From positions 1 through 64,000 of the forward strand of contig JAODBD010000011.1 in the NCBI GenBank assembly GCA_025463785.1: DNA of 64,000 nucleotides. The letters are read 5' to 3'. How positions within the stretch are numbered: position 1 is the first letter of the stretch; every line of letters begins with the position of its first letter. A program made the translations under genes and the position numbers. This DNA comes from Glaciihabitans sp. Its GTDB lineage: Bacteria > Actinomycetota > Actinomycetes > Actinomycetales > Microbacteriaceae. Under the pieces are notes generated by a model. That model was not told the origin of the DNA. It saw only the letters and a program-made list of their open reading frames with translations, and did not search any database. This document shows, piece after piece, positions 1-64,000 of this stretch.

Positions 1-89
1 GTGGTGCCGATGAAGGCGGAACTGAGGACGCGCTTCTTGTCCCGAATGCGAATGGGGACCGGTTCGGTGGAGGTTTCGACAACGGGCAC
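1..89 (-). CDS. N-terminal fragment of a probable MFS (MHS-type) transporter, cut by the window edge
   Basis: Only the first 29 codons of a gene running leftwards out of the window are present. Reading starts at a GTG (89-87) with AAAGGA about seven bases upstream, a good ribosome binding site. The peptide is polar, then basic (RIRDKKR), then begins a hydrophobic stretch VLSSAFIGTT. That pattern of a basic run followed by FIGTT is typical of the N terminus of metabolite:H+ symporters of the major facilitator superfamily, where a membrane helix follows. The product class is inferred from this short stretch only; another membrane protein remains possible. Confidence 0.45.
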   Translation of the reverse strand, partial: MPVVETSTEPVPIRIRDKKRVLSSAFIGT

Positions 90-332
90 GGTTCGATCCT
101 TTGCACTGGGGCACGCCGGGAAGGCGCGCGGAAATCATCCGCGAGGTCACGCGAATCGGATCGTCATCTGTGAGCAACTGGCGCCATTGAGTTGTTGCTT
201 TCCGACCAACAGCGAGCTGCGGACGGGACCGGATGACTACGAAAGCGACAGTATTCGCGGACTCTTCACGCCTCAAACTGTTCCGTCACACAACGTCTTT
301 TTCGCCGTAGCGCACCTGTGCTGTGCGGCGTC

Positions 333-1013
333 CTAGTTGGATGTGGTCGTCGCGGTGGGCTGGCTGCTGACGGGATTCTGCCTGCGGTCGAGGCGCCAGG
401 CCCGAATTCCGGCAATGACCGAGATTGCGATGACGATTCCGGCAATGACGTAGGAGATGGTGCGAACCCGGGGATCGGATGCCGCGAAGTAGCCGATCAC
501 GGTGATGCTGACGCCCCAAGAGAGCGCGCCGACCAGATTAGCGCTGGCGAATTTGAGGTAGGACATCCTGCCGATTCCCGCAATCGGTGGGACGAACACG
601 CGACCCCACGGGATGTATCGCCCGATGACGATGGACCACCAGCCGAAGAGTTCGTAGAACCGCTCTGTCTTGGTGACGGCTCGGCGAACCCAGCTTCCCC
701 CGTGTTTGAGGAGGGCGGGCTTGCCGAGTCGGCGGCCCTCCCAGAATCCAACCTGGTCGCTTGCGAATGCGGCGACGCCGACTCCGATTGCGAGGATCCA
801 GATGTTGATGTGCTGCGAGGCGGTCCCCGCGATGATGCCGGCAGCGAAGAGCAGCGAATCTCCGGTGAGGAATGGGATGACGATGCCGACGAAGAGTGCT
901 GTGCCGGAGAAGACGAGTCCCCACACAGCGAGATAGAAGAGCACGGGTCCGGCGGTGGTCAGGAAGTCGGCGAGGTTTCCGTCGATGGACCCGGCTGTGG
1001 CGAGGTGCAGCAT
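333..1013 (-). CDS. DedA family inner-membrane protein
   Basis: A 226-residue polytopic membrane protein with about five hydrophobic segments. It carries the DedA/SNARE-associated signature: an amphipathic stretch followed by GRYIPWGR, with the family's conserved Arg and Pro, near residues 130-140. DedA proteins are integral membrane proteins linked to lipid-carrier flipping (undecaprenyl phosphate or phospholipid) and to membrane potential homeostasis; the substrate cannot be read from sequence. The ATG at 1013 overlaps the stop of a 33-codon upstream ORF as TGATG, suggesting translational coupling. A DtxR/IdeR-like iron box lies about 130 bp upstream. The tail is a short hydrophilic Ser/Thr stretch. 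Confidence 0.9.
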   Translation of the reverse strand: MLHLATAGSIDGNLADFLTTAGPVLFYLAVWGLVFSGTALFVGIVIPFLTGDSLLFAAGIIAGTASQHINIWILAIGVGVAAFASDQVGFWEGRRLGKPALLKHGGSWVRRAVTKTERFYELFGWWSIVIGRYIPWGRVFVPPIAGIGRMSYLKFASANLVGALSWGVSITVIGYFAASDPRVRTISYVIAGIVIAISVIAGIRAWRLDRRQNPVSSQPTATTTSN

Positions 1014-1114
1014 CAGCGGCCCGCCGCTCGGTGTTCGTCAGTCGATAATGTGCGGACCAGCTGTGCCACGTGGGCACCGGTACTGGTTGGGGCACCGACA
1101 TTGTGGGCGTGCAT
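1013..1114 (-). CDS. 33-residue upstream ORF coupled to the dedA-family gene
   Basis: An ATG at 1114-1112 opens a 33-codon frame that begins MHAHNVGAPT and ends TDEHRAAGR. GGAAGG lies six bases before the ATG, a better Shine-Dalgarno than the one in front of the DedA gene itself. The stop TGA shares bases with the DedA ATG (TGATG at 1015-1011), so ribosomes finishing the small frame could re-initiate on DedA. It has no membrane segment and I recognise no family. It may be a leader peptide or a real small protein; the spacing and overlap are the main evidence that it is translated. Confidence 0.5.
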   Translation of the reverse strand: MHAHNVGAPTSTGAHVAQLVRTLSTDEHRAAGR

Positions 1115-1141
1115 CCGCGACCTTCCGGAGAATTCGTCTAG

Positions 1142-1160
1142 TGAGGGTAGCCTAACCTAA
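1142..1160 (-). promoter_or_regulatory. DtxR/IdeR-type iron box
   Basis: The 19-mer TGAGGGTAGCCTAACCTAA matches the DtxR/IdeR consensus TTAGGTTAGCCTAACCTAA at 17 of 19 positions, including the whole right half. It sits 28 bp before the upstream ORF start (1114) and about 130 bp before the DedA start, the place for an iron-dependent repressor site over their promoter. On the other side the nearest gene starts at 1394, so the leftward genes are the more likely target. Confidence 0.65.
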
Positions 1161-1393
1161 TTGCGGTACTTCGATAGCGCTGTGCCCGTGGACTCAGAGT
1201 CGTATGAAGTGACTAAGCACATTTGGTTTCGACAATCCCTTAACAACGAGTAAACCGCCAGAATTTCCAGTGCGTCGCTAAGTCACGAGGGCGCAATCCC
1301 ATTCCGAGCGCGGTGGAGGGGAAATCACAGCGTCCAGCGCGCCCGGGTATTCGCGCGCCATGTAGGGCCTCCGGTCTTCGGTATGTTGACGAC

Positions 1394-1684
1394 ATGACAT
1401 CTGCCTCAGCATCCATCGAGCTACCGTCGACCAAGCGTGCGAAAAACCCAGCCGCCACCGTTGCACTTGTTGTGGCCATCGTGGGCTTTCTCGTCACCCA
1501 GGTTCCAGACTTCATAGGTGTCCTCGCGGGAGGTCCGGAAGACCTCGTCGCTGTCATCCTTGGCATCATCGGAATAGTGATCGCATTCAAGCGGGGCGCG
1601 GGAAAGAAAAAGGCAATTGCCGCCACCATCGTGGCCGCAGCCGCACTTTTCGGCATGCCATTCGGCGAAGGCTGGCTCTGGTAG
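1394..1684 (+). CDS. small hypothetical membrane protein
   Basis: A 96-residue protein with a short polar N terminus (MTSASASIEL) and three hydrophobic stretches, roughly residues 20-45, 50-67 and 73-90; the second is followed by the basic run FKRGAGKKK. No recognised family. The ATG at 1394 is preferred because a -10-like TATGTT lies exactly six bases before it (1382-1387), suggesting a leaderless mRNA, and because the upstream extension is rich in Arg and Pro and lacks a ribosome binding site. It stands alone between the iron box region and tRNA-Gly. Confidence 0.55.
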   Translation: MTSASASIELPSTKRAKNPAATVALVVAIVGFLVTQVPDFIGVLAGGPEDLVAVILGIIGIVIAFKRGAGKKKAIAATIVAAAALFGMPFGEGWLW

Positions 1685-1830
1685 GCAAGCCCGTGAGGTT
1701 GCAGCGGCCAGACGAGCGACGTCGGTGGCTAGACGATCACGACGCCGACCAAAACTGGCACCGCGCGCATCGTCACGCTGTCGCAGTGCTTGCGACACAA
1801 TAAGCGCCTGATCAGGAATTTTACGAACGG

Positions 1831-1901
1831 AGGGGATGACCAGGATCGAACTGGCGTCATCAGTTTGGAAGACTGAGGCTCTACCATTGAGCTACATCCC
1901 C
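1831..1901 (-). tRNA. tRNA-Gly (anticodon TCC)
   Basis: Read on the minus strand the sequence starts GGGGATG and ends CATCCCC plus discriminator T, giving a seven-pair acceptor stem. The anticodon arm CAGTCTTCCAAACTG places TCC in the loop, and the T arm has GTTCGATCC. It is 71 nt long and CCA is not encoded. It reads GGA glycine codons. Confidence 0.95.
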
Positions 1902-1954
1902 GCGACCGTTGAGCCTAAGGCTTCAGCGCGACGATCACTCTATCAACAAGACCT

Positions 1955-2155
1955 CTAGTCTTGCGGCCACTCCCACTTGCTGCCAGCCTGCTCGGCAATG
2001 CCGGGCACGAGGTCCGCGGGCGCGGGCCGTTGGCTTCGATCTGGCATGTACACGTTGTTGGTCCAGCCATCGCCGTCCCAGAAACGTAGTTGGCGTGGAA
2101 CCCGTGGATCCGCATACCAGCCGGCAACGGGCAGGTTCGGTTCTTCGTCCGCCAC
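1955..2155 (-). CDS. small DUF2510 domain protein
   Basis: A 66-residue protein made almost entirely of one DUF2510 module: AGWYADPRVPRQLRFWDGDGWT matches the family pattern of G-W-Y-x-D-P, then L-R-x-W-D-G, then W-T, about residues 11-32. DUF2510 is a short domain common in Actinobacteria, often at the N terminus of membrane proteins; its role is unknown. Here it stands alone with no membrane segment and a short acidic/aromatic tail (SKWEWPQD). It lies on the minus strand just upstream, in transcription order, of tRNA-Gly. Confidence 0.75.
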   Translation of the reverse strand: MADEEPNLPVAGWYADPRVPRQLRFWDGDGWTNNVYMPDRSQRPAPADLVPGIAEQAGSKWEWPQD

Positions 2156-2334
2156 TTCAAATTCCCCTTAGTTTCGAATTGGTGGGTTCCCCCAACGCTA
2201 GTTCGCTTACGACGAGATCGCGACGCCCCACAACGGGTGGAGTGGATCAGTTAGACTTGCCGAGGTCAATTTTCGGGTCGCGCCCTAAGAACTTATGCGC
2301 CCCCGGCGAGCTGCACGGCCGAACAGATCTATTC

Positions 2335-2389
2335 AGCACTGTTTGTTCAGCGCTGCACTGAATCAGTACTGCACTGTTTAATCAGTACT
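2335..2389. repeat. imperfect direct repeats before tRNA-Pro
   Basis: Three imperfect units follow each other: AGCACTGTTTGTTCAGCGCT, GCACTGAATCAGTACT and GCACTGTTTAATCAGTACT. They end five bases before the tRNA and contain self-complementary parts (AGTACT). This is probably the promoter region of the tRNA-Pro gene. Confidence 0.5.
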
Positions 2390-2393
2390 GGCC

Positions 2394-2467
2394 CGGGGCG
2401 TAGCTCAGCTTGGTAGAGCGCTCGGTTTGGGACCGAGAGGCCGCAGGTTCGAATCCTGTCGCCCCGA
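2394..2467 (+). tRNA. tRNA-Pro (anticodon TGG)
   Basis: CGGGGCG at the 5' end pairs with CGCCCCG at the 3' end, followed by discriminator A. The anticodon arm CTCGGTTTGGGACCGAG exposes TGG. The T arm has GGTTCGAATCC. It is 74 nt long with no encoded CCA. It lies 73 bp before the tig start on the same strand and may be co-transcribed with it. Confidence 0.95.
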
Positions 2468-2469
2468 CA

Positions 2470-2523
2470 CACACGAACACCTTTCACACGAACCACATCC
2501 ACACGAACTTCATCCACACGAAC
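2470..2523 (+). repeat. four CACACGAAC repeats at 15-bp period in the tig leader
   Basis: The nonamer CACACGAAC occurs at 2470, 2485, 2500 and 2515, exactly 15 bp apart, filling the space between tRNA-Pro and the tig ribosome binding site (CCAGGAGA, 2526-2533). The unpaired, C/A-rich sequence could act as an open ribosome standby region or processing spacer. Confidence 0.7.
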
Positions 2524-2540
2524 ACCAGGAGAACCACAAC

Positions 2541-3920
2541 GTGAAGACCACAGTTGAGAAGCTGAGCCCCACGCGCGCGAAGCTCACGATTGCTGTCACG
2601 CCAGACGAGCTCAAGCCCAGCATCGAGCACGCTTACAGCCACATTGCCGAGTCGGTGAACATCCCCGGTTTCCGCAAGGGCAAGGTTCCACCGCAGCTGA
2701 TCGACCAGCGCGTCGGTCGCGAAGAGGTTCTGAACCATGCCGTCAGCGACGGCCTCGACAAGTTCTACCGCCAGGCGATCCAGGACGAGAAGATTCGCGC
2801 GCTCGGTCGCCCGGAGGCCGACATCACCCAGCTTCCCGAGGTCAAAGACTTCTCCGGCGAACTAATCGTCACCGTCGAGGTCGATGTTCGCCCAGACTTC
2901 ACCATCCCGAACTATGACGGGCTCAAGCTCGAAGTCGAGCCCATCACGGTGTCACCGGATGACGTACAAGACGAGCTGGACGCCCTGCGTAGCCGCTTCG
3001 GCACGCTCGTCACCGTCGATCGTCCCGCGAAGGCCGGCGACTTCGCGCAGCTCGACCTCGTGGCCACCATCGGCGACGAAGAGGTCGACACCGCCAACAA
3101 CATCAGCTACGAGATCGGCTCAGGCGAGCTCATCGAGGGCATCGACGAAGCGCTCGACTCCCTCACTGCGGGTGAGAGCACGACGTTCGAGTCCACTCTC
3201 GTCGGTGGCGACAGCGCGGGCGAGAAGGCACTCATCGCCGTCACGCTGCTGGCAGTCAAGGAGCGCGAGCTTCCGGATGCCGACGACGACTTCGCCCAGA
3301 TCGCCAGCCAGTTCGACACCATCGGCGAGCTGCGTGCAGACATCCGCGCGCAGGTCGAAAAGTCTAAGGAGTTCGGCCAGGGCGCCGAAGCCCGCGACCA
3401 GATCGTCGACAAGCTGACCGCTCTTGTCGACATCCCCGTTCCGCAGCAGCTCATCGATGATGAGGTCAAGCGTCACCTTGAGAACGAGAACCGCGTCGAC
3501 GACACCGTTCACGGTGCCGAGGTCGCCGAGTCGAGCGAGAAGACGTTCCGCGCGCAGATCCTGCTCGATGCGATCGCCGAGGCCGAAGAGGTCAAGGTCA
3601 GCCAGGACGAACTCACCCAATACCTCATCCAGGCGTCCTCGCAGTACGGCATGGAGCCGGGCGAGTTCATCAAGGTGCTCGACGAGAACGGCCAGATTCC
3701 GGCCATGATCGGCGAGGTTGCCCGTGCGAAGACGCTCGCCGTCATCCTCGATAAGGCAGACGTCGTTGACACGAAGGGCAAGAAGGTGGATGTCTCAGAC
3801 TTCACCGCGATCGCCCGCAACGACGAAAGCTTCGACACGTCGGATGCCGCGAGCCTGCTCAACTCGGCGAACAATCACGAAGGTCATAGCCACGACGATC
3901 ACGAGGGCCACAGCCACTAG
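2541..3920 (+). CDS. tig: trigger factor, ribosome-associated chaperone and peptidyl-prolyl isomerase
   Basis: A 459-residue trigger factor, which binds near the ribosome exit tunnel and helps nascent chains fold. The N-terminal domain carries the ribosome-docking signature GFRKGKVP near residue 43; an FKBP-type PPIase domain and the helical substrate-cradle domain follow. The GTG start at 2541 has AGGAGA eight bases upstream; earlier in-frame triplets would run into tRNA-Pro. The last 16 residues are His-rich ([16 protein letters not shown]), an addition to the usual trigger factor end that could bind metal ions. It precedes clpP1 and clpP2, the common bacterial order linking folding and proteolysis. 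Confidence 0.97.
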
Positions 3921-4131
3921 CGCGGAATCGGCCGCCGTTGGCGATTCGTTCGGGTAGTTCCCCCGCGTAGTTGCGCACCGAGCGCTGGTAGAGCAGCCAC
4001 TCGCGCGGCCCAATCGTCGGTGGTCATGCGCCAACGCTTGCCGCGCTCTCTGCCGTAGGCGAACACGACCATATGGCCGCCGCCGCTCCGATAGATTCGA
4101 CAACAAGCGATAACTGAAGGAGCTTGAAACT
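3921..4131 (-). other. intergenic region with a possible degraded antisense coding remnant
   Basis: This 211-bp gap lies between tig and clpP1. On the minus strand, one frame reads MVVFAYGRERGKRWRMTTDD and, after a one-base shift, another reads AAREWLLYQRSVRNYAGELP, both protein-like in composition. There is no start signal for an intact gene, so it may be the remains of a gene. I recognise no family. The right end holds the clpP1 ribosome binding site (GAAGGAG, 4116-4122). Confidence 0.25.
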
Positions 4132-4713
4132 ATGGCCGAACCAGTCCTGGTCAGCAGTGTTTTTGACCAACTGCTGAAGGATCGCATCATCTGGCTCGGG
4201 TCAGAGGTGCGCGACGAGAACGCCAACGAAATTGCGGCGAAGCTGCTGCTTCTGGCCGCAGCAGACTCTGTGGCAGACATCTACCTCTACATCAACTCAC
4301 CCGGTGGTTCGATCACCGCGGGCATGGCGATCTACGACACCATGCAGTTCGTCCCGAATGACATCGTTACGGTCGGTATCGGCATGGCGGCGTCGATGGG
4401 CCAGCTGCTGCTCACCGCAGGAACCAAGGGCAAGCGGTACATCACCCCGAACGCGCGAGTGCTTCTGCACCAGCCGCACGGCGGGTTCGGTGGAACCTCA
4501 TCTGATATCCAGACGCAGGCGCAGCTCATTCTCGACATGAAGAAGCGTCTCGCCGAGATCACAGCAGCTCAGACGGGCAAGACGGTCGCGCAGGTGAATG
4601 AGGATGGCGACCGCGACCGCTGGTTCAACGCCGAGGAAGCCCTCGAGTACGGCTTCGTCGACCACATCCGTGAATCTGCTACCGATGTCATCGGTGGCGG
4701 CGGCACCAAGTAG
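4132..4713 (+). CDS. clpP1: ATP-dependent Clp protease proteolytic subunit 1
   Basis: A 193-residue ClpP serine peptidase subunit that assembles into the barrel fed by ClpX and ClpC. The catalytic Ser is Ser88 in GMAASMGQ and the catalytic His is His113 in LLHQPHGG; the third Asp lies in the DGDRDRW stretch. Actinobacteria need two different ClpP subunits that form a mixed 14-mer, and the partner gene follows 20 bp downstream. The start has GAAGGAG at a normal distance. The short N terminus shows little or no propeptide. The target range includes damaged proteins and regulators. Confidence 0.97.
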
Positions 4714-4733
4714 CGCGGAAGAACAGGAACATC

Positions 4734-5408
4734 ATGGAAACCCCAACATTCAACAGCGCTGGCAACATTCTCGGCCACGCCGTCAGCCCGCAGGCGCGCT
4801 ACATCCTGCCGAGCTTCGAAGAGCGCACTGCTTACGGGTACAAGCGTCAGGACCCGTACGCGAAGCTCTTCGAGGACCGCATCATTTTCCTCGGTGTCCA
4901 GGTGGATGACGCATCCGCCGACGACGTCATGGCGCAGCTTCTCGTGCTGGAGAGCCAGGACCCAGACCGCGACATCCTGATGTACATCAACTCACCCGGT
5001 GGCTCGTTCACCGCGATGACGGCGATCTACGACACGATGCAGTACATCCGTCCGCATGTGCAGACCTTCGCGCTCGGCCAGGCGGCTTCTGCCGCGGCGG
5101 TGCTGCTCGCTGCCGGCGCGCCGGGCAAGCGTCTTGCTCTGCCGAACGCGCGCATCCTCATCCACCAGCCCGCAGTTGAGGGCCAGGGTGGGGGGCAGGC
5201 TTCCGATATCGAGATTCAGGCCGCCGAGGTTCTGCGCATGCGCACCTGGCTCGAGGAGACCCTCGCGTTCCACTCGAACCGCACGAAGGAGCAGGTCAAC
5301 CGCGACATCGAGCGCGACAAGATCCTGAGCTCCGAGGAGGCCATGGAATACGGCCTCATCGACCAGGTTCTCGGCAGCCGTAAGAGCGTGCCGGCCCTCG
5401 TCAAATAG
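4734..5408 (+). CDS. clpP2: ATP-dependent Clp protease proteolytic subunit 2
   Basis: A 224-residue second ClpP subunit, longer at the N terminus than ClpP1 by about 30 residues, probably including a propeptide. Catalytic Ser119 sits in [11 protein letters not shown], catalytic His144 in ILIHQPA. It follows clpP1 with 20 bp between, so the two are almost certainly co-transcribed, matching the mixed ClpP1P2 enzyme known from mycobacteria and other actinobacteria. A strong palindrome (5419-5479) starts 10 bp after the stop and separates it from the convergent copC-like gene. The unfoldase gene clpX follows beyond that gene. Confidence 0.97.
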
Positions 5409-5418
5409 CAATACCTCC

Positions 5419-5479
5419 CGAGTTGCCCACTTTGGCCGGGTTTCGATCGTGAAACCCGACAAATGTGGGCAATTCGCGG
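5419..5479. repeat. palindromic repeat family A, copy 1
   Basis: Left arm GAGTTGCCCACTTTGGCCGG and its continuation GTTTC pair with GAAACCCGACAAATGTGGGC and AATTC. The stem is about 24 pairs with few mismatches. It lies between the convergent clpP2 and copC-like genes, where a two-way transcript end is expected. There is no T run, so it is not a textbook Rho-independent terminator. Confidence 0.85.
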
Positions 5480-5497
5480 TTTAAGGACGGCTGCGAG

Positions 5498-6112
5498 TCA
5501 GGGCTTCTTGCGGCGGCCGGTGACGAGCAGCACGATCGCGAGGGCGATACCGAGCGCCAGGATGCCACCGCCGATCCCGAGGACCAGCCCAAGGTTCGCG
5601 CTCGGTGCCGAGTAGGCGTCCTGGCCGAGCGTGGAATCCGGGGGAGCGGTGCCGCCCGATTTGCCGCCGCAATCCTGTGGATGGCTGGCACCGGCGGCCG
5701 GAGTGAATGCTGTCGACGGCTTCCAGGTGAAGTTGAACGTGTTCGAGACGATGTGTCCGTCGGCGGAGACGATCTGCCAGAGAACCCGGTAGCTGCCCGC
5801 CTGGCCGATGGTGGGCGCAATTGACATGCTCGAGCCGGTCACGGTGACGCAACCGTCGCCATAGAACTTGCCGCTGGCATCCTCGATGTCGAAGGCGAAG
5901 CCTGCGCCGTGGCCGGAGATGTCGAGCAGGCCCTCGTTCGTCGTGATCGTGAAGCGCGACGGCAGCTTCGTCAGGGTCTGGCCGGCGCTCGGATCCGATG
6001 ACACCAGGAAGTTGTGGGCGGATGCCGGAGCCGCCAGTCCCAGCACCGAACCGGCGACCAACGCGACTGCGAACAGGACTGCAATCGGCCTTCGTCGCAG
6101 CGATCCAGCCAT
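5498..6112 (-). CDS. CopC-domain copper-binding exported protein with C-terminal membrane anchor
   Basis: A 204-residue protein with a signal peptide (RRRPIAVLFAVALVAGSVLG) cleaved after ASA, which leaves His33 as the first mature residue, the Cu(II)-binding N-terminal His of CopC proteins. The CopC fold follows, with the SADGHIVS motif supplying the second His near residues 112-118. A Thr/Pro-rich linker and a C-terminal membrane helix ending RRKKP follow, as in Gram-positive CopC-like proteins that are anchored outside the cell. No CopD gene lies nearby. It faces clpP2, with repeat A copy 1 between their ends. Confidence 0.9.
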   Translation of the reverse strand: MAGSLRRRPIAVLFAVALVAGSVLGLAAPASAHNFLVSSDPSAGQTLTKLPSRFTITTNEGLLDISGHGAGFAFDIEDASGKFYGDGCVTVTGSSMSIAPTIGQAGSYRVLWQIVSADGHIVSNTFNFTWKPSTAFTPAAGASHPQDCGGKSGGTAPPDSTLGQDAYSAPSANLGLVLGIGGGILALGIALAIVLLVTGRRKKP

Positions 6113-6222
6113 GTCGCCAGATTACGGCACGCCGAAGTCACTTTTCTTTATGATGGCTGGCAGTGTCCCCGCCACGGGTTAGGCTCGGTTAGACGTCGCA
6201 CACACGAATTAGGGAGTGCACA

Positions 6223-7503
6223 GTGGCCCGTATCGGGGAAAGCGCGGACCTTCTCAAGTGTTCTTTCTGTGGGAAGAGCCAGAAGCAGGTTCAACAGCTC
6301 ATTGCAGGCCCTGGCGTGTACATCTGCGACGAGTGTGTCGAGTTGTGCAACGAGATCATCGAAGAGCGTCTCGCCGAGGCCGGCGAGGAGGCCTCGAGCG
6401 AGTTCGATCTGCCGAAGCCGAAAGAGATCTATGCGTTCCTTGAGGAGTACGTCATCGGCCAGGAGGCCGCCAAGAAGGCGCTCTCGGTCGCGGTGTACAA
6501 CCACTACAAGCGCATTCGTGCCCGCAACACACTGAGCGCCGCCGACGTCATCGACGATGTCGAGATCGCGAAGTCCAACATCCTGCTCATTGGGCCAACG
6601 GGGTGCGGCAAGACGTATTTGGCGCAGACGCTGGCGAAGCGACTAAACGTGCCATTTGCGGTGGCGGATGCCACGGCACTGACCGAGGCCGGTTACGTCG
6701 GCGAGGATGTCGAGAACATCCTCCTGAAGCTCATTCAGGCCGCAGACTACGACGTCAAGCGTGCCGAGACCGGCATCATCTACATCGACGAGATCGACAA
6801 GATCGCACGCAAGGCCGAGAACCCGTCGATCACTCGCGATGTTTCTGGCGAGGGTGTGCAGCAGGCGCTGCTGAAGATTCTCGAGGGTACGATTGCGTCG
6901 GTTCCGCCGCAGGGTGGCCGCAAGCATCCGCATCAGGAGTTCATCCAGGTCGACACGACCAACGTCCTCTTCATCGTCGCCGGTGCCTTCGCCGGTCTCG
7001 AAGAGATCATCAGCCAGCGTGCGGGCAAGAAGGGCATCGGCTTCGGTGCGCCGCTTCACAGCAAGAACGATGACGTCAATCTGTTCGGCGAAGTCTTGCC
7101 TGAAGACCTTCACAAGTTCGGGCTCATCCCGGAGTTCATCGGCCGTCTGCCCGTCGTCACCACGGTGACGCAACTCGACCAGGTTGCTCTGATGGACATC
7201 CTGACTCAGCCGAAGAACGCCCTTGTTCGTCAGTACCAGCGCATGTTCGAAATCGACGGTGTTGACCTCGAATTCGATCAGGATGCCCTCGAAGCGATCG
7301 CAGATCTGGCGGTGCTGCGCAAGACGGGCGCCCGTGGTCTTCGCGCGATCATGGAAGAGGTACTCGGCCCGATCATGTTCGAGGTGCCGTCGACCGAGGA
7401 TGTCGCTCGGGTCATCGTTACGAAGCAGGCCGTGCTCGACAACGCTGCCCCCACGATCGTGCCGCGCAAGGCCGTTCGCGCCGCGGGCGAAAAGAGCGCG
7501 TAG
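6223..7503 (+). CDS. clpX: ATP-dependent Clp protease ATP-binding subunit ClpX
   Basis: A 426-residue AAA+ unfoldase that recognises tagged substrates and threads them into ClpP. The N-terminal zinc-binding domain has Cys13-x2-Cys16 and Cys35-x2-Cys38. Walker A GPTGCGKT lies near residues 124-131 and Walker B IIYIDEID near 185. The pore loop GYVGED and the C-terminal sensor region (RKTGARGLR) are intact, and the length is normal. The GTG start at 6223 ([11 protein letters not shown]) has AGGGAG upstream. It stands apart from clpP1P2 by the inserted reverse-strand copC-like gene, so it probably has its own promoter. Confidence 0.97.
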
Positions 7504-7541
7504 CAGCAGTCGTACTGACGCTTTCGCGCCATTGTGCTATT

Positions 7542-7603
7542 CGCGAGTTGCCCAGTTTGGTCTGGTTTTCAGACGATAACGCCACCAAAGTGGGCAACTC
7601 ACG
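7542..7603. repeat. palindromic repeat family A, copy 2
   Basis: CGAGTTGCCCAGTTTGGTC pairs imperfectly with CACCAAAGTGGGCAACTCACG. This is the most diverged inner stem of the family, although the outer arms are intact. It lies between the convergent clpX and nucleotidyltransferase genes and contains the stop codon of the latter. Confidence 0.8.
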
Positions 7604-8444
7604 AGGTCGGGGCTTGGTTTGGGGTAGGCGTGGCCCAGAGGCGGCGGCGGATGACCTCGACGCTTGCATCCGGATAGCCGGACCAGCGAGGGCGCAGCAG
7701 GTGGTCGGCGCGGTTGAGCAGATTTCTGGCAGCCGTTTCGACATCCGTCTTGAGCAGCTCGGCAAGCGCGAACTCGGGATGCACCAGCTCGATCCTTCGA
7801 CGCGCGTCCAGATTGTCGGCTCGCCGGTTGTCGCCGTCCGGAGAGACCGCAACCAGCACCGGGAGCAGGTGATCGACCGCCTGCCCACCGACCAGCGACC
7901 AAGCGCTCAGAAGCTCGCCGCGCCGCGCGCGACCCACACCGATAAGGAGTGACGCAAGAAACACGTCGAAGTCGCGCACGGGGTCAACCTGCTCGCTCGG
8001 TTTCGTGCGTGCGGCAACCAAGCGCATGAGCGGATCGAGGTCGGAGTGATCGTCGTACGCGACTTCCCAAGCATTGGCATGGAAAGTTGCGAGACCTCCG
8101 CGGTCGGTTACCGCGAATTCGATAACGGAGCCGTCGTTGTAGACGGCCTTGAACCCGTCGTGGTGTTCGCGAGCTGCGAAGGCCAGAGAGTCGTGGCGGG
8201 GCAGCCAGCCGAGGTCGCTACGAAGCTCCGCAAGCGATGGTGTCTCGCAGACGACCGCGAAGTCGTGATCGGACCATTCGTCGACCCGCGAGCGGTCTGC
8301 GGTTGACCCCATGAGCACGGGCCCGTCGATCAGTGGATGCTCTCGGCAGGCTGAAACCAGTTCAGCGAGGTAGAGCCCAAAGCGCTCATGTGTTGCATCC
8401 ACGGTGATTTTCCCTCTCGAGCTTGACGTCGTCGTCCACTTCAT
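7599..8444 (-). CDS. nucleotidyltransferase-fold protein of unknown substrate
   Basis: A 281-residue protein with the Pol-beta-type nucleotidyltransferase signature: MGSTADRSRVDEWSDHDF at residues 45-62, that is G-S followed by D-x-D (Asp59 and Asp61), which bind metal and nucleotide. The rest resembles aminoglycoside adenylyltransferase-like proteins with an alpha-helical C-terminal half, but it is diverged and I would not assign resistance from sequence alone. It diverges from the ROK regulator gene, and the ROK-type operator lies 8 bp before its ATG, so it may share that control. Its stop codon is inside repeat A copy 2. Confidence 0.7.
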   Translation of the reverse strand: MKWTTTSSSRGKITVDATHERFGLYLAELVSACREHPLIDGPVLMGSTADRSRVDEWSDHDFAVVCETPSLAELRSDLGWLPRHDSLAFAAREHHDGFKAVYNDGSVIEFAVTDRGGLATFHANAWEVAYDDHSDLDPLMRLVAARTKPSEQVDPVRDFDVFLASLLIGVGRARRGELLSAWSLVGGQAVDHLLPVLVAVSPDGDNRRADNLDARRRIELVHPEFALAELLKTDVETAARNLLNRADHLLRPRWSGYPDASVEVIRRRLWATPTPNQAPTS

Positions 8445-8451
8445 TCTATGG

Positions 8452-8471
8452 TTTATTTAGTCCTGAATAAA
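8452..8471. promoter_or_regulatory. palindromic operator between divergent genes, probable ROK site
   Basis: TTTATTTAGTCCTGAATAAA is an inverted repeat (TTTATTTAG / CTGAATAAA, one mismatch, two-base spacer). It is AT-rich in GC-rich surroundings and sits between the nucleotidyltransferase ATG (8444) and the ROK gene ATG (8497). The form resembles operators of XylR/NagC-type ROK repressors. Confidence 0.6.
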
Positions 8472-8496
8472 GACGGACCCAAGTGACGGAGAACCA

Positions 8497-9750
8497 ATGG
8501 CGATTCGACCGAGTGCGAGAACCGATGTCAATCGGTCCGCGATTCTGGCGCACCTCGGTGCCCAGGGTCCGACATCCCGCGCCGATCTCGCCCGGGCTCT
8601 CAACGTGTCGCCTGCGCTGATGACTCAGCTCACGAAAGACCTTCTTGCCGACGGCCTTCTCGCAGAACTCGAGCACTCGCCGTCGCAGGGCGGGCGCCCG
8701 GCGCGGATGCTCGGCCTCGTCGCCACTGCGGGTCGCGCGATCGGCGTCAAGATCGCACCGGATCACGTCGCATTCGTCGAGGTCGGGATTGCGGGCGGCG
8801 TTCTGCGCTCGGCCAGCGAACCGTTCGATGCGGCAGCATCCACGATGCTGAGCGACGTCACCGAACTGCTTCGTCGCTTTATCGCCGGGGGCGGCAAGAC
8901 GCCTCTGCTCGGGATCGGCGTCGGCGTGCCGGGAGCGGTCGACCGGCAGGGGAGTGGGCTCGTCGACTCTGCCCAGCTCGGCTGGAACCAGGTTCCCGTT
9001 GGCGCAACACTTCGCCGCGAACTCGACCTTCCGGTGCTCGTTGAGAACAATGTGAACGCGCTGGCCATGGCAGAGCGGCTATACGGCCTGGGCCGACAGT
9101 ACGAGGATTTTCTAGTTCTCACCATCGGAACCGGTATCGGCGCGGGGATCGTCGTCGACGGGGTGGTGCTGCGCGGGGTTTCGGGTGGCGCGGGTGAGAT
9201 CGGGCACATCCCGATCGATGCCGAAGGCCCGATGTGCACGTGTGGAAACCGGGGATGCCTCGAGGCCATCATCGGTCAGGCCGGCCTCGAGCGCACGGCT
9301 CGGGAGCGCGGAATCATCGGCGCCCACGGAACCATCGACGCGCTCCGCTCGGCGGCAGATGCCGGCGATGAGGCCGCAGCCGCAGTCTTCAGTGAGGCAG
9401 GCCACTTGCTCGGCCGCGTGCTCGCGGGCCTCGTGCACACCCTCGACCCCGAAATCGTAATCGTGCTCGGTGAGGGCACGGCATCCTGGAATCACTGGTC
9501 GTTCGGGTTTGAGCCGGCGCTGCGGTCATCCCTCATTTCCAGCCGTCGTGGCGTCGCTGTGGCGGTGGAGACGTGGCAGGACGACAGCTGGGCACAGGGC
9601 GCGGCATCCCTCGTGTTGGCAACGCCCTTCGATTCGGATGATGTGGCTGGCGATCAGGGACGGCTCGTGCGCGAGCGCCTGGTCGAGCAGGCGTCGCCCC
9701 AGCAGACAGCCCCGCAGCAGAAGGCCCCGCAGCAGGGCGAGGCGCAATGA
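8497..9750 (+). CDS. ROK family transcriptional regulator of the sugar operon
   Basis: A 417-residue protein with an N-terminal winged helix (about residues 15-65, GPTSRADLARALNVSPALMT) and a ROK sugar-kinase-like domain. The phosphate-binding Asp-Gly-Thr loop of active kinases is degenerate (VKIAPDHVAFVEVG), which points to a regulator rather than a kinase. The ROK zinc site is present: a His in GEIGHIPID and CTCGNRGCLE. An unusual Gln/Pro/Ala-rich tail ends the protein. The stop overlaps the first permease start (ATGA), so it is the first gene of the operon and probably autoregulates through the palindrome at 8452-8471. The inducer is likely the sugar handled by the downstream genes. Confidence 0.9.
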   Translation: MAIRPSARTDVNRSAILAHLGAQGPTSRADLARALNVSPALMTQLTKDLLADGLLAELEHSPSQGGRPARMLGLVATAGRAIGVKIAPDHVAFVEVGIAGGVLRSASEPFDAAASTMLSDVTELLRRFIAGGGKTPLLGIGVGVPGAVDRQGSGLVDSAQLGWNQVPVGATLRRELDLPVLVENNVNALAMAERLYGLGRQYEDFLVLTIGTGIGAGIVVDGVVLRGVSGGAGEIGHIPIDAEGPMCTCGNRGCLEAIIGQAGLERTARERGIIGAHGTIDALRSAADAGDEAAAAVFSEAGHLLGRVLAGLVHTLDPEIVIVLGEGTASWNHWSFGFEPALRSSLISSRRGVAVAVETWQDDSWAQGAASLVLATPFDSDDVAGDQGRLVRERLVEQASPQQTAPQQKAPQQGEAQ

Positions 9751-10697
9751 CAGCCCAAACTGCGCTCGTTGACAAGGCGCCACAGTTCGCACATGCCAGA
9801 CCAGTGCGCGACACCGCGAGCGGTGCGCGGCGGCTGAAGTACCTGCTGGTCGTCCTCGCGTTCCTGTTGCCGAGTGCGATTCCGCTCGTGCTATTCGTGC
9901 TCGGGCCGATGATCGCGGCGGCGTGGGTGAGCCTCAACCAGTGGAACCTGCTGGCGCCCATGAAGTTCGTCGGCATCGACAACTATGTGAAATTGCTGCG
10001 GGATCCCCAGACCGGCGCAGTGTTTCTCCACACCGTTTACTACATTGCCGGGTACCTGCCGCTCGTCTACGTTGGCGGCCTGCTGCTTGCCCTCGCGCTG
10101 AATTCGGCGCTTAAAGGCCGCTCGCTCCTGCGGGGCGTGTACTTCCTGCCGGTCATCACGAGCTGGATCGTTGTCGCGCTGGTGTGGCGATGGCTGCTCA
10201 GCCCGAGCAATGGCATCGTCAACACGGTCCTCGCGTGGAGCGGCATCCACGGCCCCGGCTGGTGGACCGACCCGTCATGGTCGATGCCGTCGATCATCCT
10301 GGCGTCGGCGTGGAAAGACCTCGGATTTGTCATGGTAATTCTTCTGGCCGGGCTGCAGGCGATCCCGACCGACCTCTATGACGCAGCGAAGGTCGACGGG
10401 GCGAACGCGTGGAAGCGTTTCTTCTCGGTGACCCTGCCACTGCTATCGCCATCCACCTTCTTCGTTATCGTGATTTCGCTGGTGAACGGCTTCCAGGTGT
10501 TCGACCAGATCTACGCGATGACGGGCGGCGGTCCAAATGGGTCGAGCGAGTCGGTGGTCGCGGAGATCTATGACCTGACCTTCCGTTATGGGCGCGCGGG
10601 AGACGCATCCGCTCTGTCGTGGATGCTGTTCATCGTCATTCTGGCCGTCACGCTCATCCAAATTCGCGGCCAGAAGAGGTGGGTGACGTATGGCTGA
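9747..10697 (+). CDS. ABC sugar transporter permease, MalF/UgpA type
   Basis: A 316-residue inner-membrane permease with six predicted helices. The EAA loop that contacts the ATPase is visible as DLYDAAKVDGANAWKRFF, about residues 210-227. It is one half of a carbohydrate uptake permease (CUT1 family), working with the next gene's product. It starts on an ATG overlapping the ROK stop, and its own end overlaps the next permease by 8 bp. No ATP-binding subunit is encoded in the operon; actinobacterial CUT1 systems commonly use a shared MsiK-type ATPase encoded elsewhere. Confidence 0.93.
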   Translation: MTAQTALVDKAPQFAHARPVRDTASGARRLKYLLVVLAFLLPSAIPLVLFVLGPMIAAAWVSLNQWNLLAPMKFVGIDNYVKLLRDPQTGAVFLHTVYYIAGYLPLVYVGGLLLALALNSALKGRSLLRGVYFLPVITSWIVVALVWRWLLSPSNGIVNTVLAWSGIHGPGWWTDPSWSMPSIILASAWKDLGFVMVILLAGLQAIPTDLYDAAKVDGANAWKRFFSVTLPLLSPSTFFVIVISLVNGFQVFDQIYAMTGGGPNGSSESVVAEIYDLTFRYGRAGDASALSWMLFIVILAVTLIQIRGQKRWVTYG

Positions 10698-11583
10698 TGC
10701 AGCGCTCCCCGTAACCCGCCGGGCATCCCGTGCTCCGAAGCCGCGCAAGTTCCACACGCCAGCAGCCCGCAGGCGCAGGACTCTCTCGATCGTGCTGCAC
10801 GTCGCGATCATTGCCGGCGCGCTCGCGATGTTCTTCCCGTTCCTGTGGACCGTGATCACTTCGATCACGCCCGGTGCGAACCTCACGAATACGCCGGCGC
10901 TGATCCCGGCAAACCCATCACTCGGCGCGTACGCAACGCTGTTCTCGCAACTGCCGTTCGGGCAGGTGGTCGTGAACAGCCTCATGCTCGCGGCCATTAC
11001 CACCGTCGTGCAGCTGTTTACCTCGTCGACGGCGGCATACGCGTTCAGCCGGTTGCCGTTCCGCGGTCAGAACGTGGTGTTCGGAATCTATCTCGCGACC
11101 ATGATGATCCCGCTGCAGGTGCTCATCGTGCCGCTATTCGTCGAACTCAAGACGTTCTCGCTGCTCGATACCTACCTCGGCGCGCTTCTGCCGACGTTCG
11201 CGTCGGCGTTCGGAATCTTCCTGCTTCGTCAGGCGATCAACCAGGTGCCGAGGGAGCTGGATGAAGCAGCCACGCTCGATGGAGCAGGTCACTTCAGGAT
11301 CTTTGGCCAGGTCATCCTGCCCAACATTCGTCCTGCGCTGGCGACGCTCGTGGTGTTCGCGTTCATGGGCAGTTGGAACAGCTTTCTCTGGCCGCTCATC
11401 GTTCTGCGCTCGCCTGAACTGCAGACGCTTCCCATCGCACTCGCCGGCCTCCAGGGCCAGTACATCTCGCAGTGGGATGTCATCATGGCCGGCTCCGTCG
11501 TGAGCATCCTGCCGATGCTCGCACTCTATGTCTTCGCCCAGAAGTACGTGATTCAGGGCGTCGCGAGCTCGGGGATCAAGTAG
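10690..11583 (+). CDS. ABC sugar transporter permease, MalG/UgpE type
   Basis: A 297-residue permease with six membrane helices and an EAA motif ELDEAATLDGAGHFRIF around residues 190-206. It has a basic, Ala-rich N-terminal tail (RRASRAPKPRKF), usual in this group. It pairs with the preceding permease to form the translocation pore. The start at 10690 overlaps the previous gene by 8 bp. A 63-bp gap with AAAGGAG before the binding protein gene follows. Substrate is inferred from the hydrolase genes downstream: probably an alpha-glucoside or other gluco-oligosaccharide. Confidence 0.93.
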   Translation: MADAALPVTRRASRAPKPRKFHTPAARRRRTLSIVLHVAIIAGALAMFFPFLWTVITSITPGANLTNTPALIPANPSLGAYATLFSQLPFGQVVVNSLMLAAITTVVQLFTSSTAAYAFSRLPFRGQNVVFGIYLATMMIPLQVLIVPLFVELKTFSLLDTYLGALLPTFASAFGIFLLRQAINQVPRELDEAATLDGAGHFRIFGQVILPNIRPALATLVVFAFMGSWNSFLWPLIVLRSPELQTLPIALAGLQGQYISQWDVIMAGSVVSILPMLALYVFAQKYVIQGVASSGIK

Positions 11584-11646
11584 TCCCGAGCTGCACGAGA
11601 ACCCACCGCACCACCATTAGCACCACATCAAAGGAGATCGCATCAC

Positions 11647-12900
11647 ATGAACCGAAAGCTAGTGGCAGCATTCGCGATTGCAGGCGCAGCAGCGCTTGTC
11701 ATGAGCGGGTGCGCCTCAACACCCAGCACAACAGCCGACAGCGGCCCCGTGACCATCACGTACACGAACTTCATTTCGGACGGTGCCAATGTCGGCAACC
11801 TGGCGAAGATCGTGACCGCGTTCGAGAAGGCAAACCCGAAGATCACGGTCAAGGTCAAGACCATTCCGTACGCGTCATACGGCACTGCGCTGCAGACCGA
11901 CCTGGCTGCCGGAACCGCCTCCGATGTGTTCGACATCGATGGGGCATCCAACTACCAGTCGCTCGTTGCCAACCAGCAGCTCGCTGAACTCAAGGGCGTC
12001 AACGGCAGCGTATACAGCCAGGCGCTGTTGAAGACCTACCAGACGAGTGGCAAGCAGTTTGGCCTGCCGACCTCGTTCTCCGATGTCGTCCTCTTCTACA
12101 ACAAGGCTCTGTTCGATGCTGCCGGGGTCTCGTACCCGACCAGTAGCTGGACCTGGACCGATGAGCAGGCGGCAGCCCTAAAGATCACGAACAAGGCGAA
12201 GGGCATCTATGGCGATCACCAGCCCGTCACCTACAACGAGTACTACAAGACGCTCGTTCAGAACGGCGCGAGCTTCCTGAGCGCAGACGGCAAGAAGGCG
12301 GCATTCAACACGCCTGCGGGTCTTGCTGCGGCGCAGTGGCTCGTTGGCAAGAGCGGCACAACAATGCCGACGATCGCGCAGGGCCAGGGCACCGCGAACT
12401 TCGACTCGAACCTGTTCGCCAAGGGCAAGCTCGGGATGCTCCACACCGGCATCTGGGTATTTGGCAACTTCGCCAAGACCCCGGCCAGCTGGGACATCGC
12501 GGTTGAGCCCGGCATGACCCAGTCGGCGAGCGCTGTCTTCTCGAACGCGATCGGCGTCTATGCACAGAGCAAGCACATCGCGGCAGCGCAGAAGTGGGCC
12601 GTCTACATGTCCTCGTCGAACGAAGAGGTGAACGTGCGACTCGACACGGGCTGGGAACTGCCGACCATCGCCGACACCGCCAAACTCAACACCTACCTGA
12701 GTAAGGGCGCCCCGGCCAACCGCCAGGCGGTATTCGACGCAGCAAAGCAGATCGCCCCGGCGCCGAACCTCGGCGCGAATTCGTCGGCGATTCAGGATGC
12801 CATGACCGCGCAGCTGATCGAGGCGCAGGCCGGTCGCGAGACCGTGCAGCAGGCGCTCAGCAACGCCGAGACGAAGATCAACGCGCTGCTGGCCGGCTAG
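11647..12900 (+). CDS. ABC sugar-binding lipoprotein
   Basis: A 417-residue extracellular solute-binding protein of family 1. The signal peptide ends in the lipobox MSGC, with lipidated Cys22. The mature part has the usual two-lobe features (FISDGANVGNLAKIVTAFEK; FGLPTSFSDVVLFYNKALFD). It captures the sugar outside the membrane and delivers it to the two permeases encoded before it. AAAGGAG lies nine bases before the ATG. A stable hairpin 50 bp after the stop may reduce transcription into the hydrolase genes, so that the binding protein is made in excess, as is common in such operons. Confidence 0.93.
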   Translation: MNRKLVAAFAIAGAAALVMSGCASTPSTTADSGPVTITYTNFISDGANVGNLAKIVTAFEKANPKITVKVKTIPYASYGTALQTDLAAGTASDVFDIDGASNYQSLVANQQLAELKGVNGSVYSQALLKTYQTSGKQFGLPTSFSDVVLFYNKALFDAAGVSYPTSSWTWTDEQAAALKITNKAKGIYGDHQPVTYNEYYKTLVQNGASFLSADGKKAAFNTPAGLAAAQWLVGKSGTTMPTIAQGQGTANFDSNLFAKGKLGMLHTGIWVFGNFAKTPASWDIAVEPGMTQSASAVFSNAIGVYAQSKHIAAAQKWAVYMSSSNEEVNVRLDTGWELPTIADTAKLNTYLSKGAPANRQAVFDAAKQIAPAPNLGANSSAIQDAMTAQLIEAQAGRETVQQALSNAETKINALLAG

Positions 12901-12950
12901 TTCGGCAGGCAGCACCACAGCACCTCCGGCTGGGCGAGAGCGCAGCCACA

Positions 12951-12981
12951 GGGTCCCGAGGTCCACTCGGCCTCGGGACCC
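12951..12981 (+). terminator. hairpin after the binding protein gene, attenuator or terminator
   Basis: GGGTCCCGAGG and CCTCGGGACCC form an 11-pair perfect stem with a nine-base loop. No T run follows. Being inside the operon, it may protect the upstream mRNA 3' end or partly terminate. Confidence 0.65.
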
Positions 12982-13031
12982 TCCACCATTTGCGCACCAG
13001 AATTGTTGAATCACCAGGGGAGTCCACCGGC

Positions 13032-14186
13032 ATGATCGAAGCCACCCGAATGCCACCCACCGATGCGCCCGCGCTGCGAGAGCTGGCCGAGAGCAGCATC
13101 GCCCTCATCGAGCGGCTGCAGGATGCTTCGGGCGCGTACCCCGCGAGTCCCACCTTTTCCGCCTACCGCGGATACTCCTGGTTTCGGGATGGCGCGTTCA
13201 TCGCCGACGCGATGTCGTCAGCGGGCAGGGTGGAGTCGGCCAGCGCATTCTTTGACTGGTGCAGCGGAATTGTGCTTGCGCGCAGCGAGCAGATCGCCAG
13301 AATCGCCGCGCGCGCCGCCGCTGGCGACCCTGTTCCCGATCGCGACATGCTCCCGACCCGCTTCACGTTCGACGGCGCCGATGGCGCGGACGACTGGTGG
13401 GATTTCCAACTGGACGGGTACGGCACCTGGCTGTGGGCCGTTGTCGAGCACGCACGTCGGCACGGGCTCGACCTGGGGCGATGGCATCCCGCGCTCGCAT
13501 TGACCGTTGACTATCTCGTGAGCTCCTGGAGCCGCCCCTGCTTTGACTGGTGGGAAGAAAGTGCTGACCAGGTGCACGTCTCGACGCTCGGCTGCATCGC
13601 GGCCGGGCTGCGGGCGGCGGCGGCGAGCGACGTCATCGATCCGATCAGGTTGGGCGCGTGTTCGAGCGCGGTCGATGACATCCTTGACACCATTCGTCGA
13701 CGTGGAACTCACAACGGTCACCTGGCCAAATGGCTCGGATCGCCCGACGTCGACGCGAGTCTGCTTGCTGTTGTCAGTCCGCTGAAGGTATTTCCGGTTT
13801 CGCAGAAGCTGGGCAGAGCCACGGTCGATGCGGTCGAAACCGACCTCGCATTCTCAAACGGCCTGCACCGGTACCTCCGTGACACCTTCTTTGGCGGCGG
13901 CCAGTGGCCACTGCTCAGCTGTTTCCTCGGCCTCGCGCATGCTGCCGCCGGACTGACAGACCGGGCCTTCGACCAATTGCGCTGGGCAGCATCCACCGCC
14001 AACAGCGAAGGCGAGTTGCCCGAGCAGGTGGGCGATCAGCTGCTCGATTCGAGCCGGGTTGGCGAGTGGGTCGAGCGGTGGGGACCGGTTGCGCAGCCCC
14101 TGCTCTGGAGTCATGCCATGTACCTGCGGCTGGCCGTCGAACTTGGCGTTTGCGACGTGGCCGCGAGCCGGGGAGTGACGGCGTGA
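13032..14186 (+). CDS. GH15-like glycoside hydrolase (six-hairpin family)
   Basis: A 384-residue protein resembling the catalytic (alpha/alpha)6 domain of GH15 glucoamylase/glucodextranase enzymes. Seen are RGYSWFRDGAF near residue 45, WDFQLDGYGTWLWA near 122, and WWEES near 172, which matches the region of the general acid Glu in GH15. No signal peptide, so it should act in the cytoplasm on imported oligosaccharides. The ATG at 13032 is chosen because AGGGGAG lies 11 bases upstream; a TTG further upstream has no such site. It ends overlapping the GH31 start (GTGA). The exact bond cleaved cannot be read. Confidence 0.8.
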   Translation: MIEATRMPPTDAPALRELAESSIALIERLQDASGAYPASPTFSAYRGYSWFRDGAFIADAMSSAGRVESASAFFDWCSGIVLARSEQIARIAARAAAGDPVPDRDMLPTRFTFDGADGADDWWDFQLDGYGTWLWAVVEHARRHGLDLGRWHPALALTVDYLVSSWSRPCFDWWEESADQVHVSTLGCIAAGLRAAAASDVIDPIRLGACSSAVDDILDTIRRRGTHNGHLAKWLGSPDVDASLLAVVSPLKVFPVSQKLGRATVDAVETDLAFSNGLHRYLRDTFFGGGQWPLLSCFLGLAHAAAGLTDRAFDQLRWAASTANSEGELPEQVGDQLLDSSRVGEWVERWGPVAQPLLWSHAMYLRLAVELGVCDVAASRGVTA

Positions 14187-16408
14187 TCCGGCATCGGCCA
14201 TACGGCTCCGGGCATCCATATTCTGTCGATACCGAGCAGCGATCGCCAGTCGATCCGGTGGTCGGCTCGCCCGTTGTTATTGGCGTTCGAACTTCTGCCG
14301 ATGTCACGGCGGTCACGGTCGAGGTCGTACGCGACGGAGCGTCCGAGCACATCGCACTTGCGCCGACCGCGCGACAGTCGCGCGGGCAGGCGGTGGATGG
14401 CGGACACCTTGCGTCAGCGCAGGCCAGGCTCGCGCGAAGCTCAGGCGGCTGGCAGGTCTCGATCGATGACCTGATTGCTGGCGAAGTCGTTCGCTATCGC
14501 TTCACGGCTGTGGGCGCGATCGATGGACGAACCCGCTGGTTCGAGTTTCGCGCGTCGGAGTGGCGCGCGGCGCCGGATGCCGTTGGCGCCGTGGGTGCAG
14601 GCAAAGTCGTACCAGGGTCGGTTAGCGTGCTCACTGACGGCGAGTCCGTTCGCCGCGTGCGATTCGCGCTGCCACTGGCCGCCGGCGAACACATTACGGG
14701 TCTGGGGGAGCGGTTTGACGCTCTCGATCATCGCGGCACCAGCCTCGACTCTGCCGTATTCGAGCAATACAAAAGCCAGGGGGCCGAGCGCAAAACCTAC
14801 CTGCCGATGCCGTTTGCGCACGTTGTCGGCGGCGATGGCTGGGGATTTCACGTTCGTACTTCCCGGCGAGTGTGGTTCGATTTCGGCGACACCACCGCAG
14901 ACCGCATCTGGGTCGAGGTGGAGGTTGACGCCGAATCTGCGACTCGCGCGCTCGACGTTGCCTTCTACGACGGTTCCCCGCGGGAGGTGCTCACCGCGTT
15001 CCTGAGCGAGGTCGGCAGGCCCAGGGAGCTTCCCGAATGGGTATTCCGGCTCTGGGCAAGTTCCAACGAGTGGAACACGCAGGCCGAAGTCCTGGCGCAG
15101 GCCGACCTGCATCGCCAGCACGACATCCCGGTTGGCTCCGTTGTGATTGAGGCGTGGAGCGACGAGAGCACCTTTACCGTGTGGCGCGATGCGCAGTACA
15201 CGTCCAACGAAGACGGCGGCCCCCTGCGTCTCGCCGACTTCACCTTCCCACCGGACGGCGCCTGGCCAGATCCCAAAGGGATGACCGACGAGTTGCACGC
15301 GCGAAACATCCGGTTGCACCTGTGGCAGATTCCGCTGATCAAGATGCGACCCGCTCCGCGGGGCCAGGTGGGGGCGGATGCCGCTGCCGCGGTGCGCGAA
15401 AACGTCCTGATCCGCGAGGTCGCACCCGACGGATCGCTGCGCCCGTACCGCAATCGGGGCTGGTGGTTTCCGCTCGGGCTCATGCCGGACCTCACGGATG
15501 CCCGCGCCGCGAAATGGTGGACGGACAAGCGGCGTTACCTCGTTGAGGAGGTAGGGATCGACGGCTTCAAAACGGATGGCGGCGAGCACGCATGGGGCCG
15601 TGACCTGCGCTATCTCGACGGCAGGCATGGCGACGAGAGCAACAACGAGTTCCCCGTCTACTACGCCAAGGCGTACGGCGACCTGCTCGAGTCGGCGGGC
15701 AAAGCGCCCATGACCTTCAGCCGGGCGGGCTTCACGGGAAGCCAGGCGCACGGCGCGTTTTGGGCCGGGGACGAGAACTCGACCTGGGAGGCATTTCGCT
15801 GGTCGATGCTTGCGGGACTGTCTGCGGCATCCAGCGGCATCGTCTACTGGGGGTGGGATATCGCGGGGTTCTCGGGCGACGTGCCCACGAGCGAACTGTA
15901 CCTGCGCTCGGTCGCCGCCGCCGCGTTCGTGCCGATTATGCAATACCACTCAGAGTTCAACCATCACAGGCAGCCGCTGCGGGATCGCACTCCGTGGAAC
16001 ATCGCTGAGCGCAGCGGAGACCAGCGAGTACTGCCCGTGTTCCGGCGGTTCGCGAAGCTGCGCGAGCGGCTCGTCCCGTACCTTTCGGCCGAGGCGCGCA
16101 AGTCGATCGCCACGGGCGCGCCGCTCATGCGACCGCTCTACTTCGATCACCCCCACGACGAAACCGTGTGGGACTTTCCGGTGCAGTGGATGCTCGGCGA
16201 CTCGATTCTCGTCGCCCCGGTTATTTCACCCGACGCCACAACGTTGCGCGTGTACCTGCCTGCCGGCGACTGGGTGGACGCGTTCACGGGTATCGCCACG
16301 CCCTCGGGAGTCGTCGAGCGCGACGTTCCGATCGACGAGTTGCCGGTGTACGTGCGCGCCGCAGACTGGCCGTCGTTGCGGAGCATCTTCACGCCTCCCC
16401 CCTCGTGA
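14183..16408 (+). CDS. GH31 family glycoside hydrolase
   Basis: A 741-residue cytoplasmic GH31 enzyme (alpha-glucosidase/alpha-xylosidase superfamily). The catalytic nucleophile Asp is in GFKTDGGE (about residue 464) and the acid/base Asp in WAGDENSTW (about residue 530). A beta-sandwich N-terminal domain and the GH31 C-terminal beta domains complete it. The GTG start at 14183 overlaps the previous stop (GTGA). The nucleophile motif has KTDGGE where classic alpha-glucosidases have other residues, so specificity (alpha-glucose, xylose or sulfoquinovose) is open. Its stop lies in repeat A copy 3, which closes the operon. Confidence 0.92.
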   Translation: MIRHRPYGSGHPYSVDTEQRSPVDPVVGSPVVIGVRTSADVTAVTVEVVRDGASEHIALAPTARQSRGQAVDGGHLASAQARLARSSGGWQVSIDDLIAGEVVRYRFTAVGAIDGRTRWFEFRASEWRAAPDAVGAVGAGKVVPGSVSVLTDGESVRRVRFALPLAAGEHITGLGERFDALDHRGTSLDSAVFEQYKSQGAERKTYLPMPFAHVVGGDGWGFHVRTSRRVWFDFGDTTADRIWVEVEVDAESATRALDVAFYDGSPREVLTAFLSEVGRPRELPEWVFRLWASSNEWNTQAEVLAQADLHRQHDIPVGSVVIEAWSDESTFTVWRDAQYTSNEDGGPLRLADFTFPPDGAWPDPKGMTDELHARNIRLHLWQIPLIKMRPAPRGQVGADAAAAVRENVLIREVAPDGSLRPYRNRGWWFPLGLMPDLTDARAAKWWTDKRRYLVEEVGIDGFKTDGGEHAWGRDLRYLDGRHGDESNNEFPVYYAKAYGDLLESAGKAPMTFSRAGFTGSQAHGAFWAGDENSTWEAFRWSMLAGLSAASSGIVYWGWDIAGFSGDVPTSELYLRSVAAAAFVPIMQYHSEFNHHRQPLRDRTPWNIAERSGDQRVLPVFRRFAKLRERLVPYLSAEARKSIATGAPLMRPLYFDHPHDETVWDFPVQWMLGDSILVAPVISPDATTLRVYLPAGDWVDAFTGIATPSGVVERDVPIDELPVYVRAADWPSLRSIFTPPPS

Positions 16409-16465
16409 GTTGCCCACTTTGGCCGGGTTTCAGGGTAAGAACTCGACCAAAGTGGGCAACTCGGG
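16404..16465. repeat. palindromic repeat family A, copy 3
   Basis: CGTGAGTTGCCCACTTTGGC pairs with the right arm ACCAAAGTGGGCAACTC; the inner part of the stem is degraded. It begins at the GH31 stop codon and lies before the same-strand BenE-type gene. Confidence 0.82.
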
Positions 16466-16572
16466 AAGGGGCGGAGTGGCTCAGGAGGGGCTGGAGTGAG
16501 CAGTCCACACGGTTGGGATTGGACCGGTGCAACGTGGGCAACCGCGCCACCGGTCACCCCTAGGCTGGCCGA

Positions 16573-17742
16573 ATGGTTCAGCCGATCGTCGCCGGCCTTG
16601 TCGGAGCACTCACCGGATTCGCGAGCACCTTTGCACTCGTGATCGCCGGGCTCAAGACCGTTGGGGCGGCGCCGGCGCAGGCGGCATCCGGGCTCCTCAT
16701 CCTGTGTCTGGCGCAGGCGGTGCTGGCCATCGTGCTCTCGCTTCGATTCAGGATGCCGCTGTCATTTGCCTGGTCGTCGCCCGGCGCGGCTCTGCTGATT
16801 GCTGCGAAATCGTCGACCGGGAGTTTCTCGGCGGCCGTCGGCGCATTCATTGTGTGCGGGGTCCTGATCGCGATCACGGGGCTGTGGCCCGCGCTGACCC
16901 GGGCGATTGTGCGCATCCCGACCGCCATTGCGAGTGCGATGCTGGCCGGCATCCTGTTCCCGATCTGTCTTGCACCAGTTATCGCGGCGACAGAGCTCCC
17001 GTGGCAGGCGCTGCCGATCATCATCGTCTGGCTTGTGCTGTATGGGATTGCGCCTCGATGGGCCGTTCCTGGAGCTCTGGTGGTAACGATCGTGGTGGTC
17101 GGGATGACTGCGGGATCCGGCTGGTTGCACGGTGCCGTTGTCGCGCCGCACCTGTCCTTTGTCGTGCCTTCGTTCGAGCCACTCGTGATCGTGAGCCTTG
17201 GTCTGCCGTTGTTCATCGTGACCATGGCCGGACAGAATGTGCCCGGATTCGCGGTGTTACGGACATTCGACTACCCGGAGCCGCCCGCGCGCGTGATTCT
17301 GGTTGGTTCCGGCATCCTGAGCGCCTCCGGAGCGCTGTTCGGGGGTCATGCGGTCAACCTGGCGGCTCTCTCGGCGGCGATTATGGCCGGGCCCGACTCG
17401 CACACCGATCACTCCAGACGGTGGATTGCGACGCTGACGGGCGGTGTGGCTTACATCGGTCTCGGACTCTGCGCTGGACTTGCGACCTCGCTCGTGACAG
17501 CAACGCCACCGCTCATCATTACGGCGGTTGCCGGTCTTGCAATGCTTGGAGCACTGGTTGCCGGGCTGGGGGCGGCGCTCGAAAAGCCCGAGACCCGCAT
17601 CGTGGCGATCATCACGTTTCTGGTCGTCGCCTCGGGCATCGTGATCGTGAGCATTGGGTCGCCGTTCTGGGGACTGCTCGTCGGCGGGGTTGTGATGCTG
17701 TGGCTGGGCTGGCATAGGCGCCGCAGGGCGCTCGCGGAATGA
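16573..17742 (+). CDS. BenE family benzoate/H+ symporter-like transporter
   Basis: A 389-residue, very hydrophobic protein with about 11-12 membrane helices. Characteristic BenE/NCS2-like stretches are seen: SFAWSSPGAALL near residue 62, TMAGQNVPGF near 217 and SGALFGGHAVNLAALSAAI near 252. BenE transporters import aromatic acids with protons, but no aromatic degradation genes lie nearby, so the substrate is uncertain. The gene starts 106 bp after repeat A copy 3 and ends 28 bp before the flavin-dependent oxidoreductase gene, which may be co-transcribed. Confidence 0.88.
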   Translation: MVQPIVAGLVGALTGFASTFALVIAGLKTVGAAPAQAASGLLILCLAQAVLAIVLSLRFRMPLSFAWSSPGAALLIAAKSSTGSFSAAVGAFIVCGVLIAITGLWPALTRAIVRIPTAIASAMLAGILFPICLAPVIAATELPWQALPIIIVWLVLYGIAPRWAVPGALVVTIVVVGMTAGSGWLHGAVVAPHLSFVVPSFEPLVIVSLGLPLFIVTMAGQNVPGFAVLRTFDYPEPPARVILVGSGILSASGALFGGHAVNLAALSAAIMAGPDSHTDHSRRWIATLTGGVAYIGLGLCAGLATSLVTATPPLIITAVAGLAMLGALVAGLGAALEKPETRIVAIITFLVVASGIVIVSIGSPFWGLLVGGVVMLWLGWHRRRRALAE

Positions 17743-17770
17743 GGGCAGCGCGCTGCCGGTTATCCCAACC

Positions 17771-18787
17771 ATGACAGTTCTTGCCGGTGTACCCCTGTCC
17801 GTGCTCGATCTGGCATCCGTATATGAGGGCATGACGCACGCGGAGGCGCTCGCTCAGACCATCGAGACGGCGCGTCTGGCCGACGACCTCGGTTACCGGC
17901 GGTTCTGGGTCGCCGAACACCACGGGATGCCGGCTGTCGCCAGCTCAGCGCCGGCCGTCCTGATCGGCGCGATTGCGGCCGCAACCTCGCGCATCCGTGT
18001 GGGGTCGGGTGGCGTCATGTTGCCGAACCACTCGTCGATGGTCATCGCGGAACAGTTCGGCACGCTGGTGGCGCTCCACGGAGATCGAATCGACCTGGGG
18101 CTCGGCCGTGCGCCGGGGACAGATCAGCTGACGGCATCCATTCTTCGGCGCAATCTTGCCACCGAAACGGTCGACGACTTTCCGAACCAGGTCATCGAAC
18201 TGCTCGCGTTCTTCGGCACGATCCCGCCGCTCGAGAACGGTCTCGGCGCTCAGCCGGCCGCCGTGCCCGGCCTTGGCGACTCGCCCGAGCTTTGGCTACT
18301 CGGCTCCAGCGGGTTCAGCGCGCGCCTGGCCGGGATGCTCGGACTGCCCTTCGCATTCGCACACCATTTCGCCGGGGGAGACAACACTCCGGTTGCATTC
18401 CAGTTGTACCGGGAGGCGTTCGAGCCCTCCGTGGTGCTGCGTGAGCCACATTCGATGGTTGCGATTGCCACGATCGTCGGTGATACGAACGCGGATGCCA
18501 GGAGGCTTGCGCTGCCCAACGGGCTGTACTTCAGCCGGTTGCGGTCGGGGGCACGCCCGGGTCGCATCCCAACCCTGGCGGAGGCCGAAGCCCACGATTG
18601 GACGGAAGCCGAGCGCCAGTTCGTCGAGCAGCGCAATGCCGGCCAGGCGGTCGGTGATCTCGATCACGTGACGGCGCGCATCGAAGACCTGGTCGAGGAC
18701 ACCGGGGCTGACGAGGTCATCGTCGTACCGCAGGGCCCGAGCCTCGAAACGAAACTACGGACCCTGCGGGACGTGGCACCGCGGTAG
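17771..18787 (+). CDS. LLM class flavin-dependent oxidoreductase
   Basis: A 338-residue luciferase-like monooxygenase with a TIM-barrel fold. Markers are RFWVAEHHGMP around residue 45, GSGGVMLPNHSSMVIAEQF around 78-96 and DRIDLGLGRAPGTD around 105. It belongs to the MsnO8/YhbW-like group, which uses reduced FMN supplied by a separate reductase; the substrate is unknown. It follows the BenE-like gene by 28 bp, so the two could form a small uptake-and-oxidation unit, though this is inference. The convergent M3 peptidase gene ends 19 bp after its stop. Confidence 0.9.
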   Translation: MTVLAGVPLSVLDLASVYEGMTHAEALAQTIETARLADDLGYRRFWVAEHHGMPAVASSAPAVLIGAIAAATSRIRVGSGGVMLPNHSSMVIAEQFGTLVALHGDRIDLGLGRAPGTDQLTASILRRNLATETVDDFPNQVIELLAFFGTIPPLENGLGAQPAAVPGLGDSPELWLLGSSGFSARLAGMLGLPFAFAHHFAGGDNTPVAFQLYREAFEPSVVLREPHSMVAIATIVGDTNADARRLALPNGLYFSRLRSGARPGRIPTLAEAEAHDWTEAERQFVEQRNAGQAVGDLDHVTARIEDLVEDTGADEVIVVPQGPSLETKLRTLRDVAPR

Positions 18788-18806
18788 CGACAACCCGCCG
18801 AGCCGG

Positions 18807-20834
18807 CTACTTCAGGCCGCGGCGTTCAAGCAACGGCTCGATCTCGGCATCCCGACCGCGGAAGTCACGGAAGGCCTCCAGCGGATCCTTGGAACCGCCG
18901 ACGCCAAGCAGGCGGGCACGGAATCGATCGCCGTTAGCGCGAGTCATGCCGCCGTTCTCCTTGAACCACTCGACGGTGTCAGCATCGAGAACCTCGCTCC
19001 AGATGTACGAGTAATAGCCCGCGTCGTAGCCGCCCGAGAAGGTGTGCGCGAAGTAGGTGCTCGAATACCGCGGCGGCACGGCGGGGTTATCGAGACCGAA
19101 GCTCGCGAGCGCGTCGGCCTCGAACTTCTCGACGTTCGTCACCGTGTCGTCTGCCGTGATGCGGTGCCAGGCCTGGTCGAGCATCGCGGCCCCCAGGTAT
19201 TCGCTCGTTGCGAATCCCTCATTGAAGGATGCGGACGCCTGCAGCTTGTCGACAAACTCCTGCGGCATGGGCTCGCCCGTTTCGTGGTGCACGGCGTAGT
19301 TCGCGAGAACCTGGGGCCACAGCATCCACATTTCATTCACCTGGCTTGGGAACTCGACGAAGTCGCGAAATACGTTTGTGCCGGCGAATTTCGGGTACGT
19401 AACGTGAGCGAACAGGCCATGCAGGGCGTGGCCGAACTCGTGGAACAGCGTGTTCACCTCGTCGTAGGTCAGGAGCGTCGGCGAGCCGCCCGCGGGCTTC
19501 GGAACGTTGTGATTATTGACGACAACTGTCGGGTGGTCGAGCAGGGTGTTTTGGGAGATGAGCGGGTTCATCCACGCGCCGCCGCGTTTCGAGTCGCGGG
19601 TGTACAGGTCGTAGAGGAACAGGCCAACGGGCGATCCATCCGCGTTGAACACCTCGAAGACGCGGACGTCCGGGTGGTAGGCGACGAGGTCGTGGCGCTC
19701 ACTAAACGTGATGCCATAGACCTGGGTTGCCGCGTAAAAGACGCCATCCCGCAGCACCCGTTCGGCCTCGAAATATGGGCGCATTTCGGAGGTGTCGACG
19801 TCGTACCTGGCCTTGCGCACCCTCTCGGTGTATAGCGCCCAGTCCCAGCTCTGCAGGTCAAAGTCACCGCCGACCTGCTCCTGCAGATCCTTCTGCTCCG
19901 CCTTTGCGTTGCGGGCCGCGGGGGATGCGAGCCGCCGCAGCATCGCGTCGACGGCCTCGGGGGTCTTGGCCGTTTCATCCGCTGTCACGACGGCAGCGTG
20001 GTTTGGGAACCCGAGCAGTCGCGCGCGCTGCGCCCGCAGCCGAGTGATCTCGAGCACCAGCTCGCGGTTGTCATTGTTGCCGCCACGAATGCCGCGGGCT
20101 CGGGATGCCGCCATGATCCGCTCGCGCACACTCCTGTCGGTGAGCGACGACAGATACGGATGCCCGGTCGGAAGTACCAGAGTAATGAGGTACTTGCCGT
20201 CGAGGCCACGCTCTTTCGCGGCTTCGGCGGCGGCAGAGATCTCGCTCTCGCCCAGGCCCGCGAGGTCTGCCACGTCGTCGATGACAATCGCGAGGTCATT
20301 GGTGTCGGCAAGCAGATTCTTCTCGAACCTGGTCTGCAGCGTCGAAAGGATTTGGTTGATGTCGCTCAATTCGCGTTTGGAGGTGTCATCGAGGCCAGCA
20401 CCGGCGACCGTGAATTCGTCGTAGTAGCGCTCGATCAGGTACACCGACTCGGCATCGAGACCGAGGGTGTCGCGCGCGGCGTGCAGTGTCTTGATGCGTT
20501 CGTAAAGGCGCGGGTTCAGACGGATTGCGTCGGAGTGCGCCGCGAGGAGGGGAGCGATGTCCTCCTCGAGCTGGTTGGTGAAGTCGTTGCTGTCTGAAGA
20601 AGACTTATTGAAGAACACGTTGGCGACTCGCTCAAGCGTCTGGCCGCCGCGCTCCAACGGAATCATGGTGTTCTCGAACGTCGGCGTCTCCGGGTTGGCT
20701 GCGACGGCTGCGATCTCGGCGAGGTGTTCCTCGAGGCCTCGGTCGAAAGCGGGCCGGTAGTCGGCATCCGATATTTCTGCGAATGGCGGAAGCCCGTAGG
20801 GGAGAGTGCTCGGAGCGAAGAACGGATTTGTCAT
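18807..20834 (-). CDS. M3 family metallopeptidase (peptidyl-dipeptidase Dcp-like)
   Basis: A 675-residue cytoplasmic zinc peptidase of the oligopeptidase A/Dcp family. The zinc site HEFGHALHG is near residue 464, with the helical N-terminal lid typical of M3 enzymes. Dcp-like enzymes remove dipeptides from the C termini of short peptides, including products of Clp and other proteases. The promoter appears leaderless: TAGGCT is six bases before the ATG, and a TTGCAT -35 box lies 18 bp further upstream. This -35 box is the first element of the 14-bp-period operator array, so expression is probably tied to the divergent ArsR-like regulator. Confidence 0.93.
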   Translation of the reverse strand: MTNPFFAPSTLPYGLPPFAEISDADYRPAFDRGLEEHLAEIAAVAANPETPTFENTMIPLERGGQTLERVANVFFNKSSSDSNDFTNQLEEDIAPLLAAHSDAIRLNPRLYERIKTLHAARDTLGLDAESVYLIERYYDEFTVAGAGLDDTSKRELSDINQILSTLQTRFEKNLLADTNDLAIVIDDVADLAGLGESEISAAAEAAKERGLDGKYLITLVLPTGHPYLSSLTDRSVRERIMAASRARGIRGGNNDNRELVLEITRLRAQRARLLGFPNHAAVVTADETAKTPEAVDAMLRRLASPAARNAKAEQKDLQEQVGGDFDLQSWDWALYTERVRKARYDVDTSEMRPYFEAERVLRDGVFYAATQVYGITFSERHDLVAYHPDVRVFEVFNADGSPVGLFLYDLYTRDSKRGGAWMNPLISQNTLLDHPTVVVNNHNVPKPAGGSPTLLTYDEVNTLFHEFGHALHGLFAHVTYPKFAGTNVFRDFVEFPSQVNEMWMLWPQVLANYAVHHETGEPMPQEFVDKLQASASFNEGFATSEYLGAAMLDQAWHRITADDTVTNVEKFEADALASFGLDNPAVPPRYSSTYFAHTFSGGYDAGYYSYIWSEVLDADTVEWFKENGGMTRANGDRFRARLLGVGGSKDPLEAFRDFRGRDAEIEPLLERRGLK

Positions 20835-20864
20835 GGTTTGAGCCTACGGTGAGCGGCTGGCGGG

Positions 20865-20954
20865 ATGCAAAGGTCTGTTTGCAAAGAGAGCATTGCAAAC
20901 AGAGCATTGCAAACGCACGGTTGCAAAGAAAGCTTTGCAATGATATCTTTGCAT
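20865..20954. promoter_or_regulatory. seven TTGCAA-type hexamers at exact 14-bp period between divergent leaderless promoters
   Basis: ATGCAA (20865), TTGCAA (20879, 20893, 20907, 20921, 20935) and TTGCAT (20949) are spaced exactly 14 bp. Element 1 read leftwards is the -35 of the M3 peptidase promoter. Element 5 is the -35 of the rightward promoter (TTGCAA-N17-TATCTT), whose -10 ends six bases before the regulator's ATG at 20956. Elements 5 and 6 make the perfect palindrome TTGCAAAG/CTTTGCAA. Confidence 0.8.
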
Positions 20955-20955
20955 C

Positions 20956-21645
20956 ATGAGCGAGAACGAGAGTCAGGTCGACCAGGCAGCGACGTCTGCT
21001 CCGGTCGGGGCCGACATGCCAGACGACAGCGATAGCGAGATCGATTTTCATGATCGCGAACTCGACCTGATCAGCCTCAAGGCGCTGGCGCATCCCCTTC
21101 GGGTCAAGATTGTCGACACCCTCTCGACCTACGGATGTTTCACCGCGAGTGGCCTGGCCGAACGTCTCGGCGAATCCAGCGGCGCCACCAGCTATCACCT
21201 TCGCCAGCTCGAGAAGCACGGCTTCGTTCGCGAGGTCGAAGGCAAAGGCACCGGGCGCGAGCGCTGGTGGGAGCGGGTTCCGGGCGGCATCAACATCGGT
21301 TCGAAGGAGGCCAGGGAGACACCGGCCGGCCGGTCGGCGGCGAACCTGGTCTGGCGGGAGTTCAAAGTGACCCAGGACCAGCTGCTCGCCGATTACGTTG
21401 AGCAGTCGGACGAGCTTGTTCCCGAGTGGGTCGACATCGCATCCGTCAGCGTTATGAATACTCGCTTGACGAAGGACCAGCTCAAGGCTTTCGTTCGCGA
21501 ATTCATGAAGCTCACCGACAAATACCTCGTGCCGTACAAGAACTCGACGATTCCTGGGTCACGCCCGGTGCACATCGATTTCAACGCGTTTCCCGTCGTG
21601 GACGGTGACGTCGCGCGCGACTCGTCGAAGGAAGAAAGAGCATGA
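20956..21645 (+). CDS. ArsR-like winged-helix transcriptional regulator
   Basis: A 229-residue regulator with an acidic N-terminal tail (about 30 residues) and a winged helix of the ArsR type at about residues 35-110: LKALAHPLRVKIVDTLS, then the recognition helix region GESSGATSYHLRQLEKHGFV, then the wing KGTGRERWWERVP. The C-terminal half has no metal-binding Cys pattern, so metal sensing is not suggested. It probably binds the TTGCAA array directly upstream and controls itself and the divergent M3 peptidase. No Shine-Dalgarno is present and the -10 position fits a leaderless mRNA. Its stop overlaps an in-frame ATG of the following short gene's longer reading. Confidence 0.88.
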   Translation: MSENESQVDQAATSAPVGADMPDDSDSEIDFHDRELDLISLKALAHPLRVKIVDTLSTYGCFTASGLAERLGESSGATSYHLRQLEKHGFVREVEGKGTGRERWWERVPGGINIGSKEARETPAGRSAANLVWREFKVTQDQLLADYVEQSDELVPEWVDIASVSVMNTRLTKDQLKAFVREFMKLTDKYLVPYKNSTIPGSRPVHIDFNAFPVVDGDVARDSSKEERA

Positions 21646-21722
21646 GGTTCGAGTCGGCGCCACAGTCCAATTCGACTGCTGCAATGTCAGTGGTTGACCG
21701 TAATTTGAAGGAGAAGAACGAG

Positions 21723-22022
21723 GTGAGCACGATGAGAACATCCACTGTCGGTACGACAAATTTGAGTGCTTCGAGCGCCACCGCGGGTGTCGCTGCATCG
21801 GAGACGTTGACCACTTCCAGCGTCATCGGCGGCGCTCGCGAAATCCGTTCGAGCGCTGAGTACAGCCCCGTCGAACGATTCGCTGCTAAGGTGGCGCTCG
21901 CGCTTCTGCGATGGTCTAATCGCCGTGCAGATCGCGCTCAGCCGACACACCAACGCATGGCGCTTATTCTCGAGAATGAGCGGGTTCGTGCCAGTCACGA
22001 TCCGTTCGCGCGTACCCGGTAG
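21723..22022 (+). CDS. small hypothetical protein
   Basis: A 99-residue Ser/Thr/Ala-rich protein followed by a more ordered C-terminal half: SPVERFAAKVALALLRWSNR, then many Arg residues and LILENERVRA. The GTG at 21723 is chosen because AAGGAG lies nine bases upstream; an ATG overlapping the ArsR stop at 21642 gives a longer version without a good ribosome site. No family recognised. It is likely co-transcribed with the ArsR-like gene. A 96-bp inverted repeat follows 46 bp after its stop. Confidence 0.55.
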   Translation: MSTMRTSTVGTTNLSASSATAGVAASETLTTSSVIGGAREIRSSAEYSPVERFAAKVALALLRWSNRRADRAQPTHQRMALILENERVRASHDPFARTR

Positions 22023-22068
22023 CTCGGCGCTAGTAACTCAGCGCACACCTAGCTCAACAGACTCCCCG

Positions 22069-22164
22069 CACCCCGTGCTGGCTGTCATTGCCTCACCGAC
22101 CTGGCTTCCTAGAGCCACTTCAATTTTCCTCGGTCAGTCAGGCAATGACAGTCTGCTCGGGGTG
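22069..22164. repeat. 96-bp inverted repeat (33-bp arms)
   Basis: The left arm 22069-22101 (CACCCCGTGCTGGCTGTCAT...) is the reverse complement of 22132-22164 at about 28 of 33 positions; the loop is 30 bp. TGTCATTGCCT is shared perfectly. It lies between the convergent small gene (ends 22022) and the 78-residue gene (ends 22234). It differs in sequence from repeat families A and B. Confidence 0.75.
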
Positions 22165-22233
22165 TTGTGCTTTGGGGTGCGGCGGTGCTGGGGTGCGGTG
22201 CCGTTGGAGTGCGGCGCTGCTCGGGCGCCGCGC

Positions 22234-22470
22234 CTAGCCCTCGTCGTAGCTGATGGTGGGCGTTCTGTCGAAGCCGAGGCGCACAACGGTACCGTCGTCT
22301 AGTTCCGCGACCGGTTTGCCTTCGAGCCAGGTGAGCGTCCAGCGCCAGGTGGCGGTGTCGACATCCCGAAGCCCGCTTTCGACGGTTGCGATCGCGGCCA
22401 CGAATTCCTCAGACAGGCGGGCGGGCGGAGTTTCGCCGACCGACCATCGCGTTCCGAGCTGCATGATCAC
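22234..22470 (-). CDS. small hypothetical protein coupled to valS
   Basis: A 78-residue soluble protein (WRWTLTWLEGKPVAELDDGT in the middle, a Tyr-Asp-Glu-Gly end). Its ATG overlaps the valS stop codon (ATGA), so it is translationally coupled to valS. The composition and coding pattern look genuine, but I recognise no family and no motif. A role in valyl-tRNA metabolism is only a guess from position. Confidence 0.65.
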   Translation of the reverse strand: MIMQLGTRWSVGETPPARLSEEFVAAIATVESGLRDVDTATWRWTLTWLEGKPVAELDDGTVVRLGFDRTPTISYDEG

Positions 22471-25040
22471 GCGCCCGTCTGGTCGGCGAGGATTATGTCC
22501 TGTTCGACGAGCACGATGTCGGTGACGCGAACCTCGTCAGCGACAACGAAGGTGAGCTCCGCAATGCGACCGACAGCCTTCAGGTCTTCTGATGCCGCCG
22601 CAAGCGAGGCGGGTCCGCTGATCGTGGCCGACACAACTTCGGTCTTCTGCGACGCCTTTGCCTCGGTTTTTGCCCCGCGGATGCTGACCAACGCCTCTCC
22701 AACCAGCCCGAGCAGGCCGGTTGGCTGGGTTGCACCGAGCAGGGTGGGCCATTTGGCGGTGTGAACTGAACCCTCGTGAGTCCAGCTCCACACCTCTTCG
22801 GTTGCAAACGGAATGAATGGCGCAAAGAGGCGCAACATAACATCGACCGCAATCCGAAGAGTGTACACAGCTGACGCCTGTGCTTCTGGGCCGTTCGCGC
22901 CGTACGCGCGCTCCTTCACGAGTTCGAGGTAGTCGTCGCAGAATGTCCAAAAGAAGCGCTCTGCCGTGTCGAGGGCCTTCGCGTGGTCGTAGTCCTCGAA
23001 CGCCTGTGTCGCCGTGGCGATGACCAGGTCGAGTTCTGCGAGGAGGTCGACGTCGAGGGGGTTTCCCGGGCCGGTGACGTCCAGCGAAGGCTCCGGGAAC
23101 GAGTACACGAACTTTGCCGCGTTCAGAACCTTGATCGCGAGGCGGCGACCGATCTTCATCTGCTTCGGGTTCTGGGGGTCGAAGGCTGCATCCGTCCCGA
23201 GGCGGCTGGAGGCTGCCCAGTAGCGGACGGCATCCGACCCGTGCTCGTCGAGCATTGCCGCTGGCGTTACGACATTGCCCTTCGACTTCGACATCTTCTT
23301 GCGGTCGGGGTCGACGATGAAGCCGGAGATGCCCGCGTTTGCCCACGGCACCTGACCGTGTTCAAGCCGTGAACGCAGCACGGTCGAGAACAGCCAGGTG
23401 CGGATGATGTCCTGGCCCTGACTTCGCAGCGAGTACGGGAAGACGAGGTCGAAAAGTTCGGGATCGCGTTCCCAGCCGCCCGCGATCTGTGGCGTGAGTG
23501 AGGAGGTCGCCCAGGTATCCATGATGTCGATCTCGCCGGCGAACCGGATGCCGCGATCGGCCTCGGAGTAGCCGTCCGGAATATCCGACGACGGATCGAC
23601 CGGCAGCGCGGACTCCGGCGGCACGATGACGGCGCCTTTGTTCCCATCACCGTCAAGCTCGTACCAGACGGGGATGGGCACACCGAAGAAACGCTGGCGC
23701 GAGATCAGCCAGTCGCCGGTGAGGCCACCGACCCAGTTCTCGTAGCGAACCCGCATGTGATCGGGGGTGAAGTTGATTGCGCGCCCGTCGGCGACGAGCT
23801 GGTCGCGGAGCGCGGCATTCCGAGCGCCGTTCGTGAGGTACCACTGGCGGGTCGAGATGATCTCGAGCGGGCGGTCGCCCTTCTCAAAAAACTTGACGGA
23901 GTGCATGATCGGTTTGGGGTCGCCGATGAGTTCGCCGCTCGCGCGAAGCAACTCCACGATTTTCGCCTTGGCACTGAACACGGTCTTGCCCGCGAGATCG
24001 GCATAGGCGGCCTTCGCGGTTTCGCTCGTGAGCGCTTCGGGGGCATCGGCGATGATGCGACCATCCGCTCCAATGATCGTGCGGTTCGGGAGATCGAGTT
24101 CGCGCCACCAGACGACGTCGGTCACGTCGCCGAAAGTACAGATCATCGCGATGCCCGATCCCTTGTCTTTCTGGGCGAGGTGGTGCGCGACTACGGGCAC
24201 CTCGACGCCAAACACCGGCGTGGTCACCGTCGTGCCGAAGAGGTGCTGGTAGCGGTCGTCATCGGGATGCGCGACAACCGCAACGCAGGCGGCCAACAGC
24301 TCCGGCCGCGTGGTTTCAATCACGAGGTCGGTGCCGTCCGGCTTGTGGAAAGTGATTGCGTGGTACGCGGCCGGCTGTTCTTTGTCCTCGAGTTCTGCCT
24401 GGGCGACGGCCGTACGGAAGGTGACATCCCAGAGCGTCGGAGCCTCAGCCTGGTAGGCCTCACCTCGGGCAAGGTTGCGCAGGAACGCCCGCTGAGCCGC
24501 AGTCTGTGCCTCGTCGCCAATCGTGCGGTAGCTCTGCGTCCAGTCCACGCTCAGGCCGAGTTTGCGCCAAAGGTCTTCGTACTGCGTCTCGTCCTCGGCC
24601 GTGAGTCGTTCGCAAAGTTCGATGAAGTTTCGTCGTGAGATCGGCAACTGGTCGGCTGCCTTCGACGAAGCGTTGTCGCCGCCTTCGAGCGGGGGCGTGA
24701 AGCTGGCGTCGTATGGCAGCGTCGGGTCGCAACGCACGCCGTAGTAGTTCTGAACGCGACGTTCAGTGGGCAGGCCGTTGTCGTCCCATCCCATCGGGTA
24801 AAACAGCGTCTTGCCCCGCATGCGCTGGTACCGCGCAATGAGATCCATGTGGGTGTAGCTGAACACGTGGCCGATGTGCAGGCTGCCGGATGCCGTCGGC
24901 GGGGGAGTATCGATCGAGAAGATGTTCTCGCGAGTGGCGCCGGTGCGATCGAATCGGTAGGTGCCCTCGGACTCCCATCCGGCTCCCCATTTTGCTTCGA
25001 GCCCCTCGAGGGCCGGCTTTTCGGGAATAGCAGAAGCCAT
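22467..25040 (-). CDS. valS: valyl-tRNA synthetase
   Basis: An 857-residue class I synthetase that charges tRNA-Val. The ATP-binding HIGH box is SLHIGHVF near residue 53 and the KMSKS loop KKMSKSKGN near residue 580. The editing domain between them includes the ETTRPELLAACVAV stretch. The catalytic core has GWDDNGLPTERRVQNYYGVR, which I associate with archaeal/eukaryal-like ValRS lineages, and the long C-terminal coiled coil of typical bacterial ValRS is absent; the protein ends IVLVEQDIILADQTGA. The next gene overlaps its stop. No T-box is visible upstream. Confidence 0.96.
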   Translation of the reverse strand: MASAIPEKPALEGLEAKWGAGWESEGTYRFDRTGATRENIFSIDTPPPTASGSLHIGHVFSYTHMDLIARYQRMRGKTLFYPMGWDDNGLPTERRVQNYYGVRCDPTLPYDASFTPPLEGGDNASSKAADQLPISRRNFIELCERLTAEDETQYEDLWRKLGLSVDWTQSYRTIGDEAQTAAQRAFLRNLARGEAYQAEAPTLWDVTFRTAVAQAELEDKEQPAAYHAITFHKPDGTDLVIETTRPELLAACVAVVAHPDDDRYQHLFGTTVTTPVFGVEVPVVAHHLAQKDKGSGIAMICTFGDVTDVVWWRELDLPNRTIIGADGRIIADAPEALTSETAKAAYADLAGKTVFSAKAKIVELLRASGELIGDPKPIMHSVKFFEKGDRPLEIISTRQWYLTNGARNAALRDQLVADGRAINFTPDHMRVRYENWVGGLTGDWLISRQRFFGVPIPVWYELDGDGNKGAVIVPPESALPVDPSSDIPDGYSEADRGIRFAGEIDIMDTWATSSLTPQIAGGWERDPELFDLVFPYSLRSQGQDIIRTWLFSTVLRSRLEHGQVPWANAGISGFIVDPDRKKMSKSKGNVVTPAAMLDEHGSDAVRYWAASSRLGTDAAFDPQNPKQMKIGRRLAIKVLNAAKFVYSFPEPSLDVTGPGNPLDVDLLAELDLVIATATQAFEDYDHAKALDTAERFFWTFCDDYLELVKERAYGANGPEAQASAVYTLRIAVDVMLRLFAPFIPFATEEVWSWTHEGSVHTAKWPTLLGATQPTGLLGLVGEALVSIRGAKTEAKASQKTEVVSATISGPASLAAASEDLKAVGRIAELTFVVADEVRVTDIVLVEQDIILADQTGA

Positions 25041-25111
25041 GACGGTACTCCGATCGATATATGCGGCACCGAGTCAAAATGGAGGTGCCTGAGTGTGGAT
25101 TGTGTGCCAAT

Positions 25112-25142
25112 TCTATCCGGTGGCTGGTCTATCCGGTGGCTG
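25112..25142. repeat. 16-bp tandem duplication
   Basis: TCTATCCGGTGGCTG occurs at 25112-25126 and again at 25128-25142, a period of 16 bp. It lies upstream of valS on the minus strand and adjoins repeat B copy 1. Confidence 0.7.
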
Positions 25143-25160
25143 TCCTCGGGGAGGTTCGAA

Positions 25161-25215
25161 TCCGCTGTGCCAGTTCGCGCAGACTTTGATGCGAACTGAC
25201 ACAGCGAAAACGGAC
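25161..25215 (+). repeat. palindromic repeat family B, copy 1
   Basis: TGTGCCAGTTCGCGCAGACT and TTGATGCGAACTGACACA form a hairpin (CAGTTCGC/GCGAACTG core), followed by the family tail GCGAAAACGGAC. It ends seven bases before the stop codon side of the MFS gene and precedes valS. Confidence 0.8.
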
Positions 25216-25221
25216 AGGCAA

Positions 25222-26634
25222 CTACGTGGTGAGCTCGTCGACGGGGCGCTTCCACCGCGAGGCGGCAATCGCCGACACAAGCGTGACGATTGACAGGATG
25301 GCGAGGACAACTCCGGGATGCCACCAGGCCGAGTCCGTCGCGCTTGCCAGGCCCGCTGTGACAAGCGGCACGAAACCGGCCGCCACGGCGGCGATGCTGT
25401 AGGCGATCGAAAGCGCGCTGTACCGGATCGGGCCGCCGAACAGGTCGGCCATGAGACCGCCGAGCGCCGCCCACGAGAGTGTGGGCAGTATCCCGCCAAT
25501 GATCATGGTTGCAACGAGGATCGGGAACGTCGCGAACTGCAGCAGGAAGTACATCGGGAAGGCGATGAGCAGTGTTCCGGCGGCGCCGATTGCCACGACT
25601 CGCGCCGACCCAATCCGATTGGCCCATCTACCGAACAGCGGGATGGTTACCAGCTGCAGCAGGCTGCCAATCGTGGTAGCGATGAGCAGCTGCTGGTAGT
25701 CGAAGTGAAGCGTCACGACGCCGTACGTAATCGTGTATGTGTTCATCAGCGAGTACGAGCCGATGCCGAGCAATGCTGCACCGACCGCGACCAGAATGGC
25801 GATGGGATGCCGACGAACAGCCGCGATCACGGGCATCCGCTCGCGCTTGTCGCTGGCCAGCAGCTCCTTGAAGAGAGGCGTCTCGTCGATCGCGAGCCGC
25901 AGGTACAGCGATACCGCCAGCAGCGGGAAGGCGACAAGGAACGGCAGCCGCCATCCCCAGCTCGCCATATCGTTTGAAGACAGGATGGCGGGCAGGATCA
26001 GGTAGAGAGCTGCCGTCAGGATCGTTCCGACCGGCGAACCCAGCTGCGGCAGCGAGGCATAGAAGCCTCGGCGCTTCGGTTCCACGCGCTCAACCGCGAC
26101 GAGGATCGAGCCGCCCCACTCGCCACCGAGGGACAGGCCCTGGATCACGCGAAGCAGCGTCAGGAGTAGCGGGGCGGCAAGCCCCACAGCCGCGTAGCTG
26201 GGCAGCAGACCGATTGCCCCGGTCGAGACTCCCATGATCGTGATGGTCATGAGCAGCGTGCGTCGACGGCCGATGCGGTCGCCAAGGTAGCCGAAGATGA
26301 CGGCGCCGATCGGCCGAACGATGAACGACACGGCCAGGACGGAGAACGCTCCGATAATGCCCGCGGTTCTGTTCACCTCGGGGAAGAAGACGGTACTGCT
26401 GAAGATCGCACTGAAGTATGCGAAAACATAGAAGTCGAAGGATTCGAGGGAGGTTCCGACGAAGGATGCCCACACGACTCGGCGAGGGGATGGGCCGTCA
26501 CCCGTGGGCGGGACGAACCTCGTCGGCGAGGCCGGCGGTGTTGTTGCGGTTGCAGTTGCGGATGTTGGATAAGTGGTTGGCGCTTTGCCACTCTGTGTAT
26601 TGGTCACGACAGTAGAGCCAATCAAACGACGCAA
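25222..26634 (-). CDS. MFS transporter, metabolite:H+ symporter (MHS) type
   Basis: A 470-residue transporter with 12 membrane helices. MHS hallmarks are SFVGTSLESFDFYVFAYF at the first helix, GYLGDRIGRRRTLLM between helices 2 and 3, and the long RVIQGLSLGGEWGG stretch. Members carry shikimate, proline/betaine, dicarboxylates and aromatic acids; the substrate cannot be told. A Thr/Pro-rich N-terminal tail of about 45 residues precedes the first helix. The start is uncertain: TTG at 26634 or GTG at 26607 are both possible. It diverges from the sensor kinase gene. Confidence 0.9.
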   Translation of the reverse strand: MRRLIGSTVVTNTQSGKAPTTYPTSATATATTPPASPTRFVPPTGDGPSPRRVVWASFVGTSLESFDFYVFAYFSAIFSSTVFFPEVNRTAGIIGAFSVLAVSFIVRPIGAVIFGYLGDRIGRRRTLLMTITIMGVSTGAIGLLPSYAAVGLAAPLLLTLLRVIQGLSLGGEWGGSILVAVERVEPKRRGFYASLPQLGSPVGTILTAALYLILPAILSSNDMASWGWRLPFLVAFPLLAVSLYLRLAIDETPLFKELLASDKRERMPVIAAVRRHPIAILVAVGAALLGIGSYSLMNTYTITYGVVTLHFDYQQLLIATTIGSLLQLVTIPLFGRWANRIGSARVVAIGAAGTLLIAFPMYFLLQFATFPILVATMIIGGILPTLSWAALGGLMADLFGGPIRYSALSIAYSIAAVAAGFVPLVTAGLASATDSAWWHPGVVLAILSIVTLVSAIAASRWKRPVDELTT

Positions 26635-26686
26635 TAATTCCCGTGTGACCGCGCTCCCATAAGAACCTGAGCAATCGTGGCAAACG

Positions 26687-26700
26687 TGAGACCTCTCTCA
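26687..26700. promoter_or_regulatory. candidate response-regulator site 1 (TGAGA...TCTCA)
   Basis: TGAGACCTCTCTCA lies 41-54 bp before the sensor kinase start, upstream of a -10-like CATACT (26729-26734) that is six bases before the ATG. Similar palindromes precede both Ser/Gly-rich secreted protein genes, which suggests a shared regulator. Confidence 0.5.
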
Positions 26701-26740
26701 TTTGGCCCGCCGCAACGGAGCCGGTCGTCATACTGGGAGC

Positions 26741-28225
26741 ATGAGCGGCGAGCCAGCACCGCGCGGGTGGACCGTCCGGTGGTCTGTGCGTTCGCGCATC
26801 CTCGCGTCGATTCTGCTGGTGGCCGCGATCGGCCTGGCTGGCGCGGGGGCCGCGACCTATCTATTCCAGCGAGCGCGGACGCTTGACACCATCGACGCGC
26901 GCCTGATTTCCCGGGTTGAAGCAGCGCGAACGGTAGCGACCCAGTCCAAGGCGACGACGACGAGTTTCGCCCTGGAGTCGGTGGTAAAGGGTGTCATCCC
27001 CAACGAGAACGAAGGGTCGCTCGGCATCGTCGACGGACGAGCCGCCTGGGCGCCAGCAGGCAACGCCGAAAACAACCTTCCCCTCGACGCCGATCCCGCC
27101 TTCGTCGCAACCGTCGTACGGCAAACCGCCGCCGGCAGGATCTGGCTGGGAACGGCCTATCTCAAGCAGGGCACGGTTCGCTACATTGCGGCCCCCATCA
27201 CGGTCGCCGGCAGCGCACAGACCGGCATCTACGTCGATGCCGTCAACGTGGATGGTGAACTGTCCACGCTGACCACCGCGGTCTCGACCTACGCGGTCGT
27301 CGCCGCGATCGCGCTCGCCGCCATTGGCCTGGTGGGGTGGTTCGTGGCGGGGCGTTTGTTGCGTCCCATCCGTCAGTTGCGTGCTGCGGCATCCCGAATC
27401 ACGGCGAGCGAGCGCAATGAGCGCATTCCCGTGGCGGGCCGCGATGACGTCTCTGACCTCACCGCGACCGTCAACGACATGCTGGATCGCCTCGACCTCG
27501 CTATGACCAGCCAGCGCCAGCTGCTCGACGACGTGCGACATGAGCTGAAGACGCCAATCACTATTGTTCGAGGGCATCTCGAGCTTCTCGATGCCAGCGA
27601 TCTGGCGGATGTCGAGGCGACCCGCGCTCTCGCAATCGACGAGTTGGACCGGATGTCGGGGCTCGTTGACGACATTGAGGCGCTTGCGGGTTCCCAGCGC
27701 GCCAATCTCCGCGTGCGGTCGACGCAGGTCGCTGATCTCACCGCGGATGTCTTCGCCAAGTTGTCTCGCGTGGCCGGGCACGACTGGGCGCTCGCAGGTT
27801 CGGCGCACGCGCAACTCGACCTCGACCCCGATCGAATCACCCAGGCCTGGCTGCAGCTTGCGGACAACGCCGCCAAGTACTCTCCGGCCGGTTCGCGAAT
27901 CGAGCTTGGCTCTCGCGTGATTGGCACATTCGTCGAGTTCTGGGTTCAGGATGTCGGTCCGGGAATCCCGCGCGAGTCGTGGGGGCGCGTGTTCGAGCGG
28001 TTCGGACGAGTCGACACCGGGCGTGGCATCCGCGGTTCGGGTCTTGGGCTGCCTATCGTTGCGGCGATCGCACAGAGTCACGGCGGACGCGTGTCGCTTG
28101 AGTCGTCCGACATCGGCTCGCGGTTCGGAATTCTGGTGCCGCTGGGCGTCGACGCTGAGTTGGAGCAGGAAGCAGTAACCGAACCGATCCCGATCGAATC
28201 AGCTTCACATCTGGGGGAACAATGA
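26741..28225 (+). CDS. membrane sensor histidine kinase
   Basis: A 494-residue kinase with two membrane helices (about residues 20-42 and 183-207) flanking an extracellular sensor domain of about 140 residues, a HAMP linker (about 208-258), the phospho-acceptor motif VRHELKTPI with the His near residue 267, and an ATPase domain with the N box DNAAKYSP near 375 and G boxes DVGPGIP and GSGLGLPIV. The ATG at 26741 is preferred over an upstream TTG because a -10 box lies six bases before it. Its stop overlaps the response regulator start (ATGA). The signal is unknown, but linked genes encode secreted Ser/Gly-rich proteins, which suggests cell-surface sensing. Confidence 0.93.
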   Translation: MSGEPAPRGWTVRWSVRSRILASILLVAAIGLAGAGAATYLFQRARTLDTIDARLISRVEAARTVATQSKATTTSFALESVVKGVIPNENEGSLGIVDGRAAWAPAGNAENNLPLDADPAFVATVVRQTAAGRIWLGTAYLKQGTVRYIAAPITVAGSAQTGIYVDAVNVDGELSTLTTAVSTYAVVAAIALAAIGLVGWFVAGRLLRPIRQLRAAASRITASERNERIPVAGRDDVSDLTATVNDMLDRLDLAMTSQRQLLDDVRHELKTPITIVRGHLELLDASDLADVEATRALAIDELDRMSGLVDDIEALAGSQRANLRVRSTQVADLTADVFAKLSRVAGHDWALAGSAHAQLDLDPDRITQAWLQLADNAAKYSPAGSRIELGSRVIGTFVEFWVQDVGPGIPRESWGRVFERFGRVDTGRGIRGSGLGLPIVAAIAQSHGGRVSLESSDIGSRFGILVPLGVDAELEQEAVTEPIPIESASHLGEQ

Positions 28226-28878
28226 GCAGGATCCTGATCGCAGAGGACGAGGAACGCATCTCGAGCTTCGTCGACAAAGGGCTTCGAGCGGCCGGGTACA
28301 CCACGACCGTCGTGGCGCATGGCGGGGAGGCGCTTGAACTCGCGCTCAGCGGGTCATTCGATCTGGTGCTTCTCGATGTGGGCCTTCCGGGAATCGACGG
28401 CTTCGAGGTTCTACGCCGCGTTCGCGCACAGACCTCGACCTTGCCAGTGATCATGCTGACAGCGCGCGCACTCGTCAGCGATACGGTCGCCGGCCTCGAT
28501 GGGGGAGCGAACGATTACATCCCGAAGCCCTTCAAATTCGACGAATTGCTCGCTCGCGTGCGTCTCAGGATTCGGGATGCCGTCGCCGTAGCGCCCGCAT
28601 CGCTCAGCCGGGGTGCGGTCACGCTCGACCTGCGCACTCGTCGCGCGACAGTCGGGGACCGCACGGTGGATCTGTCCGCGCGAGAGTTCGCCCTCGCCGA
28701 GGAGTTTCTGCAGCATCCCGACCAGGTGCTCAGCCGGGAGCAGCTATTGAGTCGCGTGTGGGGACTGGATTTCGACCCGGGTTCGAATGTTGTCGATGTC
28801 TACGTTCGCTATTTGCGCGCGAAGTTCGGTTCGGATTCGATCGAGACCGTTCGCGGGATGGGCTACCGGCTTCGATAG
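28222..28878 (+). CDS. OmpR/PhoB family response regulator
   Basis: A 218-residue regulator. The receiver domain holds the acidic pocket (EDEE near residue 9), phospho-acceptor Asp52 in LLDVGLPG, and the conserved Lys in IPKPFKFDELLARV near residue 101. The C-terminal winged helix has the usual VDVYVRYLRAKF recognition helix and ends in GMGYRLR. It starts on the kinase stop codon, so the two proteins are made together. It probably binds the TGAGAG/CTCTCA-type palindromes found before its own operon and the two secreted protein genes. A strong hairpin follows the gene. Confidence 0.95.
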   Translation: MSRILIAEDEERISSFVDKGLRAAGYTTTVVAHGGEALELALSGSFDLVLLDVGLPGIDGFEVLRRVRAQTSTLPVIMLTARALVSDTVAGLDGGANDYIPKPFKFDELLARVRLRIRDAVAVAPASLSRGAVTLDLRTRRATVGDRTVDLSAREFALAEEFLQHPDQVLSREQLLSRVWGLDFDPGSNVVDVYVRYLRAKFGSDSIETVRGMGYRLR

Positions 28879-28911
28879 TCGGGCATGCCGGCATCCACGT
28901 TCAGATGCAAA

Positions 28912-28949
28912 CAGCGGTGCCCGGGTGATGTGATCACCGGGCACCGCTG
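28912..28949. terminator. strong hairpin between the response regulator and a convergent gene
   Basis: CAGCGGTGCCCGG pairs perfectly with CCGGGCACCGCTG (13 pairs, 12-base loop containing TGATGTGATCA). It lies between the convergent response regulator and Ser/Gly-rich protein genes and likely ends both transcripts; there is no long T run. Confidence 0.8.
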
Positions 28950-28988
28950 CTGGTTCATTGGATGCTTGTTCGGATGTTGCGTGGCTCG

Positions 28989-29561
28989 TTAGCCATCCGA
29001 ACCGTTGCCGCCGCCTCCGCCGTTGGAGCCGCCGTCACTGCTGCCGCTGCTGTCGTTGCTGCCGCTGTCACCGCTGCTATCGCCGCTTCCGGCACTGCCG
29101 CTGCCGCTGGCACTGCCACTGCTGTCGTTGCTGCCGTCACCGCTGCTGCTGCTTCCGCTGCTGCTTCCGTCGTTGTCAGTGTCTCCCGACCCCGGGTTGT
29201 CATCCTTCCCGGACTGGTCACCGTGCTTCGCGGGGGTCGCAGGCGGGGTGGTAGTGGGTTCCGGTGTCGGCTGCTCGGTGGCATCCGGCGTGTCTGTGGC
29301 GTCGTTGTCCGGCGCGTCAAGCGCGTCGGTGGGGTCGTTCGAGTTCTGGCCGTTTTGGTCAGGACCGGTGGTCTCCTGCGGGGTCGGCGTGCCGGTTGGT
29401 GTTGGCACCAGCCCCTCGTCGGACGTGTGTGATGTCAGCGCGATCTTCGTGCCAATGCTGGTCGCTGCTGCGTTTGCTGCGACAGTTCCCCCGACGAAGA
29501 GACCGGCGCTAATGACCGATACTCCGACGACTGCCGCCCACTGCTTTGGTTTGTTGAGCAT
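28989..29561 (-). CDS. secreted Ser/Gly/Asp-rich low-complexity protein 1
   Basis: A 190-residue protein with a signal peptide (KQWAAVVGVSVISAGLFVGG, cleavage near ANAAA) and then a disordered, Thr/Pro- and Asp-rich section (residues 50-115) ending in a long Ser/Gly/Asp run (about 120-190). There is no anchor or catalytic motif. The sequence suggests a surface-exposed or released flexible polymer. It lies convergent to the two-component system, and its upstream region holds a TGAGAG/CTCTCA palindrome like those of the kinase gene. AGAGGA precedes the ATG. It is a paralogue in style, though not closely in sequence, of the gene ending at 29766. Confidence 0.75.
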   Translation of the reverse strand: MLNKPKQWAAVVGVSVISAGLFVGGTVAANAAATSIGTKIALTSHTSDEGLVPTPTGTPTPQETTGPDQNGQNSNDPTDALDAPDNDATDTPDATEQPTPEPTTTPPATPAKHGDQSGKDDNPGSGDTDNDGSSSGSSSSGDGSNDSSGSASGSGSAGSGDSSGDSGSNDSSGSSDGGSNGGGGGNGSDG

Positions 29562-29644
29562 GGGATTCCTCTCGAAGGGTTCCCCCGTGGAACCTCATAT
29601 GAGCAACGTTCTCGGTTCTCTATGAGACACCTACGAGATTTACG

Positions 29645-29658
29645 TGAGAGACCTCTCA
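29645..29658. promoter_or_regulatory. candidate response-regulator site 2 (TGAGAG-AC-CTCTCA)
   Basis: TGAGAGACCTCTCA is a perfect palindrome with a two-base centre, 84 bp before the start of the leftward Ser/Gly-rich protein gene. About 17 bp nearer the gene lies TCTCTATGAGAC, which contains on the minus strand the same TCTCATAGA seen before the second secreted protein gene. Confidence 0.5.
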
Positions 29659-29717
29659 TCCTGCGGCGCGGTGCGCGGTGCGCAGGGAGGCTGCGTGCAG
29701 GAGTGCTTCGCGCGCAA

Positions 29718-29757
29718 GGAACGAGCATGGAACGAGCATGGAACGAGCATGGAACGA
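29718..29757. repeat. 11-bp tandem repeat, 3.6 copies
   Basis: GGAACGAGCAT is repeated at 29718, 29729, 29740 and (partly) 29751. It lies between the two Ser/Gly-rich protein genes, ending nine bases before the stop codon side of the second one. It may be a slippage-prone site. Confidence 0.85.
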
Positions 29758-29765
29758 GAGGGCGC

Positions 29766-30179
29766 TTAGCCGCCGCTTGTGTCGCCGCCGTCGCTCGAAC
29801 CGGAACCATCGCCCGAATTCGAACCGCTGCCGTCCCCGCTGCCGGAGCCCGATCCAGAATCAGACCCGGACCCCGACCCGGACCCGGATCCAGAACCAGA
29901 ACCAGAACCGGACCCGGAATCCGAACCCGTGCCAGACCCGCCAGTGACAACCGCAACATGGTGCGGTGCAGCGGGTGTGACGACCGTGGCAGGCCCCTTC
30001 GGCGCGTGGGTTTCCGTTGGGGAGGGGGTGCCGAGTGGCGTAGACCCCGCCGCCGGAACGTAGATCGGCGCGACTGTAACCTGGCCGCTGCGCTGCATCG
30101 ATACGCCCCCGAAGGCGACCGTTCCAGCACCTACGACCACGGCCACTGCCGCAACCGTCACCACACCCACGAACTTCAT
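29766..30179 (-). CDS. secreted Ser/Gly-rich low-complexity protein 2
   Basis: A 137-residue protein with a signal sequence ([19 protein letters not shown]), a short folded-looking segment ([19 protein letters not shown]), a Thr/Pro/His-rich linker, and a C-terminal half of alternating Gly-Ser with some Asp. It has no anchor. Like its neighbour it looks like an exported flexible polymer. It is preceded by a TGAGAG-CTCTCTA palindrome at 30219-30234, about 40 bp before the start, and by TGGAG as ribosome site. Shared upstream motifs suggest that both are targets of the adjacent two-component system. Repeat-length variation between strains would be expected. Confidence 0.7.
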
Positions 30180-30218
30180 GGCTCCATTGTTGCGCGGGGA
30201 AACCCGGAATCGGCAGTC

Positions 30219-30234
30219 TATGAGAGCTCTCTAA
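30219..30234. promoter_or_regulatory. candidate response-regulator site 3 (TATGAGAG-CTCTCTAA)
   Basis: TATGAGAGCTCTCTAA is a near-perfect palindrome centred on GAGAGCTCTC. It lies 40-55 bp before the second secreted protein gene, on the far side of which the GntR gene diverges at 30297. Confidence 0.5.
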
Positions 30235-30261
30235 CCGACGAACACTCACGCAAAACGCAAC

Positions 30262-30290
30262 TTGTGCTAATTAAAATAGAACAATATAGT
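30262..30290 (+). promoter_or_regulatory. leaderless promoter of the GntR gene
   Basis: TTGTGC (30262-30267) and TATAGT (30285-30290) are separated by 17 bp, and TATAGT ends six bases before the ATG at 30297. The surrounding 40 bp are unusually AT-rich. Transcription would start at or next to the start codon. Confidence 0.65.
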
Positions 30291-30296
30291 CAATGT

Positions 30297-30650
30297 ATGT
30301 TGCTTCGAGTCGACCCGGGATCCGCGGTGCCGCTATTCGAACAGCTCGCAGCATCCGTACGATTCGATGCGGTGAAAGGAACGATTCGTCCGGGCGAGCG
30401 CCTGCCAGCCGCCCGAGAGGTCGCCGCCTCCCTCGACATCAATGTGCACACGGTGCTGCGTGCCTATCAGCTCCTTCGCGAGGAGGGGCTCGTCGACCTT
30501 CGTCGCGGGCGAGGCGCTGTTGTCACCGATCACGTCGCGCAGTACGGCGAGTTGGGCGATGCCGTGCCGCTGCTCGTCGCCCAGGCCAAAGAGGTCGGGC
30601 TCGGGGTCCACGCCCTGACCGCAATGATTCGACAGGAGTACGGCTCATGA
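30297..30650 (+). CDS. GntR family regulator, YtrA type
   Basis: A 117-residue regulator with an N-terminal GntR winged helix (about residues 8-75; PLFEQLAASVRFDAVKGTIR, RLPAAREVAASLDINVHTVL) and only a short helical C-terminal tail, which defines the YtrA subfamily. Such repressors usually control adjacent membrane proteins. The ATG at 30297 fits the leaderless promoter; no ribosome binding site is present. Its stop overlaps the start of the DUF1648 gene (ATGA), so the two form one unit, probably autoregulated. Confidence 0.9.
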   Translation: MLLRVDPGSAVPLFEQLAASVRFDAVKGTIRPGERLPAAREVAASLDINVHTVLRAYQLLREEGLVDLRRGRGAVVTDHVAQYGELGDAVPLLVAQAKEVGLGVHALTAMIRQEYGS

Positions 30651-31657
30651 ATAACCATCACCTCGCGGTGCGGGCACTCATGATCGGTGTCATTATTCCG
30701 CTGCTTGTGACCACTGCTGCAGTCGCCCTCATGCTGAGCTGGCTGCACGAACTTCCGGACCCGGCCGCTGTGCACTGGGGTCTCAACGGGAGGCCGGACG
30801 CATTCGGCCCAGCCATTCAGCTTCCCCTTGTGCTCGCGCTCGTCGCGCTTCCGTTCTCATCGGTCATCGGCGGGGTTCTTGTGCTGTCGGCATCGCGCCG
30901 CCCGCTCACGGCGATCGGAAAGTTCATGGTCGTGCTCAGCCTGGGGCTGGCCGTGATGTTGAGCGTCGCTCTGACAGCCACCGTCTACGGCCAGCGCGGG
31001 TTGACGAACGCGGCCGATGCGCCGAACCCGGCGCCGGCGTTCGGGCTCGGTGTCGCGATCGCGCTCGTGCTGGCGGTCGCGGCATGGTTCGTCCTGCCCA
31101 AGGCGGCGAGTATCCGTCGCGGAAACGGCATTCCGAAGGTTCAACCGTTGTCGCTAGCGCTGGGGGAGAGGGCCACCTGGCTGCGCACGGCTGCGGCACC
31201 GGCGGCCTTCACCTGGCTCTTCGTCGGGATAACCGTGCTGCTGTTCGGCGCATCGGGTCTGAGCATTGCCGTTTCGGGCGGCTCGCTGTGGCCGCTCACC
31301 TTCCTGCCCGTCGTCGTCCTGCTGGCGATTCTCGGCAGCTTCACCTGGACCATCCGAGTGGATGCCCACGGCCTGTACCTGCGCGGAATCCTGGGCCTCC
31401 CGGTCATCCGCGTTCCACTTGCCGACATCGCGTCAGCCGATGTCGTGACCGTCGACCCGTTCGGGCAGTTCGGGGGATGGGGAATCCGGTTCGGGTTCGG
31501 CGGGCGGCTAGGCATCATCCTCCGGTCGGGCGAGGCGCTCCAAGTCATTCGCAAATCGGGGCGCTCCATCGTGATCACCGTCGACGATGCCCAGTCCGCC
31601 GCGGCGCTGCTCGGCGGTCTGATCGCTCGCGAGGCGGTCAGTCCGGTGAAACCGTGA
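30647..31657 (+). CDS. DUF1648 domain membrane protein
   Basis: A 336-residue membrane protein starting with the DUF1648 module (LPDPAAVHWGLNGRPDAFGP, about residues 35-54) between helices. Further hydrophobic pairs follow around residues 60-80, 90-110, 125-145 and 190-230. The C-terminal 100 residues form a soluble region with a PH-like look (TWTIRVDAHGLYLRGILGLP; IILRSGEALQVIRKSGRSI). DUF1648 proteins often pair with GntR/YtrA or ArsR regulators in stress-response units; their action is unknown. It overlaps the GntR stop, and its 3' end overlaps the convergent CDF gene by 20 bp. Confidence 0.8.
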   Translation: MNNHHLAVRALMIGVIIPLLVTTAAVALMLSWLHELPDPAAVHWGLNGRPDAFGPAIQLPLVLALVALPFSSVIGGVLVLSASRRPLTAIGKFMVVLSLGLAVMLSVALTATVYGQRGLTNAADAPNPAPAFGLGVAIALVLAVAAWFVLPKAASIRRGNGIPKVQPLSLALGERATWLRTAAAPAAFTWLFVGITVLLFGASGLSIAVSGGSLWPLTFLPVVVLLAILGSFTWTIRVDAHGLYLRGILGLPVIRVPLADIASADVVTVDPFGQFGGWGIRFGFGGRLGIILRSGEALQVIRKSGRSIVITVDDAQSAAALLGGLIAREAVSPVKP

Positions 31658-32612
31658 GCGACTCGTCACCGGGTAGTGACAGCGTGAGAACCGCGCGCTC
31701 GATGTGCTCGTTCTCCTCGATGGTGGCCTCGACTCCCTTCAGGCGAACCGCGAGATGGCTCTCGTTATCGTTGCCGACGAGGTCGACGGCTGCGACAAGG
31801 TAGATGCGGCCAGGTCCGACGAATTCGAGGTGAAGGTATGTCACGCGATCGATCTGGTCGCTGTGCAGGATCTCCGCCAGTATCGCGTTGGTCAGCTCTG
31901 CGTTGGCATCCTGGCCGACCACGAACCGTCGATTTCGTTCGATCAGCACAATCGCGACCACCCCGAGCAGCACGCCGATGAGAATCGAGCCAGCGGCGTC
32001 GTACACCCCGTTGCCCGTCAGCTGGTGCAACAGCACGCCCAAGAAGGCGATGACCAGACCGATCAGAGCCGCTGAGTCCTCGGCGAAGACCGCTCGAAGT
32101 GTCGTATCCGAACTGACGAGGACATGGTCGAGCGTGCTGCGGCCGCGTTCCCGCGCGCCTGCGCGCGCCTGTCGGAGTGCCTGCGAGAACGAGAGTCCTT
32201 CGAACACCGCTGAGATACCGAGCACCAGGTAGGCGACCCAGGCATCCCGATTCGATTCGTGCGCACTGAGCTCCTGGATGCCGTGACCGACCGAAACCAC
32301 AGCGCCAACGGTGAACAGGCCGAACGCGGCAATAGTTGACCAGAAGTAGGTTTCGCGCCCGTATCCGAGCGGATGATGGACGTCGCGCTCGATGGCGCCG
32401 CGCCGGTCGGCGACAAGCAGAAAGACCTCGTTGCCGGTGTCCGCCCAGGAGTGGGCTGCCTCGGCGGTGATGGATGCCGAGCCGGTCAGCAGGGCGGCGA
32501 TGGTCTTCGCAACGGCAACGACGAGGTTCGCGAAGAATGCGAGCACGACGGTCAGGGAGACTTTCTGCACGCTTTCAGTCTTCCGTCTTTCGGCGCACAG
32601 CGGGTATGACAT
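31638..32612 (-). CDS. cation diffusion facilitator (CDF) family transporter
   Basis: A 324-residue metal exporter with six membrane helices and a cytoplasmic C-terminal domain. The first metal site motif is AAHSWADTGNEV near residue 47. In helix 5 the usual HxxxD is replaced by FAEDSAALIGL, a pattern I associate with the SLC30A9/ZnT9-like branch of the family, so metal specificity (Zn, Mn, Fe or Co) is uncertain. The ATG at 32612 (MSYPLCAER) is chosen, as longer frames upstream run into the ileS T-box region on the other strand. It diverges from the T-box and ileS, and its end overlaps the DUF1648 gene. Confidence 0.9.
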   Translation of the reverse strand: MSYPLCAERRKTESVQKVSLTVVLAFFANLVVAVAKTIAALLTGSASITAEAAHSWADTGNEVFLLVADRRGAIERDVHHPLGYGRETYFWSTIAAFGLFTVGAVVSVGHGIQELSAHESNRDAWVAYLVLGISAVFEGLSFSQALRQARAGARERGRSTLDHVLVSSDTTLRAVFAEDSAALIGLVIAFLGVLLHQLTGNGVYDAAGSILIGVLLGVVAIVLIERNRRFVVGQDANAELTNAILAEILHSDQIDRVTYLHLEFVGPGRIYLVAAVDLVGNDNESHLAVRLKGVEATIEENEHIERAVLTLSLPGDESLTVSPD

Positions 32613-32639
32613 CTCGGAGCAGGCACCGGCGACTGTCGT

Positions 32640-32880
32640 GTCATAGAATTGTGAGCAAGACACCGATCCGGCCATCACCGGGGAGTCGTCGGAAGAACGG
32701 CTCATCGATGCCATCGATGCGCTCAGTAGAACCGGCCGGGTAGGCCCGATACAGCTCACAGAAAGTGGTCAGCCGCAGGGCTGGCAAGCGAGGTGGTACC
32801 GCGGCATTCGTCGTCCTCGTGCAGAGCAGTGAAGTCAGCAGAGCAAGCGCTCAGCCGAGTCACAGTGCACGAGTTGGAGA
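32640..32880 (+). promoter_or_regulatory. T-box riboswitch (isoleucine), translational type with ultrashort stem I
   Basis: The T-box core AGGTGGTACCGCGG (32791-32804) matches AGGGTGGNACCGCG. Upstream, CCGGCCATCACCGG forms a very short stem I exposing the Ile codon ATC (32674-32676). GAACCGGCCGGGTAGGCCCG (about 32735-32754) looks like the stem II element of actinobacterial T-boxes. The leader ends in the ribosome binding site TTGGAGAG before the ATG at 32886. Uncharged tRNA-Ile should free the ribosome site. Confidence 0.9.
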
Positions 32881-32885
32881 GACAC

Positions 32886-35800
32886 ATGCCATACCCCCGC
32901 AGATCCGTGAGCGGCGCGACCAGCGTTCCTGCGTCCCCACGCTTTCCGGATATCGAGCAGGGCATTCTGGCGTTTTGGAAAGGTGACAACACCTTCCAGG
33001 CCTCCGTCGATCAGCGCGAGGGATGCGACGAGTGGGTCTTCTACGACGGCCCGCCATTCGCAAACGGGCTGCCGCACTACGGCCACCTGCTGACCGGATA
33101 TGCGAAAGATCTCTTCCCGCGCTTCCAGACCATGCGCGGCAAGCAGGTGCATCGCCGATTCGGCTGGGACACCCACGGCCTCCCCGCCGAGCTCGAGGCA
33201 ATGCGCCAGCTCGGCATCACAGAGAAGCACGAAATCGAAGACATGGGAATCGACGTCTTCAACAGGAAAGCGCGCGAGTCGGTGCTCGAGTACACGCGCG
33301 AATGGGAGGACTATGTCACCCGCCAGGCCCGCTGGGTCGACTTCGAGAACGACTACAAGACCCTTGACATCACCTTCATGGAGTCGGTCATCTGGGCGTT
33401 CAAGCAGCTGTACGACAAGGGCCTCGCGTACGAGGGCTTCCGGGTGCTTCCGTACTGCTGGCACGACGAGACGCCGCTCTCCAACCACGAACTGCGGATG
33501 GATGACGACGTCTACAAGCCGCGCCAGGACCAGTCGGTCACAGTGACATTCGCCCTCGACGGAGCCAAGGCCGAGGCGCTCGGTCTCACGGCGGTTCGCG
33601 CTCTGGCCTGGACGACGACGCCGTGGACCCTTCCCACCAACCTCGCCCTCGCGGTCGGGCCGGCCATCGACTATGCGGTTGTTCCCAGTGGGCCGCTCGG
33701 TGCGGGGGACGGGGCATCCGAGGGTCTCGCTGAATACCTGCTCGCCACCGACACGGTTGCGGCCTACTACAAGGAACTCGGCTACGAGTCTGCCGCAGAT
33801 GCGCTCGCCGCAGTAAGTCGCACGGTCACAGGCGGCCAGCTTGCGGGCGTCAGGTATGCGCGCCTCTGGGACTATTACGCGGACGCCGCGGAGTGGGGCA
33901 CCGAGAATGCCTGGCAGATCCTGGTCGCCGATTACGTTGCAACCGGCGAGGGCACGGGCATAGTGCATCAGGCCCCCGCCTACGGTGAGGACGACCAGGC
34001 GGTGTGTGCCGCGGCCGGCATCCCGGTCATCATCTCTGTCGATGACGGCGCGAAATTCCTCCCAAATATCGAGGATGTCGCGGGCCTTCAGGTCTTCGAG
34101 GCCAACAAGCCCCTCACACAGAAGCTTCGCACCGACGGGCGGCTGTTCAAGGTCGCCAGCTACGAGCACAGCTATCCGCACTGCTGGCGCTGCCGCAATC
34201 CACTGATCTACAAAGCGGTTTCAAGCTGGTTCGTGCGCGTGCCCGAGTTTCGTGATCGCATGGGCGAGCTGAACCAGGACATCAACTGGGTTCCCGAGAA
34301 CGTCAAGGACGGCCAGTTCGGCAAGTGGCTCGCAAACGCGCGCGACTGGTCGATCTCACGCAACAGGTACTGGGGTTCGCCAATCCCGGTGTGGAAGAGC
34401 GACAATCCCGAATACCCACGGGTCGATGTTTACGGCTCGCTCGACGAGCTTGCCGCCGACTTCGGTGTGCGCCCGACAGACCTGCACCGCCCGTACATTG
34501 ACGAGCTGACCCGCCCGAACCCCGACGACCCGACCGGCGGGTCGACCATGCGACGCATCGAGGACGTCCTGGACGTCTGGTTCGATTCGGGCTCGATGCC
34601 GTTTGCCCAGGTGCACTATCCATTCGAGAACCAGGACTGGTTCGATGCCCACAACCCGGCAGATTTCATCGTCGAATACATCGGCCAGACCCGCGGCTGG
34701 TTCTACATGGTGCACGTGCTCTCGACCGCACTGTTCGACCGCGCCGCCTTCAAGAACGTGATCAGTCACGGCATCGTTCTCGGCAGCGACGGGCTGAAAA
34801 TGTCGAAGTCGCTTCGCAACTATCCGGATGTCTCCGAGGTCTTCGACCGGGACGGCGCGGATGCCATGCGCTGGTTCCTGATGTCGTCCTCTGTCATTCG
34901 CGGTGGCAATTTGGTCGTCACCGAGGAGGGCATTCGGGAAGGGGTCAGGCAGTTCCTGCTCCCGCTCTGGAGCACCTACTACTTCTTCACGCTCTACTCG
35001 AACGCCGACGGGTACGAAGCAACCTGGCGCACCGACTCAACCAACGTGCTCGACCGCTACCTGCTCGCCAAGACACGGCAACTCGTAGAGGATGTCACCG
35101 CCGATCTGGAGAGCCTCGATAGCCCGCTGGCCGCAGCAAAACTGCGCGACTTCGCCGATGTGCTCACCAACTGGTACGTGCGACGCAGCCGCGACCGATT
35201 CTGGGCGGGCAACGATGCCGACTCATTCGACACGCTGTATACGGTGCTCGAGACGGTTACCCGGGTGGCAGCGCCGCTCATCCCGCTCGTCTCCGAGGAG
35301 ATCTGGCAGGGGCTCACCGGCGGTCGCAGCGTGCACCTTGAGGACTGGCCGGATGCCGCACTGTTCCCCGCAGACGACTCGCTCGTGACCGCGATGGACC
35401 TCGTTCGTGAGGTCGCGTCTGCCGGCCTTGCGCTTCGCAAGTCGAAGAACCTGAGGGTACGGTTGCCACTCGCGCGGCTCACCGTGGTCTCGAGCAACCC
35501 GACAGCGCTCGAAGCGTTTGGCGATATCCTCCGTGACGAACTGAACGTCAAGGTTGTCGACTTCGAGCCGCTGAGCGCCGACAGCCTTGATCGACATGGC
35601 ATCGTGTTCAAGATCTCGGTCAACGCACGTGTTCTCGGCCCACGCCTGGGCAAGCGAGTTCAGGATGTGATCCAGGCCGCGAAGGCCGGAGATGTCGAGG
35701 CAGGCGACGGCTTCGTCCTCGTCGGCGGCGAGAAGCTCACGGGTGAGGAGTTCGAGTCGACGGCCGTGCCCGCGGACGCCAGCGACGCCATCGCGTTTCT

Positions 35801-36173
35801 CGCGAGCGACGGCTTCGTGCTGCTCGACACCGAGACGACACCGGAACTGGAGGCAGAGGGCCTGGCTCGGGATGTCATCCGCGCCATCCAGGACACCCGT
35901 AAGTCGGCAGACCTGCAGGTCAGTGACCGCATCGCACTCGCGATTCGCGGTGGCTCCCTACTGGATGTGAGCGCGCTCGAGGGGTTCAGTGAGACGATTG
36001 CGGGGGAGACGCTCGCCCGTTCCGTAACCATCACCCAAGCGGCGGATCCGGCGACGGATGCCGCGCTGAACGCGACGGCGGGCTCCCAGCGGACCACGCT
36101 CAAGGCGGGGCAATATTCAAACGAGGGCGTCCTCGTGATCGATGTGTGGAAGTCGGAAGTGGTAGATGTCTAA
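32886..36173 (+). CDS. ileS: isoleucyl-tRNA synthetase, eukaryote-like long form
   Basis: A 1095-residue class I synthetase that charges tRNA-Ile, with editing domain. The HIGH box is [11 protein letters not shown] near residue 63 and the KMSKS loop [10 protein letters not shown] near residue 637. The length and the form of the HIGH region fit the type 2 (eukaryote-like) IleRS, the type often less sensitive to pseudomonic acid; sensitivity here is not shown. The ATG at 32886 has TTGGAGAG upstream, and this site is the target of the preceding T-box. The 3' end overlaps folC by 8 bp. Confidence 0.97.
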
Positions 36174-37560
36174 CGACGATGGCGACACCCGCGAGCCGGG
36201 CGACTTCGATGACTCCCTTATGGAGCGCGAGGCACGTGAGGTCTATGAGGAGCTGCTGCGGCGCGTCGGCGAGGGCTCACCGCAGCCGCGCCTGGATGCG
36301 ACGCGCAGGGCCGCCGAATTACTCGGCGATCCGCAGCGCGCCTACCCGATCGTGCATATCACGGGTACGAACGGCAAGACCTCGACGAGTCGGATGATCG
36401 AAAGTCTGCTACGCGCGCACGGACTTCGCACCGGGATGCTCACCAGCCCGGCTCTCGAGCGGGTGAACGAGCGGATCGTGATCGACGGAGAGCCCATCTC
36501 GAACCAGGCCTTCGTCGACAACTGGAACGACGTCCGTCCGTTCCTTCAGCTCACCGATGCCGAATTCGAGGCAAAGGGCGAGCCGCCGCTGAGCTTTTTC
36601 GAGGCCTTGACGATCCTCGCCTATGCGGCATTTGCCGACGCCCCGATCGATGTTGCCGTCATCGAGGTCGGGATGGGCGGCGAGTGGGATTCGACGAACA
36701 TTGGCGACGGGCAGGTGGCCGTCTTCACCCCCATCGCGCTCGACCACACGGCACGACTCGGCAAGACGATCGCCGAAATCGCACGTACGAAGTCGGGCAT
36801 CATCAAGCCGTTGGCCGCGGTTGTCTCTGCGCTGCAGGAGCCGTCGGCACTAGCCGAACTCGAGCGCGCAGCCGAGCTCACCGAGTCGACGCTTGCCGTC
36901 GCCGGAACCGCGTTCTCCCTCGAGGCCGACACCGTTGCCGTGGGTGGCCAGGTCATCACGATTAAGGGGCTCGCCGGCCAATACCCCGACCTGTTCCTGC
37001 CGCTGTTCGGCGACCATCAGGCGCGCAACGCGGCGCTCGCCGTGGCCGCGGTCGAGTCGTTCCTCGGTGGCGGAACGGTTGCTCTGAACCAGGACGTTCT
37101 CGCCGAGGGTCTCGCGACGGTCACCTCGCCGGGTCGCCTTCAGGTCATCGGCACCGAACCGACCGTCGTCGTGGATGCCGCGCACAACCCACACGGCGCG
37201 GCCGCGCTCGCTGCGGCTCTTCCCCACTACTTCACGTTTGACCACGTCACCGCCGTCATCGGAATCCTGGGGGACAAGGATGCCGCTGGCATCCTGCGCG
37301 AGCTTGATCCGGTCGTCGACGAATTTGTTGTGACCCAGTCCACGTCTGATCGCGCCGTTGACGCGGATGAACTCGCAGCGTTGGCCGTGTCCATCGTGGG
37401 CAGCGACCGCGTGATCGTCGAGCGATCCGTGGAAGCCGCGCTGGATGCGGCGCGCGAGCTGGCATCCGAAACTGAGAAGGGCGCGGTCATCGTGACCGGG
37501 TCCATCACGCTGATCGGGGATGCCATGGCTTACGCGCGAGACCTGGGCTGGAAATCGTGA
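36166..37560 (+). CDS. folC: bifunctional folylpolyglutamate synthase / dihydrofolate synthase
   Basis: A 464-residue Mur-ligase-like enzyme that adds Glu to dihydropteroate and folates with ATP. The P-loop is [12 protein letters not shown] near residues 64-75; the [14 protein letters not shown] stretch (near 166) and the C-terminal domain motif [15 protein letters not shown] (near 335) are family hallmarks. The ATG at 36166 overlaps the end of ileS; in many actinobacteria folC follows valS or ileS. It overlaps the DUF4233 gene by 4 bp (GTGA). The acidic N-terminal 20 residues are an extension. Confidence 0.95.
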
Positions 37561-38003
37561 GCACGGAGCGCGGTGCTACAGAAAGTTCTGGAACCGTGTC
37601 CGGCAGCGCAGCGGCAGCGCGCGCGCGTCGAACGCGGAGCCTGACCGAGAGCCTGTTGTCGATCGTTCTCGGTCTGGAAGCTGTGCTGGTGTTCTTCATC
37701 GCGCTCACCGTCTACGGGCTGCACGCGCTCGCCCCCGCGCCGGCCTTCGGCGGGGGAGCCGCGCTCGTTGTGCTGCTCGCCCTCGCGACCCGAGTCGTGC
37801 GCTACTCGTGGGGGGTATGGGTCGGCTGGCTATTGCAACTCGTGCTTCTTGCGACGGGCCTGCTGCTGCCGGTGCTCTACATCGTCGCCTTCGTCTTCAT
37901 CGCCATCTGGGTCTTCTGCTTCGTGCGCGGCCGCCAGATTGACCACCAAAATGCCAATCGAATCTCCGAACATCCCCCCACAAAAGAGGAAGCAACCCCA
38001 TGA
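37557..38003 (+). CDS. DUF4233 family membrane protein
   Basis: A 148-residue protein with a basic N terminus (AAAARARRTRSLTESLLSIV) and about four membrane helices (residues 38-58, 62-82, 88-108 and 110-130), then a polar tail. DUF4233 proteins are found in Actinobacteria almost always between folC and ndk, as here; function unknown. It starts with a GTG overlapping the folC stop and ends overlapping the ndk ATG, so four genes ileS-folC-DUF4233-ndk are coupled. Confidence 0.85.
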   Translation: MSTERGATESSGTVSGSAAAARARRTRSLTESLLSIVLGLEAVLVFFIALTVYGLHALAPAPAFGGGAALVVLLALATRVVRYSWGVWVGWLLQLVLLATGLLLPVLYIVAFVFIAIWVFCFVRGRQIDHQNANRISEHPPTKEEATP

Positions 38004-38416
38004 CCGTCGAAGAAACTCTCGTCCTCGTGAAGCCGGATGGCGTCGCTCGCAACCTGACGGGCGAGATCCTGCGCCGCATCGAAGCGAAGGGTTACCAGCT
38101 CGTCGACATCAAGTTCGTCGAGGCCGACCGCGAACTGCTGGCCAGGCACTACGCGGAGCACGAGGGCAAGCCGTTCTACGAGCCGCTGGTCGAGTTCATG
38201 CAGAGCGGGCCGATCGTGGCCATCCGTGTCGCCGGTAATCGCGTGATCGAGGGATTCCGCTCGCTCGCGGGCACGACCGATCCGACCACTGCCGCCCCCG
38301 GAACAATTCGCGGCGACCTTGGCCGCGACTGGGGCGTCAAGGTGCAGCAGAACCTCGTTCACGGGAGCGACTCCGTGGAGTCGGCGGCCCGTGAGCTGGG
38401 TCTCTGGTTCGACTAG
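38000..38416 (+). CDS. ndk: nucleoside diphosphate kinase
   Basis: A 138-residue enzyme that transfers phosphate from ATP to other NDPs through a phospho-His. The active-site His121 is in NLVHGSDS, and the N-terminal KPDGVARN stretch is conserved. Normal length. It is the last gene of the ileS operon. Its stop TAG shares the palindrome CTAG (38413-38416) with the stop of the convergent DsbA-like gene. Confidence 0.96.
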   Translation: MTVEETLVLVKPDGVARNLTGEILRRIEAKGYQLVDIKFVEADRELLARHYAEHEGKPFYEPLVEFMQSGPIVAIRVAGNRVIEGFRSLAGTTDPTTAAPGTIRGDLGRDWGVKVQQNLVHGSDSVESAARELGLWFD

Positions 38417-39318
38417 CTGGTCGTTCCCGGAACTACCTGATCGACGAATGCAGAGAACTCGGCTGCGTTGGTCAGCGAGGTGGCGGTCGTGGGCGACCAC
38501 TGCTGGTTATTGACAAAAACAGTCGGCGTGGAGATCTTGGAATTGTCAACGGTTCCGCCGAACACGTCTATGTTGGCGCGAGCGGTCGCTGCGGTAACCC
38601 AGGTCTTGAACTGTTCACCCTTGATGCAGGCCGTGATGTTGTCACTCGAAGCGCCCGCGCCACCGAGGAGAGAAATGAGCTTGTCGTTCGACATGCCCGT
38701 TCCGCCTTCTGCGGGCTGGTTCTTGTAGAGGGTTTTCACAACGGCGAGGAAGTTATTCGGCGCATACTGCGCGACACAGGCGGACGCGTTGGCCGCCCGA
38801 GACGAATACCGGTTTCCGCTTGAATTCGCGTCGAGGAATGAGATCGGATGAATCTCGACGGTCGCCTTGCCCGCTGCGACCCACTTATTGATGTTGTCGA
38901 GGTTCGTCGTCTCGAACTGATTGCAGTACGGGCACTGGAAGTCGATGTACTCGCGGATGTTCGCCTTGCCCGTGTAGGTCGAGATGTTGGTGGCCGTCGG
39001 CTTGCCTTTGGCGGCAACCGCGGAGCTCGTGACAGCCGTGATCTTGCCGTTCGAACCGCTCAACAGGATTCCGTCGCTGATCATGTTCTTGGGGCCGGTC
39101 TTGGACTGGGTTGCTGCCTTGACGTTCGCGTTGTGGTTCTGGTTGATGATGACGACCGCGACCACCGCGATTACCGCGATGATGACGACACTGACCCCCG
39201 CTTGCCATAACCTCCGCCTGCGGCGCTGCTGTGCCTGCTGCTTTTCGCGGAAAACGCGTGCCTGCTCGCGGGCGTGATCACGCTTCTCGTTTTTAGTTGG
39301 GCGGCCGGAGTTGGTCAT
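38413..39318 (-). CDS. membrane-anchored DsbA-family thiol:disulfide oxidoreductase
   Basis: A 301-residue protein with a basic cytoplasmic N terminus (about 36 residues, Gln/Arg-rich), one membrane helix (about 37-58) and an extracytoplasmic thioredoxin-fold domain. The redox motif is Cys129-Pro-Tyr-Cys132 in IDFQCPYCNQF; the cis-Pro loop STPTVFVNNQQW lies near residue 265. It would introduce disulfides into exported proteins. The VKOR gene lies 134 bp upstream on the same strand and should reoxidise it, so together they make a complete disulfide-forming pathway. Confidence 0.93.
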   Translation of the reverse strand: MTNSGRPTKNEKRDHAREQARVFREKQQAQQRRRRRLWQAGVSVVIIAVIAVVAVVIINQNHNANVKAATQSKTGPKNMISDGILLSGSNGKITAVTSSAVAAKGKPTATNISTYTGKANIREYIDFQCPYCNQFETTNLDNINKWVAAGKATVEIHPISFLDANSSGNRYSSRAANASACVAQYAPNNFLAVVKTLYKNQPAEGGTGMSNDKLISLLGGAGASSDNITACIKGEQFKTWVTAATARANIDVFGGTVDNSKISTPTVFVNNQQWSPTTATSLTNAAEFSAFVDQVVPGTTS

Positions 39319-39451
39319 AGTGCCATTTCTCGAAAGGGAACGATCTGGAAACAGTCTGGCTTCTGCCGATATCGACTCGCAAACTATGTCACGAGGCTGT
39401 GCGGTTTTATTGCAGGGGCTGACAGTTTGCTAACAATTGGAACGGACCGAA

Positions 39452-40468
39452 TTAGGTCAGGTACTTCAAAACGTTGAGGTTCACCTGGAATAGCACGGCG
39501 ACGATCACGTAGCTCAGCAGCGTGATCAGCGGCAGCCAGCCGTATGCGCCGTTGTAGAACGCCTTCGCGCGCGGCGACACCCGGATGTTGCCTGACTTGA
39601 GGTTGTACAGCGACACGAGCCAGAACATCGGGATGGTCACGGTCCAGACGAGAGCGCACCACGGACAGAGGGTGTGCAGCGCATACACGCTCGTTCCGAT
39701 CAGGAAACCGACGAACAGCAAGGCGAACACGACACCGAGATTGAACGCAACCCAGAACCAGCGGGCGAATCCCGCTCCGGCGAGGATGGCGATCCCGATG
39801 ACCAGCGGAACTGCGAAGCCGCCGAGGCCGATCAGTGGGTTTGGGAAGCCGAACAGCGAGCCCTGCCACGACCCCAGGTTCTTGCTGCACTGGACGAAGA
39901 TGCTGAAATCGCACCCCTGCTTGGCGCCCGGGTCGATGATCGCGACCACCTTGTCGACGCTAAGACTGTACGCGGCAAGCAACCCCGCGACTCCCGCGAT
40001 CACGAGGAACGCGCCGAGTACCCAGGTGCGCGAGGTGCGCTCGATCTGTGGGGCGTCATCCGCGGTCTTACTAGCTCGACAAGCGCGAATCGTGAAGTAG
40101 AGCGTCGCCAGCGCAACGACCAGGAGCACGATGGTGTACCAGGAGATTCCGAACACCACCGCGGCGAGCTGGTACAGCGTGCCCAGGGCGGCGACCACGA
40201 TCGCGGCGACGTGCAGCCAGTGAGGGAATCGCGCGCCGGCCAGATGGCTCACGGCGAACGTCAGCATGACAGCGAAAAAGATCACGCTCCACGCCACACT
40301 CGGGAGGCGGATGGCGGCGTCAAGACCCGTGAACCTGGTGAGGGTTCCAGCATCCAGAGCGGCGAAGTCAACGATCGCAACGAGGAGCGCCACGGCGACC
40401 CCGAACGCGCTCGCAACGGTGATCCCGAGGGCATTGGATGAACGGATGGGCACAGCCGTGTCTGTCAC
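39452..40468 (-). CDS. vitamin K epoxide reductase family protein with extra N-terminal membrane domain
   Basis: A 338-residue membrane protein. The C-terminal 190 residues are a bacterial VKOR: loop cysteines Cys186 and Cys194 (GCDFSIFVQC), then the active site Cys268-Pro-Trp-Cys271 (HTLCPWCALVW). It passes electrons from DsbA to a quinone. The N-terminal 130 residues form four additional hydrophobic helices (about 14-38, 59-78, 85-108, 111-128) ending in an Arg/Lys linker, which is not part of the usual single-domain VKOR. The function of the extra domain is unknown. It is followed by the DsbA-like gene. Confidence 0.9.
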   Translation of the reverse strand: MTDTAVPIRSSNALGITVASAFGVAVALLVAIVDFAALDAGTLTRFTGLDAAIRLPSVAWSVIFFAVMLTFAVSHLAGARFPHWLHVAAIVVAALGTLYQLAAVVFGISWYTIVLLVVALATLYFTIRACRASKTADDAPQIERTSRTWVLGAFLVIAGVAGLLAAYSLSVDKVVAIIDPGAKQGCDFSIFVQCSKNLGSWQGSLFGFPNPLIGLGGFAVPLVIGIAILAGAGFARWFWVAFNLGVVFALLFVGFLIGTSVYALHTLCPWCALVWTVTIPMFWLVSLYNLKSGNIRVSPRAKAFYNGAYGWLPLITLLSYVIVAVLFQVNLNVLKYLT

Positions 40469-40516
40469 CCTCGGATTATTGCATGCCCCAAATGCCGACT
40501 ATCTCGCAATGCGTGC

Positions 40517-40847
40517 GATAATTTGAACTAGTCAACCGGGCCGCGCTCGGATTGACGCCAAAGAAGGCTTTACCGGGCACCGTGCCGCTGTGTCAGCTTG
40601 ACACCATGGCACATAACCGGGCCGCCCCAAGACGAGTGAATAGTGAAATTCACTTCTCACCACCGGGCGACGGATAGCAAGTTCCGTGAGATGCGACAGA
40701 TACCTCGGTCACTTTGATCCAGGCGGTCGCCGGCAGAAGAGGATTAGCAGCACATCCGAGAGGGCGCAATCGTCCTGAACGGAGTGCTCGAGAGAGAGTA
40801 CCCGGTGGGCGGCGCGGTCGCCCATACGGCCAAGGAGTACACCAGAA
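40517..40847 (+). promoter_or_regulatory. probable promoter and long 5' leader of rne
   Basis: A -10-like GATAAT (40517-40522) would start a leader of about 320 nt. It contains a stable hairpin GTGCCGCTGTGTCA / TGACACCATGGCAC (40582-40612). Long structured leaders are typical of RNase E genes, which adjust their own mRNA level through cleavage there. The 379-bp gap from 40469 holds no gene that I can support. Confidence 0.4.
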
Positions 40848-43460
40848 ATGGTGAATACAGACACACCCGAACCCAAGAAGCGTCGTTTCGGCCGTAAGGC
40901 TGTTGCACCCGAGCCGGTTGTACAGGCAGAGCCGGTTGTACAGGCTGAGCCTTTTGTGCAGGCCGCGCCGGTCGAGCAGGCCGCGTCGGCGTCAGCCGCA
41001 CCTCCCGCGAAAGCCCCGCGCAAGCGGGTGACAGCTGCGAAATCTGCTGCACGCCATGTTTCGGCGGGAGAGGCACCCGGAGGGGATGCCGCCCCGACTG
41101 CTGCGAAGGCAACTGCTGCCACGGCTACTGCCGCCGCGCCGACCTCAGAGGGCGACGCCGCGCCGAAGTCGCACGCGAGGCGAGCGCCCGCGTTGCCGCC
41201 GACATCCCTTCTGTTTCAGGCTCCGGACATTGCTCCGCTGCCGCCGCTTCCGCGCCAGGGCAGTGGGCGTGGAGACGGCAGCGGGCGTGGAGACGGTGGG
41301 CGTGCAGATAACAGCCGCTCAGACAACAGCCGCGCAGACAACGGGCGTGCCGACTCTGGCCAGGCCGATGAGAACGCAGCCGGTGTCCGTCGTCGTTCGC
41401 GTCGTCGTCCGGGCGAAGAGCCGCGTGAGGGCGACAACGAGCCGAATGTGGTCGTCAAGGTTCGCCAGCCCCGTAAGCAGGCCGAGCTCATCACCGAGCC
41501 GCAGCGCGTCAAGGGTTCGACTCGTCTCGAGGCCAAGAAGCAGCGCCGTCGCGATGGTCGGGATGCCGGACGCCGCCGCCCGGTCATCACCGAGGCTGAG
41601 TTCCTCGCGCGCCGCGAGAGCGTCGACCGCGTCATGGTCGTGCGGTCGGGCGGAGGGCGCATCCAGATCGGTGTTCTCGAAGATGGCGTGCTCGTCGAGC
41701 ACTATGTCGCGAAGTCATCCGAGGCCAGCCTCATCGGCAACGTGTACCTGGGCCGCGTGCAGAACGTGCTTCCGAGCATGGAGGCAGCGTTCGTTGACAT
41801 CGGTCGCGGACGCAATGCCGTGCTGTACTCCGGCGAGGTCGACTGGGAGGCAGCAGCTGCCGACAGCGACGGCAAGACCCAGCCCCGACGCATCGAGCTT
41901 GCTCTCAAGCCGGGCGACCGCGTCCTCGTGCAGGTCACGAAAGATCCAGTGGGCCACAAGGGCGCGCGCCTGACCAGCCAGGTCAGCTTGCCTGGTCGCT
42001 ACCTCGTCTACGTGCCGAATGGCTCGATGAACGGCATCAGCCGCAAGCTGCCAGACACTGAGCGGGCGAGGCTGAAGACCATCCTGAAGCAGGTTCTTCC
42101 CGAGAACGTCGGCGTCATCGTGCGCACGGCGGCCGAGGGCGCAACCGAAGAGCAGCTCACCCTCGACGTAAACCGTCTTACTAGCCAGTGGGCGGAGATC
42201 AGCCGCCTGGTCGAGACTTCGCAGGCTCCGGTTCTGCTGCACAGTGAGCCGGACCTGCTGGTCAAGATCGTTCGGGATGTCTTCAATGAGGACTTCCAGA
42301 AACTCGTCATCGCAGGCGACGACGCCCAGGCCACGATCGAGAGCTACCTGCGCTCCGTGGCCCCAGATCTGCTCGATCGCATTGAGACCTACACCGCGAG
42401 CGGTGACGCGTTCGACACGTACCGCATCTCTGAGCAGATCGAGAAGGCGCTCGACCGCAAGGTCTGGCTGCCGTCCGGTGGCTCGCTCGTGATCGACCGC
42501 ACTGAGGCCATGACGGTCGTTGACGTCAACACCGGCAAATTCGTCGGATCCGGCGGAAACCTCGAAGAAACGGTGACGAAGAACAACCTCGAGGCCGCGG
42601 AAGAGATCGTGCGCCAGCTGCGACTTCGCGACATCGGCGGCATCATCGTCGTCGACTTCATCGACATGGTGCTCGAGTCGAATCGCGACCTCGTACTGCG
42701 GCGGCTCGTCGAGTGCCTGTCTCGCGACCGCACCAAGCACCAGGTTGCCGAGGTGACATCCCTCGGTCTCGTGCAGATGACTCGAAAGAAGCTGGGCCTT
42801 GGCCTGCTTGAGTCCTTCAGCGAGCCGTGTGAGCACTGCGCGGGCCGCGGCATCATCATCCATCACGATCCCGTGACTCGTCATCGCCAGACCGCTCAGC
42901 CACCGATCGAAGGCAGCGGTGGGGGGCGTCGCGGGCGTGGCGGTAAGGGTCCGGCATCCTCTGGTGCGGCATCCACCTCGCCTCGCAATGGCGCTTCGGC
43001 TCCGACCAACGGTACGCACGCGATTACCGAGGATGTCCGGAAGGCTCTCGCCCAGGTTGCGGCGTCAACGGTGCACACCGAACACGGTGACGGCGCTGAC
43101 CACTCGGCGAACGCCGAGCGTTCGAGCGCCGCTGCGTCGGAGCAGCCTCGCATCGAGCAGCCTCGCATCGAACAGCCTCTCGTCGAGCAGTCCCGCGCCG
43201 AGCAGCCGGCCGCGGAGCAGTCCGTGGTTGAGCAGGCATCCGTTGCCGCTGCCGAAGCGGCCGTCGCCATCCTGGACATCCCCGTTGCGCGCTCGTCGCG
43301 CGCCGCGCGCAAGATCAGCACGAAGGATGCGGAGCAGATCCTCGACTCCGTTCTCGAAGCGCTTCCCGAGCCCAAGCAGCCCGGGCAGGGACGGTCGCGC
43401 GTCTCACGCCGCGCGACCAGCTCTGGCTCCGGCATCATCACCAGCGGCCCAACCGAGTAA
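40848..43460 (+). CDS. rne: ribonuclease E/G family endoribonuclease
   Basis: An 870-residue RNase E/G. The conserved catalytic core begins near residue 250 with the S1 domain (RIQIGVLEDGVLVEHYVAK). Metal-binding catalytic Asps are in VVDVNTGKFVG (about 556) and GGIIVVDFIDM (about 600), and the Zn-link is CEHCAGRG near 660. As in mycobacteria, disordered regions flank the core: N-terminal Ala/Pro/Arg (1-250) and C-terminal Ser/Gly/Glu/Gln (690-870) with tandem EQPRIEQP-type repeats around residues 765-795. It processes rRNA and starts mRNA decay. Repeat A copy 4 begins 8 bp after the stop. Confidence 0.95.
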   Translation: MVNTDTPEPKKRRFGRKAVAPEPVVQAEPVVQAEPFVQAAPVEQAASASAAPPAKAPRKRVTAAKSAARHVSAGEAPGGDAAPTAAKATAATATAAAPTSEGDAAPKSHARRAPALPPTSLLFQAPDIAPLPPLPRQGSGRGDGSGRGDGGRADNSRSDNSRADNGRADSGQADENAAGVRRRSRRRPGEEPREGDNEPNVVVKVRQPRKQAELITEPQRVKGSTRLEAKKQRRRDGRDAGRRRPVITEAEFLARRESVDRVMVVRSGGGRIQIGVLEDGVLVEHYVAKSSEASLIGNVYLGRVQNVLPSMEAAFVDIGRGRNAVLYSGEVDWEAAAADSDGKTQPRRIELALKPGDRVLVQVTKDPVGHKGARLTSQVSLPGRYLVYVPNGSMNGISRKLPDTERARLKTILKQVLPENVGVIVRTAAEGATEEQLTLDVNRLTSQWAEISRLVETSQAPVLLHSEPDLLVKIVRDVFNEDFQKLVIAGDDAQATIESYLRSVAPDLLDRIETYTASGDAFDTYRISEQIEKALDRKVWLPSGGSLVIDRTEAMTVVDVNTGKFVGSGGNLEETVTKNNLEAAEEIVRQLRLRDIGGIIVVDFIDMVLESNRDLVLRRLVECLSRDRTKHQVAEVTSLGLVQMTRKKLGLGLLESFSEPCEHCAGRGIIIHHDPVTRHRQTAQPPIEGSGGGRRGRGGKGPASSGAASTSPRNGASAPTNGTHAITEDVRKALAQVAASTVHTEHGDGADHSANAERSSAAASEQPRIEQPRIEQPLVEQSRAEQPAAEQSVVEQASVAAAEAAVAILDIPVARSSRAARKISTKDAEQILDSVLEALPEPKQPGQGRSRVSRRATSSGSGIITSGPTE

Positions 43461-43468
43461 CCAAATAC

Positions 43469-43529
43469 CGTGAATTGCCTACTTTTGCCGGGTTATGGCG
43501 TGCCAACCCGGCAAAAGTAGGCAACTCGG
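43469..43529. repeat. palindromic repeat family A, copy 4
   Basis: GAATTGCCTACTTTTGCCGG GTT pairs with AACCCGGCAAAAGTAGGCAA. Both arms carry the same substitutions relative to the other copies (CCTAC with GTAGG, TTTTGCC with GGCAAAA), so pairing is kept. It lies between rne and the permease gene. Confidence 0.87.
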
Positions 43530-43545
43530 CGGTTAGGCTCACCGC

Positions 43546-44622
43546 GTGAGTTCTCCTGTGCCCCTGCTGCGTGAACGGGGCGCGCGCGGTCGCGAAGACG
43601 AGCACCGCCACGGGATCCGGGATGGCGGGCCTCCGCGCCGCCGCACCCGCTGGCTGGCGTTCGGCGTCGCGGGCATCGTCCTGCTGTTCGTCCTGCGCGC
43701 GGTCACATCGCGGGCGAGCATCCCGTTGCCCAATCAGGTCCAGGATTTCCTGACGCTCACGATCAGCGTCATCATCGAGTCGCTGCCCTTCGTGATTCTC
43801 GGCATCCTGCTGTCGATTGTCGTGCAGCTCTGGGTTCCCGATGACCTCTTCGTGCGCGCGCTCCCGAAAACTCCCATGCTGCGACGGTTGGCCATCTCGG
43901 TGCTGGGCGTTCTCCTGCCAGTCTGCGAGTGTGGCAATGTTCCGCTGGCCCGCGGCCTCATCGTGAAGGGGCTCACGGTCGCGGAATCGATGACGTTCCT
44001 GCTGGCCGCGCCGATCGTGAACCCGATCACGATCATCACGACGGCCCAGGCATTCGGCTGGACCAACGGCATCCTCATCGCTCGTCTCGCTGGCGGTTTT
44101 CTCATCGCTAACCTGGTCGGCTGGCTGTTCGCGAAGCATTCCAATCAGTTCGGCCTCCTGACCGACCGATTCGCGGCCGAGTGCCGTGTGCCTGTACGGG
44201 ATGCCGGCAGTCGCCTCGAAGACCGGTGGAAGAAGAGCGTCGATCTGTTCGTTCACGAGGCCGGGTCGATCCTCCCGGCGCTGTTTCTGGGCGCTGTCGC
44301 GGCCGGTCTCGTCCAGGTCGTCGTGCCCAGACAGGTGCTCGTGACGCTCGGCAGCAACCCGGTCTGGTCGATTCTCGCGATGATGGTTCTCGCGTTCGTC
44401 ATCTCGGTGTGCTCGAACGTCGACGCCTTCTTCATCCTGCCGTTCGCAACGACCTTCCTGCCCGGTTCGATTGTGTCGTTCCTGGTGTTCGGACCGCTCA
44501 TCGACATCAAGATGCTCGCGCTCATGCGCACGACTTTCCGAGCGAGAGTGCTGCTGCAACTCACGATCATCGTCGCGCTCGCCGCCGCCCTGGTTGGACT
44601 GGTGGTGAACTTCGTTGCCTGA
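43546..44622 (+). CDS. permease of the YraQ/DUF318 family
   Basis: A 358-residue membrane protein with about eight helices. The family signature PVCECGNVPLARGL lies near residue 125, followed by LLAAPIVNPITI; a second half repeats the pattern with CSNVDAFFILPFA. The family is annotated as predicted permeases, with links to metal and arsenic export in some organisms; no substrate is established here. The GTG at 43546 follows 16 bp after repeat A copy 4. Its end overlaps the next gene, which encodes the usual partner TIGR03943 protein. Confidence 0.85.
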   Translation: MSSPVPLLRERGARGREDEHRHGIRDGGPPRRRTRWLAFGVAGIVLLFVLRAVTSRASIPLPNQVQDFLTLTISVIIESLPFVILGILLSIVVQLWVPDDLFVRALPKTPMLRRLAISVLGVLLPVCECGNVPLARGLIVKGLTVAESMTFLLAAPIVNPITIITTAQAFGWTNGILIARLAGGFLIANLVGWLFAKHSNQFGLLTDRFAAECRVPVRDAGSRLEDRWKKSVDLFVHEAGSILPALFLGAVAAGLVQVVVPRQVLVTLGSNPVWSILAMMVLAFVISVCSNVDAFFILPFATTFLPGSIVSFLVFGPLIDIKMLALMRTTFRARVLLQLTIIVALAAALVGLVVNFVA

Positions 44623-45373
44623 TTCCGTGTGGTCTCTCATTGTCCGCTGGCGGGGCTTGGCGCTCGTGGCGGTCGCGATCGTCGTGACCCTGTGGCTGGC
44701 CGTGACCAACCAGCTGATCCTGTACATCCACCCGCGCTACGTCGTGTTCACGGCGATCATGGCGGTCATCGCGTTGGCGCTGCTCATTGCGAGCCTCGTT
44801 GTGAGACACGGTCACGACCACGATGAGGTCCCGACCCGCACCCAGAAGGTCGTGACCGTTGTCGGGGCGGTGTTGACCCTGCTCCTGGCCGCGGCGATGA
44901 TCATCGTGCCCCCGGCAACGCTGTCGAGCGCGACGGCGATTCAGCGGGATATCAACTCGCCGACCATCGGGGCCGCCAGCCAGACCGTTGCCGGCACGTC
45001 CTCCGCGTCGAACGCTACCTTCGCGAAGTTCACCGTGGTCGACTGGTCGTCGCTGCTGCGTCAGACCAGCGATCCCGCGTTCTATGCGGGGAAGCCGGCT
45101 GACATCACGGGGTTCGTCACCGCGGACAGCAACGACCCCGCGAACCTTTTCTTTGTCACGCGCTTCGTGATCACCTGCTGCGCGGTGGATGCGCAGCCGG
45201 TCGGCGTGCCCGTCTACCTGCCCGATTGGAAGCAGAAGTTCAGTGCAGACAAGTGGCTGCACATCACCGGCGGTTTCGCAGCAGACCCGAGCACGAAGAG
45301 TTCGGAGCAGATCGCCCTGGTTCCGTCGGCCGTTACTCTGATTGCCAAACCGAGCCAGCCGTACTTGTTCTGA
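44615..45373 (+). CDS. TIGR03943 family putative permease subunit
   Basis: A 252-residue protein with two or three N-terminal helices (about residues 14-32, 38-60, 77-97) and a soluble extracytoplasmic C-terminal domain containing FVTRFVITCCAVDAQPVGVP, the conserved double-Cys stretch of the family. TIGR03943 proteins occur next to YraQ-type permeases, as here, and are thought to form a complex with them. The TTG at 44615 overlaps the permease stop; a GTG 12 bases later is equally possible. Its stop overlaps the next ATG (TGATG). Confidence 0.85.
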   Translation: MPDSVWSLIVRWRGLALVAVAIVVTLWLAVTNQLILYIHPRYVVFTAIMAVIALALLIASLVVRHGHDHDEVPTRTQKVVTVVGAVLTLLLAAAMIIVPPATLSSATAIQRDINSPTIGAASQTVAGTSSASNATFAKFTVVDWSSLLRQTSDPAFYAGKPADITGFVTADSNDPANLFFVTRFVITCCAVDAQPVGVPVYLPDWKQKFSADKWLHITGGFAADPSTKSSEQIALVPSAVTLIAKPSQPYLF

Positions 45374-46755
45374 TGCGGCTGAGCGAGATCGCGGTTTCAT
45401 CGTTTGCACGCCGGTTCGTTGCGACCGTCGTGGTGCTCGTGGTCCTCGTTGCGGGATTTGCCGCCCTGACATTTCTGCAGGGCCCCAAGCTGTCCTCTGC
45501 ACAGGTCGACACGACCGCCGTCGTCAGCAAGCCGGGGCAAACGCTGCGACTGTTCACCAACGAGCGGGTTGCAGCGGTGCGTAAATCGCTGGTGTCGATC
45601 TCGCCCGCGGTGCCGTTCACTGTTTCCAGTTCAGGCCAGGTGATCTCCGTTCAGTTCACCCGGCCGCTCGCGTATGCGACGACGTACCGTCTGGCGGTTG
45701 ACGGCGTGACCGACCCGGATGTCGCTCAATCGTCGACGCTGAACTACCGGTTCCGCACAGCGTCGCCGCCGCTATACTACCTGCACCGCAGCGGGTCGAG
45801 CGCGCCCGACGAGATCGTGAAGACCGGCATCCTGTCTACCGGACGGAGTGCTATCTACTCGGCACGACGCATCCAGGATTTCGCGATCTTCGACAAAGCA
45901 CTCGTCGTCGTCACACTCGATGCTCGGGGTGACAGCGCTCTGACGGTTGTCGGGCGAAGCGGCGTCGCGCAGTCGATCCCGCTACCGGGCGATGGCACGG
46001 TCGACCACGTCGCGGGCAACAGCGACACGGGCATCCTCGGCTTCACGTTCACGAGCGACGGCCCGACGACAAAGCAGAAATACTCGAACACCCTGTTCAG
46101 CGTCAATCCGGCCGGTACGGGCATTCCGACGCCGATCAAGGGGGTGGGTGGCTCGCTGCTGTCTGTGCTCGATTGGGGTTTCGTGCCGCTGACGAACGAC
46201 ATCGTTGCGCAGAACATTGACCAGAGCATCGTCCTCGTAGACACCTCGAAAGCCAACGTGGTCACCCCGCTCGGCGCATACCCCGAGCTCGGCGCGGTCG
46301 CAGCCGACGGGAGTTCGGTCGTCGTTTCGGACAGTCTCGGCCCGCTTCGGGTCGCGCTACCGGGCGGGAAGGCGACGCGGCTGGCGGCATCCCGGTTCAA
46401 GGGAAAGGTGCCGTACGAGGGCGACGCACCCGCCGTCGTGGTGCCGGGCGGCTGGATTCAGGATGATCAGACCTACGACGCCGCGACCGGCGGCTTCGTG
46501 AGCCACCTCGTCTTCGACACCGGCGGGACCGCTCGGCAGTTGTACGCGCTGCCCAACCCGCGGGGTACTATCGGCGCAATTGTCGCCTCGCCCAACGACG
46601 AGTATGTCGCTATCGAGACGACGCCGGGCGGCGCGACGGCCGCGAGCGATGGGTACGCGGTTAACCCGCGCGCAAAGACCGTAACGACGGTGTTTCTCGA
46701 CATCGCGACGGGCACCGTTGTGAAGAGCGTGTCTGGCTTCGCCGTCAGCTGGTAA
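45373..46755 (+). CDS. membrane-anchored Ig-like and beta-propeller-type protein
   Basis: A 460-residue exported protein with one N-terminal membrane helix (about 16-36), then an Ig-like domain (about 50-135; TVSSSGQVISVQFTRPLAYA resembles SbsA-type Ig-like domains), then a region of repeated beta strands with VVVTLDARGDSALTVVGRSG and similar blocks that look like a degenerate beta-propeller. It is coupled to the TIGR03943 gene by TGATG, making a three-gene unit with the permease. It may act as an external partner of that transporter; this is inference. Confidence 0.7.
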   Translation: MRLSEIAVSSFARRFVATVVVLVVLVAGFAALTFLQGPKLSSAQVDTTAVVSKPGQTLRLFTNERVAAVRKSLVSISPAVPFTVSSSGQVISVQFTRPLAYATTYRLAVDGVTDPDVAQSSTLNYRFRTASPPLYYLHRSGSSAPDEIVKTGILSTGRSAIYSARRIQDFAIFDKALVVVTLDARGDSALTVVGRSGVAQSIPLPGDGTVDHVAGNSDTGILGFTFTSDGPTTKQKYSNTLFSVNPAGTGIPTPIKGVGGSLLSVLDWGFVPLTNDIVAQNIDQSIVLVDTSKANVVTPLGAYPELGAVAADGSSVVVSDSLGPLRVALPGGKATRLAASRFKGKVPYEGDAPAVVVPGGWIQDDQTYDAATGGFVSHLVFDTGGTARQLYALPNPRGTIGAIVASPNDEYVAIETTPGGATAASDGYAVNPRAKTVTTVFLDIATGTVVKSVSGFAVSW

Positions 46756-46788
46756 GCGCCACTTGTAAGCACCACTGGTAAGCGCCAC

Positions 46789-46852
46789 CGTGAGTTGCCC
46801 ACATTTGTCGGGTTGTACGCGAATAACCCGACAAATGTGGGCAACTCGCGAG
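46789..46852. repeat. palindromic repeat family A, copy 5
   Basis: GAGTTGCCCACATTTGTCGG GTT pairs perfectly with AACCCGACAAATGTGGGCAA CTC, 23 pairs with an 11-base loop. The change to ACATTTGTC is matched by GACAAATGT on the other arm. It lies between two convergent genes. The 38 bp before it hold three degenerate copies of GGTAAGCGCCAC. Confidence 0.9.
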
Positions 46853-46853
46853 T

Positions 46854-47126
46854 CTAAAGGCCGCGCTTCTCGCGCTGGCTGACGCGCAGTCCGCTGGCCT
46901 GGAGGCGCTCGACCAGCTCGCGTACGCCCACCGGTTGTGCGCCCTGCGCGACGAGTTCGCGCCACCTGCGCTCCGGAACGTCGTAGTGATCGTGATCGAA
47001 GGCGCGCTCCGGGATGCCGGCGGCGGCAGCAAAGGCGTGCAACTCCGCGAGATTGTCGTCGCTCACGATGTGCGCCCACAGCATCCCATGAGCTGGCCAG
47101 ATCGGCTGGTCGATGAGGACGGTCAC
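46854..47126 (-). CDS. DUF4031 family protein
   Basis: A 90-residue soluble protein. The start VTVLIDQPIWPAHGMLWAH, followed by FDHDHYDVPERRW and the C-terminal LVERLQASGLR, matches the short actinobacterial DUF4031 family, whose function is unknown. The GTG at 47126 gives the family's normal N terminus; longer frames upstream are Arg/Gly-rich and unlike the family. It is convergent with the Ig-like gene, and repeat A copy 5 lies two bases past its stop. Confidence 0.85.
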   Translation of the reverse strand: MTVLIDQPIWPAHGMLWAHIVSDDNLAELHAFAAAAGIPERAFDHDHYDVPERRWRELVAQGAQPVGVRELVERLQASGLRVSQREKRGL

Positions 47127-47310
47127 GCTCTCATCCTGCACCGAAACCCACGCGGTCGCCGTCCCGGGGTACGCGCACTGCGACCGACGCGCGCGCGGCA
47201 GCGTCCGCGTTTGACCGGACCCCGCCAAACCACGTACTATTGACCCTTGGTGTGTGCTGGGCTGAGCCCGCAATCAACGCCGCTAGCTTATTCAGTGCCT
47301 GTTATAAAGG

Positions 47311-47380
47311 ACAGTGGCTGTCGCAACAACGGCTATTAACACAGTGGCTTTTTAAGACAATGGCTTTTCAAACAAAGGGT
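47311..47380 (+). repeat. five degenerate 15-bp repeats in the rplU leader
   Basis: ACAGTGGCT (47311), ACAACGGCT (47326), ACAGTGGCT (47341), ACAATGGCT (47357) and ACAAAGGGT (47372) occur 15, 15, 16 and 15 bp apart, each followed by a T- or A-rich stretch. The last one holds the ribosome binding site AAAGGG six bases before the rplU ATG. Confidence 0.75.
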
Positions 47381-47385
47381 TTTTC

Positions 47386-47694
47386 ATGGTTTACGCAATC
47401 GTGCGCGCCGGTGGTCGGCAGGAAAAGGTCGAGGTCGGCACCGTTGTCGTACTCGACCGCATCAAGGCCGACGACAAGGGCAACATTCAGCTCGTCCCCG
47501 TGCTGCACGTCGACGGCGAGACCATCATTCATGACGCCAAGGCGCTCGCGAAGATCACGGTTACCGCAGAGGTTCTGAACGACCTGCGCGGCCCGAAGAT
47601 CGTCATCCAGAAGTTCAAGAACAAGACCGGTTACAAGAAGCGCCAGGGTCACCGCCAGGAGCTCACCCGCGTCAAGATCACCAGCATCAAGTAA
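47386..47694 (+). CDS. rplU: 50S ribosomal protein L21
   Basis: A 102-residue L21, a structural protein of the large ribosomal subunit that binds 23S rRNA. The N terminus [18 protein letters not shown] and the basic C-terminal part [20 protein letters not shown] are diagnostic. Normal length. It begins the operon rplU-rpmA-obgE-proB. Its leader carries five 15-bp-period repeats that run into the start codon. Confidence 0.97.
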
Positions 47695-47726
47695 CCTCCT
47701 CCAACTTTCCAAAGGGCTGAACACTC

Positions 47727-47981
47727 ATGGCACACAAAAAGGGCGCAAGCTCCACCCGTAACGGTCGCGACTCCAACGCGCAGTACCTCGGCGTCAAGCG
47801 CTTCGGCGGCCAGGTCGTCAAGTCGGGCGAGATCATCGTTCGCCAGCGCGGCACGCACTTCCACCCAGGAGCCAATGTCGGCCGTGGTGGCGACGATACG
47901 CTGTTCGCTCTCGCCGCTGGTTCAGTCCAGTTCGGCCAGAAGGGTGGCCGCAAGGTCATCAACATCGTGGCCGCTGAGTAA
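47727..47981 (+). CDS. rpmA: 50S ribosomal protein L27
   Basis: An 84-residue L27, which lies near the peptidyl transferase centre. It starts [20 protein letters not shown] and contains [13 protein letters not shown], both family hallmarks. There is no N-terminal cleavable extension of the Firmicutes kind. It follows rplU by 32 bp, with AAAGGG in front of its ATG. A GNRA-like tight hairpin follows at 48016-48036. Confidence 0.97.
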
Positions 47982-48015
47982 AGCGCGCCGACCAGGTTTC
48001 CGTTTCACCACCACG

Positions 48016-48036
48016 GGCGAGCTTCGGCTCGCCTTT
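48016..48036 (+). terminator. terminator-like hairpin after rpmA
   Basis: GGCGAGC-TTCG-GCTCGCC followed by TTT: seven pairs closed by the very stable TTCG tetraloop. It probably ends part of the rplU-rpmA transcripts before obgE. The direct repeat GAGAGTCTCGTT (48046-48057 and 48062-48073, spacing 16) follows in the obgE leader. Confidence 0.75.
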
Positions 48037-48100
48037 GGCGTTTATTGAGAGTCTCGTTCAGCGAGAGTCTCGTTTGTAGAGAGCAGAAGGAGCATTCGCT

Positions 48101-49660
48101 ATGGCAACGTTTGTTGACCAGGTGACCCTGCACCTTCGGGCAGGTCACGGCGGCAATGGCTGCGTTTCGGTCAAGCGCGAGAAGTTCAAGCCGCTTGCCG
48201 GCCCGGATGGCGGCAACGGTGGCAACGGTGGCGACATCGTCCTGGTCGCTGACCCGCAGGTGACTACGCTTCTTGGCTTCCACCGCGCTCCGCACCGCAG
48301 TTCCGATAATGGCGGGCCGGGCATGGGCGACCACCGGGCCGGGCCGCACGGTGAGGTACTGGAGCTCGCGGTACCGATCGGCACGGTCGTGCACGGTGAG
48401 GATGGCGACATCCTGATCGACCTCGATGCTGCCGGAATGCGCTTTGTCGTGGCTCCCGGGGGCATGGGCGGTCTCGGCAATGCCGCGCTGGCAAGCACCA
48501 AACGTAAGGCTCCGGGATTCGCGCTTCTCGGAACGGATGGCTGGGAAGGCGATGTTCAGCTTGAGCTGAAGACCGTCGCAGACATCGCTTTCGTCGGCTA
48601 CCCGTCGGCAGGCAAGTCGAGTCTGATCGCCGCGGTTTCGGCAGCGAAGCCCAAGATCGCCGACTACCCGTTTACGACGCTGCACCCGAATCTTGGTGTC
48701 GTCCAGGCCGGTGAGGTTCGATTCACGGTCGCGGATGTCCCCGGCCTCATCGAGGGAGCAAGCGAGGGCAAGGGCCTCGGCCTCGAATTCCTGCGCCACG
48801 TTGAGCGTTGCAGCGCGCTGCTCCACGTGCTCGACTGCGCGACCCTTGAGCCCGGCCGCGACCCAATCAGCGATCTCGACGTGATTCTTGCCGAGCTTGA
48901 GGCATATCCGGTGCCGGAGGGCCAGCTTCCGCTGCTCGAGCGCCCACAACTCATTGCGCTCAATAAGGTCGATGTGCCCGAAGGCCGCGAGCTTGCCGAC
49001 TTCGTTCGCCCCGAACTCGAGGCCCGCGGCTATCGCGTGTTCGAGATTTCGGCGGTGTCCCGTGAGGGGTTGCGTGAGCTGACGTTCGCACTCGCCGAAG
49101 TGGTCGAGGCCGACCGTGCCGAGAAGGCGAAGGTTGTGGCGGCGCCCCGGATCGTCATCCGTCCTCGTGCCGTCAACGAGGTTGAGTTTGTTGTTAGGGT
49201 CGAGGGCGGCAGCTACGGAAACATCTACCGCGTACTCGGCGTAAAGCCGGAACGCTGGGTGCAGCAGACCGACTTCGAGAACGAGGAGGCGGTTGGGTTC
49301 CTCGCCGACAGGTTGTCGAAACTCGGCATCGAGAACGAGCTGTTCAAGGTCGGTGCTGTGGCCGGGTCAACGGTTCTGATCGGCAAGGGCCACGGGCTCG
49401 AGTTTGACTGGGAGCCGACGCTGACCTCGACCGCCGAACTCATGATGGCTCCGCGCGGAACGGACCCGCGCCTGCTTCGCGGCGACGACCGCCCGACCCA
49501 CCTGACGCGCCGCCAGCAGTACCTGGAGCGCATGGATGCCAAGTCCGCTGCGCGAGCTGAGCTGGAGGCCGAACGCGAGGCAGGCATTTGGAACGACGAC
49601 GAAGGTTTCGCCGTGGACGCGTCCGTCAGGTCTGAGGGTGAGAGCGGCAGCAGTGAGTGA
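48101..49660 (+). CDS. obgE: Obg/CgtA GTPase
   Basis: A 519-residue essential GTPase of late 50S assembly and stress signalling. The Gly-rich Obg fold (residues 1-160, repeated [10 protein letters not shown]-like blocks) is followed by the G domain (G1 [10 protein letters not shown] near 166, G3 DVPGLIEGA near 213, G4 NKVD near 288) and a C-terminal OCT domain (about 350-435). A 60-residue charged tail ends the protein. The ATG has AGAAGGAG upstream. Its stop overlaps the proB GTG start. Confidence 0.97.
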
Positions 49661-50456
49661 TCAGGGATCGCGCATTCTGGACCGGTCGCAGGTCCCGAGC
49701 GCATCGCGCATCGTGGTGAAGGTCGGCTCGTCGTCGATCAGCGGCGAAAACGTCGGCCAGATCGGTCCGCTGGTGGATGCGCTCGCGAGTGCGCACGCAC
49801 GCGGTTCCGAGGTCGTGCTCGTTTCATCGGGCGCCATTGCGACGGGGATGCCGTTTCTCCGGCTCGATTCCCGCCCAACCGACCTCGCGACACAGCAGGC
49901 CGCGGCCGCCGTCGGCCAGAACCTGCTCATTTACCGGTATCAGGAGAGCCTGCGCCGCTATGACATCGTCGCCGGACAGGTGTTGCTGACCTCGGGCGAC
50001 ATCGAAAACGCCGCGCACCGCAGTAATGCGCAGCGCGCGATGGAGCGGCTGCTGGGTCTGCGAATCCTGCCGATTGTCAATGAGAACGACACGGTCGCAA
50101 CGCAGGAGATCCGGTTTGGCGACAACGACCGCCTCGCGGCTCTCGTTGCCGAACTGATCGGGGCCGACCTGCTCGTGCTGCTGTCGGATGTCGACGCGCT
50201 CTATACGCGTCCGCCACATGAGCCCGGCGCCGAGCGCATCCCGCACGTGCCGTACGGCGATGATCTGGCGAGTGTCGTCATCGGCGAGATCGGCGCTGCC
50301 GGGGTTGGGACCGGGGGAGCTGGTACGAAGATTGCGGCCGCTCGCCACGCCGCGGCATCCGGAACACCGGTTCTGCTCGCCGCGACCGGCAGCGCAACCG
50401 AAGCTCTCGCCGGTGCCTCGATCGGCACCTGGTTCGCGGCCGCGCCGACACTCTGA
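49653..50456 (+). CDS. proB: glutamate 5-kinase lacking the PUA domain
   Basis: A 267-residue amino acid kinase that phosphorylates glutamate, the first step of proline synthesis. The kinase domain is complete: KVGSSSIS near residue 24, [11 protein letters not shown] near 57, NENDTV near 145, [13 protein letters not shown] near 172, and [11 protein letters not shown] near 214. It ends right after the kinase domain, so the C-terminal PUA domain of the usual 367-residue enzyme is missing. The GTG start at 49653 overlaps the obgE stop. proA follows after a 346-bp gap that contains two repeat B copies. Confidence 0.95.
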
Positions 50457-50573
50457 AGTACGGTGAGTGCCTGGCGGGGACGTTCTCGCGACCCACAGTC
50501 TGTCGATGCGCTGCGCCTCGATGCTGGTCAACGTGCTCTTGCCCGAGCTCCGAGCAAGGTCCAAAACAGCTAA

Positions 50574-50607
50574 GTCAATTCACGCCAACATCTGGCCGAA
50601 CTGACAT
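50574..50607 (-). repeat. palindromic repeat family B, copy 2 (inverted)
   Basis: GTCAATTCACGCCAACATCT with GGCCGAACTGACAT is a diverged family B element in reverse orientation. It forms a head-to-head pair with copy 3, 45 bp away, in the 346-bp proB-proA gap. No gene or promoter is clear in the rest of the gap. Confidence 0.65.
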
Positions 50608-50652
50608 CTCACCCGCGGCCGCCGCGGATCGTCAGCGCGGCGGTCCATGTTC

Positions 50653-50686
50653 TGACAGTTCACGCAGACGTTGAGGCGAGTTGACA
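50653..50686 (+). repeat. palindromic repeat family B, copy 3
   Basis: TGACAGTTCACGCAGACGTT with GAGGCGAGTTGACA forms a hairpin, followed by the family tail GCCAAAACGGAC (50689-50700). Together with copy 2 it makes an inverted pair, as in enterobacterial BIME clusters. Confidence 0.75.
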
Positions 50687-50802
50687 TGGCCAAAACGGAC
50701 GCCCGTGGTCGGCTTGGCTCGGGAACTTGCCGAGGCAGGTAGCGCCATATGCCCGGCGCCACAAACGCAACACCCCGCATCCCATCGTCCTAAACTTGGG
50801 GA

Positions 50803-52071
50803 ATGCCAGAGACAGTAGTCGACGCGCCCTCCCTCACGCAGAAACTTGAGGCGTCGCGGGCCGCAGCGCGCATCCTCGCAACCGTCACGAGCGGCCAAAA
50901 GAACGAGGCCCTGCACGCCATTGCGGCAGCGGTCCTGCGCAATGCCGACCGGATCCTGCCTGCCAACGAACTTGATCTGGCACGCGCGCGCGACAACGGC
51001 ATGAGCGACGGGATGCAGGATCGCCTGCGTCTCGACTTTCGCCGCCTTGAAGCACTCGAAGCCGCCGTGCTTCAGATTGCCTCGCTGACTGACCCGATCG
51101 GCGAGGCCGTCCGCGGCTCGATGCTTCCGAACGGGCTGCGCATCACCGAGATACGTGTTCCGTTCGGAGTCGTTGGCGCGATCTACGAGGCGCGCCCGAA
51201 TGTGACCATCGACATCGCCGCCCTCGCGCTCAAGAGCGGCAACGCCGTGGTTTTGCGCGGCGGTTCGGCAGCAGAGAACACCAATCGTGTGCTCGTCGAG
51301 ATACTGCAGGGCGCACTGATCGAAACCGGTCTGCCGGCCGAGGCGATCCAGACCATCGACGAATTCGGTCGGGACGGCGCCCGCGACCTCATGCAGGCGC
51401 GCGGCTACGTGGACGTCCTCATCCCGCGCGGAAGTGCCGAGCTGATCAACACGGTCGTGACCGAGTCGAAGGTGCCGGTCATCGAAACCGGCGCGGGAAT
51501 CGTTCACGTCTACCTCGACCAATCAGCGGATGAAACCATCGCGGTTGAGATCGTCCACAACTCGAAGGTTCAACGCCCAAGCGTCTGCAATGCGCTCGAG
51601 ACGCTGCTCGTGCACGAGTCGGCAGCAGAGCGTCTGCTTCCTCCGGTGCTCGATCGCCTCCGCAAAGACGGCGTCACAATCCACGGCGACAGCCGTACGC
51701 GGGCAATTTACCCTGCCGCCGTTCCTGCAACCGAGGACGACTGGTCTACCGAGTACATGTCACTCGATCTGGCCGTGCGAGTCGTCGCGGACCTCGATGA
51801 GGCGCTGGAGCACATCCACAGATACTCGACCCACCACACCGAATCGATCATCACCAATGATCTGGCAAAGGCCGAGCGGTTCCTCGCCGAAGTCGACTCG
51901 GCCGTCGTCATGGTCAATGCCTCAACTCGATTCACCGACGGCGGCGAGTTCGGGTTTGGCGCCGAGGTCGGCATTTCGACGCAGAAGCTGCACGCGCGCG
52001 GACCAATGGGCCTGCCGGAGCTCACAAGCACAAAGTGGGTTGTGCGCGGCTCGGGTCAGGTGCGCGGCTAG
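50803..52071 (+). CDS. proA: glutamate-5-semialdehyde dehydrogenase (gamma-glutamyl phosphate reductase)
   Basis: A 422-residue NADPH-dependent enzyme for the second step of proline synthesis. The catalytic Cys is about residue 262 in QRPSVCNALETLL, and the YEARPNVTIDIAALALKSGN block near 127 and the C-terminal FGFGAEVGISTQKLHARGP block near 385 are diagnostic. Normal length. It takes the glutamyl phosphate made by ProB. A promoter of its own is possible because of the 346-bp gap upstream. Confidence 0.97.
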   Translation: MPETVVDAPSLTQKLEASRAAARILATVTSGQKNEALHAIAAAVLRNADRILPANELDLARARDNGMSDGMQDRLRLDFRRLEALEAAVLQIASLTDPIGEAVRGSMLPNGLRITEIRVPFGVVGAIYEARPNVTIDIAALALKSGNAVVLRGGSAAENTNRVLVEILQGALIETGLPAEAIQTIDEFGRDGARDLMQARGYVDVLIPRGSAELINTVVTESKVPVIETGAGIVHVYLDQSADETIAVEIVHNSKVQRPSVCNALETLLVHESAAERLLPPVLDRLRKDGVTIHGDSRTRAIYPAAVPATEDDWSTEYMSLDLAVRVVADLDEALEHIHRYSTHHTESIITNDLAKAERFLAEVDSAVVMVNASTRFTDGGEFGFGAEVGISTQKLHARGPMGLPELTSTKWVVRGSGQVRG

Positions 52072-52099
52072 ACTTTATTCAGCTCGATAGGAGATCCGA

Positions 52100-52309
52100 A
52101 TGCACGTTCTTGCCAGCGTCGTGATGGCAGCAGTAGACAAGGCCCCGCTGTGGATACCCAACTGGGGTTTCGCTGTCGTCGCGACCCTCGTCTTCCTCGT
52201 CCTGGGCGTTATCACCTGGACTTATCGGGATGTCGCGAACCGCCACGCCTACAAGGCGGCGCACTCTCATCACGACGACCACGAGCACGGTTCAGCGGGC
52301 CACCACTAA
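52100..52309 (+). CDS. small membrane protein with His-rich tail
   Basis: A 69-residue protein with one membrane helix (about residues 20-42, WGFAVVATLVFLVLGVITWT) and a short tail rich in His (HSHHDDHEHGSAGHH), which could bind a metal ion. AGGAGA lies before the ATG. It is located between proA and nadD, 6 bp before the latter, so it is probably co-transcribed with nadD. No family recognised. Confidence 0.7.
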   Translation: MHVLASVVMAAVDKAPLWIPNWGFAVVATLVFLVLGVITWTYRDVANRHAYKAAHSHHDDHEHGSAGHH

Positions 52310-52315
52310 GCGCCC

Positions 52316-52960
52316 ATGGTCGACAGCGTCGTCGATGAGCGCACTGCGCCCTCCGCCAGTGGCCCGGCGAAAGGCACGAGGCGTCGCATTGGTGTGATGG
52401 GTGGCACGTTCGACCCAATCCACAATGGCCACCTCGTGGCCGCCAGCGAAGTGCAGCAGCATTTCGAGCTCGACGAGGTGATCTTCGTTCCGACCGGTCA
52501 GCCGTGGATGAAACCGAGGGTGACAGACAGCGAGCACCGGTACCTGATGACGGTGATTGCCACCGCGGCCAACCCCGGCTTCACCGTGAGCCGAGTGGAC
52601 ATCGACCGCGACGGGCCCACGTACACGATCGACACTCTGCGTGACATCAGGCGCGTTCATCCCGATGCCGACCTTTTCTTTATCTCTGGAGCGGATGCCA
52701 TCGCTCAAATCCTCGACTGGAAAGACGTGGATGAGCTATGGTCTCTTGCCCACTTTGTCGCGGTTTCGAGGCCGGGACACGACCTCGCCATTAGCGCATT
52801 GCCTGCTCAAGGCGTAAGCTCGCTTGAAGTTCCCGCGCTGGCGATATCGTCCACGGATTGCCGGAGCAGAGTCAGCCGGGGGTTTCCGGTCTGGTATTTG
52901 GTTCCCGATGGTGTCGTTCAGTACATCTCGAAGCACCACCTTTATCGGAGTATTGCATGA
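52316..52960 (+). CDS. nadD: nicotinate-nucleotide adenylyltransferase
   Basis: A 214-residue NaMN adenylyltransferase in NAD synthesis. The nucleotide-binding loop [15 protein letters not shown] lies at about residues 24-38, and the C-terminal [13 protein letters not shown] is the ISST/S-x-x-R motif of the family. A short Ala/Thr extension precedes the core. Its stop overlaps the ATG of the following Pro-rich protein gene (ATGA). Confidence 0.96.
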
Positions 52961-54690
52961 CCACATTCCAAGATCCGCCCCCGCAATCGCGGCGCGCGGT
53001 TCGACAGAGTGAGCGCGGTGAAGATCAGGAACAGCTTGCCGCGCAGCAGGCCTACTCATTTGATCAGGGCGCGGCCGCACCAGCCGCGGGGTCAGAAGCA
53101 GTCCGGCCTCAAGCCCAGCCCGAAGTCGTCCACCCGCAAACCGGTCGCCGCGCCCAGTTGCCGGCTACCGCGCCGGCTAACGCCGAGTCTCCGCAGCCCG
53201 GCTTCGAGCCTCTCACCTACGTCACGCAGGGTCGAGTTCAGCTGCCGGCATTCGGTGCCCCGGCAGACGTGCCGGCAACCCTGCCGGTCGAAGAGCGCCA
53301 GGCGCCGCCACCCACCGACGACTACACGCAAGACAGCCTTTCAGCCCAGCCGCCCCCCGGCGTCGCCGAATCGTCCGCCTATCGCGTCCGCGACTTCAGC
53401 CCTGAGGGCCGCCGCTCGTCGGCAACTCGCGACCAGTTCCAGAACGTGTCGCAGGCGCCAGTTCCTGCTATGGCTCCACCGGTAGCGCCTGTGTCGCCCG
53501 CACCCGTTGACCTCGAGTATCACACCCAGGGTGTCGTTCCGAGTGGTTCACATGCGGCCGCGCCCCCTGCTGGCGTCGACGAGGCATCCATGAACCACAC
53601 GCTCACGCGGCGCGAGCTTCGCGAGCTGCGCGCTGCACAGGAGGCTGAGGCTCCAGCGCTGCAGCTTCCGGAGCCGATCGACGCACTTCTCAATTCGGGG
53701 CCAATCGAACTTCCCACTCTCGCTCCGGCGCCCGGCCAGTCACAGGCCCTCGCGGATGCCATGGCCGAATTCGACCTGCTGACCCGCGCGCGCCGTGAGT
53801 CAGAGGCGGCCGTCCGTGAGGCCCAGGTGGCCAGCCTGGCCGCAGCCCCTGCAGTTGTGGTGGCGCAGCCGCCAGTGTTCCAGCCTTCAGAGCTTCAGCC
53901 TTCGGAGCTCCAACCGCCTCGGTTGGTCGAGCCGCCAGCTCCCGCTCCGGCTGGCGAGCCGTTCACCCTTGCCCCTGTGTCCGGCCTCGTGGAGTTCAGC
54001 CGTCCATCCGTTCCAATGCCGGCAGCTCCCGTTTCACCGTTTGGCGTCCTGATGACGCCAGAGCAGTTCGCTCAGGCTCCACACCCGGACACTGTGCCGA
54101 CCAATATGGCTCCGCCGACCGGCCCTTCTGTGCCGCAGGCCCCACCAGCGGCCGCGAGCCTCGCGCCCGTTGATCCCCTGTTCATCGAACCCGAGAGGGC
54201 GCCATCCACTCGTCCCATCGGCCACTGGTCTGTACAGGCCGAGATGGATGACGACGATGGGCTCTTCGAGAACACCCTGACGCGCAGGGTTGGCGCGGGC
54301 ACATCGGCGATCACCACGAGTGCGCTTGTGTTGCCTTCGGTGCCGCAGGCGAGCGATCTAACACGGCCGCTGACCTCGACCGGCGAGATTCTTGTCACGG
54401 GTTCGATTGACCTACCGCGCAGCCTCGGCTCGACCGGCGCGCACCCGCACCGCGTCGACAATTCGGACTACGAGGATGACCCGCTCGACAGCCAGGTTTC
54501 GTCACCCGATTCCGCTCCCGTACGCGCAATCCGCGCCGTGAGCACCCACACATCCACTCGAGGCGTGATCGAGAGCAAGCGGCCGCAGAGCAATCGTCTG
54601 CTGACCGCCATCATCATCACGGCATCCGTTCTCGTCGTCGGCGTAGTCGGGCTCCTCGTCTACGCTTTCGTGACCAAGCAGCTTTTCTAG
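52957..54690 (+). CDS. large Pro/Ala-rich protein with C-terminal membrane helix
   Basis: A 577-residue protein of low complexity: Pro, Ala, Gln and Glu dominate residues 1-450, with short repeated phrases such as [20 protein letters not shown] and [13 protein letters not shown], and [20 protein letters not shown] near 208, a likely short helix. A single membrane helix at the very C terminus ([20 protein letters not shown], about 547-566) leaves about 11 residues beyond it, so it is tail-anchored with a long disordered cytoplasmic part. It is coupled to nadD (ATGA) and sits 6 bp before rsfS. Function unknown; a scaffold for membrane or envelope assembly is possible. Confidence 0.75.
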
Positions 54691-54696
54691 GACCCT

Positions 54697-55074
54697 GTGA
54701 CTGCATCTCCCCACGCGCTTGAACTTGTGAAGGTTGCGGCTGCGGCCGCCGATTCCAAGGGCGGTGAAGATTTGGTTGCGCTCGACGTCTCCGGACCTCT
54801 GCCGCTGACTGACGCCTTTCTGCTCATCACCGGCCGCAACGAGCGCAATGTCGTTGCCATTGCCGGTGAGATCGAAGACAAGCTCATCGAGCGCGGCACC
54901 AAGCCGCTGCGGCGTGAGGGCCGTCAGGAGGGTCGTTGGATCCTGCTCGATTTCGGGGACATCGTCGTGCACGTCTTCCACGAGGAAGACCGCATGTACT
55001 ACTCGCTTGAGCGTCTCTGGCGGGATTGCCCGGTCATCCCGATCGAGCTCCCGGTCACGCGTTCGGTCGAATAG
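54697..55074 (+). CDS. rsfS: ribosome silencing factor RsfS
   Basis: A 125-residue RsfS (Iojap/RsfS family), which binds L14 and blocks subunit joining when nutrients are scarce. The central block ALDVSGPLPLTDAFLLITGR and the RQEGRWILLDFGDIVVHVFH block are diagnostic. It starts with GTG. nadD and rsfS are commonly adjacent in bacteria; here the Pro-rich membrane protein gene lies between them. Confidence 0.95.
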   Translation: MTASPHALELVKVAAAAADSKGGEDLVALDVSGPLPLTDAFLLITGRNERNVVAIAGEIEDKLIERGTKPLRREGRQEGRWILLDFGDIVVHVFHEEDRMYYSLERLWRDCPVIPIELPVTRSVE

Positions 55075-55077
55075 ACG

Positions 55078-55605
55078 ATGGCCTGGCCCGTGCTGTCGGG
55101 CGAGCGGATGATGCTCCGGCCGCCCGCAGACTCCGATGCCGGGCCGCTCCTCGGCATCCTGACTGAGCCTGAGGTTTCGAAATGGTGGGTCGGCTACACG
55201 GCTGATCGCGTGCGCGACGAGATCACCGAGTCGGGCAACGCGCTCATTATGGAGATCGGCGGACACTGTGCCGGCGCACTATTTCTCTACCCGCACGAGG
55301 ATGCCGAGTATGAGCACGTGGTCATTCACCTGTTCCTCGGGGCGCACTGGTATCGGCAGCGATACGGCGCAGAGGCGCTGGCCATCGCCATTAACCATCT
55401 GGTTGCGCAGGGCCATCACCGCTTCACCCTCGACCCGAATGTGCACAACGAACCGGCCATTCGCAGCTACGAGCGACTCGGCTTCGGTCGGGTTGGGGTG
55501 CTGCGGCAGTACCAGCTGCGGCATGATGGCTCCTGGGAGGACGGACTCCTCATGGACCTCGTCGCTTCTGACATTCCGAACGGGCTCGACTGGAGAAGCG
55601 GCTAG
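55078..55605 (+). CDS. GNAT family N-acetyltransferase
   Basis: A 175-residue acetyltransferase. The acetyl-CoA-binding region is around GAHWYRQRYGAEALAIAINHL (residues 98-118) and the family's end motif NVHNEPAIRSYERLGFGRVG near 121-140. The pattern is like the RimJ/AAC(6')-type GNATs; the acceptor (aminoglycoside, protein N terminus or other) is unknown. It starts 4 bp after rsfS. Its stop shares CTAG with the stop of the convergent gene. Confidence 0.88.
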   Translation: MAWPVLSGERMMLRPPADSDAGPLLGILTEPEVSKWWVGYTADRVRDEITESGNALIMEIGGHCAGALFLYPHEDAEYEHVVIHLFLGAHWYRQRYGAEALAIAINHLVAQGHHRFTLDPNVHNEPAIRSYERLGFGRVGVLRQYQLRHDGSWEDGLLMDLVASDIPNGLDWRSG

Positions 55606-56174
55606 CGCGTGCGGCGCGGCCGTTGCAGCCACGGTCGCAGCGCGCGTGTGATGAATGGCAACGCGAGGTAGGTCATGACCGGTGAGATCAGAATCACACT
55701 CGCCAGCGCTCTCGCCCAGATCGGCCATGCCCCCAGCAGGGGCGCGAGGCCGTAATTCGCGGCGAGGCTTAGCGGATAAAACACGAAGAAGATCGCGACC
55801 ATCTGTTTCCAGCGCGGTGGGACTACGGATGTCGGGGCGATGACCTCGACGGATGTCGGCTCATCGAACCACCCCTCGATCCCCGTCCGAAGTTCGTAGT
55901 CGCCGTGCTCGACCAGCCCTTGCCCGGTCGAGACCCACCACGCGCGCTCCGGTGAGTTTTCCCACACGGCGAGACTTGCCGCATCCGCGAATCGGAATAG
56001 CATGTGCCACTCGTTGGAGTGCGGGTCTGGCCGCACCCAGCCCGAGCCGAGGTAGCCGGGATGGTTGCTGATCAGATCCTGGCCCGCGCGCGCCCAGGCG
56101 GCAGCTTCGCGCGCGCGATCGGGTGAGACGGTGCGGGTGACGGCGACCGTGATTGGGCTGCTGGTGTCGGACAT
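55602..56174 (-). CDS. antibiotic biosynthesis monooxygenase-like protein with two membrane helices
   Basis: A 190-residue protein. The N-terminal 95 residues form an ABM (dimeric alpha+beta barrel) domain (VAVTRTVSPDRAREAAAWAR, WHMLFRFADAASLAVWENS). The C-terminal part has two membrane helices (about 125-148 and 155-178) and a basic end. Small proteins with an ABM domain and two membrane helices are widespread; function is unknown. It is convergent with the GNAT gene and lies opposite tRNA-Ala. Confidence 0.8.
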   Translation of the reverse strand: MSDTSSPITVAVTRTVSPDRAREAAAWARAGQDLISNHPGYLGSGWVRPDPHSNEWHMLFRFADAASLAVWENSPERAWWVSTGQGLVEHGDYELRTGIEGWFDEPTSVEVIAPTSVVPPRWKQMVAIFFVFYPLSLAANYGLAPLLGAWPIWARALASVILISPVMTYLALPFITRALRPWLQRPRRTR

Positions 56175-56222
56175 GAACCCAGTCTGTAGTAATCTGTCGT
56201 AGTTGCCTCACGGCGATAACCG

Positions 56223-56296
56223 GGGTCCATGGCGCAGCCCGGTAGCGCACCTGCATGGCATGCAGGGGGTCAGGGGTTCGAATCCCCTTGGATCCA
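56223..56296 (+). tRNA. tRNA-Ala (anticodon GGC)
   Basis: GGGTCCA at the 5' end pairs with TGGATCC at the 3' end (one G-T pair), discriminator A. The anticodon arm CTGCATGGCATGCAG exposes GGC. The T arm has GGGTTCGAATCCCC. It is 74 nt long with no encoded CCA. A terminator follows at 56351. Confidence 0.94.
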
Positions 56297-56350
56297 CGTT
56301 TGTGGTGAGTCGAGACATCATTCTCGTATGAGTCGCGACATCACTCGCAA

Positions 56351-56378
56351 AGAGCCCGGCCATCGGCCGGGCTCTTTT
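56351..56378 (+). terminator. Rho-independent terminator after tRNA-Ala
   Basis: AGAGCCCGGCC-ATC-GGCCGGGCTCT followed by TTT: an 11-pair perfect stem with T run, about 55 bp after the tRNA. This is the clearest intrinsic terminator of the window. Confidence 0.93.
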
Positions 56379-56452
56379 GCTTTGGTTGGCTCCCTAGTTC
56401 TTGTCGGGTTAGTTCTTGTCGGGCTCGATTTTGTAGCTGAACTGTCCCGGGG

Positions 56453-56514
56453 GTCCGTTTTGTCTGTGCCAATTCGCGCAGACGTTGACGCGAACTGACA
56501 AAGGCTAAACGCAC
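56453..56514 (+). repeat. palindromic repeat family B, copy 4
   Basis: TGTGCCAATTCGCGCAGACG and TTGACGCGAACTGACA form a hairpin; outer arms GTCCGTTTTG and CTAAACGCAC extend it to about 60 bp. It lies in the 361-bp gap between tRNA-Ala and the DUF4387 gene. The gap also holds the tRNA terminator, a 15-bp tandem duplication TAGTTCTTGTCGGG (56395, 56410) and four GGCAGC units (56554-56577), and no gene I can support. Confidence 0.8.
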
Positions 56515-56657
56515 CTCCCGGGTCACCTCCAGGCGGCCTCATGGCCAGCTGTCGGCAGCGGCAGCGGCAGCGGCAGCGGTGGCTCGCGGAGTGCCTTGTG
56601 CACCGTTGATTTCCTGTCGCTACCCCGATGCGCGTCCAGGAAGTGCACGTTGGTTGT

Positions 56658-56969
56658 CTAATCGACGGGTATGGCCAGCAGGGGAACGTATTGCTGGCCG
56701 CCGTGCAGGTCGGTATCGCGGAGCGAGCCCTGAACATGCGGGCGAGGCAGACTGACTTTGATCGCGTTGAGGTTGGGGAGGGTGAAGATCCGCACGGTGG
56801 AGGCCGGAACCTCGAACACTGCAGCAATGTGCGCCGGATCGGTGAGTAGGGAATTCCTGGCTCGGATGTAGTCGTGCTCCGTGGCGAGAAATACATCGAT
56901 CGTGAGCCAGAACGGCCCAGCGTTCTTCGAGCGGACCAGTTCGGCGAGATCACCGAGCGACGTGGTCAT
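56658..56969 (-). CDS. DUF4387 family protein
   Basis: A 103-residue soluble protein. LAELVRSKNAGPFWLTIDVF at the N terminus and VFEVPASTVRIFTLPNLNAIKVSLPRP fit the DUF4387 family, which is normally found beside or fused to AtuA-type proteins, as here. The ATG overlaps the AtuA gene stop (ATGA), so both are made together. The molecular function of the family is not established; it is presumably the small subunit of the same enzyme. It is the last gene of the leftward unit. Confidence 0.88.
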   Translation of the reverse strand: MTTSLGDLAELVRSKNAGPFWLTIDVFLATEHDYIRARNSLLTDPAHIAAVFEVPASTVRIFTLPNLNAIKVSLPRPHVQGSLRDTDLHGGQQYVPLLAIPVD

Positions 56970-58348
56970 GCGTGGGCTACCGAGACCAGGGTGCGGAAGA
57001 GCTCGTGCGGAGAATCAACATTGACCGTGTGACTGAGTACAAACTCGTGGAGCTGTCCGCGCTCTGTTTCGGCGGGGGATCCGAAGAACGCGTAGCTCGG
57101 GAGCGCAGTTTCTCCAGGGAGGGGAGCATGCAGCAGGATCGGGTTGGCGAACTTGGCAAGCTGGGTGGCGGTCGCCTGGTCCTCCGCTGTTGCGATGAAG
57201 ACGATCCCGACCTCTCTCGGCATTGTCGACTTGTCGGGTTCGTATTTGCCGAGCACGCCATCCTGACCGTACCGGCGAAGCTGAAGGTCGTAGTCGGCAG
57301 GAGACAATCCGAAGCTCTCGGCGATGTTGTGGTGGAGGTATGTGAGCACTCCGTCGCACCACTCGTCCAACCGGGCTAGTACGGTTGGACTGCGAAGCCC
57401 GACGAGAATCATGGTCTGATAGCCCGCCGGTGCTGCACCTTCGAGCTTGATCGTGTACTGATCGGCCGATTCGAATCGGGAGCCTTCGACGCGCACTCGG
57501 CGATCGTCGGCCTGCAGGTATCGTGCGCCGCTGGTATCGAGTGTGCCTGCGGGTTCGCGCATCCTGAACGGGTCGGCGTTCTCGTACATCATGTGGGCGG
57601 CAACACTCGTCGGCGTGCACGCCGCGTCGTCGCCGAGCGGCTCGACCGTGAAGCCGGTACGGTCGAAGGTCACGAGCACGCCGCCGCTCTGCGGCTTGGT
57701 AGTGCAGAGCCCTCCGCACTCGCTGGTTTTCGCACCATGCCAGACCGGTCCGTCGGGCATTCCGCGGCCGAGTGGGACAGCGGCGATCAGCGCGGTGTCG
57801 GTTGCCCGGCCGGTGAGAACGAGGTTTGCACCCTGCGCGAGCGCATCGAGGATTGGTTCGTGCCCGAGAACGCCGACGATGTGGCTGCATCGATCGAGCG
57901 TTTCTGGCCGAAGGTCCGCCGCCGGCTCCAGGGGATGGATCCTGTTCTCCGCGAGATAGCGCTTCAGTTCGGATGCGGTCTGCTCACTGTAGATTCTCGC
58001 GATCGACAGATCGAGTTCTTCGGTCTCGGCGATCTCGAGTGCGATCTCGTAGATCCAGTCGACACCGGCGTCGGTACCGGAGGTTCCGCATGATCCGACA
58101 ATGACGGGGATGTCGGCGTCCCGCGCGGCGAGCAGGATGTGTCTGAGGTCGCGTGCCACCGCGTTCCGCGCCGACTTCGCCGTTGCCGTTCCGAGATAGT
58201 GCGGGCCGGAATCGGTCGATCCACCATCGATCGCAATGACGTCGGCATGGAGTTCGCGTGCGCGATAGACCGTGGCTTCGGGGAACCCGGCTCCGACATA
58301 CCCGGCGGGCACAAGTACTCGAACTTCGTCCACAGGAGGGTTGCTCAC
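56966..58348 (-). CDS. acyclic terpene utilization AtuA family protein (DUF1446)
   Basis: A 460-residue soluble protein of the AtuA family. Markers are LVPAGYVGAGFPE near residue 11, AIDGGSTDSGPHYLG near 39 and VTGRATDTALIAAVPLG-type text near 180 (here LTGRATDTALI), plus SECGGLCTTKPQ. AtuA was named for citronellol/geraniol breakdown in Pseudomonas, but similar proteins with DUF4387 partners occur in unrelated catabolic clusters, and the reaction is unknown. It overlaps both neighbours by 4 bp (FadR-type regulator before it, DUF4387 after it). Confidence 0.9.
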   Translation of the reverse strand: MSNPPVDEVRVLVPAGYVGAGFPEATVYRARELHADVIAIDGGSTDSGPHYLGTATAKSARNAVARDLRHILLAARDADIPVIVGSCGTSGTDAGVDWIYEIALEIAETEELDLSIARIYSEQTASELKRYLAENRIHPLEPAADLRPETLDRCSHIVGVLGHEPILDALAQGANLVLTGRATDTALIAAVPLGRGMPDGPVWHGAKTSECGGLCTTKPQSGGVLVTFDRTGFTVEPLGDDAACTPTSVAAHMMYENADPFRMREPAGTLDTSGARYLQADDRRVRVEGSRFESADQYTIKLEGAAPAGYQTMILVGLRSPTVLARLDEWCDGVLTYLHHNIAESFGLSPADYDLQLRRYGQDGVLGKYEPDKSTMPREVGIVFIATAEDQATATQLAKFANPILLHAPLPGETALPSYAFFGSPAETERGQLHEFVLSHTVNVDSPHELFRTLVSVAHA

Positions 58349-59058
58349 GACCCGGAGCCCAGGTCGGAGAGGAGCAGATCCCGCGAGGACAACAAGTGCT
58401 CACGGACGACTTTCTCGGCCCGGTCCGGATCACGCAGTGTGAGTGCTTCGACAATGTCGCGGTGAGCCTGGAGGTGACGGAGGCCGACATCCTGCCGTTT
58501 GCCCTGCATCACTGCGACCGCACGCAGTCGCCGGGATCGGCCGACCACCTCGACACTCCTGCACAAGTTGGCGAGAGCCGGGTTATCGGCAATCTCGGCG
58601 ATCATTTCATCGAACCGGCGGGCGGCATCGAGCAATTCCTCGGGCGTACCATCGGCAGCCAGAGCCTCCAACCGTGCGACAAGCGAGTGAAGAACCTCAA
58701 CCTGCTTGTCGTCGATCTTCGTCGCCGCGAATCGGGCGATGGCCGCGCGCAGAACGATCTCGGCGTATTGCAACTCGGCCAGCGACTCCGATGAGTGGTC
58801 AATGACGGTGAGTGATCGGGGGCCGCTGCGCTCGATCAGGCCCTCCTGTTCGAGTCGACGGAGAGCTTCGCGTACGGGAGTCGGGCTGACGCCCAGAAGC
58901 ATCGCGAGGCTTCGCTCAGTCAGCCGTTGCCCCGGCGCGAGTTCGCCGGTCGCGATTCGTTCCCTCAACGATTCATAGGCCTGATCCGCCAGCGACTGCG
59001 ACCGGTAAAGGGTCGTGAACGTGGTGTCATCGGTCTCGTTCATGCGGCTTTGCATCAT
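58345..59058 (-). CDS. GntR family regulator, FadR subfamily (FCD domain)
   Basis: A 237-residue regulator. Winged helix at about residues 22-85 (QAYESLRERIATGELAPGQR, LGVSPTPVREALRRLEQEG) and an all-helical FCD effector domain (about 100-225), whose Asp/His residues (FDEMI, HLQAHRDIVEAL) usually bind a metal and a carboxylate ligand. The mRNA looks leaderless: TAAGAT is six bases before the ATG at 59058. It should bind the palindrome at 59077-59095 and control both its own leftward operon (AtuA, DUF4387) and the divergent MFS/COG4705 genes. Confidence 0.92.
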   Translation of the reverse strand: MMQSRMNETDDTTFTTLYRSQSLADQAYESLRERIATGELAPGQRLTERSLAMLLGVSPTPVREALRRLEQEGLIERSGPRSLTVIDHSSESLAELQYAEIVLRAAIARFAATKIDDKQVEVLHSLVARLEALAADGTPEELLDAARRFDEMIAEIADNPALANLCRSVEVVGRSRRLRAVAVMQGKRQDVGLRHLQAHRDIVEALTLRDPDRAEKVVREHLLSSRDLLLSDLGSGS

Positions 59059-59076
59059 GAAACCATCTTATGCTGT

Positions 59077-59095
59077 TTGCTATTGCAAATAGCAA
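59077..59095. promoter_or_regulatory. palindromic operator between the FadR-type and MFS genes
   Basis: TTGCTATTGCAAATAGCAA is an inverted repeat (TTGCTATT / AATAGCAA) with a single-base offset at its centre. It is centred in the 59-bp space between the divergent starts (59058 and 59118), overlapping the leftward promoter. This is the expected binding site of the FadR-type regulator. Confidence 0.7.
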
Positions 59096-59117
59096 CAATT
59101 CCTGTTCTACTACCGCT

Positions 59118-60467
59118 ATGACGGGCAACGACGCACGCAACCTGACCACCGATCCGGCGGTATCCACTGTCTCGGGCATCCTCGATGTCTCTCCCGTGAC
59201 CCGATGGCACCGTCGACTTGTGGTGCTCATTGGTGCTGGATCGTTCTTCAACTTTGTTGAGGTGGCACTCAGTTCCTTGCTTGTGCCGCTGATCGGACTG
59301 CAATGGACGCTCAACCCCCAGCTGCAGGCGGGCTTGATTTCGGCGACATTTGTGGGCGAGGCCATCGGGTCGCTCGTGCTGTCGCCGCTGGCGGATAGGT
59401 TCGGTCGAAGCAGAATGTTCCAAGTCAATCTGCTGCTTTATGTGGTTTTCACCGTCGCATCGGCGTTCGCTCCTGGCCCGACCATCCTCATTGCCCTGCG
59501 CGTTCTGCTGGGGATCGGCCTCGGCGCCGAGCTGACCCTGGTTGATAGCTATCTCAGCGAGATGATGCCCAGGAAGAGCAGGGGTCGTCTCGTCGCGTGG
59601 AGCTATACCTTCGGGCTTCTGGCGGTTCCGATCATTGGCGCGCTGACGGTCTTTTTCCCTCACTCCATTGGGGGGATCGCGGGTTGGCGGTTCATCCTCG
59701 GCGTCGCCGCGATCGGCGGGCTGATCGTCTGGCTGCTGCGGCGACGACTGCCAGAGTCGCCTCGGTGGTTGGTAGCGCACGGTCGGGATGCCGAGGCTCG
59801 CCTTGTGCTCGCTCAAATGTCCGGGGTTGCGGTTGCCGGGGATGTGGACGACCCCGCTCCGCCCGGCGAGTCGTTACCGGAGCCGTCGCGTTTGCAGATC
59901 CGTCGGCGCCGGGTCCTTCTCGTCCTGATGAATACCCTCAGCCCAATCGGATTCTATGGATTTGCCTCCATTGCTCCGCTCGTTCTGGTCGACAAGGGAT
60001 ACAGCATCGTCCATTCCCTGATCTTCACTGCACTCAGCGCGCTCGGGTATCCGCTCGGCTCCGTGGTCAGCGCGCTCCTGGTCGAGCGAGTTCAGCGACG
60101 CAACCTGCTGATCGGTGCATCTCTTGCAGTCGCTGTGTTCGGGATCAGTTTCGGCCTTGCGGGCAGTCCCGTGCTTGTCGTCATTGCAGGATTCCTGACC
60201 GGGCTTTCGAGCGTAGTTCAGTCCAACGTGACCCACATTTACCAGGCCGAGCTGTTTCCGACGAAGATCCGTGCCCGGTCGATTGGGCTCCCGTATGCGC
60301 TCTCGCGAGTCATCGGGGCCGCCCTTCCGTTCGCAACATTGCCGATCCTGTATGCCCTCGGCGCGGGACCGCTCTTCGCACTCTGCGGCACGCTCATCGT
60401 TGTTCTCGCCATCGCCGTTGCCATCCTCGGCCCGCGGACGAACGCTCGAAGCCTGGACGCCATCTGA
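59118..60467 (+). CDS. MFS transporter (sugar/aromatic acid:H+ symporter-like)
   Basis: A 449-residue transporter with 12 membrane helices. The loop 2-3 motif is SPLADRFGRSRMFQ near residue 92, and LRVLLGIGLGAELTLVDSYLSEMMP (helix 4-5) matches the sugar/aromatic acid transporter subgroup. It diverges from the FadR-type regulator, with the palindrome in between, so it probably imports the compound processed by the AtuA/DUF4387 unit. The ATG at 59118 is chosen over an ATG inside the operator. Its stop overlaps the next ATG (TGATGA). Confidence 0.92.
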   Translation: MTGNDARNLTTDPAVSTVSGILDVSPVTRWHRRLVVLIGAGSFFNFVEVALSSLLVPLIGLQWTLNPQLQAGLISATFVGEAIGSLVLSPLADRFGRSRMFQVNLLLYVVFTVASAFAPGPTILIALRVLLGIGLGAELTLVDSYLSEMMPRKSRGRLVAWSYTFGLLAVPIIGALTVFFPHSIGGIAGWRFILGVAAIGGLIVWLLRRRLPESPRWLVAHGRDAEARLVLAQMSGVAVAGDVDDPAPPGESLPEPSRLQIRRRRVLLVLMNTLSPIGFYGFASIAPLVLVDKGYSIVHSLIFTALSALGYPLGSVVSALLVERVQRRNLLIGASLAVAVFGISFGLAGSPVLVVIAGFLTGLSSVVQSNVTHIYQAELFPTKIRARSIGLPYALSRVIGAALPFATLPILYALGAGPLFALCGTLIVVLAIAVAILGPRTNARSLDAI

Positions 60468-61276
60468 TGAAAGGCACGACCATCCCATCATCAACAATGC
60501 TGAACAAGGTCCCGGAGATTACCGCCGCCTTCTGGGTCACTAAAGTACTCACCACGGGAATGGGCGAGACCACATCGGACTACCTCTTCCTCACCTACAA
60601 CCGTCCGATCGTGCTCGGCATCACGACCCTGATCCTTGTCGGAGTGCTGAGCGCGCAATTCCGAGCCCGCCGATACATACCGTGGCTGTACTGGCTCGCC
60701 ATCGTAATGGTGGCCGTATTCGGAACGATGGTCGCCGACATCATCCACGTACTGGCAGGGGTTCCCTATCTCATCTCCACCTGCGTCTTTCTGGTCGCTC
60801 TCGCGGTGATTTTCATCACGTGGTGGGCGACGCAGAGAACGTTGTCGATCCATAAGATAAACACCCGGGCACGTGAATGGTTCTACTGGGGTGCGGTTCT
60901 CGCGACCTTCGCGCTTGGCACCGCGGCCGGCGACCTCACGGCAAAGGTGTTGAACCTCGGCTATCTCGACTCCGGATACCTCTTCGCGGTGCTTTTCGTG
61001 CTCCCCGGGCTGGCATTTCGCTTCCTCCGGCTCAACGCGGTCTTCGCATTCTGGTTCGCGTACGTCATCACCCGCCCGCTGGGTGCATCCTTCGCCGATT
61101 GGTTCGCGATGTCGCACGCTAAAGGTGGCTTGGATGTCGGGCCGGGCCCGGTCAGCGCCATCCTGTCCGTCGCCATTGTCGCCCTCGTCGTATATCTCTC
61201 GGTGTCGCGACGAACAACCTTCTCCACGTCGGATGCGGGACTCGAGAGGGTTCGATCCCGGGCCAGCAATCGGTAG
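60467..61276 (+). CDS. COG4705 family membrane protein
   Basis: A 269-residue membrane protein with about eight helices. It shows the internal repeat typical of COG4705: KVLTTGMGETTSDYL (near 22), KVLNLGYLDSGYL-type text preceded by TAAGDLTA (near 145) and YVITRPLGASFADW (near 198), each with a T/G-x-G-(D/E) or R-P-L-G-A-S-x-A-D core. It is known as an 'uncharacterised membrane-anchored protein'; function unknown. It is translationally coupled to the MFS gene (ATGA), so it should belong to the same regulon. Confidence 0.85.
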   Translation: MKGTTIPSSTMLNKVPEITAAFWVTKVLTTGMGETTSDYLFLTYNRPIVLGITTLILVGVLSAQFRARRYIPWLYWLAIVMVAVFGTMVADIIHVLAGVPYLISTCVFLVALAVIFITWWATQRTLSIHKINTRAREWFYWGAVLATFALGTAAGDLTAKVLNLGYLDSGYLFAVLFVLPGLAFRFLRLNAVFAFWFAYVITRPLGASFADWFAMSHAKGGLDVGPGPVSAILSVAIVALVVYLSVSRRTTFSTSDAGLERVRSRASNR

Positions 61277-61301
61277 GCACGGGGACTGGGCCGCCGCCGG
61301 A

Positions 61302-62372
61302 CTAGCTACCGGTGGTGGTGCGGCGAACGGCCTGCGCTCGGGGGTCGTCGATATTGGGAAGTTGAGCGCCGTAGACTCCGTCGACTACTGAGGAATCCCG
61401 CATCACATCCGCTGGGAACCCGAGCGTCGGACGGCTCAGGGCTTCGAGACGGTCCAGGTGCTCCTGGCTCAGGTAGACGTCGACTGCGGCGAGGTTGTCA
61501 CGGAACTGTTCTTCGGTGCGGGCCGCGATCAGCGGGATGACCGGGCGGGCGGGCTGCTGCCGCACCCAGGAAATGGCCACCTGTGCTGGTGAGGCGCCGA
61601 TCTCGTGGGCGATTGCGACGACCTCGCGGACGATGTCGTCGCTGCCGACGCTGGTGTAAGGGCGTCCCGCTTCGGTCGCCCGACCGGTGTGGCCGTCGAG
61701 GTATTTGCCGGTGAGCCGCCCTTCGGCCAGCGGTCCCCAGGCGAACGCCGGCAGGTCGAACGCGTTTGCCATCGGCAGCAGTTCGCGCTCCGGGGAACGG
61801 TCGAGCAGGTTGTAGCGCAGCTGGACGGCTGTGAACGGCGACCAATCCCGTAACCGGGCGGCGGTGTTGGCTTCCGCGATCTCCCAGGCCGCCCAGTCCG
61901 ATACTGCGGGGTAGAGGATCTTGCCGAGTCTGACCTGGTCATCCAGCGCCCGCATGAGCTCCTCCACTCCAGTGAGGAGGTCACGGGCGTGCACCCAGTA
62001 CAGGTCGATATGGTCGGTCTGCAGCCGACGCAGGCTCGCCTCTATCGAGGCGACGATCTTCTTGCGGTGGTTGCCAGCGCTGTTCGGATCGTCCGGGTCG
62101 GTCTGGTTGGTGAACTTGGTAGCGAGTACGAACCGGTCGCGGCGACCCTTGAGCAGCTCGCCGAGGATGGTTTCCGACGTCCCGTTGGTGTAGACATCGG
62201 CGGTGTCGATGACGTTGCCCCCAGCCTCAGCGAACGAGTCCAGAATCTTTGCGCTGACCTCAGCCGACGCACCCCAGCCCCAGTCTTCCCCGAAGGTCAT
62301 CGTGCCCAGCGCAACCTCCGAAATCCTCACCCCGGTCTTGCCCAAGAGCCTGTAACGCACGAGATTCCTCAC
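61302..62372 (-). CDS. aldo/keto reductase
   Basis: A 356-residue NADPH-dependent oxidoreductase with TIM barrel. The catalytic set is visible: Asp and Tyr in DTADVYTNG (near residue 58), Lys in LATKFTNQ (near 84) and His in DLYWVHARD (near 126). It belongs to the AKR group related to general stress protein/YhdN-like enzymes, which reduce aldehydes. The start is at 62372, with others possible a few codons in. It diverges from the XRE regulator gene, with the GGTTCTG/CAGAACC palindrome between them. Confidence 0.93.
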   Translation of the reverse strand: MRNLVRYRLLGKTGVRISEVALGTMTFGEDWGWGASAEVSAKILDSFAEAGGNVIDTADVYTNGTSETILGELLKGRRDRFVLATKFTNQTDPDDPNSAGNHRKKIVASIEASLRRLQTDHIDLYWVHARDLLTGVEELMRALDDQVRLGKILYPAVSDWAAWEIAEANTAARLRDWSPFTAVQLRYNLLDRSPERELLPMANAFDLPAFAWGPLAEGRLTGKYLDGHTGRATEAGRPYTSVGSDDIVREVVAIAHEIGASPAQVAISWVRQQPARPVIPLIAARTEEQFRDNLAAVDVYLSQEHLDRLEALSRPTLGFPADVMRDSSVVDGVYGAQLPNIDDPRAQAVRRTTTGS

Positions 62373-62481
62373 TTCGGTCGAAGGCGACGTCCGGCGGCCA
62401 CCGTGGTCGCGGATTCTGTGTTGAGTCGCTCCAACTACAACAACCCACCTGTGGCCCGGAGAGGGAGACCGGGCTCAAAGG

Positions 62482-62496
62482 GGTTCTGACAGAACC
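62482..62496. promoter_or_regulatory. palindromic site GGTTCTG-A-CAGAACC between AKR and XRE genes
   Basis: A perfect 15-bp palindrome lies 38 bp before the XRE ATG and 110 bp before the aldo/keto reductase start. It is a good candidate operator of the XRE regulator for itself and the reductase. Confidence 0.6.
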
Positions 62497-62533
62497 TCCA
62501 TCACCGAATGGCTCCAGTCGTACGATTACAGTC

Positions 62534-63442
62534 ATGGACAACCGGGACGAGGTCCGCGAATTTCTGACTTCGCGACGCGCCCGGATCAGCCCCGACCAGG
62601 CGGGGCTGCCTGTCGCCGTGGGCAACCGCCGCGTACCAGGGCTGCGCCGTGGCGAAATCGCCGCGCTCGCCGGCGTCAGTGTCGAGTACTACACGCGCAT
62701 CGAGCGAGGCAACCTGCGCGGAGTCTCGAACTCGGTGCTACAGGCAATCGCTCGCGCCCTCCGGCTCGACGACGCCGAACGAACACACCTCTTCGACCTC
62801 GCGCATGCAACAGACGCGGGCGCTACCCGCCGTAAACCCAACCAACAGAGGGTGCGCCCGGGCCTACAGCGGATCCTCGACGCGATGACCGATACCCCAG
62901 CGACCGTGCACAACAGTCGACTCGACATTCTCGCAGCCAACCGCCTCGGCTATGCCCTCTACTCAGACATCTTCGCCGACCCACGGCGTCCGGCGAACCA
63001 CATCCGTTTCATCTTCCTTGACCCGCGCGCTCACCAGTTCTACCCCGACTGGCAGAGCTCAGCGAACGACGCTGTCGCGGTTCTGCGTGCGGAAGCCGGC
63101 CACGACCCGCACGACGAGTCGCTGACCAACCTGATCGGCGAGCTGTCTACCCGCAGCCATGAGTTCCGCGTCCGCTGGGTCGCGCACAACGTGCGCCAGC
63201 ACCGCGCCGGGACGAAGCGGTTGCACCATCCCGTCGTCGGTGACCTCGAGCTGGAATTCGAGAAGCTGGATGTCGCCGCTGACCCCGGCCTCGTGCTGCA
63301 GGCCTACAGCGCTGAGCCGAGTTCCCCTTCGCACGACGCGCTAAACCTGCTCGCAAGTTGGGCCGCAACCCTCGATCAGGAGAAGGCCCTCCCCACCGCC
63401 GGGCCAACCGCGACGCCGCTACCCGATCGGCACGAGGCCTGA
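62534..63442 (+). CDS. XRE family regulator with MmyB-like ligand-binding domain
   Basis: A 302-residue regulator. The helix-turn-helix (about residues 8-72; RVPGLRRGEIAALAGVSVEY, YYTRIERGNLRGVS) is of the type found in actinobacterial MmyB-like regulators. The C-terminal MmyB domain follows (ILAANRLGYALYSDIFADP, LDPRAHQFYPDWQ). Such regulators commonly diverge from an oxidoreductase or transporter gene that they repress, as here. A Pro-rich tail ends the protein. The ligand is unknown. Confidence 0.92.
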   Translation: MDNRDEVREFLTSRRARISPDQAGLPVAVGNRRVPGLRRGEIAALAGVSVEYYTRIERGNLRGVSNSVLQAIARALRLDDAERTHLFDLAHATDAGATRRKPNQQRVRPGLQRILDAMTDTPATVHNSRLDILAANRLGYALYSDIFADPRRPANHIRFIFLDPRAHQFYPDWQSSANDAVAVLRAEAGHDPHDESLTNLIGELSTRSHEFRVRWVAHNVRQHRAGTKRLHHPVVGDLELEFEKLDVAADPGLVLQAYSAEPSSPSHDALNLLASWAATLDQEKALPTAGPTATPLPDRHEA

Positions 63443-63493
63443 GCCACCGGCGGCTGCTCGCGGCGCCCGTGCTTTTGCAGTTGATTTTCGGAT

Positions 63494-64000
63494 TCAGGGT
63501 TCGAGATGGGGGAGTATCCGGTCGAGCCAGCGCGGTGACCACCAGTTGGCCTTGCCGAACAGGTACATCGCGCAGGGCACGATGACGAGTCGCACGATGG
63601 TGGCGTCGATGAGCACGCTGATACCGAGTCCGAATGCGAGCATCTTGATCGTCACGCTTGGCTGCAGAATGAACGAGAAGAAGACGCAAGCCATGATGAT
63701 GGCGGCGCAGCTGATGATGCGGCCAGTCACCGCCAGCCCGGAGGCGACGCTGTCACGATTGGACATCCCGCGTTTCCAGGCCTCGAGTACCCGGGCGAGC
63801 AGGAACACCTCGTAGTCCATGGAGAGGCCGAAGATGATGGCAAACATCAGCATTGGCACGAAGGACACGATCGGAACGCCCTGGGGAAGTCCCAGCAGCT
63901 TCGAACCCCAGCCCCATTGGAATACCGCGACGAGTACGCCGTATGAGGCGCCGATCGAGAGCAGGTTGATCAGTCCCGCCTTGAGAGCCAGGAGCGGACT
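63494..64000 (-). CDS. C-terminal part of an MMPL/RND family transporter, cut by the window edge
   Basis: The last 168 codons of a large membrane protein whose start lies beyond 64000. It contains FAIIFGLSMDYEVFLLARV, the conserved helix with GLxxDYxxFLL of MMPL proteins, and then SVASGLAVTGRIISCAAIIM and FGLGISVLIDATIVRLVIVP. MMPL proteins export lipids or hydrophobic compounds with proton counterflow. The product looks normal at the C-terminal end (WWSPRWLDRILPHLEP). It is convergent with the XRE gene, 51 bp after it. Confidence 0.93.
   Translation of the reverse strand, partial: SPLLALKAGLINLLSIGASYGVLVAVFQWGWGSKLLGLPQGVPIVSFVPMLMFAIIFGLSMDYEVFLLARVLEAWKRGMSNRDSVASGLAVTGRIISCAAIIMACVFFSFILQPSVTIKMLAFGLGISVLIDATIVRLVIVPCAMYLFGKANWWSPRWLDRILPHLEP

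Follow-up and report, generated by a model that had tools for sequence, protein, structure and literature searches.

A 14-bp array of TTGCAA-type hexamers as a candidate autorepression operator of an actinobacterial ArsR-like regulator

What is the role of seven TTGCAA-type hexamers that stand in a row between the divergent genes for an M3 peptidase and an ArsR-like regulator? The hexamers occupy positions 20865-20954 of the window, as we call the whole 64,000-nt stretch of DNA that was analysed, and direct reading, a repeat search and TRF (period 14) agree on a start-to-start distance of 14 bp throughout. An earlier note on this DNA had described seven hexamers at an exact 14-bp period, and every unit was found where that note had placed it (repeat-search spacing 14,14,14,14,14; TRF period 14). 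Taken as a whole, the array is best explained as an operator through which the adjacent ArsR-like (HTH_20) regulator represses its own gene cooperatively, a reading that comparison with related loci makes likely. The features of the locus are collected in Table 1.

Table 1 Coordinates of the array, its promoters and the neighbouring genes in the window
Feature	Position	Strand	Remarks
Divergent M3 peptidase (Dcp/oligopeptidase A-like)	18807..20834	-	Pfam Peptidase_M3, E 1.1e-120; perhaps a bystander or a secondary target
-10-like TAGGCT of the leftward M3 gene	20841..20846	-	TAGNNT 6-7 nt before the M3 start in 15/17 M3 loci (counted by eye)
Unit 1 (slot -6)	20865..20870	.	ATGCAA, oriented -> (ATGCAAAG)
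Unit 2 (slot -5)	20879..20884	.	TTGCAA exact, oriented -> (TTGCAAAG)
Unit 3 (slot -4)	20893..20898	.	TTGCAA exact
Unit 4 (slot -3)	20907..20912	.	TTGCAA exact; slot -3 in 57/61 loci
Unit 5 (slot -2)	20921..20926	+	TTGCAA exact; putative regulator -35 and left half of the inverted repeat; hexamer with at most 1 mismatch in 61/61 array loci
Perfect inverted repeat TTGCAAAG-AAAG-CTTTGCAA between -35 and -10	20921..20940	.	0 mismatches; putative core dimer operator; complete in 30/60 loci scored
Unit 6 (slot -1)	20935..20940	.	TTGCAA exact, oriented <- (CTTTGCAA)
-10 element TATCTT of the regulator promoter	20944..20949	+	Overlaps unit 7; TANNNT at that lattice position in 60/61 loci, but in no more than 2 at any of the 38 offsets 3-40 nt upstream
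Unit 7 (slot 0)	20949..20954	.	TTGCAT, oriented <- (CTTTGCAT); slot 0 in 31/61 loci
ArsR-like regulator, HTH_20 winged helix and C-terminal helical domain, 229 aa	20956..21645	+	Pfam HTH_20, E 1.1e-12; putative leaderless start
Small coupled ORF, 126 aa	21642..22022	+	Overlaps the regulator stop; counterparts in several relatives; probable second gene of the autoregulated unit

The array is far beyond chance. The longest 14-bp chain of hexamers (at most 1 mismatch each) in the window has 7 units, against longest chains of 1 (32 times), 2 (26) or 3 (2) in 60 simulated 64-kb sequences, and at other steps, from 10 to 18 bp, the longest chain in the window has only 1-2 units. The array is also polar: its upstream units are direct repeats (TTGCAAAGAA) and its last two units are flipped, which creates a TTGCAAAG-N4-CTTTGCAA inverted repeat between the -35 and -10 of the regulator promoter. 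Searching for this pattern with at most 3 mismatches returned 6 matches in the 64-kb window, all of them inside the array (shuffle mean 0.02). In the 3.3-Mb genome of the organism itself, the operator-like pattern was present at the array alone when 0-2 mismatches were allowed; 3 mismatches added one match inside the array and four outside it, the latter no more than the reversed-pattern control would give (6 per strand against 10). The search at 0-2 mismatches thus found no wider regulon outside the array, as expected for a local autoregulator.

Conservation of the array was surveyed from the side of the regulator. A protein search of 60 genomes, including its own, gave matches in 35 others, and one locus each was taken from 29 of these. 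In this protein-only survey, at least three units at exactly 14 bp were present within 330 nt upstream of 21 of the 22 nearest regulators (L003-L024), and at the remaining one (L017) a chain of 3 units stands ~360 nt ahead of the inferred start. No 3-unit chain was found at the seven remotest regulators (L025-L031; 0/7), two of which, L029 and L030, have 2 units. Arrays within the genus number 7 (the window), 7, 6, 6 and 5 units, and the sixth genome of the genus gave no regulator match in the protein search. At L017, the large distance points either to a misassigned regulator start or to another small gene between regulator and array.

A protein search of 61 Streptomycetaceae genomes yielded 30 loci; in 10 of them three or more units form an exact-14 chain, some of these chains being weak, and one of the 10, L207, contains no exact TTGCAA. 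Other Streptomycetaceae loci showed variant half-site letters or other steps. A step of 13 throughout was found there in L193 and L200, steps of 13 and 14 are mixed in L197 (13-14-13) and L206 (13-14), and L191, L198 and L199 follow 14-12-14 or similar. Among the relatives met in the second array scan described below, L058 also steps by 13 throughout and L064 mixes 13 and 14. The earlier note had proposed a comparison of array length and period in orthologous loci. Besides the presence of the array at 21/22 nearest regulators, this comparison gives lengths of 3-7 units and shows that other steps exist, since L058, for example, keeps 13 throughout, with 14 bp still the commonest.

The survey was also made from the side of the array. 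A named genome collection was scanned for three exact TTGCAA at 14 bp, giving at least 116 stretches, 80 titled and 36 untitled. Among the titled matches listed, classed by record title, a homologue of the regulator was found at the array in 28 of 29 actinobacterial records and in 0 of 51 non-actinobacterial ones, and among the untitled records listed in 17 of 36. The actinobacterial array record without the regulator is L092, and in L089, one of the 28, the homologue forms the C-terminal half of an MFS fusion. Inspection of 18 of the 51, together with 3 untitled records, showed what look like simple or sporadic repeats; the actinobacterial L092 and L069 were inspected as well. A second scan, of 394 genomes belonging to the class, allowed gaps of 3-15 and found the triple in 28 genomes. 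Triples with 8+8 gaps occur in 11 of the 394 genomes and lie at the regulator in 11/11, one of them within an MFS-HTH_20 fusion, while gaps of 6-8 were found in 3 genomes, also at the regulator (L058, L064, L066). For the 14 genomes with other gaps, the regulator was present in 0 of the loci fetched. Perfect or near-perfect 14-bp tandem repeats containing TTGCAA were seen in L121, L123, L156 and L184, which are non-actinobacterial or untitled, and no relative of the regulator was seen in these loci.

The earlier note had named the ArsR-like neighbour as the likely binder, a proposal supported by the linkage between array and regulator (28/29 actinobacterial vs 0/51 others; 21/22 nearest); the neighbouring regulator very probably binds the array. 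Judged from the sequences, the array belongs to the adjacent HTH_20 regulator and not to the M3 peptidase.

Array architecture was compared across 86 loci with enough upstream sequence. Two, L021 and L089, were dropped (no usable start or frame too long), leaving 84 regulators, of which 71 were kept below 85% identity and 61 of these have an array. Array scans supplied many of the loci, so arrays are over-represented in this 61-locus set, and since inclusion required an exact 14-bp chain, the set cannot alone show 14 as the only step. As start codon we chose, reading on from the last unit, the first ATG in frame or, failing that, GTG, a choice that leaves the phase free, and slot 0 was defined as the lattice position whose end lies 1-2 nt ahead of this codon. 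Slots -3, -2, -1 and 0 are occupied in 57, 61, 60 and 31 of the 61 loci, and slots -4, -5 and -6 in 32, 12 and 6, the window having all seven; array length varies from 3 to 7 units, mainly at the upstream end. Modulo 14, the start codon falls at phase 1 in 36 loci and at phase 2 in 25 (61/61), and TANNNT stands 6 or 7 nt before it in 60/61. Related actinobacteria keep the array layout rigidly locked to the regulator start.

Polarity is kept across the same loci, the upstream slots reading TTGCAAAGAA one way and the last two slots reading the other way. A right-hand AAAG was found at slot -3 in 46/57 loci and at slot -4 in 22/32, and a left-hand CTTT at slot -2 in 1/57 and at slot -3 in 0/32. 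The complete AAAG-N4-CTTT dyad spans slots (-2,-1) in 30/60 loci and (-1,0) in 9/31, and is found at (-3,-2) in 1/57, (-4,-3) in 0/32, (-5,-4) in 1/12 and (-6,-5) in 0/6.

The regulator promoter in the window reads TTGCAA(20921)-N17-TATCTT(20944)-N6-ATG(20956). Slot -2 is assigned as the -35 because its spacing to the -10 is 17 bp. The proposal that the fifth hexamer serves as the regulator -35, with the last hexamer overlapping the -10, is in keeping with an arrangement conserved in 60-61 of the 61 array loci. The start codon stands 6-7 nt after the -10, and these distances imply a leaderless transcript; the gene, which the same note had called leaderless, looks so. A strict sigma-70 scan (threshold 9 of 12) reported no promoter, and the regulator promoter matches 8 of 12 by count.

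The period is also seen in paralogues with other half-site letters. By z values that derive from base shuffles and not from a phylogenetic model, lag 14 gives the strongest self-similarity across 33 non-redundant upstream regions of paralogues (z 15.0; next 4.3), and in the 23 of these regions without any TTGCAA the peak is still at lag 14 (z 8.8; next 3.3), which is the best lag in 13 of the 23. Half-sites of the forms TGCAGAG, CACAAG, CGCAAAG, CGAAAG and TTCCAA are visible in the paralogues, and the recognition-helix stretch differs between paralogue groups, for example SSGATSYHLRQL, NTGTVSWHLRQL and APGSVSYHLGTL. We relied on the lag test because a search by spacer length for a universal 8-4-8 dyad gave no clean result, with all even spacers in excess (k=4 in 20/55 against 3.1 in shuffles, k=2 in 20, k=6 in 18, k=0 in 17), and some of the regions begin at a misplaced start codon. 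The paralogues that pair other half-site letters with other recognition-helix residues (L205-L216, L218-L226, L249, L254, L257, L258) offer material for a specificity code.

The regulator scores 48.2 bits against Pfam HTH_20, above the gathering cut-off of 27, and HTH_20 is matched by 34/34 aligned relatives at E 0.001; weaker Pfam matches are to ArsR (HTH_5) and MarR. Its scores against the NCBIfam models for metalloregulators (NF033788, 42.6 bits vs a cut-off of 55) and SdpR (NF033789, 23.6 bits vs 100) lie below the cut-offs, and no conserved metal-binding cysteine was found among the invariant or nearly invariant columns of the 34 aligned relatives. On both grounds, the regulator is unlikely to be a metal-thiolate sensor. 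An AlphaFold monomer model (pLDDT 88.8) predicts a winged helix and a C-terminal helical part. The best structural match to this model, top in both lists, is Kfla_6221 from Kribbella flavida (PDB 4g6q; Foldseek E 1.4e-05; Z 12.9, rmsd 4.6 over 168 residues), the sole structure of the 50 listed with more than 100 residues aligned; the identity is 17%, the Z value is just 1.0 above that of the next structure, and Z below 13 is common for helical arrangements according to the tool. The title of the 4g6q entry gives the function as unknown, and a search of the open-access literature for the name Kfla_6221 returned nothing. Among plasmid records, tblastn turned up 53 that contain a relative; of the 15 listed, those with an annotation name it a helix-turn-helix or hypothetical protein.

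These features suggest a mechanism of autorepression. A regulator dimer would sit on TTGCAAAG-N4-CTTTGCAA, with its left half on the promoter -35 and its right half in the spacer. With the last unit overlapping the -10, the bound protein would block RNA polymerase from the leaderless promoter, and the upstream same-direction units on the 14-bp lattice would load extra regulator cooperatively, giving sharper or stronger repression. A ligand, probably a small molecule, would release the regulator. At 10.5 bp per turn, 14 bp is by arithmetic 480 degrees, which sets each unit 120 degrees around the helix from the next and brings the same face round again after three units (42 bp). Since two 20-bp dyads side by side would have a hexamer in common, the protein would either fill alternate pairs or place single subunits, head to tail, on the upstream direct repeats. 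From the orientation of the half-sites, the promoter-proximal inverted pair suits a dimer, and simple side-by-side dimers do not explain the upstream direct repeats.

The array could alternatively be a shared operator of both divergent genes: its first unit would be the M3 -35, and control of the M3 peptidase the main task of the regulator. On the minus strand the window does read TTGCAT(20870-20865)-N18-TAGGCT(20846-20841)-N6-ATG(20834), a geometry that fits, and a divergent M3 gene lies within 300 bp at 17/61 array loci, where the arrays are longer (mean 5.0 vs 4.0 units; Mann-Whitney p 0.002, with relatedness not controlled). At the other 44/61 loci, however, no divergent M3 gene was detected within 300 bp, and over the 17 M3 loci the distance from the array to the M3 start spans 22-108 nt, in no fixed relation to the lattice. 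The earlier note had read the first hexamer as the M3 -35; given this variation, such a use is not conserved, and the N18 fit, which holds in the window, is a local coincidence. Control of the peptidase as the main function is thus doubtful, and array occupancy could still affect M3 in the window lineage, where the upstream units may also reach the divergent M3 promoter. A different possibility, along the lines of the wrapped or spiral filament that the earlier note had suggested, concerns how the protein is arranged: one subunit or dimer per 14-bp unit might nucleate at the inverted promoter pair and spread head-to-tail upstream over the divergent M3 promoter, as a filament or wrap. The upstream units of the 61-locus set are direct repeats of one polarity, and array length is variable (3-7), mostly at the upstream end, both of which agree with such spreading. 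Nor is it far-fetched, because a review describes filament formation by TubR, a winged-helix autorepressor that acts on direct repeats (PMC5016525). The conserved core, however, comprises only slots -3 to -1, occupancy falling to 32, 12 and 6 of 61 at slots -4, -5 and -6, and some Streptomycetaceae relatives step by 12 or 13, which a strict lattice would not obviously allow; we consider a filament unlikely. Distinctly unlikely, too, is the wider proposal of a large actinobacterial family of HTH_20 repressors on a near-fixed 14-bp lattice, in which half-site letters change with the recognition helix while step, promoter phase and polarity flip stay, and a dimer seeded on the promoter extends into an upstream head-to-tail helical filament whose length, set by the number of units, would act as a tunable autorepression dial.

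Bound units might also assist RNA polymerase rather than block it, making the regulator an activator or dual regulator. This could fit the same conservation: the upstream direct repeats are where activator sites would sit, and the promoter hexamers are weak, with no match in the strict sigma-70 scan. However, conservation is highest for the unit that is itself the -35 and for the unit in the spacer, and the -10 keeps a fixed place on the lattice. Protein bound there would probably collide with sigma, which makes activation very unlikely compared with the autorepression favoured here. A tandem repeat or transcription terminator without regulatory role has next to no probability. Although a stem-loop was called at 20920-20941, it lies upstream of the putative transcript, which rules out the terminator or hairpin reading, and a neutral repeat is refuted by the polarity and promoter phase conserved, as are the half-sites, across many genera; the non-actinobacterial matches inspected look simple or sporadic and have no such regulator.

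Winged-helix autorepressors of the ArsR/SmtB type bind a dyad operator over their own promoter and are autoregulated beside an export gene. The locus resembles them in the winged helix, in the dyad at 20921-20940 that spans the regulator's own putative -35 and spacer, and in the export gene adjoining in relatives. Unlike them, the window regulator has a C-terminal helical domain, no invariant cysteine and a metalloregulator score below the cut-off, and its predicted operator is a multi-unit 14-bp lattice with upstream direct repeats. This unusual, rigid multi-unit lattice on a probable ArsR-like autoregulatory operator is what appears to be new. Among the open-access papers listed, none was seen to describe the operator or the regulator family, which is a weak absence as sequence strings often stand in figures.

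Another point of comparison is TubR on the tubC iterons of type III plasmid partition, a winged-helix autorepressor that forms a filament on a direct-repeat array upstream of its own operon (PMC5016525). The window regulator is likewise a winged-helix protein beside an array of repeats upstream of its own gene. In contrast to tubC, the HTH_20 array is locked to the promoter and inverts there, and the neighbours seen beside the HTH_20 regulator are peptidase, exporter or small protein genes. TubR was not among the 50 structures listed in either structure search, which is no test of kinship.

For an uncharacterised and widespread family of actinobacterial regulators, the comparison provides a candidate operator code consisting of half-site, spacing, polarity and promoter phase. 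Sites could be predicted for the relatives found in Streptomyces, Microbacterium, Arthrobacter and elsewhere, a number of which lie beside MFS exporters. The natural series of 3-7 units, together with paralogues that change the letters and keep the step, would lend themselves to testing in what way additional half-sites tune a repressor, and the same series could show whether a winged-helix repressor can polymerise on a promoter.

The genes behind the regulator bear on its possible ligand. A Pfam-confirmed MFS exporter follows the regulator in L009, L012, L023, L119 and L161, overlapping the regulator stop in the last four, which points to small-molecule export as a recurring theme around the regulator; because several relatives sit with an MFS exporter, the ligand is probably a small molecule. 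In the window lineage, the small ORF takes the place of the exporter, and its 126-aa product matched no family in Pfam or NCBIfam. Similar small ORFs, which share a W-(S/A)-x-R-R-like stretch, come after the regulator in several of 21 loci inspected. In Nocardiopsis xinjiangensis (L186, 1927-3930 (-); L089), the array precedes one 668-aa ORF with MFS_3 at the N-terminus and HTH_20 at the C-terminus.
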